Positions 1 to 64,000 of a DNA stretch of 64,000 bases are shown piece by piece. Made by a program: the position numbers and the translations under genes. Numbering within the stretch: the first letter of the stretch is position 1; each line of letters begins with the position of its first letter. The notes beneath the pieces were generated by a model, which saw only the letters and a list, made by a program, of their open reading frames with translations, searched no databases and was not told the origin of the DNA. Location: assembly GCA_026398275.1 (NCBI GenBank), contig JAPLTF010000026.1, positions 1-64,000 on the forward strand, in the 5' to 3' direction. This DNA comes from Verrucomicrobiota bacterium (GTDB taxonomy: Bacteria; Verrucomicrobiota; Verrucomicrobiia; Chthoniobacterales; Terrimicrobiaceae).

Positions 1-1744
1 CCTAAATGGGAAAATGAAAAGATCGCGCGGATGGCGCAACTGACGCAAAGTCAGCGGGATGGAGAAGCTTTCCGAGGTCCTATCTGTTCACCCTGCGGGT
101 GAGAGTAAAAAAGTGGATGGCGGCGGTGCAAAATCGTGGCCGCTGGACACGCCGGGGGGACGATTTTATGCGGAATGGGACACGGAGGTCCCGGTGACTC
201 GCGAGGGGCAGCTGATCTTTTTCTTTCAGTTCCTGCACGCGGGAGGACGCTGGAAGGAGTTCTTGCGCAACTGCCCGCTGACCTACACGGGCAACCGGGG
301 GAGCGGGGCGGCGAAGGTCATGGGCACGGTGCTTTTGAGCGTGCTCAGCGGGCACTGGCGCTACGCGCACATCAACGGGGTTCGAGGCGACGGGATCAAC
401 CCCGGATTGCTTGGCATCGGAGGCACGGTGAGCGAGGACGCTGTGCGCCTGGCGATGGGGCGGTTCGAGGAAAAGCAAGGGCTCGACTGGCTGTCGGAGC
501 AAATTGTCGGGAGCATTGCGCCGGTATTGGGGCTGCCTTGGATTCTGGACATGGACGTCACCGTGAAGCCGCTTTACGGCCATCAGCAAGGTGCGCAAAT
601 CGGATACAACCCGCAAAAACCGGGGCGTCCCAGCCACGTCTACCACAGCTATTTTGTGGCCAACCTGCGGATCAGCCTGGGGGTGGAGGTGCGCCCGGGC
701 AACGAACATGCCGCGGCCCGCGGGATGCCGGAACTTTGGAGAACGCTCGCAAAGCTGCAGCGATCCCGGTGGCCCACCTATGCGCGTGGGGATTGCGGTT
801 ACGGCAACGAGGCGGTGATGCTGGAGTTTGAAGAACGCGGGTTGCCGTATCTTTTCAAATTGCGGCACACGCCGAAGGTCAAGGCGCTGGTCAAAGCCAT
901 GATGGGGCAGGGAGCGCTCTGGCAGGACTGCGGAGATGGCTGGCAGGCGCTGGAAAGCTCGCTCCAACTCAAAGGCTGGACGCGAGAGAGGCGGGTGATT
1001 TTGGTGCGGGAAAATCCGTCCCGGGCACCGGTAGCCATTGAGGGAAAACCCCCTCGCGGAAAAGACCGCCAGGGCCAACTTCTCCACGCTCAAGGGGAAG
1101 GTTGGGATGCGCAGGTCACGCCTTGGAGCGGGAAGATTGCCGTCTTGGTCAGCTCCCTGGACCCGGTGGCATTCCCCGCTCAAGCCATGCCCAAACAATA
1201 CCGCGACCGGGCAGATGCGGAAAATAGTTTTGACGAGCTCAAGAACCAGTGGGGCTGGGGTGGCTTCACTTCCCGCAAACTGGGATCCAGCCGACTGATG
1301 GCCAACCTGGTGGCCCTGTTTTACAACTGGTGGAACCTCTACGTGCGGTTCTTCGACGAGGAGCATCACCGGGAAGCCATCCGCAGCCGACCCATGCTCA
1401 TGCAGGGCGTGGGCCGACAGGTGCAGAGCGGCGGACAGCGGACCGTGAAGGTGAGCGTTTTGCACGAAAAACATGACTGCATCGCCCGTGCTGTCACCCA
1501 GATCAGTAACGAGTTGCAACACATCAGATCCATCACGGAGCAATGGAACTCCAACCAATGCTGGACGCTGCTCTTGACTCGACTTTTTCGTCGCTGGCTA
1601 GGCGGGAAATGGCTTCCCGGCCTGCCTCCCGAAGCCGAATTGGTCCTCAGCGGCTGAGGACGGTCACAAAATCCCGCGAAAACAACACGGTCGCGCTGCG
1701 GACAACTTCAGCGACAAACCACCATGTTCATTTTCCCATTTAGG
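1..1744 (+). mobile_element. Complete IS1380-like insertion sequence
   Basis: Perfect 18-bp terminal inverted repeats: cctaaatgggaaaatgaa (1..18) and ttcattttcccatttagg (1727..1744), flanking one full-length DDE transposase ORF. Left flank is outside the window, so the TSD cannot be checked. Confidence 0.9.
59..1657 (+). CDS. IS1380-like DDE transposase
   Basis: 532 aa; ILDMDVTVKPLYGHQQGAQIGYNPQKPGRPSH, YARGDCGYG and DRADAENSFDELKNQWG fit a DDE transposase of IS4/IS1380 type. Confidence 0.88.
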   Translation: MEKLSEVLSVHPAGESKKVDGGGAKSWPLDTPGGRFYAEWDTEVPVTREGQLIFFFQFLHAGGRWKEFLRNCPLTYTGNRGSGAAKVMGTVLLSVLSGHWRYAHINGVRGDGINPGLLGIGGTVSEDAVRLAMGRFEEKQGLDWLSEQIVGSIAPVLGLPWILDMDVTVKPLYGHQQGAQIGYNPQKPGRPSHVYHSYFVANLRISLGVEVRPGNEHAAARGMPELWRTLAKLQRSRWPTYARGDCGYGNEAVMLEFEERGLPYLFKLRHTPKVKALVKAMMGQGALWQDCGDGWQALESSLQLKGWTRERRVILVRENPSRAPVAIEGKPPRGKDRQGQLLHAQGEGWDAQVTPWSGKIAVLVSSLDPVAFPAQAMPKQYRDRADAENSFDELKNQWGWGGFTSRKLGSSRLMANLVALFYNWWNLYVRFFDEEHHREAIRSRPMLMQGVGRQVQSGGQRTVKVSVLHEKHDCIARAVTQISNELQHIRSITEQWNSNQCWTLLLTRLFRRWLGGKWLPGLPPEAELVLSG

Positions 1745-1867
1745 ATCAAACACGCGACCGCATTCAAATCGGTGTTTCCATGCTGACATTGCAAGCGCCT
1801 CCCATTTGCGAAGATTCGTCATTCGCGGGCCTCTTCTGCGGTTCTCGGACTGATCCCAAAGTTTGTC

Positions 1868-4258
1868 TCACTCGTAAGTCCCGCGCGTGACGCCGATCTG
1901 GCTTTTGGCCTTCAGGCTTTTCCAGAGGGCGGCCCCGTCAATTTTTCCGGAGAGGAGGGATTGGTAGGCGCCGATGACATGGCGGGCTTGGTCCGCGGAT
2001 TCTTCAAGGAGTTCGACGCGGAAGTGCCGGAGGCCGGCTGAGAAAAAATCCTGGAAAAATCCTGCCCCGGACTGTGGCACGGCATGGAAGAGGGTGTTCC
2101 GGCATCCGACGTCGGCGCGGAGCGGATGCTCCATACCCACGCGGTCGCGGAGGTGGACGCGGTGGAGATCGCACGGTCTACCGCAGTTCGTGTGATCCGT
2201 TCCTTCGGAAAGGAACGCTGCAAAAACACAGTGCTCCATGTGAAACATCGGCATGTGGTGATGGATGGTCAGCTCGAACCAGTCGGGCGGGGCGGCTTTC
2301 AGGAGGGCAAGAATCTGCGGGAGGTTCAGATCGTGCGAGATCGTGGCCCGCTCGATGCCCATCCGGTGAAAGACGGAGGCGGTGACGGGGTTCGCGACGT
2401 TCAGGGAAAAATCCCCGATCCGGCGCAGCGGGCTTTGGGCAAAATGCGAGATGCCTCCGACGTTGCGGATGACGACTCCGTCCGGGTTGGCATTTTCGAT
2501 GAGCTTGAAAAATCCCTCCTCGCCGGCCTTCTGGATGCGCGGTGTGGCGAGGAAGATCTGCGCCGCGCCAGCTTCCCGGACGGCGGCAACCGCGTCCTTG
2601 TAGCGGCGGATGTCCTCGTAGTCCACGGCCACCGTGGCGATCCCGGAATCCAGCGCCGCGCCAAGCTGCTCCTGCGAGCGGCAGAGAATCATGAGCTGAG
2701 GGGCAGTTGCGGACGGCGTGATCGTGCGCGGGAGAATCGACTCCAGCGACGTCTTGGGAGCGGTGTCCCGGATGGCGAGGCGCAGGACCATTTCGCGGCG
2801 GAGCCGGTTGAGCTCGGCGAGCGGGAGAATGACATCGCCTTCGAGGTCATTGCGGATTTCGCCCAGAATGAACGGCGTCTCCCCGAGCTTGCCGAGCTGA
2901 GCGCGGAGGGATTCCTCCGTCAGCGGGCGGGTGCGGGCCGGCTCGAGAGCGATGCCGGATTCCAACACGACGCCGCGGCATTCCAAAACCAGCGGACAGC
3001 CCGCCCGGCCGCTCACGGCAAAATCGAGCGACGGCAGATTTTCGTGCCGGGCATCAAGCTTGCCGGCATAGGTTTTTCTGAGTTCGCGGTTGAGTGCCGG
3101 ATCGTCCGTTTTCCAAACCCGCGTGCCCGGAGGGATGGCGGGGAAATCGAGTTTGCCGTGCTCGAAGTAGAGATCGCTTCTGCGGATCTCGAAAATCCTG
3201 CCGCCCTGCTCGTGGTCGGTGTCTCCGCCGGTGTCGAAAACCACCCCGTCTCCGGGCTTCAATTCGACCGCCGCGGCATCCAGCCCGACGTGGTCGCCGG
3301 CGGCCCGCGAAACCATTCCCACAAAGGCTCCGCGCTTTTTTCCAAACCGCGCGCCGACGAGCTCCTGGTGGTTGACCCCGTGGAGCCATCCGCTGGAGAG
3401 GCCGCGCGAAAACGTCATCTCGAGACGGTATTGGTCGTCGCGCGTGAGCGGGGTCGACTGTCCTGCCAGCGCGGCATCGATTGCCTTGCGATAGACGGCC
3501 GTGACCGCCGCCACATATTCCGGAGATTTTAAGCGGCCTTCGATTTTGAAACTCACGACCCCACGCGCGATCAGGTCGGGGATTTCCCGGACGGCGGCCA
3601 GGTCCTGCGGGGAGAGGAGGTATTTTTTCTCGCCAAGATCGCGGAGCGCACCATCGACCACCAGCTCGTAGGGCATCCGGCACGCCTGCGCACATTCGCC
3701 GCGGTTCGCGCTCCGGCGTCCGAGCGCCTCGCTCGTGAGGCACTGCCCCGAGTAGGCGACGCAGAGCGCCCCGTGCACAAAAACCTCGAGCGGCAGAACC
3801 GGCGGAAATTTCTCCAGCTCGCGGAGCGAGAGCTCACGCGCAAGGACGACCTGCCGGACCCCGAGCGATTCGGCAAAGCGGACGCCCTCCGGCGAGGTGA
3901 CGGTCATCTGGGTCGAGGCATGGACGCGCAGATCCGGAAACATCCGCCTCGAGATTTCCGCCAGCCCGACATCCTGGATGATCACCGCATCGACACCGGA
4001 AGAATGGAGGAGCTGCAACTCGGAAACCGCATCCGGCAGCTCGTCCGTGAAGATCAGGACGTTCAGCGCGACATACGCCTTCACGCCGTGGCTGTGGAGA
4101 AACGCGACCAGTTCCGGGAGCTCGTCATTGCGGAAATTGTCCGCGCGCATGCGGGCGTTGAACCGCGGCATGCCGAAATAGACGGCGTCCGCCCCGTTCG
4201 CCACCGCGGCCCGCAGGCAATCCCAATCCCCCGCCGGGGCAAGCAGTTCCACCGGCAT
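1868..4258 (-). CDS. U32 family peptidase / RlhA-like protein
   Basis: 796 aa; MPVELLAPAGDWDCLRAAVANGADAVYFG and GQCLTSEALGRRSANRGECAQACRMPYELV are U32 signatures. Confidence 0.88.
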   Translation of the reverse strand: MPVELLAPAGDWDCLRAAVANGADAVYFGMPRFNARMRADNFRNDELPELVAFLHSHGVKAYVALNVLIFTDELPDAVSELQLLHSSGVDAVIIQDVGLAEISRRMFPDLRVHASTQMTVTSPEGVRFAESLGVRQVVLARELSLRELEKFPPVLPLEVFVHGALCVAYSGQCLTSEALGRRSANRGECAQACRMPYELVVDGALRDLGEKKYLLSPQDLAAVREIPDLIARGVVSFKIEGRLKSPEYVAAVTAVYRKAIDAALAGQSTPLTRDDQYRLEMTFSRGLSSGWLHGVNHQELVGARFGKKRGAFVGMVSRAAGDHVGLDAAAVELKPGDGVVFDTGGDTDHEQGGRIFEIRRSDLYFEHGKLDFPAIPPGTRVWKTDDPALNRELRKTYAGKLDARHENLPSLDFAVSGRAGCPLVLECRGVVLESGIALEPARTRPLTEESLRAQLGKLGETPFILGEIRNDLEGDVILPLAELNRLRREMVLRLAIRDTAPKTSLESILPRTITPSATAPQLMILCRSQEQLGAALDSGIATVAVDYEDIRRYKDAVAAVREAGAAQIFLATPRIQKAGEEGFFKLIENANPDGVVIRNVGGISHFAQSPLRRIGDFSLNVANPVTASVFHRMGIERATISHDLNLPQILALLKAAPPDWFELTIHHHMPMFHMEHCVFAAFLSEGTDHTNCGRPCDLHRVHLRDRVGMEHPLRADVGCRNTLFHAVPQSGAGFFQDFFSAGLRHFRVELLEESADQARHVIGAYQSLLSGKIDGAALWKSLKAKSQIGVTRGTYE

Positions 4259-4259
4259 G

Positions 4260-5033
4260 CTAGATCAGCGGCAGGGCCTCACGGAGGATTTCGATGAGGG
4301 AGCCGGCGGCGGATTTTCCAACGGAAGTGACCTCGTCATGGCTCAGGAGGTCGGGCGAAAGGCCCGCACCCCAATTGGTGAGGCAGGAAAATGCGGCTGC
4401 TTCCATACCGAGGGCGCGTGCCTGGATGGCTTCCGGGACGGTGGACATTCCGACGGCGTCCGCCCCCAGGCGCTGGAGCATCCGGACTTCTGCGGGCGTC
4501 TCGTATTGGGGCCCGTGCATGGCGGCATAGACGCCTTCGTGCAGGATCGTTCCCTGCCGGGATGCGACGCGGTGGAAAATCTGCCGCAGCCTGCGGCTGT
4601 AGACCTCGCTCATATCCACGAAATGCGGTCCGCCGCGCAGCGGGGTTTGGCCGGTGAGGTTGAGGTGGTCGGAGAGCATCATCCACGAGCCGGGCATGAA
4701 CTCAGGCTTCACGGTTCCTGCAGCGTTGGTGAGGATCAGAGTGCGGATTCCGATCTCATGCATCATCACCACTGCGCTCACGACCTCCGATGCCTCCCAG
4801 CCCTCGTAGAGGTGGACGCGGCCCTGCGCGATGAGAAGCGGGCGGTCCACCAGGCGGACGACCACAAACCGTCCGGCATGGCCGGGGACTTTCGATGCCG
4901 GCAGGCCGAGGCCTGAGTATTCGTGCGAGCCGATGTGCTCCAGGCCTGCGGCGAATTCCCCAAGGCCGGACCCCAGGACGATCGCTGTCGTGGCACCGCA
5001 TTCGGCGAGTTCGCGCGGGATGGATTTTTTCAT
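4260..5033 (-). CDS. Purine-nucleoside phosphorylase
   Basis: 257 aa; AIVLGSGLGEFA, VPGHAGRFV, GRVHLYEGW, LTNAAGTVKPEFMPGSWMMLSDHLNLTGQTPL. Confidence 0.9.
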   Translation of the reverse strand: MKKSIPRELAECGATTAIVLGSGLGEFAAGLEHIGSHEYSGLGLPASKVPGHAGRFVVVRLVDRPLLIAQGRVHLYEGWEASEVVSAVVMMHEIGIRTLILTNAAGTVKPEFMPGSWMMLSDHLNLTGQTPLRGGPHFVDMSEVYSRRLRQIFHRVASRQGTILHEGVYAAMHGPQYETPAEVRMLQRLGADAVGMSTVPEAIQARALGMEAAAFSCLTNWGAGLSPDLLSHDEVTSVGKSAAGSLIEILREALPLI

Positions 5034-5043
5034 GGGAGCGATT

Positions 5044-5133
5044 TCAATGAAAACATCCGGCCGGGGCGAGCTTCGATCCGTAGAAGAGTCCGATGGATCC
5101 CGAGCCGGCGATCGCGATTTTCTTCCCTCTCAT
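5044..5133 (-). pseudogene. N-terminal remnant resembling 2-dehydropantoate 2-reductase (ApbA/PanE)
   Basis: 29-codon ORF MRGKKIAIAGSGSIGLFYGSKLAPAGCFH* directly upstream of PNP; matches a PanE Rossmann N-terminus and then stops. Confidence 0.5.
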
Positions 5134-5150
5134 CGCCTCCACATTTCCCG

Positions 5151-6218
5151 CTACTCGCCGAGACGTTTTCCCGGCATGAGGTAGTTCACGGCGTAATCCC
5201 GGACCGCCTCCTCGAGCGAGGTCGTCGCAGCTGCATAGCCCGTCTCGCGGACCTTTGAAATGTCCGCACAGGTGTAATACTGGTATTGGTCCCGGATGTT
5301 TTCCGGCATGTCGATGAACTCGATTTTCGAGGTCTGCCCGAGCGCCGAAAAAAGCGCGTTGGCCAGGTCCACCCATGTGCGCGCAACTCCGGAGCCGATG
5401 TTGAAAAGCCCGCCCGCCTCCTCATTTTCGGCGAGGTGCAGGGTCATGTCCACGGCATCCTTCACGTAGACGAAATCCCGCTGCTGGCCGCCGTCCGGGT
5501 ATTCCGGCTTGTAGCTCTTGAAAAGCCGGATGAGCCCGGTCGAGCGGATCTGCTCGTAGGCTTTGCAGACCAGGCTCCGCATGTCGCCCTTGTGGTATTC
5601 GTTCGGTCCGAAAACGTTGAAATATTTGATGCCGACGACCTCGGGGAGGAGCTCCTCGCGCCACGCGTAAAGATCGAAGAGTTGCTTGGAATATCCGTAG
5701 AGGTTCAGCGGGCGGAAGGAGCGGAGGTTTTCGCTTTTGTCATCCATCCCCGCGGAGCCGTCGCCGTAGGTGGCTGCCGAGGAGGCGTAGACGAACCTTG
5801 TGCCGCGTGCCAGCGACCATTTGCAGAGGGCCTTTGTGTAGGCGTAGTTGTTCTCGAGGACGTAGGCCGCATCGGTCACCGTCGTCGAGGAGCAGGCCCC
5901 GAGGTGGAAGGTCGCGGCAAATTTCCCATAGTGGTCGGGGTCACGGTTGATCCCCTCAAGAAACTCGTCCGCGGCGACATAATCCTCGAACTCCAGCGGG
6001 AGCAGGTTCTTCCACTTCTCGTCCTCGCCGAGAAAATCGGTGACGACAATCTGCGTGAGGCCGCGGCGGTTGAGCTCGTGAACGAGCGCGCTCCCGATAA
6101 ACCCGCCGGCTCCGGTGACGAGCACGCGGGCCTTCTCGTGGAGAAGCGTGTCGCGGGCGGCGGAATTGATCGATCCGGATTTTTTCGCCCGGCCTGCTGC
6201 GAATGGCGCGGGTTTCAC
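5151..6218 (-). CDS. hldD: ADP-glyceromanno-heptose 6-epimerase
   Basis: 355 aa SDR; VLVTGAGGFIGSALVHELNRRG, DFLGEDEKWKNLLPLEFEDYV, KYFNVFGPNEYHKGDMRSLVCKAYEQI. Confidence 0.88.
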   Translation of the reverse strand: MKPAPFAAGRAKKSGSINSAARDTLLHEKARVLVTGAGGFIGSALVHELNRRGLTQIVVTDFLGEDEKWKNLLPLEFEDYVAADEFLEGINRDPDHYGKFAATFHLGACSSTTVTDAAYVLENNYAYTKALCKWSLARGTRFVYASSAATYGDGSAGMDDKSENLRSFRPLNLYGYSKQLFDLYAWREELLPEVVGIKYFNVFGPNEYHKGDMRSLVCKAYEQIRSTGLIRLFKSYKPEYPDGGQQRDFVYVKDAVDMTLHLAENEEAGGLFNIGSGVARTWVDLANALFSALGQTSKIEFIDMPENIRDQYQYYTCADISKVRETGYAAATTSLEEAVRDYAVNYLMPGKRLGE

Positions 6219-6866
6219 TCAGCGTAGTTTGATGCCAAGATCCTGGAACGTCTCGTCGAAGAGCGCGGTCTTGGGGCCGAAAATATACTGGGCGCCGGTG
6301 ACGTATTCGAGCGCCTTCTTGTTGTTGCCGTTCTTTGACTCCCAGGCCGCCTGGCCGTAATACCAGGCCGGCGTGTCTCCGGGATACTTGATGTTCTTCA
6401 AGGATTTTACGGCGGCGTCCTTGTTTCCGAGCTGGAGCTGGCAGAGGAAAATTTTGAACTGGAGAAGCTCGTTCCGCGGGTCCTTGTCCTGCATCTTTAA
6501 AAAATATGTGAGGGCCTCGGCATACTGGCGCTGCAGGAAGAAAAGCTCGCCCACATTGAACAGCGCCGGGAAAAAGTCCGGCTGCTTCGCCAGCGCCTTC
6601 TCGAAATACTTCTGCGCCGCCGCGTAGTCCTTCTTTTTGGTGTAGGCCGCGCCGAGGAGGTTCTGCACGAACGGGTCGTCGGGTGTTTTTGCATCGACGG
6701 TTTCCAGCTTCTTCAGGGCCGCGTCGTAGTTTTTTGCATCGAAGTCCGCCAGAGCCCCCTGGATCAGGAGCTTCGACTCCCGCGAAACCTCCGGTGCTGT
6801 GGTCTGGGCCTGAACAAACAGAGCCCCTGCCAGGAAGGCAGCGAGGATGATGATCGGTTTTTTCAA
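6219..6866 (-). CDS. TPR-repeat secreted protein
   Basis: Signal peptide (LKKPIIILAAFLAGALFVQA, TTG start at 6866) then TPR repeats. The larger 424-aa ORF extension looks spurious. Confidence 0.7.
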   Translation of the reverse strand: MKKPIIILAAFLAGALFVQAQTTAPEVSRESKLLIQGALADFDAKNYDAALKKLETVDAKTPDDPFVQNLLGAAYTKKKDYAAAQKYFEKALAKQPDFFPALFNVGELFFLQRQYAEALTYFLKMQDKDPRNELLQFKIFLCQLQLGNKDAAVKSLKNIKYPGDTPAWYYGQAAWESKNGNNKKALEYVTGAQYIFGPKTALFDETFQDLGIKLR

Positions 6867-6965
6867 AGTGGGGGGATTATGAATGCGCGCAGGGCTGCGG
6901 TCAATCGCGGTTGTCAGCATTAACAGGGTTGTCTTTCGGGGGCCGAGCGCCGAGATTCTCCCCAG

Positions 6966-7400
6966 ATGCGTATCGCGGTCATTGCCGACACTCACGGAAA
7001 GCTCCCTGTCTCGACGCTGGCGGATCTCAGAAAAGCCGATGAAATCTGGCACCTGGGAGATTTTTGCGATCTGCAGACGCTCGAGGTGGTGCGGAAAATC
7101 GGACCTCCCGTGCACGCGGTGCACGGAAACAACGATTTTGGACTGGATCTTCCGGTCAGCGCGGTTTTGGAGCGGTGCGGGAAATCCTTTTATCTGATCC
7201 ACATCCCGCCCCGCCGGGCCGAAGGCGCGGAGTTTTTGCTCCACGGCCACACGCACGTGCCGCGCGACGAGATGATCGGCGGCACGCGCTTCCTGAATCC
7301 GGGAGCGATCGGCAAGGCGAACAAGGGGGTTCCGCCGAGCTACGCGTGGCTGACGGTCCGCCCCGGGGAGATGATCACCTGGGAGATCGTGCCCGTGTGA
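6966..7400 (+). CDS. YfcE/MJ0936-type metallophosphoesterase
   Basis: 144 aa; MRIAVIADTHGKLP, LGDFCD, VHGNND, LLHGHTH. Confidence 0.88.
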   Translation: MRIAVIADTHGKLPVSTLADLRKADEIWHLGDFCDLQTLEVVRKIGPPVHAVHGNNDFGLDLPVSAVLERCGKSFYLIHIPPRRAEGAEFLLHGHTHVPRDEMIGGTRFLNPGAIGKANKGVPPSYAWLTVRPGEMITWEIVPV

Positions 7401-7410
7401 ACCCTGCGGC

Positions 7411-10400
7411 TCACTGCGCGGTGTCGTAGCCGCCGGCGTCCAGCTTTTTCCAAAACTCCGCCGCCGGTTGATCGGGCGGATCATCGGGCGCACGAAGAAC
7501 GAGCAGGCGCCTCGAGGCCCGCAGTCCGTTGAGCGCCGCCCTGTCGGAGATCAGCATCGGGCTGATGGTCAGCCGGGCCAGCGGAAGAAGGGCCAGTGTG
7601 CGGATGTTCTCGAGGGAAAGCTTCCCGGCATCCAGCGACTGCAGCGTGCGGTAGGAGGCGAGGGGGGCGAGGTCGGTAATCTGCGCGCCGGAAATATCGA
7701 GACTCGAGAGCTGGGGAAATTTTCTCAGGCAGGTCAGGTCCGAGAACCCCGTGTCCTTCAGCGTAAGCGTGCGGATCCGCGAAAACAACGGAGTGATAGC
7801 TGGGATCGCGGACACCTGGCAACCCGTCAGATCGAGCGATTCGAGGGGAAGGGCGGCCATGCTCGCCCAGTCCAATGCGGAGGCGCCCTCGATCCGTAGA
7901 CGGGTGGGCGCGGGGCTGAGTTTTTTTGCCGGGGAGAGATTCGAAAGGTTTTCGATCCCCGAAATCTGAAGTTCCCGGCCGCCGCCGGGGCTGCTCTGAT
8001 ATTTCACCTGGCCGACCCCTCCGTTGGCGGCAATCAGATCCACTGTGATTTCCGTCTGGCCGGGGATCCGATCCGTCGGGCTCGGTCCGAACGCGGATTT
8101 CCTGGCGATCGTCTTGCCGTCAAAAAATTTAATGATCGCCGCGGTGACCTGGTCGGCGGACGATCCGGAGTTTTCCAGCAGCATCGCCGTGTTTCTAAAC
8201 CGGTCGCTGGGGGTTTTCAGGGCCTGATCGCAGATCGCGGCCAGGGCGGCGGGATTGTCCGGACCGAGAAGATCCGGCTTCTGCTCCGACCGGCGGACCT
8301 CCGCACATTTTGCCGCCGTGGCGAACGCCTCCTTCGCCTGCGCCACCTCCATGCAGGAGAGATGGTAGCGGCCCTTCAAGATCCAGGCCGGAGTGAAGGT
8401 GGAATCCGCGAGGAGCGCTCCAGAGACCATCTCCAAGCCGTCGCTGATCTTGGCCTGGATGAACTCCGGATTCTTCTCCCGGCGGGTGATCTCCATGGGC
8501 AGCTCGTTGAAAAATTGGATGAGCGCCGAGTCGGTCGCCCGCCGGGCCTGCTGAAATGCGATCTCGTCCTCCTGGACGGGCGGACGGCGGAACGGCTGCC
8601 ACTCGGGCTCGCGAGGCTGCGACATCGCGTCCTCCAGTTCTTGGACTTTTTTCTGGGCTTCGGTGAGCTCTCCCGTGAGCTGTTTGCCCTTCCCTGCCAG
8701 AGCCTCCTTTTCCTTCTCGACCGCTTGCTTCTCCTTCTCGACGGCTTCGCGCTTCAGTTTTTCGTCCTCGGTTTCTTTTACAGCAACGGATTTCGCCAGC
8801 TCCGCTTTGGTTTGATTTTCCAGCGCGGCCAGCGCCTTCTGCTTCGATTCATCCGCCGCCAGCATCGCGGCCTCGGCCTGGCTCTTTCGCTCCTCGGCTT
8901 TCAGTTCGTTTTTCACCGCCAGATCCTTTTGTGTCCGGGCCTCTGCCAGCGCATCCTCCGCGACCTTGGCCCGCTCGGTGATCTTCCAAAATGCGGCGAT
9001 CGAGCCGGCAATGAGCACCAGCAAGGATCCCGTGATGACTGCGGTGACCGCCCGGTTGCGGAGGACAAGCTTTCGAAGCAGATCGATCGTGGTGACCGGT
9101 CGAGCTGTGATGGGCTCGCCCTTGCGGTAGTGTTCGAGGTCGGCTTCCAAGGCCTTCACGCTGCGGTAGCGCTCGACCGGCGAATTGCGCAGGGCTTTGA
9201 GCAATATGACCTCCAGGTCGCTGTCGAGTTTCGGATTCAGGCTGCGCGGGCGGGGCGGCTCGTGGGACTGGAGCGCCTGGGCGTCGGTCACGATATTACC
9301 CGTGGCCTCAAAATGCCGCCGGCCGGTGAGCATCTGGAAAAGGATCGTGCCGAGCGCGTAGACGTCCGCCCGCTCATCCACCTCCTTGCTCGACTCCGCC
9401 TGTTCGGGCGACATGTTTTCCAATGTCCCGACGACGTGTCCGCTGATCGAGAGCGATTGCCCGGACTCGCTGGTGCTCAGCTTCGCGAGGCCGAAATCCG
9501 CGACGAGCGGCTCGCCATCCTCGCGCAGGAGGATGTTGCCGGGCTTGAGATCGCGGTGGAGGACGCCGTGCTCATGGGCGAACTGCACCGCCTCGCAAAC
9601 TTTCAGGAACATGTTCAGCGTCTGCTCGATGGGGAGGATCCGGGTTTCCTTCGGGCGGGGCGCAGTGGCTTCCTCCTCCGCCTGCGGCGCCTCGTCGCGG
9701 GAGGAGCGCTCCTCGCGCAGGGCGTGGATCAGGGATTTGAGATCGGGGAGCGCGCCAACCCGGCTGCCGCTCGACTCGGCCTGCGTGCGTTCGTAGAGAA
9801 GGTCCGCAAGCGTGAGGCCGTCCACAAATTCCATGACGAGGTATTGGATCCCCTCGAACTCGCTCATCTCGAACACCCGGCAGATATTCCTGTGGGGCAG
9901 GCGGGACATGACTTCCGCCTCGCGCTGGAATCGCTTGAGCTGGGCGTCGGTCGTCGCCTCGGACGAATGCATGACCTTGATCGCGACGACATTTCCATAC
10001 CGGTCCTGGCCCTTCCAAACCTTGCCCATGCCGCCGGTGCCGATGACCTTGAGCAGTTTGTATTTGCCCAGCATCTGCGAAAACTGCGTGCTGACGACAT
10101 TGTCGGTGCTCAGCTCGAGAGAATCGCCGATCACCGCAGGCCGAACGACCCTCAGGATCGGCACCGATTCATCCAGATCACGGGTTTTCAGCGAATAAAG
10201 ATAGTCGGCGTAGAACTCCGTCCGCGACGAATCCTCCTGGATGCCCGGCCCGATGAGCCAGACTCCCCGCAGGTGCTCCGCAGGCAGCGGCTGAATCTCG
10301 TCGCCGCTCCAATGGAAGTCGCTGAGATCCGGCTCGACTTCGCTCTCGGCACGGATCGCCTGCCATCCGTCGGGCAGCGTCTGGATGATGTTGCGGAGGG

Positions 10401-11247
10401 ACATTTCCGAAATCAGGATCTCTCCCGGCCGCGCGAGCCGGCTCAGCTCCGACGCCAGCTCCACGGTGACTCCGATCGCCGAATACTGCTGAGTGGCCGA
10501 GCTGCCGAGCGTTCCCACAAATGTCTCGCCGGTCCAGATCCCGCACGACATCGGCGGCATCTCCTTGCCCTGGTGAAAAAATCCCGAGCGGAGCTGCGAG
10601 GATTTTTCGATCTGATTGCAGGCCGCCCGGACCGCCCGCAGGGCATGGTCGGCAAAATACCGCGGCGCCCCGAAAAGCCCGACGACCGCCTCGCCGGACG
10701 ATTGGTAATACGTGCACCCGGTCTCGAGGATGGCATCGGCGGATTCCTCGACAAACGAGTTCAGCATCAGGCGGGTCTCCATCGGGGCCAGCCGCTCGGC
10801 GAGGTGGGAGATCCCGTTGAGGCGCGCATGCGAAACCGTCATGAACCGCCGCTCCGGCTGGCGGGCCGTGCGGAGTTCCTCCTCGTTGAGCAGGTCGACC
10901 GATGTCCCGCTCACATGACGCAGGTCGCGGTTCACGGAATCCGCCGTCGTCACCTCGTCGAGAACAATGTCGAGCAGCCCGCCGTCGCTGTAGGTCTTCA
11001 ACTCGAACACCCGTCCGCCGTCGTCGGTCACAAGCCGGTTGCTCGCCCGCCCGGTCTCGGGACGCTGGAAGCAGGTGGAAATTTCCCCGCGCGTGCGCGC
11101 CGCGAGAACTTCCAGCGGGGAGCCGATCAGGTCGGATTTCTTGACCCGCAAATACGATGCCATCGCCCCGTTGGCATACAGAACGATGTCGTCGGGCGAA
11201 ACCCGCGCGATCATCGTCCGAAAAAATTCACCGTCAGGGATCGGCAT
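7411..11247 (-). CDS. Multidomain Ser/Thr protein kinase (PAS-like, class III cyclase-like, kinase, TM, coiled coil, LRR)
   Basis: 1278 aa; VIGTGGMGKVWKG, AIKV, LHRDLKPGNILL, ADFGLAK, SPEQAES; N-terminal cyclase-homology-like segment; TM VLRNRAVTAVITGSLLVLIAGSIAAFW; C-terminal LRRs. Confidence 0.9.
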   Translation of the reverse strand: MPIPDGEFFRTMIARVSPDDIVLYANGAMASYLRVKKSDLIGSPLEVLAARTRGEISTCFQRPETGRASNRLVTDDGGRVFELKTYSDGGLLDIVLDEVTTADSVNRDLRHVSGTSVDLLNEEELRTARQPERRFMTVSHARLNGISHLAERLAPMETRLMLNSFVEESADAILETGCTYYQSSGEAVVGLFGAPRYFADHALRAVRAACNQIEKSSQLRSGFFHQGKEMPPMSCGIWTGETFVGTLGSSATQQYSAIGVTVELASELSRLARPGEILISEMSLRNIIQTLPDGWQAIRAESEVEPDLSDFHWSGDEIQPLPAEHLRGVWLIGPGIQEDSSRTEFYADYLYSLKTRDLDESVPILRVVRPAVIGDSLELSTDNVVSTQFSQMLGKYKLLKVIGTGGMGKVWKGQDRYGNVVAIKVMHSSEATTDAQLKRFQREAEVMSRLPHRNICRVFEMSEFEGIQYLVMEFVDGLTLADLLYERTQAESSGSRVGALPDLKSLIHALREERSSRDEAPQAEEEATAPRPKETRILPIEQTLNMFLKVCEAVQFAHEHGVLHRDLKPGNILLREDGEPLVADFGLAKLSTSESGQSLSISGHVVGTLENMSPEQAESSKEVDERADVYALGTILFQMLTGRRHFEATGNIVTDAQALQSHEPPRPRSLNPKLDSDLEVILLKALRNSPVERYRSVKALEADLEHYRKGEPITARPVTTIDLLRKLVLRNRAVTAVITGSLLVLIAGSIAAFWKITERAKVAEDALAEARTQKDLAVKNELKAEERKSQAEAAMLAADESKQKALAALENQTKAELAKSVAVKETEDEKLKREAVEKEKQAVEKEKEALAGKGKQLTGELTEAQKKVQELEDAMSQPREPEWQPFRRPPVQEDEIAFQQARRATDSALIQFFNELPMEITRREKNPEFIQAKISDGLEMVSGALLADSTFTPAWILKGRYHLSCMEVAQAKEAFATAAKCAEVRRSEQKPDLLGPDNPAALAAICDQALKTPSDRFRNTAMLLENSGSSADQVTAAIIKFFDGKTIARKSAFGPSPTDRIPGQTEITVDLIAANGGVGQVKYQSSPGGGRELQISGIENLSNLSPAKKLSPAPTRLRIEGASALDWASMAALPLESLDLTGCQVSAIPAITPLFSRIRTLTLKDTGFSDLTCLRKFPQLSSLDISGAQITDLAPLASYRTLQSLDAGKLSLENIRTLALLPLARLTISPMLISDRAALNGLRASRRLLVLRAPDDPPDQPAAEFWKKLDAGGYDTAQ

Positions 11248-11321
11248 AAATGCCAGCTAACCTCGGAAACCCCCGTCGCTCAACCCCCAAGTGAGTGCGC
11301 CCCTGCCGGTCGCACTGAACA

Positions 11322-11357
11322 AAAAACCCTTCCGGCCGAAACCGGAAGGGTTTTTTT
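11322..11357 (-). terminator. Rho-independent terminator (probably bidirectional)
   Basis: aacccttccgg-ccgaaa-ccggaagggtt hairpin with A-tract on one side and T-tract on the other, downstream of the OMP gene. Confidence 0.85.
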
Positions 11358-11381
11358 AAGTTTCTTGGCCGTTCGACCGGA

Positions 11382-12245
11382 TTAGAATGCGAACGTCACC
11401 TTCGCGCCACCGTAGAGCGAGCTGGGCTGGGTTGTGCCCCAGAGGTTCGAGAACGCGTAGCTGTAGGCACCGTAGCCGTAGAGGGTGATCACGTCGTTGA
11501 TCTTGACCGGAACCCCGATGCCGACCTCGATGTTGTTGGCGCCGCTGAAGAAATCCAGCGTGCCGTCCTGGGTCAGCTTCGGATTGTATTGGAAGTTGGT
11601 TCCGTAAGCGATCCACGGTGTGAGCGACACGATGTCCTTGTAGATCGGGATCGAGCTGTCCACACGCAGGAGCAGATAGCTCGATGCGGTTTTTGCAATC
11701 CCTTCGCCGCTGGCGACATCAGGTCCGAGGTTGAAGAAGTAGCCGATGGACGGAGTGATCGTCGCGGATCCCGCGTGGAAGGTGTAGCCCACCTTCGCGT
11801 TGAGCTCGTGCGAGTAGAGGTTCGATCCGGTCGGGAACACGTAGTAGAAGATATACCCGGCACTCAGGGCGAGGTCGCCGATGGTGTGGGTGTAGTTCGT
11901 GTAGATGTCCACTTCCTTGTAGGACGTGTTCGAGGTGCCGAAGGCAGCCCAGGAGCCGACCGTGAGGGCGTCATTCGGAGAGATGTTCCAAGTGAAGCTG
12001 AGGTCGGTCCAGTAGATGCCGGAGCCGTATTTGCTGTTGTTGCCGTAGGCGTTGCGCAGAACGTTGACGCCGCGGAACATATAGAGGCTGTCCCAGCCCG
12101 TGCTGAGCGCGGCCCCATACCATTTGGTGGGTTCTTCCACCACGACTTTTTCCTTGAAGGATTTGGTTTCTCCGGCGAGGAGCGGGCTGCCCGCAAGGAC
12201 GGCCGCCAAGCTCACCAGTGACACGATTTTGGTAGCGATTTTCAT
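11382..12245 (-). CDS. Outer-membrane beta-barrel-like protein
   Basis: 287 aa; signal peptide, alternating aromatic/beta pattern, C-terminal aromatic (SLYGGAKVTFAF). Confidence 0.7.
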   Translation of the reverse strand: MKIATKIVSLVSLAAVLAGSPLLAGETKSFKEKVVVEEPTKWYGAALSTGWDSLYMFRGVNVLRNAYGNNSKYGSGIYWTDLSFTWNISPNDALTVGSWAAFGTSNTSYKEVDIYTNYTHTIGDLALSAGYIFYYVFPTGSNLYSHELNAKVGYTFHAGSATITPSIGYFFNLGPDVASGEGIAKTASSYLLLRVDSSIPIYKDIVSLTPWIAYGTNFQYNPKLTQDGTLDFFSGANNIEVGIGVPVKINDVITLYGYGAYSYAFSNLWGTTQPSSLYGGAKVTFAF

Positions 12246-12445
12246 TGTGTTTTATTTCCTTTGTTTTTGTCGGCCTCCCCCCCGCTTCCGGAGAGTCTGC
12301 CGTGGTTTCATGCCTTAAGGCATGTCAAGTGTAGCATGTGCCGTGCCAAGTGAATTAACGCAGGCAGAGTGCCTGTCAAAACTATTTTGGAAGTTTTTTG
12401 AACAAAAAGCACCACTCGGTTGTCACCTTTTGGTCACATCCGCCT

Positions 12446-13771
12446 TCAGGGCACGAATGGCCGGACGATATCAAGGATCCCCTTGACTCCTTCCACGGCA
12501 GCCGCAGGGGTCTCTTTGATCAAACCCGCACCTTTCTCTATGACCTCGGTCCCCATGGCAGTGGCGAGCCGGGCGGAGAGATTTTCGGTGGGTTTTTCCA
12601 GAGTCCCGCCCACCGTTAATTCTGTCCAGACATATCCATTTCTGGCGGTTGTAAAAACCCGTTCGCGGGAGCCCGGCAGCCATTGCAGGGTTTGCGCGGA
12701 TACGCCGATCTGAAAGTGTCCTTCCAGCGCCCCCCGCTGTCCAAGCGTTGCCGCCCCCTCGATCCGCAGCAGGCCCTTGGATTCGGCGGAAAAATTCCTG
12801 ATTTGAAGGATCCCCCTCTCATAGGTGAAATCCCCGCTGACCTCCTGCAGGGGCATCCGGCGAAAGGAGGGATTCCCCGTGAAGTCCGCCACGGTGGCCT
12901 GTAGGGGAACATTTTCGAGGCGGCCATCCCGCAGTTGAAATGACCCGGTCGCGCGATCGGGCAGCGTGATGATGGCGTTCCCGGAAAGAACGCCATCCAG
13001 GCGCTTCCGCCATTCGCCGGTCAGCACGTCGGAGGTTTTCACTCCCTCCCATGTCACCTGGAGCCTTCCGCCTCCGGTTGAGTCTCCGGAAGCGGAAATT
13101 TTCCCGCTCTGACCCAGGTGAAAATTCCCTTCTGTCAGGTAATAATCTCCACCCTGTTCACGGACACGAAAACCGGTGATGCCGGGCGCCGGCACCCAGG
13201 GAAGCCGGAGCTCTCCACCGGATCCTTGAAACAACCACCCGGCTCCGTCCGGCTTGATCGTGACCGCAGAGTCGGCGATCCTCACACCGCCAAGCGCCAG
13301 GTTGGCGGCTCCGATTTTCAGGACCCCGAGTTCAAACCTGTGAGGCAGAAGGGCGGAAATCCCTGCCGGGGATTTCGAGTTGTCCGTCGGCTTCACTTCT
13401 GCGCTGCGGGACGATTTTTCCGCAGGGCCCCACTCGCCGTCGAGGCGGGAGATCGAAATTTCATCGACCCGCCACACCCCCGTGAAGGCGGCCCTCCAAT
13501 TCACCTCCGCACGGAGCTGGCGTGCTTCCATTCTGCTGAGCGCACCCCCCGGATTCCCTTTCAGCGTCGCGGATTCCGAGTAGACGGACGAACCGGTCCA
13601 TCGAAGCGTGTCAAATCCCGCCGTCGAATCAAATGCCGCCCCGGTCGCGGCGGCAATGGTCGCCCGGAAGGCATCGCCGCGCACGTAGGAACCAATCCAA
13701 AGCGACGAGCCTACGAACGCCGCCACGATTACCGCCAGAAGGATGCCGGCTGAGATCCAAAGAATACGCAT
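12446..13771 (-). CDS. AsmA-like inner-membrane protein
   Basis: 441 aa; N-terminal TM MRILWISAGILLAVIVAAFVGSSLWIG followed by AsmA/DUF-like beta repeats. Confidence 0.5.
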   Translation of the reverse strand: MRILWISAGILLAVIVAAFVGSSLWIGSYVRGDAFRATIAAATGAAFDSTAGFDTLRWTGSSVYSESATLKGNPGGALSRMEARQLRAEVNWRAAFTGVWRVDEISISRLDGEWGPAEKSSRSAEVKPTDNSKSPAGISALLPHRFELGVLKIGAANLALGGVRIADSAVTIKPDGAGWLFQGSGGELRLPWVPAPGITGFRVREQGGDYYLTEGNFHLGQSGKISASGDSTGGGRLQVTWEGVKTSDVLTGEWRKRLDGVLSGNAIITLPDRATGSFQLRDGRLENVPLQATVADFTGNPSFRRMPLQEVSGDFTYERGILQIRNFSAESKGLLRIEGAATLGQRGALEGHFQIGVSAQTLQWLPGSRERVFTTARNGYVWTELTVGGTLEKPTENLSARLATAMGTEVIEKGAGLIKETPAAAVEGVKGILDIVRPFVP

Positions 13772-13792
13772 CGGCAGGGCAGCCGGAACCTT

Positions 13793-14212
13793 TTAGCTGA
13801 AGGAAAGCTTCGTCACGCCGGAGGCGGATGCGGCATTGAGCACATCCATGATCCGCTCTTGCCTGGTCTGCGGGTCGGGGCGGATGATCACAGGATCCTT
13901 GTCGCCAAACTTCGCGATCGTATCCTTCAGCCAGGCCTTCAGCTCGGGCAGATCCTTGCTCGTCGGCGAATCGAACACCTTCTCGCTGCTCTGCACTTTT
14001 CCATCTGGAAAAATATCGATGATGATCGGCGTCGTGGGGATCGCGTTCAGCCCGGTGCTCCGCCCGCTGGGCAGGTTGATGTTCAGCTCCTTCTCGATGA
14101 TCTGCGACCCGGCGCAGGACATGAAAAACAGCAGCAGGACGAATACAACGTCCACCATCGGCGCAATCTGAAAGCCGATATCTCCATCTTCTGATGCTCC
14201 ACCACCTGCCAT
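13793..14212 (-). CDS. ExbD/TolR family biopolymer transport protein
   Basis: 139 aa; FQIAPMVDVVFVLLLFFM. Confidence 0.88.
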   Translation of the reverse strand: MAGGGASEDGDIGFQIAPMVDVVFVLLLFFMSCAGSQIIEKELNINLPSGRSTGLNAIPTTPIIIDIFPDGKVQSSEKVFDSPTSKDLPELKAWLKDTIAKFGDKDPVIIRPDPQTRQERIMDVLNAASASGVTKLSFS

Positions 14213-14260
14213 AATTTTATCCTCGGTTGGGTTTCAAAGTCTGTCAACTTGCGCGGGCGG

Positions 14261-14734
14261 TCAGGTGGTTTTTCCACCCTCCTTGTCCACGACGGAAAAG
14301 GTCACATTGCCGACGCCGGAAGCGCCGACCGCCTCGAGCAGCTGGCGCATGTATTCATACTTCACCTCTTTGTCCGCACGGATCAGGACCCGAAGCATCG
14401 GATCCGTGGCCGCCTTGCTCTTGAGCATGTTCACAATTTCCCCCGGCGACTGAAAGGTCTTTTGGTCGACCTCGATGCCGGTGAGGTTGTTGGTCTGGGA
14501 GTAGGTGACGTTGATGATGACCTGCGAAGGGTTGTTCTTGGCCTCCTTCGCCTCCTTCGCCACCGGGAGCCTGACATTCTCGTTTTTCTGCAAGACCTCG
14601 GTCGTGCTGATGGACATGAAGAACACCAGCAGGACGAGCAGAATGTCAATCATCGGCGCGATCTGGAACTCCGGATCGATCTCCGGATCGGCCTTGCGCT
14701 TTTTCTTTCCGTGCTGGTGGGCGGCCTCAGACAT
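14261..14734 (-). CDS. ExbD/TolR family biopolymer transport protein
   Basis: 157 aa; FQIAPMIDILLVLLVFFMSISTTEV. Confidence 0.88.
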   Translation of the reverse strand: MSEAAHQHGKKKRKADPEIDPEFQIAPMIDILLVLLVFFMSISTTEVLQKNENVRLPVAKEAKEAKNNPSQVIINVTYSQTNNLTGIEVDQKTFQSPGEIVNMLKSKAATDPMLRVLIRADKEVKYEYMRQLLEAVGASGVGNVTFSVVDKEGGKTT

Positions 14735-14739
14735 GAAAA

Positions 14740-15645
14740 TCAGGCCCAGTCAAGCGTGGCGCCGCAGTGCGGGCAGGGGTTCTGTCCGGCCTGGATCGCC
14801 CCGTTGCAGACGGGGCAGTTTGTGGTGAGCGCCATCGAAACCTTCCGGGAGCCCTGCGAGGTTCCGGGGGCTCCGGCTCCCGCCTCAAAATTCTCGCCGA
14901 CGCGTACCCCGGCGAGTTCCTCGAAGGGAATGTCCTCGATCAAGCGGTTCAGCTTGTCGTCGGCGTTCACCAGGACGATGGTCGCGCGGTTGCGGAAGTA
15001 GTAATAAAAAATGAATGCGGGTATGGCGATGAAGAGACCGCTGGCGGTCGCCATGAGCACCTCGCCGATCCGGAGGGCCAGCGTGCGGGGATCCGCCACG
15101 CCGGATGCACCCAGAACGGCGAACGCCCCCATCATTCCGATAACTGTTCCGAGCAGCCCGATCATCGGCGCGATAACCCCGATCACCGAGAGGTAGCTGT
15201 TCTTGGTTTTGAGGGTCTGCGCCTCGCGGATTCCGTGCTCGATCAGCGCCGTTTCAACGGCTTCCTTGCCGCGCCCGAGGCGCTCGAGGGCGCCCTTGAG
15301 AACCTGCGCAATGTAGGCTTTGTTCGCGCGGCAGATCTCCCAGGCTTCCTGATAGTTCCCCGCGTGGATCGTGCTCTGCAGCGACTCCACCAATGCGGTC
15401 GGCGCCAGCTGCTCATCCCGCATGACAATGAAGAGCTGGATGATGAATGTGAGCATCGTCATCGACGTGCCGAGGATTCCGATCCAGATCATGACGATGA
15501 GCGGCCCACCGTGGAGGATCGTCTGAATGATGTTCATGTTCTCCGCCGGCGCCCCGTCCGCGGCAAGTGCCAGCGGGCTGGTGAGAGCAAGCAGAAGGAG
15601 GGGCAGCAGGAGGGAGAGACGGCGGGTTGGTTTCATTTGGTGCAT
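14740..15645 (-). CDS. MotA/TolQ/ExbB proton channel protein with C-terminal zinc ribbon
   Basis: 301 aa; YLSVIGVIAPMIGLLGTVIGMMGAF; C-terminus NCPVCNGAIQAGQNPCPHCGATLDWA. Confidence 0.88.
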   Translation of the reverse strand: MHQMKPTRRLSLLLPLLLLALTSPLALAADGAPAENMNIIQTILHGGPLIVMIWIGILGTSMTMLTFIIQLFIVMRDEQLAPTALVESLQSTIHAGNYQEAWEICRANKAYIAQVLKGALERLGRGKEAVETALIEHGIREAQTLKTKNSYLSVIGVIAPMIGLLGTVIGMMGAFAVLGASGVADPRTLALRIGEVLMATASGLFIAIPAFIFYYYFRNRATIVLVNADDKLNRLIEDIPFEELAGVRVGENFEAGAGAPGTSQGSRKVSMALTTNCPVCNGAIQAGQNPCPHCGATLDWA

Positions 15646-15662
15646 GGTAGATTAGATGAATA

Positions 15663-16409
15663 TCAGGGGACGATCACGCTTTTTTCTTTGAGGGCGTTGG
15701 CGCGCTCCGTGGCCTTTGCGACGACGGCCTCGTCCTCATGAAAAAGTGTGACAGCGAGCAGGTAGTTTTCAAGCGCTTCCGCATTTTCCGCCGAGGATTC
15801 CTGCACCTGCCCGAGCAGAAACAGAGCCTGCCCGTAAACGGCGCTGGTGCCGGAGTCCGGGAATTTTGTGGCCTTCGCCTTCTCGACGATCGGCACCAGC
15901 TTCACCCGGGCTCCTTCAAAGTCTTTCTTGGCGATGGCCAGCCGTGCGAGCCCGATATCCGCGCTGCTGCCGGCTGCGGGGTATAGCTTTTGGAAGTTTG
16001 CGAATGCGGCCTCCGCCTTGTCGGTCTGCGCTGCGGCAAGATAGACTTCGCCAAGGAGCGCGCTGGCCCGCTCGGCCCACTTGGTCGGCAGGCCGCTGAA
16101 ATTTTCGACCAGCGGGACCAGGATCGGAAGGGTCTTGGCGGCGTCGCCCTTTTGCCAGAGCGCCATGGCCTCGGTATAGGCCTTCGGGGGTGCCATGGTT
16201 ACGGATACCACGTTGGCCATCGGAATCCCGGTCTCCGCCGGGCCGATTTTTATGCGGATCGCGCCGGCTTTCACCCCGAGGATTTGGCCCTCGCGCGCCA
16301 GGCCGTCATTTTTTTGCACGACGACGTCCTGAGCCCGGCAAATCAGGGAGCCGGCCGCCAGGATCAAAACCGCAAAAATCGCTGCCGCTGGGGAGACGCT
16401 TGCTTTCAT
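15663..16409 (-). CDS. Tetratricopeptide-repeat secreted protein
   Basis: 248 aa; signal peptide, TPR-like helices. Confidence 0.6.
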   Translation of the reverse strand: MKASVSPAAAIFAVLILAAGSLICRAQDVVVQKNDGLAREGQILGVKAGAIRIKIGPAETGIPMANVVSVTMAPPKAYTEAMALWQKGDAAKTLPILVPLVENFSGLPTKWAERASALLGEVYLAAAQTDKAEAAFANFQKLYPAAGSSADIGLARLAIAKKDFEGARVKLVPIVEKAKATKFPDSGTSAVYGQALFLLGQVQESSAENAEALENYLLAVTLFHEDEAVVAKATERANALKEKSVIVP

Positions 16410-16466
16410 CGTGCAAACGCTTTAATCACTTTTCCCCCGTAAATCAATAGTTTCCCGGTAAATTTC

Positions 16467-18017
16467 ATGATCAACCTCCTTCGCAAAAACCAACGCGGGC
16501 TGATGCTTGTCATCGCCATCCTCACAATCGTGGCCTTCATCTTCCTCTACAACCGCGGGCCTCTCGACGACCTTGCCGCGACCCGGAGCCCGAAAATCTA
16601 CGGCCAGACGCTCTCTCCGGGAGCGCTCGAGCGGCAGGCGAAAAATTACCAGCTCACGCTCGCGCTCGGCCAGTATGACCTGGTCTCGAAGCTCGGCGGA
16701 ACGGGCGCCGACCAGGCGTCCTCGATGTCGGAATTTGTCTGGAACCTCCTCATCCTCCAGCACCAGGCGCGCGCTCTCGGGGTCGAGCCGACGGACGCGC
16801 AGGTGGCGGACCGGATCAAGGAAGTCGCCGTCTTTCAGACCGACAAGCAGTTTGATCCGCTGAAATACCGGGCTTTCCTCAGCGAGCAGCTGGCCCCGCG
16901 TGGATTCACAGAACACCAGCTCGAGGAGGTCATGCGCGACTCGCTGCGGCTGGAGAGAATCGAGTCGATCGTCGCATCGCCGGTCGCTGTCGGGGACAGG
17001 GAAATCCGCGAAGCCGCCCGCGTCCTGCAGCCGGTGAACGCCGAGTTTGTCCGCTTCAATGCCGAGGATGCCGCCAAGAGCGTGCAGGTGGCCCAGGAGG
17101 ACATCGCGGGGTATTTCGAAAGGAACCAGGCAAACCTCAATACGAGGGAAACCCGCGCGGTGCGCTATGTGAGCTTCGAACTGCCGGCCGGGTCGAAGCT
17201 CGAGGGCCGCGCCAAAGTCGATCAGCTCCAGAAGCTCGCCGACCAGGCCACGAAATTTGCGGACTCGCTCGCCACCATGCCGTTCGATCAAGCCGCAACG
17301 GCCGCGGGGCTGACGGTTCGGAGCACTCCGGCTTTCGACCGCGCGGGCACCCTCCCGGCGGTCTCCCAGGCCGGAGCGGACGGGGCAAAGCAGGTTCAGG
17401 ACATCCTCTCAAAAATCGTGCCTAAGGAAGTCGTCGCGGCGATCGCCCCGCCGGCATTCCTTCTCCCGGCGGTCGGAAAAATCAGCGATGTGGTTCAGTC
17501 GGGCGACGCATTTTATGTGGTCGAGCTTGCCGAGTTGAATCCCGCCCGTCCGCTCACGCTGGCCGAGGCCTCGCCCTCGATCGAAGCCCGCCTTCGCGAG
17601 GTCAAGGCAGAGCAGGCGCTGCGCACCTCGGGCGATGACAAAATCACGGCACTCCGCACCGCGCTCGCGTCGGGAAAAAAGTTTTCCGACGCCGCCAAGG
17701 CCGCCGGCCTGACGGTCGAGTCGCTGGACAACATCGCGCCCATGTCCGACTCCCTCACCCCGGACCAGCGCCGCGTCGTCTCCTCGACGCTCTCGCTCAA
17801 GGAGGGCGAGCTTTCTGGATTTGAAGCCGCACCCTGGGGCGGGCTCGGCGTCTACCTTCAATCCCGCGGGCCCCTCGCCGATGCCGAGCTGGCTGCAAAG
17901 CGCGAGGAAATCCAGCAGGGCCTCCTCGAGAACAAGCGCAGCCTGCTTTTTGCGGAATGGCTTCGGATCTGCCGCGAGGACGCGAAGATCAGCATTCCGG
18001 GAAAACCCCAGAGCTGA
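16467..18017 (+). CDS. SurA/PpiD-like peptidylprolyl isomerase (N-terminal TM)
   Basis: 516 aa; NQRGLMLVIAILTIVAFIFLYN, SurA_N-like helices, PPIase-like C-terminal half. Confidence 0.7.
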   Translation: MINLLRKNQRGLMLVIAILTIVAFIFLYNRGPLDDLAATRSPKIYGQTLSPGALERQAKNYQLTLALGQYDLVSKLGGTGADQASSMSEFVWNLLILQHQARALGVEPTDAQVADRIKEVAVFQTDKQFDPLKYRAFLSEQLAPRGFTEHQLEEVMRDSLRLERIESIVASPVAVGDREIREAARVLQPVNAEFVRFNAEDAAKSVQVAQEDIAGYFERNQANLNTRETRAVRYVSFELPAGSKLEGRAKVDQLQKLADQATKFADSLATMPFDQAATAAGLTVRSTPAFDRAGTLPAVSQAGADGAKQVQDILSKIVPKEVVAAIAPPAFLLPAVGKISDVVQSGDAFYVVELAELNPARPLTLAEASPSIEARLREVKAEQALRTSGDDKITALRTALASGKKFSDAAKAAGLTVESLDNIAPMSDSLTPDQRRVVSSTLSLKEGELSGFEAAPWGGLGVYLQSRGPLADAELAAKREEIQQGLLENKRSLLFAEWLRICREDAKISIPGKPQS

Positions 18018-18400
18018 TGAGCCTGCCGGCAGAGTCGGAGAACCAGCGGCTGCAGGACCTTTTCGACGAGGCCACCGGCGACCTCGCGGTCGGCGAGCTC
18101 GATGCAGCGGTGGAAAAATTCCGCGAATGCGTCGGCCTCGATCCGGAGTTCTTCGACGGCTGGCACGCGCTGGGCATGGCGCTCATGAAAACCGGCCGCC
18201 ACCCCGAAGCCATCGAGGCCGGACTGCAATCCGTCCGCCTCCGCCCGAACGACCAGCTTGCCTGGTCGAGCCTCTCGCTCTTCTATGTCCGGAACAATCA
18301 GGTTCCCGAAGCCGAGGCGTCCGGAGCCAAGGCGAAGATCATTTCGTGGGGAGGCAGGATCAACCCGGATGCCATCCCGCCCGCCAATCCGAACACATGA
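18017..18400 (+). CDS. TPR protein
   Basis: 127 aa; ATGA overlap with the upstream gene; DAAVEKFRECVGLDPEFFDGWHALGMALMKTGRHPEAIEAG. Confidence 0.75.
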   Translation: MSLPAESENQRLQDLFDEATGDLAVGELDAAVEKFRECVGLDPEFFDGWHALGMALMKTGRHPEAIEAGLQSVRLRPNDQLAWSSLSLFYVRNNQVPEAEASGAKAKIISWGGRINPDAIPPANPNT

Positions 18401-19935
18401 AATTTTCCCTCACCACCGCCATCGACTACACGAACGGGGCCCCGCACATCGGGCATGCCTACGAAAAGGTGCTCGCGGATGCGATCGCCCGCTACCACCG
18501 TCTCAAGGGGGACGATGTCTTTTTCCTCACCGGAGTCGATCAGCACGGGCAGAAGGTCCAGCAGTCGGCCCAGAAGCAGGGCGTCGCCCCGTCGGAATTT
18601 GTCGCGGGCATCACGGCGAAATTCCTCGCCCTCTGGAAGACGCTCGACATCAGCTGCGACGCGTGGGCGGCGACGGTCGAGCCGGTCCACAAGCACTGCG
18701 TCCAGGCGATGCTCCAGCTCCTCTGGGACACCGGCCATTTCTACAAGTCGAAGCAGGCCGGCTATTACAGCGTCCGCCAGGAGCAATTCCTCACCGACAA
18801 GGAGCGCGGGCCGGACGGGGAGTTCGGACCGGAGTGGGGCGAGGTCGTCCTCATCGAGGAGGAAAATTATTTTTTCAAACTCGCCGCGCACCGCCAGTGG
18901 CTGCTCGATCTCATCGATGTGCGCTCTGCGGCGGGAACCCCGTTCGTCGTTCCGGATTTCCGCGTCGCAGAACTTCGCAATGCCGTCGAGAAACTCTCCG
19001 GCGACCTCTGCATCTCGCGGCCGAAGTCGCGCCTCGAGTGGGGCATCGAGCTCCCGTTCGACAAGGATTTCGTCACGTATGTCTGGTTCGATGCGCTGTC
19101 GAACTACGTGAGCTTCGCGGGCTACGACCCCACGCCGGGCGCGGACAATTCCCTCTTCCACTCGCGCTGGCCAGCCCTGCATGTCATCGGCAAGGACATC
19201 ATGGTGCCGCCGCACGGGATCTACTGGCCGATCATGCTCAAGGCCTGCGGGTTTGCGGATGCCGACATCCCGACGCTTCTCGTCCACGGATGGTGGAACA
19301 TCGCGGGCTCGAAGATGAGCAAGAGCGAGGGGAACATCGTGGATCCCGCAGTGCTGGCGGAGACGTTCGGCGTCGCTGCGACCCGCTACTATCTGCTCAG
19401 CGACATCGCCACCGGGAGGGATTCGGACTTCAGCGAGGAACGCCTCATTCTCCGCTACAACACCGACCTCGCGAACAGCCTCGGCAACCTCCTCAACCGC
19501 ACGCTCAGCATGGCGAAACGCTACCGCTCCGGGATCCTCAAAAAATCCGACTCCCCGCTCGCGGCATTTGTCGCGGAAAAATGTGCGGCCTACTCGCGAC
19601 GGATGGATGCCTTCGAAGTCCACGCCGCCATCGAGAGCACATGGGAGATCATCGTCCGCTGCAACGCCTACGTTGAGGAGTCCGCCCCGTGGAAGCTCGC
19701 GAAGGATCCCGCATCGGCGGAGAAGCTCGATGAGGTCCTCTACTCGCTCGCCGAGGCCCTGCGCGTCGTCTCGATTCTCATCACCCCGATCATCCCGGAA
19801 TCCGCCGCGGCCATCCGCAGCCAGCTCCAATGGGACGGACCCTTGAGCATCGCCCGTTGCGAATGGGGCCTGCTCGCCGACGGCCACCAACTCGGGGACC
19901 CGGTTCCGGTGTTCCCCCGCATCGAGCGCGAATAG
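18397..19935 (+). CDS. metG: Methionyl-tRNA synthetase
   Basis: 512 aa; [54 protein letters not shown]. Confidence 0.93.
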   Translation: [512 protein letters not shown]

Positions 19936-19937
19936 CC

Positions 19938-20906
19938 ATGCGGGCGCTCCGGGAGAGGATCGAGTATGCCGGCCTCGCGGCGAGCGCATGGTTCGTGGCG
20001 CGCCTGCCGTTCGGAGTCCTCCGCCCGCTTGCCTCCGTCCTCGGCTCCCTCGTCTACCGGCTCGACCTGCGCGGCCGCACGGTCGCGCTGGAAAATATCG
20101 AGGCCGCGTTCCCGGGGAAATTCTCCAAGTCCCGGAAATCGCAGATCGCGCGCGGGTCCTACATCACATTTGCCCGCACGATGTTCGAGCTCTTCTGGGC
20201 GCCGAACATGGATGAGAAGTTTTTCGGCCGCCACGTCGTCTTCGAAGGCTGGGACAGGGACTACGTGCGCAAGGATCCTCAGCGGCCCGCCATCTACGCC
20301 TGCTTCCACTTTGGAAATTTTGAATGGCTGGCCCTCGCCGGCGCCTACTCGATCAGCCCGGGCCCGGTCATCGCCCAGCGCTTCAAAAACCCTCTCCTCG
20401 GCCCGGTCTTCGACCACCTCCGCACCAGCACCGGCAACCAGGTCATCCCCCAGGAACGCGCGATGATCCGCATGCTCAAATACCTCAAGGACGGCGGAAA
20501 ATTCGGCATGCTCTGCGACCTGAACCTCGACCCGCGCGAGGGCAGCGTCCTCATCGACTGCTTCGGCGGACTCCTCGCCAGCGTCACACAGACCCACGCC
20601 GCCCTCGCGCAGAGAACCGGCGCCGCCATCGTCCCGGTCGAATGCCGCCCGGGACCATCGGGCAAATACCGCATCATCCATCACGCACCGATCGAATGCC
20701 CCGCGGATGCCAGCCCGCGCGACATCGTCCAGCGATGCTGGAATGCCCTCGAGCCCGCGGTCCACGATCACCCGGAATGCTGGCTCTGGTCCTACAAACA
20801 CTGGCGCTACAAGCCCGAAACCGGCAGCTCCAGATACCCGTTCTACGCCAACCGCTCGAAGCGCTTCGACAAGCTCATCAGCCAGTGGAACACCGGAAAA
20901 ACCTGA
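19938..20906 (+). CDS. LpxL/HtrB-like lysophospholipid (lauroyl) acyltransferase
   Basis: 322 aa; YACFHFGNFEWLALAG (HxxxxE motif), CDLNLDPREG, WLWSYKHWRYKP. Confidence 0.85.
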   Translation: MRALRERIEYAGLAASAWFVARLPFGVLRPLASVLGSLVYRLDLRGRTVALENIEAAFPGKFSKSRKSQIARGSYITFARTMFELFWAPNMDEKFFGRHVVFEGWDRDYVRKDPQRPAIYACFHFGNFEWLALAGAYSISPGPVIAQRFKNPLLGPVFDHLRTSTGNQVIPQERAMIRMLKYLKDGGKFGMLCDLNLDPREGSVLIDCFGGLLASVTQTHAALAQRTGAAIVPVECRPGPSGKYRIIHHAPIECPADASPRDIVQRCWNALEPAVHDHPECWLWSYKHWRYKPETGSSRYPFYANRSKRFDKLISQWNTGKT

Positions 20907-20988
20907 ACGCACAGACGCCAGGATTTCTTCTTTTCCCGAGATTCAGGATTGCGTCTTTCCCGGTTCCGGTTACTTTTCCCCTCCCGCC

Positions 20989-21060
20989 GGGTTGGTAGCT
21001 CAATGGTAGAGCAGCGCCCTTTTAAGGCGTTGGTTGTGGGTTCGAGTCCCACCCAACCCA
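20989..21060 (+). tRNA. tRNA-Lys (anticodon TTT)
   Basis: Cloverleaf: acceptor gggttgg/ccaaccc, D-arm gctcaatggtagagc, anticodon stem gcgcc/ggcgt with loop cttttaa, T-arm gtgggttcgagtcccac. Confidence 0.95.
21018..21060 (+). repeat. attL core (within tRNA-Lys)
   Basis: ccttttaaggcgttggttgtgggttcgagtcccacccaaccca, identical to 27894..27936. Confidence 0.92.
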
Positions 21061-21552
21061 CTTTTCTTTTTGCCTAGGGAAACCGCATAAACAAAGGCTC
21101 TACGGGCCTTTTCACCCTCTCAGGCGGTTACGCACTGAAACGCACGAAAACGCATAAAATAGCCCATTTCGTGGCAAGCAGCGGGCAAGTGGATTTTGGG
21201 GCACTTGCCATTTACTTGCCACGAAACGCAACCGCAGGAGGCGGTCGCCGGTCGGGGAGGGCTCGGCCTTTGGGATTCGTGGGGCGCGGTCGCTTGCCCT
21301 CTACTTGCCACGAATGGCCCTCGCCCTACTGTCTCCGCCCTGCGAAAGTTTCCGAGCCGAGTTGAAGTTTTCGGAGCAGCGGTCCTTTCAACTGTTGGAC
21401 TTCGCGACGATCCGGGGCGAGCTGGCCGACTCAACCGTGGTTGAGTCAAAGGACTTGCCAACATCTGAGCGCGCAGCCCGCGAGTTGAAAAAAGTCGAAC
21501 CGGCCAAGCGCCCGGAAGTTTACGCCAAGGCCGTTGCAAAACAAAGTGGAAT

Positions 21553-21891
21553 ATGAGCCGCGTGCAAGCGCATCGCCTCATAGGAGCTAGCGAAGTTTCC
21601 AAAATGTTACCAACTGGTAACAAGCCGACAACCGAATCCCAGGCTCGCCCCCTGACAAAGCTGCCAGCCGAGAAGCAGCCGGAAGCGTGGAGCAAGGCCG
21701 TGGAATCGGCAGGGGGCGAGCAGCCAATCCCGGCTTCCGGTGTTGACCAGAAGGGAAAGAAGCGTGAAGGGTTCGGGTTCGTGGTCAATTCGTTCGGATC
21801 TATCGCATGGCCGGGTGTCCCCGATAAAGTTTTCGGCATGGTGCAGGAGCAGGCGGCGGCGCAAGGGGATGTTTTATCAGTGAACCACTGA
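21553..21891 (+). CDS. Plasmid/phage-type protein fragment (ParB-like or adenine methylase-associated N-terminal region)
   Basis: MSRVQAHRLIGASEVSKMLPTGNKPTTESQARPLTKLPAEKQPEAWSKAVESAGG resembles regions of phage/plasmid ParB-like proteins; an upstream ORF (21305..21556) carries a diverged copy of the same motif. Confidence 0.4.
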   Translation: MSRVQAHRLIGASEVSKMLPTGNKPTTESQARPLTKLPAEKQPEAWSKAVESAGGEQPIPASGVDQKGKKREGFGFVVNSFGSIAWPGVPDKVFGMVQEQAAAQGDVLSVNH

Positions 21892-21968
21892 GCCCTCAGT
21901 TGGCGCTGGCAGCGAGTCACCCTTGGGTGACGCGCAAGGGGATGTTTTATCAGTGAACCACTGAGCCC
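21859..21968. repeat. 37-bp direct repeat pair with embedded palindromes
   Basis: gcgcaaggggatgttttatcagtgaaccactgagccc at 21859..21895 and 21932..21968. Confidence 0.93.
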
Positions 21969-22007
21969 GCCCCCCTCTCGCGCGTGCGTGCGCGATGCGT
22001 TGCGAAA

Positions 22008-22097
22008 TGTTCGCCTCGCGCGTGCGCGGAATTATCGGTGAATGGCTTGGGACCCACGGGTCCCAAATTGTTCGCCTCGCGCGTGCGCGGAATTATC
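22008..22097. repeat. 29-bp direct repeat pair flanking a 9-bp-arm palindrome
   Basis: tgttcgcctcgcgcgtgcgcggaattatc at 22008..22036 and 22069..22097; palindrome ttgggaccc-ac-gggtcccaa at 22047..22066. Confidence 0.92.
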
Positions 22098-22114
22098 CCG
22101 AAATTCCCGGCATC

Positions 22115-22531
22115 CTACCCGGAAACATTTTCAATCCTCACTGTGATCTTGGGAGGAACAGGAACGTATTTTGCCCGCCAACATCCGGCCTTTTCCAGTT
22201 CGGCCCGGATGCCGGAAGGAGTTTCAGGCATGGTGGTTCCTCGCGGGATTGCGCCCTCCTCAATGGCAAGAAACCATTCAGCCGCCGCCCGGACATCGCG
22301 CCGCCGCATGAGTCTGGACATGGACGCACGCGCCCCGGCACGGCTCCGGGCTTTCGGGTAAACCCGCAAGTATGCTTCCACCAGTGGCGCAAGGGTGAAG
22401 CCCATGTATCGCATTCCGTGTTTCACGCACCATCTTGCAGCGTGTCGAACAACCTCCGCATGTTTCCAGTAAATCCGCTTTTCGCCGGAAGGAGTTAACC
22501 GTTTCTGGATATAGCGGATTGACGCTTTCAT
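22115..22531 (-). CDS. Hypothetical protein of the mobile element
   Basis: 138 aa; MKASIRYIQKRLTPSGEKRIYWKHAEVVRHAARWCVKHGMRYMGFTLAPLVEAYLR; tightly spaced with the upstream genes. Confidence 0.5.
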   Translation of the reverse strand: MKASIRYIQKRLTPSGEKRIYWKHAEVVRHAARWCVKHGMRYMGFTLAPLVEAYLRVYPKARSRAGARASMSRLMRRRDVRAAAEWFLAIEEGAIPRGTTMPETPSGIRAELEKAGCWRAKYVPVPPKITVRIENVSG

Positions 22532-22986
22532 GCGGTAACGTTTCCACGCAACCGCCGCCGCAGAGCAACAAAGGGATGCGTTGTTCCAGTGATCCGCGCA
22601 ATCTCACGGTTGCTTGCATCCGGGTTTGCCGTAAGAGCGGAATCGACGGCCTGCCGCTTTCCCTCGCGCGTGCGCGTGCGTGCGATGCTTACGGAAATTG
22701 GCTTGCCCGCATCCTCTCGCGCGTGCGCGATGTCGGAAGAAATCCCCTCGCGTGTGTGCGCGATGCGTTGCGAAATTCCCGGCTCCGCTGTCCTGATACT
22801 CGTGACGGATTCCGCGCCCGCCTGTGGCGATTGTGGCGCAAGGCCAGCCCATCGCCGCAGTTCGTCGGCTCCCGGATGTTCGACAACGCAGCCGTAGAAC
22901 TGCCAGTTCTTCACCCCGGCCAGCATATCCCGCGCGGCCTGTCGTTTGTGATGGTCGGGCAATCCTGCCCAGCTTTGTGTTCTCAT
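22528..22986 (-). CDS. HTH DNA-binding protein with internal ISxxIAHxRE repeats
   Basis: 152 aa from ATG 22986 (ATGA overlap with ERCC4 gene); C-terminal HTH ALTANPDASNREIARITGTTHPFVALRRRL. Confidence 0.65.
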   Translation of the reverse strand: MRTQSWAGLPDHHKRQAARDMLAGVKNWQFYGCVVEHPGADELRRWAGLAPQSPQAGAESVTSIRTAEPGISQRIAHTREGISSDIAHAREDAGKPISVSIARTRTREGKRQAVDSALTANPDASNREIARITGTTHPFVALRRRLRGNVTA

Positions 22987-23462
22987 GGTTTTGGATGGTT
23001 CTTTGATTTTGTTGCCACATCGGCCAGTTGAGCGGATGCGCGTTGAATGTCCTTCACTTGACCGGCCAGACATCGAAAGGCGAAATTCGCGGCGGATTCC
23101 ACCGAGCCAGCAAAAACAATCGGGCAGTATCTTGCCGTCCATGCCGCCACGGTTCCGACAACGGCGTTGTGATGAATCCCACGGGCGGCGGTGCAGACAT
23201 CCCGCATATCGCCCTCGACAACGACGATGAACCGCCCGCAGTAGCGGGATCGTTTCAACTCGCGCTCGAATCGTTCGCGGGATGCGCCGATACAACCGGC
23301 CAGGTCGGGCGGGGTCTTGCGCTCAATGACAATTCCGTCAGGAAGGCGAGCAAGGGCCACGTCTCCAGTTTCGAGGGTGCCGGGCTCGATGCGCCAGCCG
23401 TCCGGGAGGTGACGCGCCCACGGGTGCGGGTCGGGTTCGCGGGTGTCGAGGAGGATTGTCAT
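22983..23462 (-). CDS. ERCC4-domain nuclease
   Basis: 159 aa; MTILLDTREPDPH, LETGDVALARLPDGIVIERKTPPDLAGCIGASRERFERELKRS: ERCC4 GDxnERKxxxD-type motif. Confidence 0.8.
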   Translation of the reverse strand: MTILLDTREPDPHPWARHLPDGWRIEPGTLETGDVALARLPDGIVIERKTPPDLAGCIGASRERFERELKRSRYCGRFIVVVEGDMRDVCTAARGIHHNAVVGTVAAWTARYCPIVFAGSVESAANFAFRCLAGQVKDIQRASAQLADVATKSKNHPKP

Positions 23463-23489
23463 TCCCGCTTCCTTCCATGCGTGGAAGAT

Positions 23490-23532
23490 TTTCCATTTCC
23501 ACGCCTATATATAGGCGCGGTGGAAATGGAAA
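23490..23532. repeat. 13-bp-arm inverted repeat with a palindromic core
   Basis: tttccatttccac-gcctatatataggc-gcg-gtggaaatggaaa. Confidence 0.92.
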
Positions 23533-23582
23533 TTCCACATCCTTTCCACTGGAATTCCACTGTGGAAAAACTGTGGAAAATA

Positions 23583-24755
23583 TCAGGGAATGGCGACATA
23601 AAGCCCATCCGATTTTCGGCGAACAATCGCCTTGGTTTCTGTTGCCGTGATAATAAGCCGATACGCGAGAGACTTGGCGCATCCGGTTTCCGCCATGACT
23701 GCCGCCACAATTTTGGCCTTGGCGATGCCGTCGATTCCGCAGGTTTTCACAACATCAATGACATCCTGTGCGCTCGCCTTGGGTGCGGCGCTGGTGGTGC
23801 CTGTCACCTGTGCCTGCCAGTCGGCAAGGTCAACGGAATCGTCAACGTCATAACTCATCGTTTCGACATTCAAGCGGACAGCGAACGGTTCAAATTCCGT
23901 TGCGTCATTCGCTTTTCCCGATGCCACGACCAGCACGTCGTTTGTGTCCGGTGAGTATGGAGCGAGGTTAATCTGTCCGCGCGTCCATCCTTGCAGCACT
24001 TTGGAATTGCGCCCGAAGCTGCCACGGTCAAACCCCGTCGCTTTTGCCGCTCCCGCCTTGCCGGTCAACGCATGATGCACGATCACGGGGATTCTAGCCG
24101 GGTCGCCCGTGCGCGTTATCCTGCCAATGGCTCGGCAGGTTTCCGTCATGTATTGGTCGGCGTTCAAATCTCCGGTGCCAAAATCGCGGAGCACGTCAAA
24201 CACGATCACGTTGGCCGGAAAATCCCGCAGGATTTCCGCTATCCGCTCGCCTGTCGCCGGATTTGAGAGGGAGACAAAAGTGTCATCCTCTGTTTCCAGC
24301 GTGTGAATCCGCAGGCATTCGTCAAGTTTTGCAAGTTCATCCGGGGTGCATCCCCCAAGCATTCGCGATATGTCGGCCTGCAATCGGCGGTTGCTATTTT
24401 CCGTTTGCAGGACCAGCCATTTCTGGCCGCTGGCCTTGGTTTCCCATCCAATGAACGGCTTGCCGAGAATGCAGGCAATCGCCATTTGCATGACGAATCG
24501 GGATTTTCCAAGTCCTCCCATCCCGACAACCACAAGCGGGTTTCCTTTGACCAGATAACCGTTGTCGAGCAATAGGTCGGCAGGGTCGAAAACCATTGCC
24601 ATGATCTCGCTCGGCCTGCGGACTGTCAGCGGGTGAAAGCTTGTTTCGTTGGGTGTCGGAAGTGCCCGGAAGTCCGGTTGTGCCGTCTCCGGTTCCAGAT
24701 ATGCCGCGTTTTCCTCGTCCTTCCAGACGGGTGAAAGTTGATCTTGAAGACTCAT
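23583..24755 (-). CDS. RepA/AAA_25-like ATPase (replicative helicase-like)
   Basis: 390 aa; Walker A VVVGMGGLGKSRFVMQMAIACILGKPFIGWETKASGQKWLVLQTENSNRRLQ; Walker B VIVFDVLRDFGTGDLN. Confidence 0.75.
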   Translation of the reverse strand: MSLQDQLSPVWKDEENAAYLEPETAQPDFRALPTPNETSFHPLTVRRPSEIMAMVFDPADLLLDNGYLVKGNPLVVVGMGGLGKSRFVMQMAIACILGKPFIGWETKASGQKWLVLQTENSNRRLQADISRMLGGCTPDELAKLDECLRIHTLETEDDTFVSLSNPATGERIAEILRDFPANVIVFDVLRDFGTGDLNADQYMTETCRAIGRITRTGDPARIPVIVHHALTGKAGAAKATGFDRGSFGRNSKVLQGWTRGQINLAPYSPDTNDVLVVASGKANDATEFEPFAVRLNVETMSYDVDDSVDLADWQAQVTGTTSAAPKASAQDVIDVVKTCGIDGIAKAKIVAAVMAETGCAKSLAYRLIITATETKAIVRRKSDGLYVAIP

Positions 24756-25621
24756 TGTGTGATTGCCTGCGGGTTAAAAAAGTAAACTGTCTGTCTGTTG
24801 CCATTGTCGCGGGTGCCGTCCGGCATCCTCGCGAATTGTGAGCGGGTCCACATGCGAGGATCCGCACCCAGGGTGACGGCTCGCCTCATGTATCCGTGTA
24901 GCCTGTCCTCCGGGTGCCCGGAGCAGAAGAACCAGCCATGAATGGATTTCGATCCACTATGGACGGCGAGCACAAGCGGCGCGGAGGTCGCCAGATGCAG
25001 CAGAACCGCCGCCTGTTCATCCGGTGTTCCCGAATCCTGTTCGATCACAAGAAACCTGCGGTTGCCGGTGTTCGATAGCGCATGTTCGGATTCCTTGCCG
25101 TCCTGTGTCCGCCCGGTTCGAGAGAACATCGGAGACGGCACGATAAGTTGACATCCCGCCAGCCTCCCCCGGAATGATTCGCGGTGTCTGGTCGCAAAGC
25201 GCGACTTGGATTGACCGACGCACAAGAGCGGGTTTCCCGGAAACATCGCGTCAACAATCTCCTCAGTGTGCTGGTCGGAATCCTCCCAGCGAACCGGCGA
25301 TGCCTCCCACAAGTCCACCAGCCCCAGCCCGGACGCAATGACGGCCTCCCTCTGTTCCTGATTTACAACCGGCCATTTCGGAGCAGTCGCCCAGACGCGC
25401 GAGCCAGTGGCCCCGTTCGCCGGTGCCGAGTTGAAAGCTTTGGCGACGGCCTGCGGGATTTCGTTCGATGGGTCCGGCCTGCGGGTGATGCGGGATTCGA
25501 TTTCGCGGGTAGCTTGATCCGGGTGCATCCCGGCTCTACGGCACGCATGAGCGGTTCGCATGATCCACGCATGAACGCCTGTTCCCGATTGCGGACATGC
25601 TTCAATGTCGCAGAGTTTCAT
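24752..25621 (-). CDS. Putative primase-like protein (archaeo-eukaryotic type suspected)
   Basis: 289 aa; SAPLVLAVHSGSKSIHGWFFCSG...LGADPRMWTRSQFARMPDGTRDNGNRQTVYFFNP, seen in primase-like proteins of mobile elements; ATGA-type overlap with the ATPase gene. Confidence 0.55.
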   Translation of the reverse strand: MKLCDIEACPQSGTGVHAWIMRTAHACRRAGMHPDQATREIESRITRRPDPSNEIPQAVAKAFNSAPANGATGSRVWATAPKWPVVNQEQREAVIASGLGLVDLWEASPVRWEDSDQHTEEIVDAMFPGNPLLCVGQSKSRFATRHRESFRGRLAGCQLIVPSPMFSRTGRTQDGKESEHALSNTGNRRFLVIEQDSGTPDEQAAVLLHLATSAPLVLAVHSGSKSIHGWFFCSGHPEDRLHGYMRRAVTLGADPRMWTRSQFARMPDGTRDNGNRQTVYFFNPQAITQ

Positions 25622-25827
25622 TTTCTCAACCCCTCTTTCCGCCGCAGAATTTCCACGTCAAGCCCAGCGAGGAACCCAGCAAGAACCCAAAACGACGCTT
25701 CAAGCGGGTATTGCAAAAGCTTCCCGAGGATATAGAGTGCTTGCAGTCCAATCAGTGAAAGCCGCCCCGTGTTAGCGCACGGGGTTCTTCGCTTTATGGG
25801 TCCGGTGTCGGGATGTGCGATCATCAA
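25618..25827 (-). CDS. Small hydrophobic protein of the element
   Basis: 69 aa overlapping both neighbours by 4 nt; hydrophobic segment LIGLQALYILGKLLQYPLEASFWVLAGFLAGL. Confidence 0.4.
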   Translation of the reverse strand: MMIAHPDTGPIKRRTPCANTGRLSLIGLQALYILGKLLQYPLEASFWVLAGFLAGLDVEILRRKEGLRK

Positions 25828-26021
25828 ACCGCCCTCCGTTCGAGGTAGTCGGCCAGGTCAACCGGGCGGATGCGGACGCACCGCGCGGAGAGGCGGACAA
25901 CTTTCAGATGTCCCGCTTTGATTTGCAGCTCCAGAAATCGACGGCAGACGTTAAGACTTGCGGCGACTTGCGGGAGGGTGAACCCGGCAACATCCAGTTG
26001 TCGTTTCGAGGCGGGCTTCAT
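25824..26021 (-). CDS. HTH_17/excisionase-like DNA-binding protein
   Basis: 65 aa; FTLPQVAASLNVCRRFLELQIKAGHLKVVRLSARCVRIRPVDLADYLE. Confidence 0.7.
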   Translation of the reverse strand: MKPASKRQLDVAGFTLPQVAASLNVCRRFLELQIKAGHLKVVRLSARCVRIRPVDLADYLERRAV

Positions 26022-26209
26022 TTTGCCCCCCTTGTCTTATCGCCCATACCACGAGCGAAGTTTTCAAGCGTGTCCCGGTGGTAGCCAAGAACACGAGGCG
26101 CGATTTTTACGAGTTTCAGAATTCCCGACTTATGCCAGCGGGATAAGGTGGCAGGCGTTACGCCCAAGTTTTTGGCAGCTTCTTGCCGCCGGATGAAAAG
26201 CATTTGCAT
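26018..26209 (-). CDS. MerR/AlpA-like HTH protein
   Basis: 63 aa; MQMLFIRRQEAAKNLGVTPATLSRWHKSGILKLVKIAPRVLGYHRDTLENFAR. Confidence 0.7.
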   Translation of the reverse strand: MQMLFIRRQEAAKNLGVTPATLSRWHKSGILKLVKIAPRVLGYHRDTLENFARGMGDKTRGAK

Positions 26210-26577
26210 GAAAATCTCCTGTTGGAGTTTCGGTTATCCGATCACATGCAAATTGTCCGCGTCTGCGGGTTTGTGTGTCGGTGCTTTCAGCCCACTAGGT
26301 TAAAGCGAGTGCTTTAATTATCTAAGGGCATCCGGTCGGAGCATTTTCCGATTATCGGCTTGCTTATTTCTTTGCTCTCGATGTTGCCGAGTGTCAACAA
26401 GAATTATCCAAACGAATCAAATATTTTCATGCTAGCCGCGCAACTAGCGGCGACTCACTACCCGCCCGCCCTGTGTTGATGCGGGTTCGCGGGTGCTTTG
26501 CGTTATACGCCCCGCCTTGCCATTTTCTTTTTCCGGCAATGGTAGGCCAGCGGGCGGTTTTCGATGGGATGATATTT

Positions 26578-34830: not shown

Positions 34831-36462
34831 ATGAAATTCTTATCGGCGGTGGATCATTCTGCGGTGGAGACGTTGCATGCGATCGGGGAGGAATGGATCG
34901 CGAAGACGTGCGGGCTTTTTCCCGAGCAGGCAAGCCGGTGGGGGTTCCGGAAGTATGACACGATGATGGGGGAGAACACGCCGGGCGTCCATCGCGAGTA
35001 TGTGGACTTTCTCGCGGCCACGCTGCGGAGGGTGGAAGACCTCCCGGAGGGCGCGTTCTCCGGCGATGCCTGGCTCGACCGCAGGGGATTCCTGGCGCGC
35101 CTGCGCACGGAGATTCTCTTTTCGCGCGATCTGAAGCGGTGGAGGACGGACCCCCACCAGCACGCGGGCACCGCAGTGGATGCAATCTTTGATCTCGTCG
35201 TGCGGGCATCCGGGAACCTCGCCCGCGCGCTGCCGGCGCTCGAGTCGCGCCTCAAAAAACTTCCGGACTTTCTCGCGGCAGGCACGGAATGCGTGAAGCT
35301 GCCGGTCCCGCTCTGGACCGACCTGGCCATCAAATCCTGCGAGGGAAGCGTCGAATTTTTCGACGGCCTCGAGCCGGAGCTCCTGAAAATATCCCCGCAC
35401 CCTGCGCATACGAAATCTCTACTGCGCTCGGCGGTGACGGCGTTCGAGGAATATGCGGATGCGATCCAGCGCAAGAAGCAGGGGCCGGCTGGCGCATTTG
35501 CCGTGGGCCGGGAGCGGTTCGAATTTTTAATCCGCGAGCGGCTGGGCTTCGATCTTTCGTTGAGGGAGGCCCGGGCGGTCGGAGAGCGGCTGGTGGCTTA
35601 CCAGGATTACCAGCTCCACAGGGCCGCGGCCAGGATCGGCCGGCGTTCTGCGAATGAGCTGATCGAGGAGGCGGCTGCGAAATGGACGCCGCCGGGATCG
35701 CTGCTCGAGCACTACCGCCGCACAACCCGGGAGATCAAACTCAAGCTCGCCGACGCCAATCTCGTCACGCTGCCGAAGGGGGAGTCGCTGAAAATCCTGC
35801 CGGTCCCGCCGTTCCTGCGGCACCAGTTTCCGACCGCGGCCTACAATCCGCCCCAGCCGTTCTCGCGCTCGCAGACAGGGATTTTCTGGGTGAACGACCT
35901 GAGCCTCGAACAGACCGATCCCGAAAAAAAGCTGGCTGAAATCCGGCAGCACTTCGGCCTGGAGCTCACCTCGGTCCACGAGGCCTATCCGGGCCACCAC
36001 CTGCAGTTTGTCGTCCAGTATCAGCACCCCAGCCGGCTCCGCCGCCTGTTTGAGCATTCGATATTTTATGAGGGGTGGACGATGTGGTGCGAGCAGATGG
36101 CCGTGGATCACGGGCTCGTGGATTTCCCCCATGCAAAGCTCATCCAGCTTCACGACGCGCTCTGGCGCGCCCACCGGATCGTGATTGATTGCGGGCTGCA
36201 GGAAGGCACGTTGACCCATGCGGCCGAGGCCCGCCGCCTGCAGCACGGCGTGGGGTTCACCCGCGCGCGCGCCATCGGCGATGTGAACTGGTATACCTCG
36301 AGCCCGACCGTTCCCATGAGCTACCTCCTCGGGCGCATTGAGGTGGAAAAGCTCCACCGGCGGCTCGTCTGCGGCGAAGGCTGGTCGCTCAAGCAGTTCA
36401 ACGACTGGATGCTCTCGCACGGATCCCTCCCCTGGAGCTGGATCTCGCGTGCCTCGCGGTGA
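34831..36462 (+). CDS. DUF885 family protein
   Basis: 543 aa; SVHEAYPGHHLQFV and FYEGWTMWCEQMAVDHG. Confidence 0.85.
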   Translation: MKFLSAVDHSAVETLHAIGEEWIAKTCGLFPEQASRWGFRKYDTMMGENTPGVHREYVDFLAATLRRVEDLPEGAFSGDAWLDRRGFLARLRTEILFSRDLKRWRTDPHQHAGTAVDAIFDLVVRASGNLARALPALESRLKKLPDFLAAGTECVKLPVPLWTDLAIKSCEGSVEFFDGLEPELLKISPHPAHTKSLLRSAVTAFEEYADAIQRKKQGPAGAFAVGRERFEFLIRERLGFDLSLREARAVGERLVAYQDYQLHRAAARIGRRSANELIEEAAAKWTPPGSLLEHYRRTTREIKLKLADANLVTLPKGESLKILPVPPFLRHQFPTAAYNPPQPFSRSQTGIFWVNDLSLEQTDPEKKLAEIRQHFGLELTSVHEAYPGHHLQFVVQYQHPSRLRRLFEHSIFYEGWTMWCEQMAVDHGLVDFPHAKLIQLHDALWRAHRIVIDCGLQEGTLTHAAEARRLQHGVGFTRARAIGDVNWYTSSPTVPMSYLLGRIEVEKLHRRLVCGEGWSLKQFNDWMLSHGSLPWSWISRASR

Positions 36463-36557
36463 TCTGTTTCTCTGGCGAGCCGCTGAATTCCACGAAAAGC
36501 CGAAGAACTGCATGGGACTCCTCCTCCGCCTTTTTTAGTGGTTCTTAGTGGCTATTA

Positions 36558-39545
36558 GTGGTTTCTAATACCCACGTTTCCATGGCCGAGCCAGTCCACT
36601 TTCAGCATTTTGAAGTTCCGCTCCGCGGGGACGGATCGCTCTACGAGCTTGGACGCGGCGCGATGGGCATCACCTACAAAGCGTTCGACACGAACCTGCG
36701 CTGCTTTGTCGCGCTGAAGGTCATCAATGCCGCCTACCTGAGCAGCGATGTCGCGCGGCAGAGGTTTTTGCGCGAGGCGCGGGCTGCGGCGGCATTGCGG
36801 CACCCGAACGTGGCCACGGTATTCCACCTCGGCGAGGAGGGGGGGGATTGTTTTTACGCGATGGAATTTGTCGACGGGGAAACGGTCGAGGCGATGATGA
36901 AACGCGACGGGGCGATCCCGGCTCCGACCGCGCTGGAAATTGTGCTCCAGGTCGCCCGCGCGCTCGGGGCCGCTCACAAGCAGGGGCTGGTCCACCGCGA
37001 CATCAAGCCTTCGAACCTCATGATCGTTCGCGAGGATGACAGCGAATTCACGGTCAAGGTCATTGATTTCGGGCTGGCAAAAAGTTCGACAGGGAGCGAG
37101 GGGGAGGATGCCGCGACGCTCACCGTGGGCGGGTTTCTCGGGACGCCGCATTTCGCAAGCCCGGAGCAGCTCGATGAGCGCGACCTGGACGTGCGGTCGG
37201 ACATCTACTCCCTTGGGGTGACGCTCTTCTACATGCTCGCCGGGCGGGCTCCGTTCAGCGGATCGCTGGCGCAGGTGATGAGCCAGCACCTGCACCGCGA
37301 TCCTCCGCTTGAAACCCTCTCGAACCAGCCGGCCCCGGTGGTGGAGCTCCTCAGGCACATGCTCGCCAAGGATCCCGCCGCCCGCCCGCAAACGCCCGCT
37401 GATCTCCGCCACGAGGTCGAGGCGTGCCTCGTTGCGCTCAAGGCCAATGGGGCCCCGGCCACGCCGCCTCTCCCGGTTGCCCCGGACAATTTTGAGACCC
37501 AGGTGCTGGAGGAGCCCGTGACGTGCGAGCCGGCCGAACTTGCCAAAGGATCTGTCCTCGCGGGGAGGTATCAGCTGGTCGAGGAGGTCCAGGCCTCCGA
37601 CTTCGGGCCTGTCTTCAAAGCGCAGTCCCTGGAGACACCGGGGTTGGTCGCAATTCTTGTGCTGGATCCTTCCCTGCTGGCCTCCTCGGAGGCCTGCACG
37701 AGAATCGAGGATCAGGTGGTGGCGCTGCAAAAACTTCAGGTGCCGGCGCTGCAGAAAATCCTTTCACTCGAACGCCTCGAGGACAACACGGTTTTTCTCG
37801 TCCTCGAATGGATCGATGGGCCCAGCCTTCTCGATCTAATGCGGGCCAGAAAAGCCCTGCCTGCTTTGGAGGCCCGCCCCTTGCTGCGGGAACTGGCTGC
37901 GGGCTTTCAGGCGCTGCAGGCCGCCGGAATTCCCTGCCCCGATATCGCTTCGCGCGCCGTGCTTCTCTGCAGCGCTGATCTTTCCCGCCCCGTCACCGAA
38001 TGGCCGCAGGCGGCCGTCAAATTCAACCCGATCTCGCCCGGCACCCCCGCGGCACCTCCCGATGCCACGCTGGTGATTTCTGCCTTCGGCGCGCTTCTGG
38101 AGAGCGGGGCATTCCGCGGGAACGAAAACCGGGCCTACGTCTATGCATTGGGTTCGCTGGCTTACGAGATGCTGGGCGGTGTCCGGGGTGGAAGTTCGTC
38201 AGGCGGGCCGGTGCCGATCCCGGGGCTTCCCGAGGCCGCCAACAATGCATTGCGGCGCGCGCTGGATCCCTCGGTTTCCTTCGAGTCCCCCACCGCGTTT
38301 TTGGACGGGCTGGAGTCGGAAACTCCGACCTCGAAAGCGCCGGCGTCCGCCAGGCATGAGACATCGCATGTCCAGGCCCCGCATGCCTCCTCCCCGCCGC
38401 CGCTTCCCGCTCCGGAAAAATCCCGCGTGGTCATCCTGCTATTGGCGGCGGCCCTCTTCATCCTGGGGGTGCTTGGCGGAGGCGGGTATCTTCTCCTCAA
38501 GCTCAGAACCACCGCCACCCCGCCGCAGTCATCCCCCACGCCGGTGCCGCCCGCCACGGCCTCGCCTTCGCCCTCTCCAACGCCTTCGCCGGAGCCGACT
38601 CCTGACCCGGCATTGGCTGTGCTCGCAAGAGCGCGGGAAACCGCACAAGTCGATCCCGCTGCCGCACTCGCGATGTTGGTGGAACTGCAAAAATCCCACC
38701 CTGACCTCGCCGATGCGAAGGAGGCGTTGAAGGAGTTTCTGTCCGCGACTCTTGATCGCCGAAACTCCCTCACGCCGGGACAGATCGCCGCCCTCCGGGG
38801 CCCGCTGGAAGGCGCCGCTGCATCGGACTTTGTGGATGCCCAGGTCCTGCTGGGCGGGGAGCTGCGCGAAACCGATCCGGAGAGCGCCCTGAAATGGACG
38901 CTTGCCGCAGCCAACAACGGCAGCACGGATGCCATGCTCTCAGCCGGCCTGATGCTCTCGAACGACATCGGCGCACAGAAAAAGAATCCGCAGGAGGCGG
39001 CCAGGTGGTTCCAGCGCGCCGCCGAGGCGGGCGATCCGCACGCGATGTTCGCGCTGGGGGAATGTTACCAGCTGAGCAAGGGGGTGACGCGCGACCCGAA
39101 GCTGGCGCTGGAGTGGATCAACAAGGCGGCGGAGCGGAACGAGGTGAATGCCCTCAACCGGCTCGGGGACATCTACAATAAAGGGATTCCCGGCCTGGTT
39201 CAGCCGGATCTTAAAAAGGCGTTCACCTATTTCTCTGCGGCCAAAGATCTGGGGTTATCGGACGCATACGGCAACCTTGGAGCCCTTTTCATGAGCGCCC
39301 CTCCGAGCATGAAGGATGAGAAGATGGCCGTGGAGATTTTCAAGCAGGGTATTGAGAAGGGCGACGCCCGCTCCATGTATTTCTATGCGGTTTGCCTCGA
39401 GGAAGGCCTTGGCGGGCTTGCTCCAGACAAGGCCGCCGCACGGCAATCCTATGTGAAAGCCGCCGAACTCGGTGTCGCCGGGGCCCAGGAATGGTGCCGC
39501 AAGAACCGGGTGACGTTCACCCCGCCTGTCCGCCCGCCCCGATAG
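36558..39545 (+). CDS. Ser/Thr kinase with second pseudokinase-like domain, TM and Sel1 repeats
   Basis: 995 aa (ATG 36582 likely); [82 protein letters not shown]; Sel1 [27 protein letters not shown]. Confidence 0.9.
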
Positions 39546-39631
39546 TCCCGCCTTTCCCGGCAAAAAAGGCGAAGATTCCTGTGGCGGCGGGCGGCGAGGC
39601 GTGTTTATACCATTGGGCCCGAAGAATCCTG

Positions 39632-40819
39632 ATGAACATCCACGAATACCAAGCAAAAGAACTCCTCGACAAATTCGGGGTTACGAACACCCCCGGCGGG
39701 GTCGCCTCCACTCCTGAGGAAGCGGAGCGGGTGGCGCGATCCCTGGGCACGAACAATCTGGTGGTCAAGGCCCAAATCCATGCCGGAGGCCGTGGAAAAG
39801 GAACCTTTACCAACGGTTTCAAGGGAGGCGTTCATCTCTGCAAAACCGCGAACCAGGTCCGTGATATCACGGAGCAGATGCTCGGCCACACGCTCGTCAC
39901 CCACCAGACCGGCCCCGAAGGCCGCGTGGTGAGGAAGGTTCTTGTTTCGAAATCCGTGGAGATTGCCCGCGAGCTCTATATCGCGGTCCTCATCGACCGC
40001 GCGATCTCCGCACCGGTGATCGTGGCCAGCACCGAGGGAGGGGTCGACATCGAAACCGTCGCCGCACACACCCCGGAAAAAATCATCCACATGCCGGTCA
40101 ATCCGCTTTACGGCCTGCTCCCGTATCAGACCCGCAAGCTGGCGAAGCTCCTCGGCATGGCCTCCGGTGAAATGCGCCTCGCCTGCAAACTTTTTGCCAG
40201 CCTCTACAAGCTGTTCATCCGGAGCGATTGCTCGATGGTTGAGGTGAATCCCCTCGTTGTGACAAAAGGCGGCGAGATCCTCGCGTTGGATGCCAAGTTC
40301 AATTTCGACGACAACGCGCTCTTCCGCCATCCGGAGATCCGCGACTACCGCGATCTCGAGGAGGAGGACCCCCGCGAGGTCGAGGCCTCGAAGTCGAATC
40401 TCAGCTACATCGGGCTCGATGGAAATATCGCCTGCCTCGTCAACGGGGCCGGCCTGGCCATGGCCACGATGGACATCATCAAGCACCACGGGGGTGAGCC
40501 GGCCAACTTCCTGGATGTCGGCGGCGGAGCCACCGAACAGCAGGTCACCGAGGCCTTCAAAATTCTCATTTCCGACAAGCGCGTGAAGGCGATTCTCGTG
40601 AATATTTTCGGCGGAATCATGAAGTGCGACATCATCGCGCAGGGGATCATCAATGCGGTGAAAGCCGTCCAGCTCCCGGTCCCGCTGGTCGTCCGCCTCG
40701 AAGGCACAAACGTCGAGGCCGGCCGCAAGCTCCTGAACGATTCCGGACTCCCGCTCCTCGCCGCAACCGACATCGCCGACGCCGCACAAAAAGTCGTCGC
40801 CGCAGCCCAAGCCGCCTGA
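39632..40819 (+). CDS. sucC: Succinyl-CoA synthetase subunit beta
   Basis: [48 protein letters not shown]-type motif. Confidence 0.95.
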
Positions 40820-40840
40820 ACCACCTCATCCTTTCTTAAA

Positions 40841-41719
40841 ATGGCCATTCTCGTTGACAAAAATACACGCCTGCTCGTCCAGGGTATCACCGGAAAAGCA
40901 GGAGGTTTTCATGCCCGCTCCTGCATGGAATACGGCACCAATGTCGTCGCCGGGGTCACCCCCGCCCGTGGCGGCGAACTCTTCGATGACAAAATCCCGG
41001 TCTTCGACACCGTATTCGAGGCACGGCAGCAGACCGGCTGCAACGCGACCATGATCTTTGTACCCGCCGAGTTTGCGGCGGACTCGATCATGGAAGCAGT
41101 CGATTCGTGCATCGAGCTCATCATCTGCATCACGGAGGGCATCCCCGTGGTCGACATGATGAGGGTCAAGGCCGGCATGGCGGGAAGCAACAGCCGACTC
41201 ATCGGGCCGAACTGTCCCGGAATCATCACCCCCGGCCAGTGCAAGATCGGGATCATGCCGGGCTATATTCACAAGCCGGGCAAGGTCGGGGTTGTCTCCC
41301 GCTCCGGAACCCTTACCTACGAGGCAGTCTGGCAGCTCTCCAGCCGCGGCCACGGCCAGTCGACCTGCGTTGGCATCGGCGGCGATCCGATCAACGGCAC
41401 CTCCCACCTCGACGCGGTCAAAATGTTCAACGCGGATCCCGACACCGAGGCGATGATCCTGATCGGGGAAATCGGCGGGACAGCCGAAGAGGAAGCCGCC
41501 GCATGGCTCGCGGCCAACTGCAAAAAACCCGTCGCCGCATTTATCGCCGGTGCCACGGCTCCTCCGGGGCGCCGCATGGGACATGCCGGCGCAATCGTCA
41601 GCGGAGGAATGGGAACAGCCGCCGGTAAGATCGAGGCGCTTCAGGCCGCCGGGATCGAGGTGGCGGAAACCCCCGCCGACATGGCCGACGCCCTCCTGCG
41701 CCGCATGGCGAGGGGCTGA
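40841..41719 (+). CDS. sucD: Succinyl-CoA synthetase subunit alpha
   Basis: [61 protein letters not shown]. Confidence 0.95.
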
Positions 41720-41801
41720 GAACCTGTGAAATAATTAGGAAAAAGCCGCGTTGCTGAGGATTTTTGGCTTGGCCAAGGCACGAAGGCGGCGGCAATACCC
41801 G

Positions 41802-42030
41802 CAGCGGTGGAAAACAAATCCGCCGAGGTCGCGGTGGGAGCTCTCAGCATCACCGCCGAAACCTGGCTCGGAAAATTGGGAGCGGGCGGGGGACAAAAAG
41901 TCAGCGTCAAGGTCTTTCCCGACATCCCAGCCTGCCTCGATGTGCTCAAGAGCGGCAAGGTTCAGGCCGTCGTCTTCGACGCGCCGATCCTCAAATACTA
42001 CGTGAACAAGCTCGGGCCGGAAAAGATCCG
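41802..42030 (+). pseudogene. Solute-binding (PBPb) protein fragment
   Basis: ENKSAEVAVGALSITAE ... KVFPDIPACLDVLKSGKVQAVVFDAPILKYYVNKLGPEKI: two separated blocks of a PBPb domain. Confidence 0.6.
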
Positions 42031-42490
42031 TCCCCGATCACCGCCACCACCGGGCGCTTTCGCGCGGTCTGCTTTTCGGCGAGCGCCAGCCCGACTGCGG
42101 CGGGCATGTCCCAGCCCAAGCCGCCGGATGCAAACGTGTAAAAACTGTCCGGCTTGGTCGTCACAAACCTCCTCTGCAGTTCGGCAACATTCGAGGGAGA
42201 TTCCTCCACGAGCACAAAGTCCTCCGGGCAAAGTGGCGCGACGATTTCAAAGACCCGGTCGGCTGACAGCGGCAGATCGTCCGATGTCCGGGGTATCGCG
42301 TGGACACTTGATTTCGCAGCCCCCGCTCCGTCGCGCTGCGTGACGAGCGGGAGGATGCTTTGCAAAAACAGCCCGCTGTCGGAGACAAGGCTGTGATGAT
42401 GAGCGGAGTCTTGTTCTGGTAGGCGGTCAGGAGGCACCCCATCGCATTTCCAAGGCCGGCCCCGGTGTGGACATTCACGATCACCGGCTC
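42000..42490 (-). pseudogene. Benzoylformate decarboxylase-like ThDP enzyme fragments
   Basis: PVIVNVHTGAGLGNAMGCLLTAYQNKTPLIITA in one frame, then SVHAIPRTSDDLPLSADRVFEIVAPLCPEDFVLVEESPSNVAELQRRF...ASGGLGWDMPAAVGLALAEKQTARKRPVVAVIGDGS in another. Confidence 0.7.
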
Positions 42491-42749
42491 CCAAGGACAC
42501 CCGCCGTCGGAACAAATCGGATCGCATGCACCGCGTTGGCAAGCTCGCCAGCGGAAAGTTTGTTTCTGCAAAATCCGTGCCCGAAGTTCTCAAGCGCATC
42601 ATCGAGCCGGGAGACAACCAGAAGCAGGCGGATTTTTTGGCGAACCAGCTGGCGACGCTCACGAAGAAGGACCTCCGCGACATCCACCTCGTGATGTCGT
42701 GCCTCACGCTCGTCCGCCAATCCACCGGCCCCGGCGGAGCAAGGGCGGA

Positions 42750-42882
42750 AGCCGCCCGGGGATTTCCCCGCATTTTTGAAACCGGAATTCCGGTTTATCA
42801 GGATGCGCTGGCATCCGGCCTGGCCTGCAATGCCGCGTGCATCCAAACCCTGTTCGCCCTCATGGAGTCGGCATGGTTTTGA
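42750..42882 (+). pseudogene. C-terminal fragment resembling a CitG/MdcB-type protein
   Basis: FETGIPVYQDALASGLACNAACIQTLFALMES; low-confidence family call. Confidence 0.35.
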
Positions 42883-42905
42883 TGCGGTGAGTGGGTGCTT
42901 TGCGC

Positions 42906-43925
42906 TCAGTATCCGGCGAGGCGGGTGGTGGGGAGAGGTGCATGGTATTGATAGGCCGGATCCGCTTCCTGCTGTTTTTGGATCGCGGCGATTTCCGTCC
43001 ATGTGGCGACCAGCCCGTGTGGACAGGGCGGCAGGTCGTGTTTGATCAGCTTGTGAAGCCGTCCGAGATTGTAGCACGGCACCGCGGCAAACATGTGATG
43101 CTCGATATGGTAGTTCATGTGCCAGTAGAGGAACTGCACGGCAGGGTTGACCGTGAATGTGCGGCAGCAGAGCCGGAAGTCCGAGACGTTGTCCTGTAGC
43201 CCGTTGTGCTGGGTGTTGTTGCAGAGGAAAAACAGCCAGCCCCCGTAGAATGGCGCAAACGTGACGAGCACGGGGATCATCCAGAGCTGGAAATAGATGG
43301 AGACGGCGAAGATCAGCCCGTGGCCGATGAGGAGAGTCCGCGCCCACAGCACAGGGCCCCGGCGCTTTTCCGGATCTTCGGGTGGAAAAAGTTTGAGCTC
43401 CCACTCGCCGGCGAACGTTCCGCGCGCGATGCGGAACGTGTCGGCGATGGCATGCCAAATCCCCTTCAGGTTCAGCGTGCTGTCCAGAAAAAATTGCCGG
43501 ACAAGGATCCGGATCGGCAGCACGACCTCCAGATCCTCCGGTGGGTGCAGCGTGTAGCGGTGGTGCCGTGCATGGCTTTTCTCGAAGACTTCAAAATTGA
43601 TCCAGCCGAGGAATGCGAAGATCCGCAGGAATGCGCGGTTCAGGGCCTTTGTCTTGAACACCGTCCCGTGGCCGAGCTCATGGACGGCGTTGATTTGAAA
43701 GGCGTAGCAGATGCCGTGCAACAGGGTCAGCGCGATCACTGCCGGAAACGGCCAGCGCCCGGCCGAGTAGAAGGCCAGGCCGCCGGTCACAATCAGGGTT
43801 CCAAGATAGCCGAGAGATTGCAGCCATCCCAGCGCGTCGCTGCGCTCGTGCAGGCTTTTCAAAATATCCGGCCGGACCGGGCACCGATACCAATCCACCG
43901 GTTGCGGTTTGCTTTTCGCATTCAT
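42906..43925 (-). CDS. Fatty acid desaturase
   Basis: 339 aa; His boxes HELGHG, HARHHRYT, NYHIEHHMF. Confidence 0.9.
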   Translation of the reverse strand: MNAKSKPQPVDWYRCPVRPDILKSLHERSDALGWLQSLGYLGTLIVTGGLAFYSAGRWPFPAVIALTLLHGICYAFQINAVHELGHGTVFKTKALNRAFLRIFAFLGWINFEVFEKSHARHHRYTLHPPEDLEVVLPIRILVRQFFLDSTLNLKGIWHAIADTFRIARGTFAGEWELKLFPPEDPEKRRGPVLWARTLLIGHGLIFAVSIYFQLWMIPVLVTFAPFYGGWLFFLCNNTQHNGLQDNVSDFRLCCRTFTVNPAVQFLYWHMNYHIEHHMFAAVPCYNLGRLHKLIKHDLPPCPHGLVATWTEIAAIQKQQEADPAYQYHAPLPTTRLAGY

Positions 43926-43991
43926 TGCCGCGAACGTATCACGCGGGATTGCGGCTGGCTTTCGCCCGTGTATCGCAATACAAAATCAAAC

Positions 43992-44873
43992 ATGCCGCAA
44001 TTGAAGAAAATGCGCGCCCATGAGCGGGTGATCCTGGATCTGCGGACGCTGGGCATTGCCGGGGTGCCCACACTCGGGCGCTACAATTTCACCCATGCCC
44101 ACCGTGGCCTCGTCGAGCACGCGCATCCCGGGGCTATGGAGATCTGCTACCTGGCCAAAGGCACACAGATCTACCGGGTTGGCCGGCAGGACTACGTGCT
44201 GCGGGGCGGCGATGTCTTCGTCACTTTTCCAGGTGAGGAGCACAGCACGGGTGAGGCACCGCAGGAAAAAGGCGTGCTGTATTGGATTCACTTCGTTCTT
44301 CCCAACAAGCCCGCCCGCTTCCTGAACTGCCCGCCAGTTGACGCCGCGAAGCTGATGGCGCAGCTTCGCGCAATTCCGCACCGGCATTTCTCCGGCACCC
44401 CACGGCTTCAGGTGTTGCTTGATGAGGTCATGGCCGCCGCCGGATCGCGCGGAGATCCCCTGCGCCGGATTTTTCTCAGCGTGAAGCTGATGGAGTTTCT
44501 TTTGCTCGTCCTTGACTGCTCCCGGAAAAACCCCAGGGCCGGCCTCTCGCCCGGCATCAACAGCCTGCTCCATCACATCGACGGTCGGCTCGAGGAGGAA
44601 CTCACCGTCGGGGACCTGGCGGCGGTCATGGGGTTGTCCGAATCGCGTTTCAAGGCGCGATTCAAGCAGGAGATCGGGATTCCTCCCGCCGAGTATGTCC
44701 TGCGCTGCAAAATCTCCGCGGCAAAATCCTTTCTCGTCCGGCCCGGCGCGACCGTCACCGATATCGCCTACCGGCTGAGCTTCTCTTCGTCGCAATACTT
44801 CGCGACCGTGTTCAAGCGCTATACCCGAAAAAGTCCCGGCTCACTGCTTCCGCCCCGCGCCCGGGCGCGGTAA
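43992..44873 (+). CDS. AraC family transcriptional regulator
   Basis: Cupin-like N-terminus; C-terminal tandem HTH LTVGDLAAVMGLSESRFKARFKQEIG...VTDIAYRLSFSSSQYFATVFKRYTRKSP. Confidence 0.9.
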   Translation: MPQLKKMRAHERVILDLRTLGIAGVPTLGRYNFTHAHRGLVEHAHPGAMEICYLAKGTQIYRVGRQDYVLRGGDVFVTFPGEEHSTGEAPQEKGVLYWIHFVLPNKPARFLNCPPVDAAKLMAQLRAIPHRHFSGTPRLQVLLDEVMAAAGSRGDPLRRIFLSVKLMEFLLLVLDCSRKNPRAGLSPGINSLLHHIDGRLEEELTVGDLAAVMGLSESRFKARFKQEIGIPPAEYVLRCKISAAKSFLVRPGATVTDIAYRLSFSSSQYFATVFKRYTRKSPGSLLPPRARAR

Positions 44874-44916
44874 ACTCCATTGCCCGCGGCGCCGGCATTC
44901 GCTAGACAGTGGCGTC

Positions 44917-45609
44917 ATGAATGGCCCAAAGCCAGATGCTGCCCCGGGGTTTCGCGCGCCGCGCGAGGCCTTTTTGCTGGCGGGCGTCGGCGGCAGCATC
45001 GACGCGGTCGGAATCCTCACATTGGGGGGCCTCTTCGTCGCCCACATGAGCGGGAACTCCGCGTCGTTCGGCGCGGCGTTCGGGCAGGGCGATTGGGCGA
45101 AAGGCCTGCCCCATCTGCTGGCGATCCCGGTTTTCGTTCTCGGGTTGTTCCTCGGATACCTGTGGATTCTTAGCTCCCGGACCTACCGGCGCTGCGCCGT
45201 GCTGCTGGCGGTGGAGGCATTTTTGCTCGCGGTGTTTTTCGTGCTCGTCCGCACAGGCATCGGCTTGCCTGCAGCGATCCCGGCCCTTCTGGCGATGGGG
45301 TTGCAAAATGCGACACTCCGTGAGCTTGGGTTCTCCTCCTTTCCGACAACCTATGTCACCGGGGTGCTGGACATGTTGGGAAAGTCCGCGGCACGCGCGG
45401 TGCTTGAGGGCGGCGGTCCGGCATTGTCCGATGCCCGCCGGGCCGGCGCGGTTTGGCTTTCCTACGCGACTGGCGCGATCCTCGGCAGCGCGGGGTTGGC
45501 GTGGCTTGGCGTTGGCATCGTCTTCGTTCCGGTGGTGATCCTCGGCGCGCTCGCGACCCGTTTCGCCCGGACCGGCTCGCAGCTTGGCGAACATCCGGCG
45601 GCTCGCTGA
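44917..45609 (+). CDS. DUF1275 / YoaK family membrane protein
   Basis: 230 aa; LAGVGGSIDAVGILTLGGLFVAHMSGNSASFG. Confidence 0.85.
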   Translation: MNGPKPDAAPGFRAPREAFLLAGVGGSIDAVGILTLGGLFVAHMSGNSASFGAAFGQGDWAKGLPHLLAIPVFVLGLFLGYLWILSSRTYRRCAVLLAVEAFLLAVFFVLVRTGIGLPAAIPALLAMGLQNATLRELGFSSFPTTYVTGVLDMLGKSAARAVLEGGGPALSDARRAGAVWLSYATGAILGSAGLAWLGVGIVFVPVVILGALATRFARTGSQLGEHPAAR

Positions 45610-45666
45610 TGTATCCCATGGAAATGCCTCCTCGACCCTGTGCAGGGCGCATGATGTAGTTTTCCG

Positions 45667-46611
45667 ATGAAGACTCAACGTCTTGGAACGAGCCGGATCG
45701 AAATCTCACGGCTCGCGTATGGGTGCATGCGCATTTCCGGCTCCTGGGACCGGACGACGGTGGACGATGCCGTGATCCAGCGCGGAATCGAAGCCCTCGA
45801 GGCAGCGGTGGATGCGGGCTACACGTTCTTCGACCACGCCGACATCTACGGCGACACCGCGTGCGAGAGTATCTACGGACATGCGCTCCAGAAGCATCCG
45901 GATTGGCGCGACCGCCTCGTCGTCGCCACGAAGTGCGGGATCCGGTTCGAGGACGAGCCGAACCCCGGCCAGCCCCACCGCTACGATTTTTCTTACGAGC
46001 ACATTTTGACTTCCGTGGAAGAATCGCTTCAGCGGCTGCGCCTGCAAACAATCGATCTGCTCATGCTCCACCGGCCGGACTTTCTGGCGGACCCGGCGGA
46101 GATCGCGCAGGCGTTCGCGGAGCTACGGGCGGACGGCAAGGTGCGGGAGTTCGGGGTGAGCAATTTCCGCCCGTCCCTCTTCTCTGCCGTGCAGAGCGCG
46201 CTGCCGTTTGCCCTGCAGGTGAACCAGGTCGAGATCCATCCCCTTCGGGTGGATTGCTTCACGGACGGAACGCTGGATCAATGCCTCGAACGCGGCGTCA
46301 CTCCCATGGCCTGGAGCCCGCTCGCCCAGGGGCGCGTGGGGGCCGGGCAGGATCCCAAGACGGATGCGCCGAATCGGGAGCATCATCTCGCCATTCTCGC
46401 CGCGCTGGATCAGGCGGCGGCGCAGTTCGGCTGCGACCGGACGGTCATTGCGCTGGCGTGGCTTCTGCGTCATCCGGCCGGGATTGTCCCCGTCGTGGGA
46501 AGTGCCAAGCCTGAAAACATCCGGAACGCGGCATTGGCCACTAATATAGAAATGGACCGCGATACATGGTATCGCATCCTTCTCGCAGCGCGCGGGGTCA
46601 AGCTGCCCTGA
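45667..46611 (+). CDS. Aldo/keto reductase
   Basis: 314 aa; RLAYGCMRISGSW, DHADIYGDTACESIYG, LLMLHRPD, GVSNF. Confidence 0.92.
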   Translation: MKTQRLGTSRIEISRLAYGCMRISGSWDRTTVDDAVIQRGIEALEAAVDAGYTFFDHADIYGDTACESIYGHALQKHPDWRDRLVVATKCGIRFEDEPNPGQPHRYDFSYEHILTSVEESLQRLRLQTIDLLMLHRPDFLADPAEIAQAFAELRADGKVREFGVSNFRPSLFSAVQSALPFALQVNQVEIHPLRVDCFTDGTLDQCLERGVTPMAWSPLAQGRVGAGQDPKTDAPNREHHLAILAALDQAAAQFGCDRTVIALAWLLRHPAGIVPVVGSAKPENIRNAALATNIEMDRDTWYRILLAARGVKLP

Positions 46612-46625
46612 GTGCCCCGCCGCAT

Positions 46626-48140
46626 TCAGCTTTTGACATACATCTCCATCCGGCAATCGAACCCGGACATGTCCACGGTTTGGCTGCATTGCAGCTTGAG
46701 TCTGGGGTGGGGGGATCCCGACCGGAGCGGGTTGACAAAAACCAGCCGCCCGCCGGGCCGCAGCGCCACTGCGGCGACGGAGAAAAGGTCTGCGATCAAC
46801 TGCCGGATGCTAGGGACGGGGACGCGCATGCCGAGCGGGGGATTTGTGATGATGAGGCCCACGCGCCCAGCCTCCAGGCCTTCGATCGCCGCGTGCTCGC
46901 GGAAATCGCTGCAACAAAACTTCGCCTCCACCGAAGCAATTCCGGCCGCCGCAAAGTTGGTTTGCGCAGTTGCGATTGCCTCCGCGCTCAGGTCGGTGCC
47001 GAAAACCGTCCGCACACCGCCGCGCAGCGCGCATTCGATTAGTTCAACGCCCGAGCCGCAAAACGGATCCCACACGACCTCCTCGTCCATCTCTCCCGCG
47101 AGCCTCGCCATGGCGGCGGCGAGCGGGGGATGCGATGCGGCGGGGATATATTGCAGCCGGTAGGCAAACCGGGGGTCGGGGATCAAACGCGGGCGCAGCT
47201 CGACCATTTCTCCGCGTTGCGCCGGGTGAATATCCATCGCCCACAGCGCGCTCCGGGGATCGTTGAGAATTTCCGGGCACAGGGAATACACGCGGCTCGC
47301 GAGTTCCCGCACCGCTCCGCGCTGGTGACCCTTGGAGACAAAATCAAGCCGGTAGCGGATCGTTCCCTCGGTGAACGTTCTTAACAGGCGGAGTGCCAGT
47401 GGCGATGCCATGAAGTCGGCTAATTCGCCCACCCGCCCCGTGCCGAGGCAAAAACCCGCCGTGCCAAAACACCTCATCCGATAAACATCGCCCAAGGAAA
47501 ATGGCGCAACCGGCTCGATCACCACCAACCCGTCCGACTGGTCGAGGACCCGGAACTGCCCGCGCGCCACAGCCTTGACTTCCTCCCTCAACATGCCCTC
47601 GAGCCCCCTGCGGCCGCGGAGATGAATCCTCACGCCCGAGATATCCTCCAGCGGCTGATCCATCCGGATGCTCCCGGGGCTTTCGCTTCTTGCCACGGCC
47701 GCGCGCGCCTTCTGCTCGGTCCGGGGAAAAAGTCCCTGCGCCACCGCGAGCGTCTGCTCGCCTCCGATCTTATCGAGTGCTCCCGCCAGGAATTTCTTTT
47801 CGCGATCGATGTCGGTTTTTTTAAGGAGTGCGAGGAGTTCGGATTCTTCATCCCGGCCGGCGCCCACTTTGGGCAGGGCGTTCATCGCATACCGGCGGAC
47901 TTTTTCAACCGGGTCGTTGAGCAAATTCCGCAGCCAGCGTCGCACCTCGCCGCCAAGCTCCCGCGGGCCGGATTCCGAAAACACGACGCCGACCGCGCGG
48001 ATCACAGCGACCCGTTCCGCGCGCTCCGCCTGCGTGGCCCGGTCAAACCGCGGCACCTCCCCGCCCCAGAGCCGCTCCCATGGCATCGCCCGCAGCTGCT
48101 GATAGAGCTCCTTGCCCGCATTTTGTTTCTCGCTCTTCAT
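46626..48140 (-). CDS. THUMP-type rRNA/tRNA guanine methyltransferase with N-terminal HEAT-like region
   Basis: 504 aa from ATG 48140; VVWDPFCGSGVELIECALRGG, LIITNPPLGMRV; N-terminus WLRNLLNDPVEKVRRYAMNALPKVG is HEAT-like. Confidence 0.8.
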   Translation of the reverse strand: MKSEKQNAGKELYQQLRAMPWERLWGGEVPRFDRATQAERAERVAVIRAVGVVFSESGPRELGGEVRRWLRNLLNDPVEKVRRYAMNALPKVGAGRDEESELLALLKKTDIDREKKFLAGALDKIGGEQTLAVAQGLFPRTEQKARAAVARSESPGSIRMDQPLEDISGVRIHLRGRRGLEGMLREEVKAVARGQFRVLDQSDGLVVIEPVAPFSLGDVYRMRCFGTAGFCLGTGRVGELADFMASPLALRLLRTFTEGTIRYRLDFVSKGHQRGAVRELASRVYSLCPEILNDPRSALWAMDIHPAQRGEMVELRPRLIPDPRFAYRLQYIPAASHPPLAAAMARLAGEMDEEVVWDPFCGSGVELIECALRGGVRTVFGTDLSAEAIATAQTNFAAAGIASVEAKFCCSDFREHAAIEGLEAGRVGLIITNPPLGMRVPVPSIRQLIADLFSVAAVALRPGGRLVFVNPLRSGSPHPRLKLQCSQTVDMSGFDCRMEMYVKS

Positions 48141-48376
48141 TCCAGACAGGCCTTTGTCACAACCTGCGGGATTGTTCGTGGAAATGCCCGCATCGTCAAT
48201 CCGGCAGCACGCCGTGGATGACCGTGAATAAATGGAAGGCAGGTGCGTTTCACTTTTCAGCAACCATTATGAAAACCCTCGCCTGCCCCGTTTCTGCATC
48301 CCGGCCCGTTCCATTCGCCGCCGGAGCGAAAAAATCCCATTGTCGCGTGCTGCCCCGAACCGTGATACTTTGCGGC

Positions 48377-50359
48377 ATGGAAAATATCCGCTTCTGCCGG
48401 CCGGCCCGGCCCGCGCGAGCATGGGCTGTGATTCTGGCCGCCATCTTGGGCTGCCTCGCTCCGCTGCCGGCGCAGATCGCCGCCCAGCCGGTTCCTCCGC
48501 CCGTGCAGATGGACTCTCAAAAACTCAATGCGGGGGAGCTGGGCCAGCTTCTTGCCCCGATCGCGCTGTATCCCGATGCCCTGATCGCCCTCATTCTGCC
48601 CGCCTCCACGGTGACCCCGGATGTCGTGATGGCGGCAAGGTATTTGAAGGCCAACGGCGATCCCGAACACACGGAGAGCCAGCCATGGGATGAGAGCGTG
48701 AAATCGCTCGCCCGCTATCCGGATGTTCTTGCCTGGATGGATGAAAATCTGGAGTGGACAACTTCTGTTGGGGAGGCATTCGTTGAGCAGCCGGCCGATG
48801 TGATGGCCGCGATTCAGGCATTGCGTGAGCAGGCCAAAGCCGCCGGGAATCTCGTGGACTCTCCCCAGCAGAAAGTGGTCGAGGAGGAGGAGACGATCCG
48901 GATCGTGCCGGCGGACCCGCAGGTGATCTACGTTCCCCAATACGATCCGCAGGTTGTTTACGTGCAGTCGTATTCCACCGTTCCGGTGCTGACATTCGGC
49001 ATCGGTTTCGCCGTGGGGTCATGGCTTTGCTACGACTTCGATTGGCGCCAGCGCTGCTTCTATCGCGGCAACTGGTGCGGATGGAATCGCGACCGGCACA
49101 ACAACTGGAACCGCGGGCCCGATGGAAACCGTTGCGGGACCGTGAATATCGAGTTCAACAACGCGAGCCGCTGGCTGCCGAGCGCCGGCGCGCAGCGCCA
49201 GGCAAACCAGCGCCAGCAAAACAACACGGGCAACGCCCGCTATGTCAGCGCCCGATCGGGCTCCCCCGTCGCCCCGCAGGCCACCCGCCCCGCAGCAGTC
49301 TACGACCCCGGGTTGAAGAGCTCCCTGCCGCGCCCGACAAAACCAGAACGCTCGTCAGGTTGGACTGGGCGTCCCGCACACCCTGGCGCTCCCACAACGA
49401 TTCCTTCCACGCCGGAAGCCGGGGAAAACTCCACCCGCCCCGAAAGACCCCGCGCTCAGCGCCCCGAGACCACTGGCCCGAATTCCACGAGTCCCGTCCC
49501 GCCGGCCCGCAGGATTCCTGACCAAGCGCCGGAACCTCTCCCGCCAGGCGTGCTTCCGCAAGCGCCCCCGCAGGCGCACCCGAATCGCGGCCGTCCGCCC
49601 ACCGTGCCAATCACGGCTGCGCCCCGGGTGCCGGTCCAAACAAATGCTCCCGGGACATCGCGCGATGGAAGAGCCGAGGCCGGCCAGACCAAACAACCGG
49701 ATCGCCCCGCTCCCGACGCCTCAAGCCCCGTGAATACACCGCGACAAGAAGGCGCCCACCCGAAGCTGCCTCCCCCATGCCCGGTGGCACCGGATCAAAA
49801 GCCCGTTCCTTCAGAGCAAACCGGCGACAAGCCCGATGCTCCACGCACAGGCGTTCCTCCGGCCAGCCAGCCAACCCGGCCCGCTGCGGACATCCAAGAG
49901 CGGATTCAGCCTGCACAGGAGAGCCGACAGGACGAACCTCCGAAATCGGACAGACCCACCCTGCCTGTCGCCGATACACCGGCTGGCCCACAGAGTCCGG
50001 CCCTGGTTGTGCAGCCGCAACCGCGCAGGCAGGCCCCGACGGTCGAGCCTGTGCAGCAGCAAGAACGTCCGGCCCCGGTTGTGCAGCCGCAACCGCGCAG
50101 GCAGGCCCCGACGGTCGAGCCTGTGCAGCAGCAAGAACGTCCGGCCCCGGTCGTGCAGCCGCAACCACAGACCCGCAAACAGGCCCCGACGGTCAATCCC
50201 GTGCAGCAGCAACGTCCCCAGGCGCCGCAACCCCAGCAACCCCAGGCCCCCCTGGCCGTTCAGCCTGTTCAGCAACAGCAGCGCCAAGCTCCGGTTGTTC
50301 AACCCCAGAGCCCATCGCAACCGGCAGCCGATCCGCGCAGGAATCGCGGGGATAGATAG
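48377..50359 (+). CDS. DUF3300 domain protein with long Pro/Gln-rich repetitive C-terminus
   Basis: 660 aa; LGQLLAPIALYPDALIALILPASTVTPDVVMAARYL; PQVIYVPQYDPQVVYV. Confidence 0.85.
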   Translation: MENIRFCRPARPARAWAVILAAILGCLAPLPAQIAAQPVPPPVQMDSQKLNAGELGQLLAPIALYPDALIALILPASTVTPDVVMAARYLKANGDPEHTESQPWDESVKSLARYPDVLAWMDENLEWTTSVGEAFVEQPADVMAAIQALREQAKAAGNLVDSPQQKVVEEEETIRIVPADPQVIYVPQYDPQVVYVQSYSTVPVLTFGIGFAVGSWLCYDFDWRQRCFYRGNWCGWNRDRHNNWNRGPDGNRCGTVNIEFNNASRWLPSAGAQRQANQRQQNNTGNARYVSARSGSPVAPQATRPAAVYDPGLKSSLPRPTKPERSSGWTGRPAHPGAPTTIPSTPEAGENSTRPERPRAQRPETTGPNSTSPVPPARRIPDQAPEPLPPGVLPQAPPQAHPNRGRPPTVPITAAPRVPVQTNAPGTSRDGRAEAGQTKQPDRPAPDASSPVNTPRQEGAHPKLPPPCPVAPDQKPVPSEQTGDKPDAPRTGVPPASQPTRPAADIQERIQPAQESRQDEPPKSDRPTLPVADTPAGPQSPALVVQPQPRRQAPTVEPVQQQERPAPVVQPQPRRQAPTVEPVQQQERPAPVVQPQPQTRKQAPTVNPVQQQRPQAPQPQQPQAPLAVQPVQQQQRQAPVVQPQSPSQPAADPRRNRGDR

Positions 50360-50411
50360 AATTGCGCTTTCCGCAATCGCCGATTGCAGGTTCGGTGTCT
50401 ATTGAAGAGCA

Positions 50412-51356
50412 GTGCCCATCATCGAATCCCGCTTCCGCCCTCCCTGGTATCTGCGGAACGCCCATGTACAGACGATCCTGCCGGTTCTTGCGGGCGGAGG
50501 TGAGCGGGTTGATTTCTGTCGCGAGCGGCTGGAGTTGCGGGATGGGGATTTTCTCGATCTGGACCGCATAGATTCCGGCCAGCGGCGTCTCGCGATCCTG
50601 TGCTCCGGCCTGGAGGGGAACTCGCGGGACCCCGGGATGATCCGGCTTGCCCGGAGCTTTGCTGCCGACGGCTGGGACGTGCTCGCCTGGAACTATCGCG
50701 GGTGCAGCGGTGTCTTGAACCGGCTTGCCCGTTCCTACCATAGCGGCGCGACCGAAGACCTTGCCGCAGTCGTCGCGCACGCGGGCGACCGCCCCATCGC
50801 GCTGGTCGGATGCAGCATCGGCGGCAATCTTGTCTTGAAGTATCTCGGCGAGGCAACCCCTGCCGCAAATATCCTCGGGGCCGCCGCCATCTCCGCCCCA
50901 GTGGATCTTGCCTCCACCGCAAAGGCTCTCGACCGGAGGCCCGGCAACCGGCTCTACCTGCGCAGGCTCATCGCAAGCCTCTGCAAAAAAGTCCGGACCA
51001 AAGCCGCGGCCATGCCCGGACGAGTCGACCTGTCCGGACTGACCGCCCTGCACGGGTTCGAGCACTTCGACGACCGATACACCGCGCCGATCCACGGCTT
51101 CCTCGGTGCCGAAGACTATTGGGAAAAATGCAGCGCACGGCAGTTTCTCCACGCGATTGATGTTCCGACCCTCATCCTCAGCGCGAAGGACGATCCCTTT
51201 CTGACGCCCGAATCATTTCCATTTTCCGAGGCTGCTAAGAACCCGCAGCTCACGCTCGAAGCCCCGGAATCCGGCGGACACCTTGGATTCCTCGACGCCC
51301 GCGGCTCATGGATCAACCGCCGAATTCCAGAATTTCTTTCCAGCCTTGCCCAATGA
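50412..51356 (+). CDS. YheT-type alpha/beta hydrolase
   Basis: 314 aa; RNAHVQTILPVL, LEGNSRDPGMIRLARSFAADGWDVLAWNYRGCSG, LVGCSIGGNLVLKYLGE. Confidence 0.88.
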   Translation: MPIIESRFRPPWYLRNAHVQTILPVLAGGGERVDFCRERLELRDGDFLDLDRIDSGQRRLAILCSGLEGNSRDPGMIRLARSFAADGWDVLAWNYRGCSGVLNRLARSYHSGATEDLAAVVAHAGDRPIALVGCSIGGNLVLKYLGEATPAANILGAAAISAPVDLASTAKALDRRPGNRLYLRRLIASLCKKVRTKAAAMPGRVDLSGLTALHGFEHFDDRYTAPIHGFLGAEDYWEKCSARQFLHAIDVPTLILSAKDDPFLTPESFPFSEAAKNPQLTLEAPESGGHLGFLDARGSWINRRIPEFLSSLAQ

Positions 51357-51488
51357 AATGGTAAAAATCCCGCGAAAGCGTGAGACCCCCCCCTAAAAAG
51401 GCGTGCGATCCCCGGCGAAAAATTTCAAAATGGCCGGAAGTGGCAGCGAGTCTGCAGATCGTTTCCTGCCCATTCCACGCTTATCCCT

Positions 51489-52253
51489 ATGAAAGCCGTC
51501 ATCCTCGCAGGAGGCTTGGGCACCCGCCTGAGCGAAGAAACCGTCACGCGTCCGAAACCGATGGTCGAGATCGGAGGCCGTCCGATCCTCTGGCACATCC
51601 TTAAAATCTACTCCTCCCACGGGATCAACGATTTTGTGATCTGCGCGGGCTACAAGGGATACGTGATCAAGGAATATTTCGCGAACTACTTCCTTCACAT
51701 GTCGGATGTCACCTTCGACATGAAAGAGAACCGCATGGAGGTGCATTCCAAGCGCTCCGAACCCTGGCGGGTGACCATTGTTGACACCGGCGACGAAACG
51801 CTGACCGGCGGACGCATGAAGCGCATCGCCCCGTTTGTGGATGGAACATTCTGCATGACCTACGGGGATGGCTTGGCGGACGTCAATGTCGCCGAATCCA
51901 TCGAATACCATCGCAAGCAGGGCCTGAAGGCTACGCTGACTGCCGTTCAGCCCTTGGGTCGCTTTGGAGCCCTTGGTCTGGCCGCTGGGAAAGTTGCCAG
52001 CTTCCAGGAAAAGCCCCGGGGCGACGGGTCCTGGATCAATGGTGGATTCTTTGTCCTGGAGCCATCCGTCTTCGACTATGTTGATGGTGACGACACGCTT
52101 TGGGAAAAACGGCCGATGGAAACGTTGTCCAACGAAGGCCAGCTTGCTGCCTACCAGCACAACGGTTTCTGGCAGCCAATGGACACGCTTCGTGACAAGC
52201 TGCTTCTCGAAAGACTCTGGGAGGAAGAAAAAGCTCCATGGAAAACTTGGTAG
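51489..52253 (+). CDS. rfbF: Glucose-1-phosphate cytidylyltransferase
   Basis: 254 aa; [64 protein letters not shown]. Confidence 0.93.
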
Positions 52254-53332
52254 ATTCATTCCGACAGACCTTCTCCGGAAAAAAGATCTGGCTATCCGGA
52301 GTTTCCGGATTCAAAGGAGCGTGGCTCGCCGAGTGGCTCCTTTCGCTGGGTGCGGAGATCCGTGGATTCTCCCTGCCCGCGCCCACTGCGCCGTCGCTCT
52401 TTGAGCAGGGCGGCCTCGCCTCCCGCATTGTGTGGGATTGTGCCGACCTGCGTGATGCCAATGCTGTGCGCGCTTCGATGATCAAGGCCGCCCCGGACTT
52501 CATTTTTCACCTGGCGGCACAACCACTCGTAAGGCTCTCCTATCGGGAACCGGTCGAAACATGGAACACCAATGTCATGGGGACGATCCATGTTCTCGAA
52601 GCCCTGCGGCAGCTCAACAAGCCGTGCGCCGCGGTCATGGTCACCACCGACAAATGTTACGAGAACCGCGAATGGCTGCACGGCTACCGCGAAGAGGACG
52701 CGCTGGGGGGCCACGATCCTTACAGCTCCAGCAAGGCTGGCTGCGAGTTGGCCATCGCCTCCTGGCGCCGGTCGTTTTTCAAAGATCATCCGGTAAAAGT
52801 CGCGAGCGCCCGCGCCGGAAACGTCATCGGCGGGGGAGACTGGGCGCAGGACCGCATTGTCCCGGACTGCATCCGCGCTCTCGAAAAGGGTGAAGCCATC
52901 CCGGTCAGAAACAAGACCGCGACCCGCCCGTGGCAGCATGTCTTGGAACCGCTCGGTGGTTACCTCGTGCTCGCTTCCAGGCTATCCTCATTATCCGGCC
53001 TCCAGTCTCCGGCAGCGTCCGCCGCAGCCTTCAACTTCGGCCCCGCTTTGGACTCAAATCGCACGGTCGCCGACATCGTTCAGGAAATCCTCAAACACTG
53101 GCCCGGCAAATGGCTGGACAAGTCTGACCACAACGCGCTTCACGAAGCGGGAAAATTAAATCTCGCCACCGACAAGGCATCCCATCTCCTGGGATGGCAG
53201 CCGAAGTGGGATTTTGCCACGACGATCGAAAAGACCGTCGCCTGGTATCGGAGTGCCGCGAACTACCGCAGCCCCGAAGAATTCTCCGCCCTCACCAGGC
53301 GGCAGATAGACGAATATCAAAATGGCGGATGA
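52238..53332 (+). CDS. rfbG: CDP-glucose 4,6-dehydratase
   Basis: 364 aa; [60 protein letters not shown]. Confidence 0.93.
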
Positions 53333-53382
53333 ATAATTGCGCCTGGCGAATCCGCCATCATGCCGCCGCCATTTCATAGCCC

Positions 53383-54987
53383 ATGAACCCAGTCGAACTC
53401 AAAGCCGAGATCCTCCGCCTCACCCGCGAGTATTCACGGATCACCCACGCTGCCAACCGCCCCGGCGACGATCCGCTCCGCCTGGAGTCAGAAACTTCCG
53501 CCCTGCCTTCCGTGCCCTACGCAGGCCGTGTTTTCGCGGAGGACGAGGTCGAGGCTGCCGTCTCCGCGACGCTTGATTTCTGGCTCACGCTTGGCCCCGA
53601 AGGCGCGGCGTTCGAGAAGGAGTTCGCCACATTCCTCGGCGTCAAACACAGCCTCCTCGTCAACTCGGGGTCGTCCGCCAATCTGATTGCGCTCACCTGC
53701 CTCACGACTCACAAGCTCCCGGATCACAAGCGGATCCGTCCAGGCGACGAGGTCATCACCTGCGCCGCAGGATTTCCCACCACCGTCGCCCCCATCATCC
53801 AGAACGGATGCATCCCCGTCTTCATCGACAACGATCCCGCGACCGGAAACGCCCGCGCGGATCAATTGGAAGCCGCTTACTCTCCGGGAAAAACAAAAGC
53901 CGTCATGCTGGCCCACACGTTAGGCAATCCGTTCGATCTCGGCGCCGTGCTCGCATTCTGCAAAAAGCACGACCTCTGGCTCATCGAAGACAACTGTGAC
54001 GCCCTTGGCAGCACGTATTCCATGCCGGTCGGGATGGCAAAAGAACTTGGCCTCGAGCACCTGCTGAAGATCGCGGAGTCCGGCACCCACCCGATCATCC
54101 GAATCCGGCAGAATTCCGATCTCCCATCTCCCAATTTCGATCTTCTGGTCGCCCCCACCGGGGCATGGGGCGACCTCTCGACCCAATCCTTCTACCCTCC
54201 CCATCACCTGACCATGGGCGAGGGCGGAGCGGTGAACATCATCCGGCGTGCATCCCTGAAAACCTACGCCGAGAGCTTCCGCGACTGGGGCCGCGACTGC
54301 TGGTGTCCGTCCGGAAAAGACAACACCTGCAACAAGAGGTTCGGCTGGCAGCTTGGAGAACTCCCCGAAGGCTATGATCACAAATACATCTACAGCCACA
54401 TGGGGTATAATCTGAAACCCCTCGATCCGCAGGCCGCGATCGGACGCGTCCAATTGAGACGCCTCCCCGCATTCATCGAGGCCCGCAAAGAGAATTGGGA
54501 AACCCTCCGCGGTAGCCTCGCCGACATGGAGGACATCTTCGAATTCTCCCTCCCGACGCATGCGACCGCATGGCTCCCGCCAAGCGGTGCCTCCCCCCTC
54601 GCCGCCCGCCCCTCGGCTCCCGACTCCTTCTCCTGGGACAGCACGCAGTGCCGGACCGATTGTTCCTGGTTCGGATTCATGATCCGCGTGAAGCCGTCCG
54701 CCCCATTCACCGTCCGCGAATTCGCCGCCCACCTCGACGAAAAAAAGATCGGCAACCGCATGCTCTTCGGCGGAAACCTCCTCCGCCAGCCCGCATTCGT
54801 CCAGCTCAAGAAAGACAACCCGAATGCGTTCCGCGCTCTCAACCCGTCACTCCCCGGCGCGGATGAAATCATGCACACCGCCATCTTCCTCGGCACCTAC
54901 CCCGGCTTAACCGCTGGTCAGATCGACTACGAGATCCGGACGATTCGCGAGTTTGTCAGGCAGAAATGTGGAAAGCCAAAGCGATAG
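53383..54987 (+). CDS. rfbH: Lipopolysaccharide biosynthesis protein RfbH (CDP-6-deoxy-4-keto-glucose-3-dehydrase, DegT family)
   Basis: 534 aa; TLDFWLTLGPEGAAFEKEFATFLGVKHSLLVNSGSSANLIAL, YSHMGYNLKPLDPQAAIGRVQL. Confidence 0.92.
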   Translation: MNPVELKAEILRLTREYSRITHAANRPGDDPLRLESETSALPSVPYAGRVFAEDEVEAAVSATLDFWLTLGPEGAAFEKEFATFLGVKHSLLVNSGSSANLIALTCLTTHKLPDHKRIRPGDEVITCAAGFPTTVAPIIQNGCIPVFIDNDPATGNARADQLEAAYSPGKTKAVMLAHTLGNPFDLGAVLAFCKKHDLWLIEDNCDALGSTYSMPVGMAKELGLEHLLKIAESGTHPIIRIRQNSDLPSPNFDLLVAPTGAWGDLSTQSFYPPHHLTMGEGGAVNIIRRASLKTYAESFRDWGRDCWCPSGKDNTCNKRFGWQLGELPEGYDHKYIYSHMGYNLKPLDPQAAIGRVQLRRLPAFIEARKENWETLRGSLADMEDIFEFSLPTHATAWLPPSGASPLAARPSAPDSFSWDSTQCRTDCSWFGFMIRVKPSAPFTVREFAAHLDEKKIGNRMLFGGNLLRQPAFVQLKKDNPNAFRALNPSLPGADEIMHTAIFLGTYPGLTAGQIDYEIRTIREFVRQKCGKPKR

Positions 54988-55051
54988 AGCTTTGCGGATT
55001 GTGAGGTGTCGAATGTTTAGTGCGGGGAGCACAACCGGAGCGGCGTCAGCC

Positions 55052-56329
55052 TCAACGGCCGGCTTGCCAGACGATTTTTCCTGAAACGATCGTTGTGACG
55101 GCGCGTCCCTTCCAAGTGTGCTTGTCGAAGGGAGTGTTGTGGGAGAGGGATTGGGATGCGCTCTTGTCGAACGTCCATTCCCTGTCCGGATCGATCAGCG
55201 TCACATCGCCGGGAGCCCCAACGGAAAGCGTTCCGCGGTCGAGTCGCAGGAGCTTCGCGGGCTCGAGCGTGTAGAGCTCGATGAGACGTTGAAGCGATAT
55301 CACCTTCCGCTTGTGGACGAGGAGGTCGCAGAATGTGGAGAATTCGGTTTCGAGCCCGGTGATGCCAAACGGGGCACGATCAAATTCCACTTCCTTTTCA
55401 TACGAGGCATGGGGCGCGTGGTCGCTGCAGAGAATGTTCAGCGTGCCGTCGGCGATCCCTTCGAGAATCGCCTCCACGTCTTCCTCCGCCCGCAGCGGAG
55501 GGTTCATTTTGAAGTTGGTATCGAAAGTTTTGAGCGTGGCATCGGTGAGGGCGACGTGGTGGGGGCAGACCTCCCCGGAGACCGGGACTCCGCGCTTTCG
55601 CGCTTCGCGGAGCAGGCGGACGCTCCCTCCGGAACTGATGTGCTGGCAATGGATCGGTGACTGGCAAAGCTCGGCGAGCATGATATTCCGTGACACGATC
55701 ATCTCTTCTCCCATCCGGGGCCATCCCGGGAGCCCGAGCCTCAGGCTCCACTCGCCCTCGTGCATAACGCCGTCGCCCACCAGCGAATAGTCCTGGCAAT
55801 GGTCCATCACGGGCAGGTTAAACATCCGGGCATATTCGACCGCGCGCCGCATCACCTCGTGGTTCTGCACGCAGTGGCCATCGTCGGTGAGGGCGACGAC
55901 GCCCGCGGCTGCGAGTGCGCCGAACGGTGCCAGTTCCTCACCGGCAAGCCCCTTGGTGATCGCTCCCGTGCAAAAAACGTTCACGCAGGCGTTCGCCTTG
56001 GCGCGCTCACGGAGCCAGGTGATGGTTGCCGAGCTGTCTGCGGTCGGCGAGGTGTTCGGCATGGCGACCACGCTGGTGAACCCTCCCGCCGCCGCCGCGC
56101 GCGTGCCGGTCGCGATCGTTTCCTTGTGCGACTGGCCCGGCTCGCGCAAGTGGACGTGGATATCGATCAGCCCCGGCGCGACGACGAGCCCGGAGGCATC
56201 GAGAGTTTCACACTTTCCGGCGGGCGGCATGTTCGAGATCCGCCCGTCTGTAACAAAGATATCGGCAATTTCGTCGCGCTGGTTCACCGGATCGATGACC
56301 CGTCCGTTTTTGATGTGAAGATTGTTCAT
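55052..56329 (-). CDS. pyrC: Dihydroorotase
   Basis: [47 protein letters not shown]. Confidence 0.93.

Positions 56330-64000: not shown

Follow-up and report, generated by a model that had tools for sequence, protein, structure and literature searches.

The 120-bp gap at positions 23463-23582 (minus strand) of the window, the 64,000-nucleotide stretch of Verrucomicrobiota DNA analysed here, very probably serves as the origin of replication of a small, satellite-like integrative element, judging by its repeats, its position and its relatives. The gap lies between an AAA_25 helicase gene, whose stop codon it adjoins, and an ERCC4-type nuclease gene, whose start codon it adjoins, and the account best supported by the comparisons is that of a candidate iteron origin to which the helicase would bind with its own C-terminal winged helix. 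Origins of this kind, with iterons directly 3' of the gene for a self-loading initiator helicase, are already known; what appears to be new, as far as the literature search shows, is a RepA/DnaB-type motor with a fused iteron reader, a conserved core and a readable link between recognition helix and iteron.

The gap sits inside a 6.9-kb integrated element bounded by 43-bp direct repeats at a tRNA-Lys gene. The order within the element is integrase, two small HTH/excisionase-like proteins, primase-like protein, AAA_25 helicase, gap and ERCC4-type nuclease, with all genes of recognised family on the minus strand, as listed below.

20989-21061: tRNA-Lys, its 3' part being the attachment-site core (ARAGORN)
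21018-21060, plus strand: attachment-site core, tRNA-Lys side (43-bp repeat of 27894-27936)
22115-22531, minus strand: 138-aa protein, family not recognised (no Pfam or PHROGs match)
22983-23462, minus strand: ERCC4-type nuclease (Pfam ERCC4 1.9e-8; phrog_3490 1.7e-11)
23463-23582, minus strand: proposed origin, iteron array and hairpin core (hexamer density, relatives)
23472-23487: small hairpin just ahead of the ERCC4 start codon
23487-23535: core hairpin, the palindrome 23503-23516 flanked by iteron arms
23533-23578: iteron group adjoining the helicase stop codon, 5 hexamers, imperfect inverted repeat
23583-24755, minus strand: AAA_25 helicase/initiator, its C-terminal winged helix being the proposed iteron reader (Pfam AAA_25 3.1e-17)
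24752-25621, minus strand: primase-like protein, AEP fold, 289 aa (AlphaFold2 model, invariant motifs)
25824-26021, minus strand: small HTH_17 protein (Pfam HTH_17 1.3e-7)
26018-26209, minus strand: small HTH/excisionase-like protein (phrog_66 7.2e-7)
26578-27837, minus strand: tyrosine integrase (Pfam Phage_integrase 4.3e-8; phrog_1 2e-36)
27894-27936, plus strand: attachment-site core, integrase side (43-bp direct repeat)

No capsid, tail, relaxase or HUH Rep domains were recognised by Pfam or PHROGs in the element proteins tested, and a small open reading frame of the element falls in no recognised family. Judged by gene content, the layout is that of a small integrative satellite-like element.

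A first-pass annotation had described the gap as holding eight copies of TTCCAC/GTGGAA in 120 bp, and all eight are present, starting at 23481(-), 23497(+), 23520(-), 23533(+), 23544(+), 23555(+), 23562(-) and 23573(-). The large inverted repeat that it reported has perfectly complementary 13-bp arms, TTTCCATTTCCAC (23490-23502) and GTGGAAATGGAAA (23520-23532), which enclose the second palindrome GCCTATATATAGGC (23503-23516); the smaller hairpin CTTCCA-TGCG-TGGAAG lies at 23472-23487, and the description of an AT-rich patch on a GC-rich background agrees with a GC content of 45.0% in the gap and 61.3% in the window. That description left out a further iteron inverted repeat, an imperfect one at 23533-23578, as well as the 43-bp att repeats at the tRNA-Lys gene between which the element lies. 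The hexamer occurs 56 times in the whole window, giving 0.105 expected copies per 120 bp and a Poisson probability of about 3e-13 for at least eight. When all 6-mers were counted over all 120-bp stretches, the gap was the window maximum with 8 copies, the next unrelated site having 6. The predicted folding energy of the gap strand is -34.2 kcal/mol, that of shuffled sequences -12.3 (z = -8.0), and the 43-bp core of the repeat patch occurs a single time in the genome. GC skew, a check suggested in the annotation, does not turn clearly at the gap.

Helicase relatives were gathered at ranks from family to phylum and from genome and viral contigs. Single-protein scans of genome and viral contigs with the window helicase gave no match; a 20-row alignment was too diverse for pattern search, and a 5-row alignment succeeded. 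A tblastn search against plasmid and phage collections gave no relatives. All 15 relatives in named genomes belong to Verrucomicrobiota MAGs, the closest being a Spartobacteria MAG of the same family as the window genome. Of the 19 first-set relatives with enough DNA (window included), 13 have a significant 6-mer cluster directly 3' of the AAA stop codon, as compared to 1/22 for the region upstream of the AAA gene. The 6-mer is seldom TTCCAC; TTCTCA, GTCTCA, GTGAAA, GGGACA, CGGAAA, AAGTCG and others are found instead. The first-pass annotation had named absence of the motif in homologous elements as grounds for rejection, and the TTCCAC spelling is indeed absent in most relatives; taken literally, however, such a test would mislead because the architecture persists under another spelling. 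What the relatives have in common is a set of inverted iterons surrounding a core, CC(T/G)(A/T)nAGG, directly 3' of the helicase gene.

The core pattern was tightened because the looser form CC[TG][AT]{1,7}GG was uninformative, matching shuffled sequences often (shuffle mean 14/32). The tightened core was found within 250 bp of the stop codon in 22/33 elements, against a shuffle mean of 3.55 and a maximum of 11, and a stricter CCC..GGG core in 19/33 (shuffle mean 1.76, maximum 6); two of the 22 matches (L048 and L084) look incidental, and the core is missing near the stop codon in 11/33 relatives. As an ungapped inverted-repeat search often chose other hairpins, arm pairing was scored on either side of the core with gaps allowed, and the complementarity of the arms exceeded that of shuffled arms (p<0.05) in 24/24 elements, all of which had been chosen for having the core. 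The arms hold copies of the element's own top iteron in nearly all of these 24. In one element (L064), the first 250 bp 3' of the helicase gene hold a tandem unit of about 75 bp, GCAACTAACGATTTCCGCC..., in place of the usual iteron hairpin.

A held-out set of 17 independently found AAA_25 genes included a second clade, found by Pfam profile, that had played no part in forming the idea. An iteron cluster 3' of the stop codon is present in 10/17 of these genes; in the second clade it is seen in most genes, usually as GTTTCC or GTTTCA and with GCCTATA-like cores. The expectation that the exact core would occur in every AAA_25 gene was refuted, only 2/17 of the held-out distant genes matching it, and across the genes compared the core CC(T/G)(A/T)nAGG is a clade feature and not a universal one.

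The gene neighbourhoods of the relatives bear on which protein the array accompanies. In two elements (L035 and L075), the same kind of helicase and array adjoin a Toprim/DnaG-type primase. In the window's own genome, a further element (L028, G000:C30, 5856-8110) carries a primase gene 91% identical to that of the window, followed by 39 residues matching the helicase start and then by a DUF3987 protein, with no array after it; this locus reads as a helicase swap, and a tRNA-Thr is located at 9222-9294. Among elements with the same primase, the core is missing in nine whose next gene is not AAA_25, and it is present in all three checked whose next gene is AAA_25 (L113, L118 and L119). Elements with a Toprim-type primase keep the array and elements with another helicase are without it; therefore, on this genomic context, it is the AAA_25 helicase, and not the primase, that the array belongs with.

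The gene downstream of the array varies between elements, and the ERCC4 gene also adjoins other replication modules (L026 and L027). In L026 (G000:C46, also from the window's own genome), the ERCC4 gene is 73% identical to that of the window. Just after this gene, at 2729-3110, an open reading frame has an HTH-like start and a primase-like part, and between these two it contains about ten copies of GGCACC in 150 bp; this array looks like iterons within a rep gene, as in lambda O. In a 9.5-kb viral contig (L078, 225-8751), the same replication module is accompanied by an integrase, a ligase-like gene, a small terminase and a major capsid gene, which could represent a capsid-carrying satellite or a cut prophage.

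In the AlphaFold2 model of the helicase (pLDDT 86.9), a RecA-type core precedes a C-terminal domain in which three helices lead into two short strands, the arrangement of a winged helix. Its best PDB fold matches are RSF1010 RepA (1olo/1g8y/1nlf) and then DnaB; the likeness to RSF1010 RepA is in fold only, with a sequence identity of 18%. Some relatives carry an N-terminal extension that is DnaB-like by eye. The primase-like protein (pLDDT 87.7) has invariant E-x-D and SG..S.H motifs, and its model is closest in fold to PrimPol 6zp9 (E 4e-4), with RSF1010 RepB' 3h20 at rank 7 (E 0.063). Searching the PDB with phmmer gave no true relative of either helicase or primase, the matches being found by fold comparison.

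The C-terminal domain of the helicase is likely to be the iteron reader, as suggested by comparison of iteron spelling with its recognition helix (residues 358-373 in window helicase numbering). Elements with the same iteron are 48.8% identical in this helix as compared to 25.8% otherwise (permutation p<0.0001); the excess is smaller for the whole C-terminal domain (p=0.0024) and smaller again, though still seen, for the motor (p=0.017). Within the group of four TTCTCA elements, p is 0.0001 for the helix and 0.11 for the motor, and TTCTCA recurs among helicases just 38-48% identical in the motor. The motor nearest to that of the window (L024, 73%) goes with a different iteron, yet the helix of L024 is nearest to that of L080, whose motor is 46% identical, and the iterons of L024 and L080 agree. 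Partial Mantel correlations for the whole C-terminal domain are of the same sign and modest (0.17-0.23), with the upstream control reaching p=0.037 in one case with k=6. In a pattern found post hoc and spanning two separate clades, Ala at one helix position accompanies iterons ending in A (TTCTCA, GTCTCA, GTTTCA) in 7/8 elements and Gly at the same position accompanies iterons ending in C (GTTTCC, GTCTCC) in 8/8; in two elements (L132 and L138), Gly at this position occurs with other iterons. Whether these elements together form a phylum-wide origin class, with RepA/DnaB-type self-loading helicases, a fused winged helix, a CC-TATA-GG core and a readable specificity code, is about evenly balanced.

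The first-pass annotation had left the choice between ori and operator. An operator, at which either the helicase or one of the element's HTH proteins would bind the iterons and control the ERCC4 and later genes, would fit a gap that precedes a gene start, and iteron-binding initiators often regulate their own genes. The array, however, keeps its place at the 3' end of the helicase gene whichever gene comes next, no sigma-70-like promoter is present in the gap, and the hairpin-core design exceeds what an operator needs. This reading is considered unlikely, although the array may have a side role as an operator; array position, association with the helicase and the tracking of motif with helix in relatives favour an origin. 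The strong fold between two co-directional genes could also suggest an RNA element, that is, a terminator, attenuator or regulatory hairpin of the operon transcript. This is quite improbable, as the large hairpin is without a T-run, the gene strand shows no GC-rich stem that runs into a T-run, the sole terminator-like match there is the small hairpin read antisense to the genes, the gap has no Rfam match, and further iterons lie outside the hairpin in both orientations.

A packaging site (cos/pac) bound by a small terminase is less probable still; the small terminase and capsid genes that come after the array in L078 would suit it, but no terminase was recognised in the window element and the motif tracks the helicase helix. 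The least probable of these alternatives is a DnaA-dependent origin in which the repeats are DnaA boxes. TTTTCCACA does occur twice in the gap, on the minus strand within the iteron group 23533-23578, and nowhere else in the window, and relaxed boxes occur in 4/24 elements (6 in total against 0.24 expected), so that DnaA may help in a few elements; however, the other 20/24 have none, and iterons of such box-less elements (TTCTCA, GTCTCA, CTCGTC, GGGACA) are unlike DnaA boxes. Two further candidates were rejected. For a rolling-circle origin, no HUH Rep or relaxase was present among the element proteins tested with Pfam and PHROGs; for a protelomerase site, the palindrome is TATA-centred, but the element has a tyrosine integrase and att repeats and no protelomerase was recognised.

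The origin reading finds its closest parallels in the rep-ori design of SaPIs and PICIs (PMC6092414; Ubeda et al. 2007, as cited in PMC7581432). Here as there, iterons lie directly 3' of the initiator-helicase gene, iteron sequences vary by element, and a primase gene, integrase and att adjoin. The window element matches the PICI gene set in its integrase, att repeats, excisionase-like gene, primase, rep, putative ori and absence of recognised structural genes, and the stretch 3' of a PICI rep gene supports maintenance of a plasmid (PMC6092414). They differ in that SaPI Rep helicases are DUF927 or D5-like, whereas the window helicase is AAA_25 with a RecA-type RepA/DnaB fold. The two iteron sets around a melting region of SaPIs and PICIs have a partial counterpart, two inverted sets that flank a short palindromic CC-TATA-GG core in place of the longer AT-rich region. 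Induction and packaging by a helper phage, a PICI trait, are marked by no deciding sequence feature in the window element, in which no terminase was recognised. SCCmec Cch2 likewise has short iterons just downstream of the helicase gene with inverted repeats nearby, and its isolated C-terminal domain binds the putative origin (PMC7581432), although that helicase is D5-like rather than RecA-type and its iterons number only three.

The oriV of RSF1010 (IncQ) resembles the window element in combining a RepA-fold hexameric helicase, an AEP-type primase, and iterons with a hairpin. In RSF1010 there are two ssi hairpins on opposite strands, and a separate RepC reads the iterons (PMC4434180, PMC4234260), whereas in the window element the reader appears fused to the helicase; no RepC-like family was recognised among the element proteins by Pfam or PHROGs, with the two small HTH proteins as possible candidates. 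In pRN1 of Sulfolobus, a stem-loop directly 3' of the replication gene is required (PMC4234260). It too follows a primase-helicase-winged-helix gene and is conserved in structure while varying in sequence, but iterons are absent, the stem-loop is about 100 nt and the helicase is of superfamily 3. Phage P4 alpha, as described in PMC4234260 and PMC6092414, binds origin repeats through the winged helix of a helicase-primase; it differs in being a single fused polypeptide with a Toprim-type primase and another helicase family. In the RepA-ori of Vibrio cholerae PLE, iterons covary with the initiator's DNA-binding domain, and the two are exchanged between satellites as one module, with the difference that an N-terminal RepA_N domain binds iterons of about 30 bp (PMC8263062). 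In these satellites, the origin is cut by a phage nuclease that mimics the initiator's binding domain (PMC8263062), which by analogy could be a precedent for a reason behind the fast turnover of iterons.

Following excision of the element, the helicase would bind the iterons through its C-terminal winged helix, and the inverted iteron sets would position two helicase rings flanking the TATA-type core. The core would then melt or extrude as a hairpin on which the rings load, and the element's primase would prime the strands thus exposed; it may recognise the GC-capped hairpin in the way that RSF1010 RepB' recognises its ssi hairpins. The steps from binding onward are drawn by analogy from SaPI Rep, SCCmec Cch2, P4 alpha, pRN1 and RSF1010, and a hairpin or priming role for the core has somewhat less than an even chance. 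If this account of the origin is true, one replicon design would be common to many small Verrucomicrobiota mobile elements, in which the address label (iteron) and its reader (winged helix) change together while the motor stays. Such elements would provide a natural series for studying the evolution of initiator-origin specificity as well as a source of mutually compatible replicons, and would suggest that iteron-reader fusion occurs in RepA/DnaB-type motors besides those of SaPI, SCCmec and P4.

Other repeats were seen in and around the window element. Near its tRNA end, two copies of a roughly 35-bp repeat, CGCAAGGGGATGTTTTATCAGTGAACCACTGAGCC, lie at 21858-21968, and many CGCGCGTGCGCG runs are found at 21978-22770. 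Just outside the element, at 28579-29258, lie an antitoxin (Phd/YefM-like, under the Pfam cut-off) and a PIN-domain toxin. TCAAAAGGGTCAGGCCG and a GGCAAGGCCTGACCCCTTCAG unit form direct repeats at 29281-29430 of the window and at 100-200 of L026, and the word GGTCAGGCC/GGCCTGACC is common to the repeats at both places.
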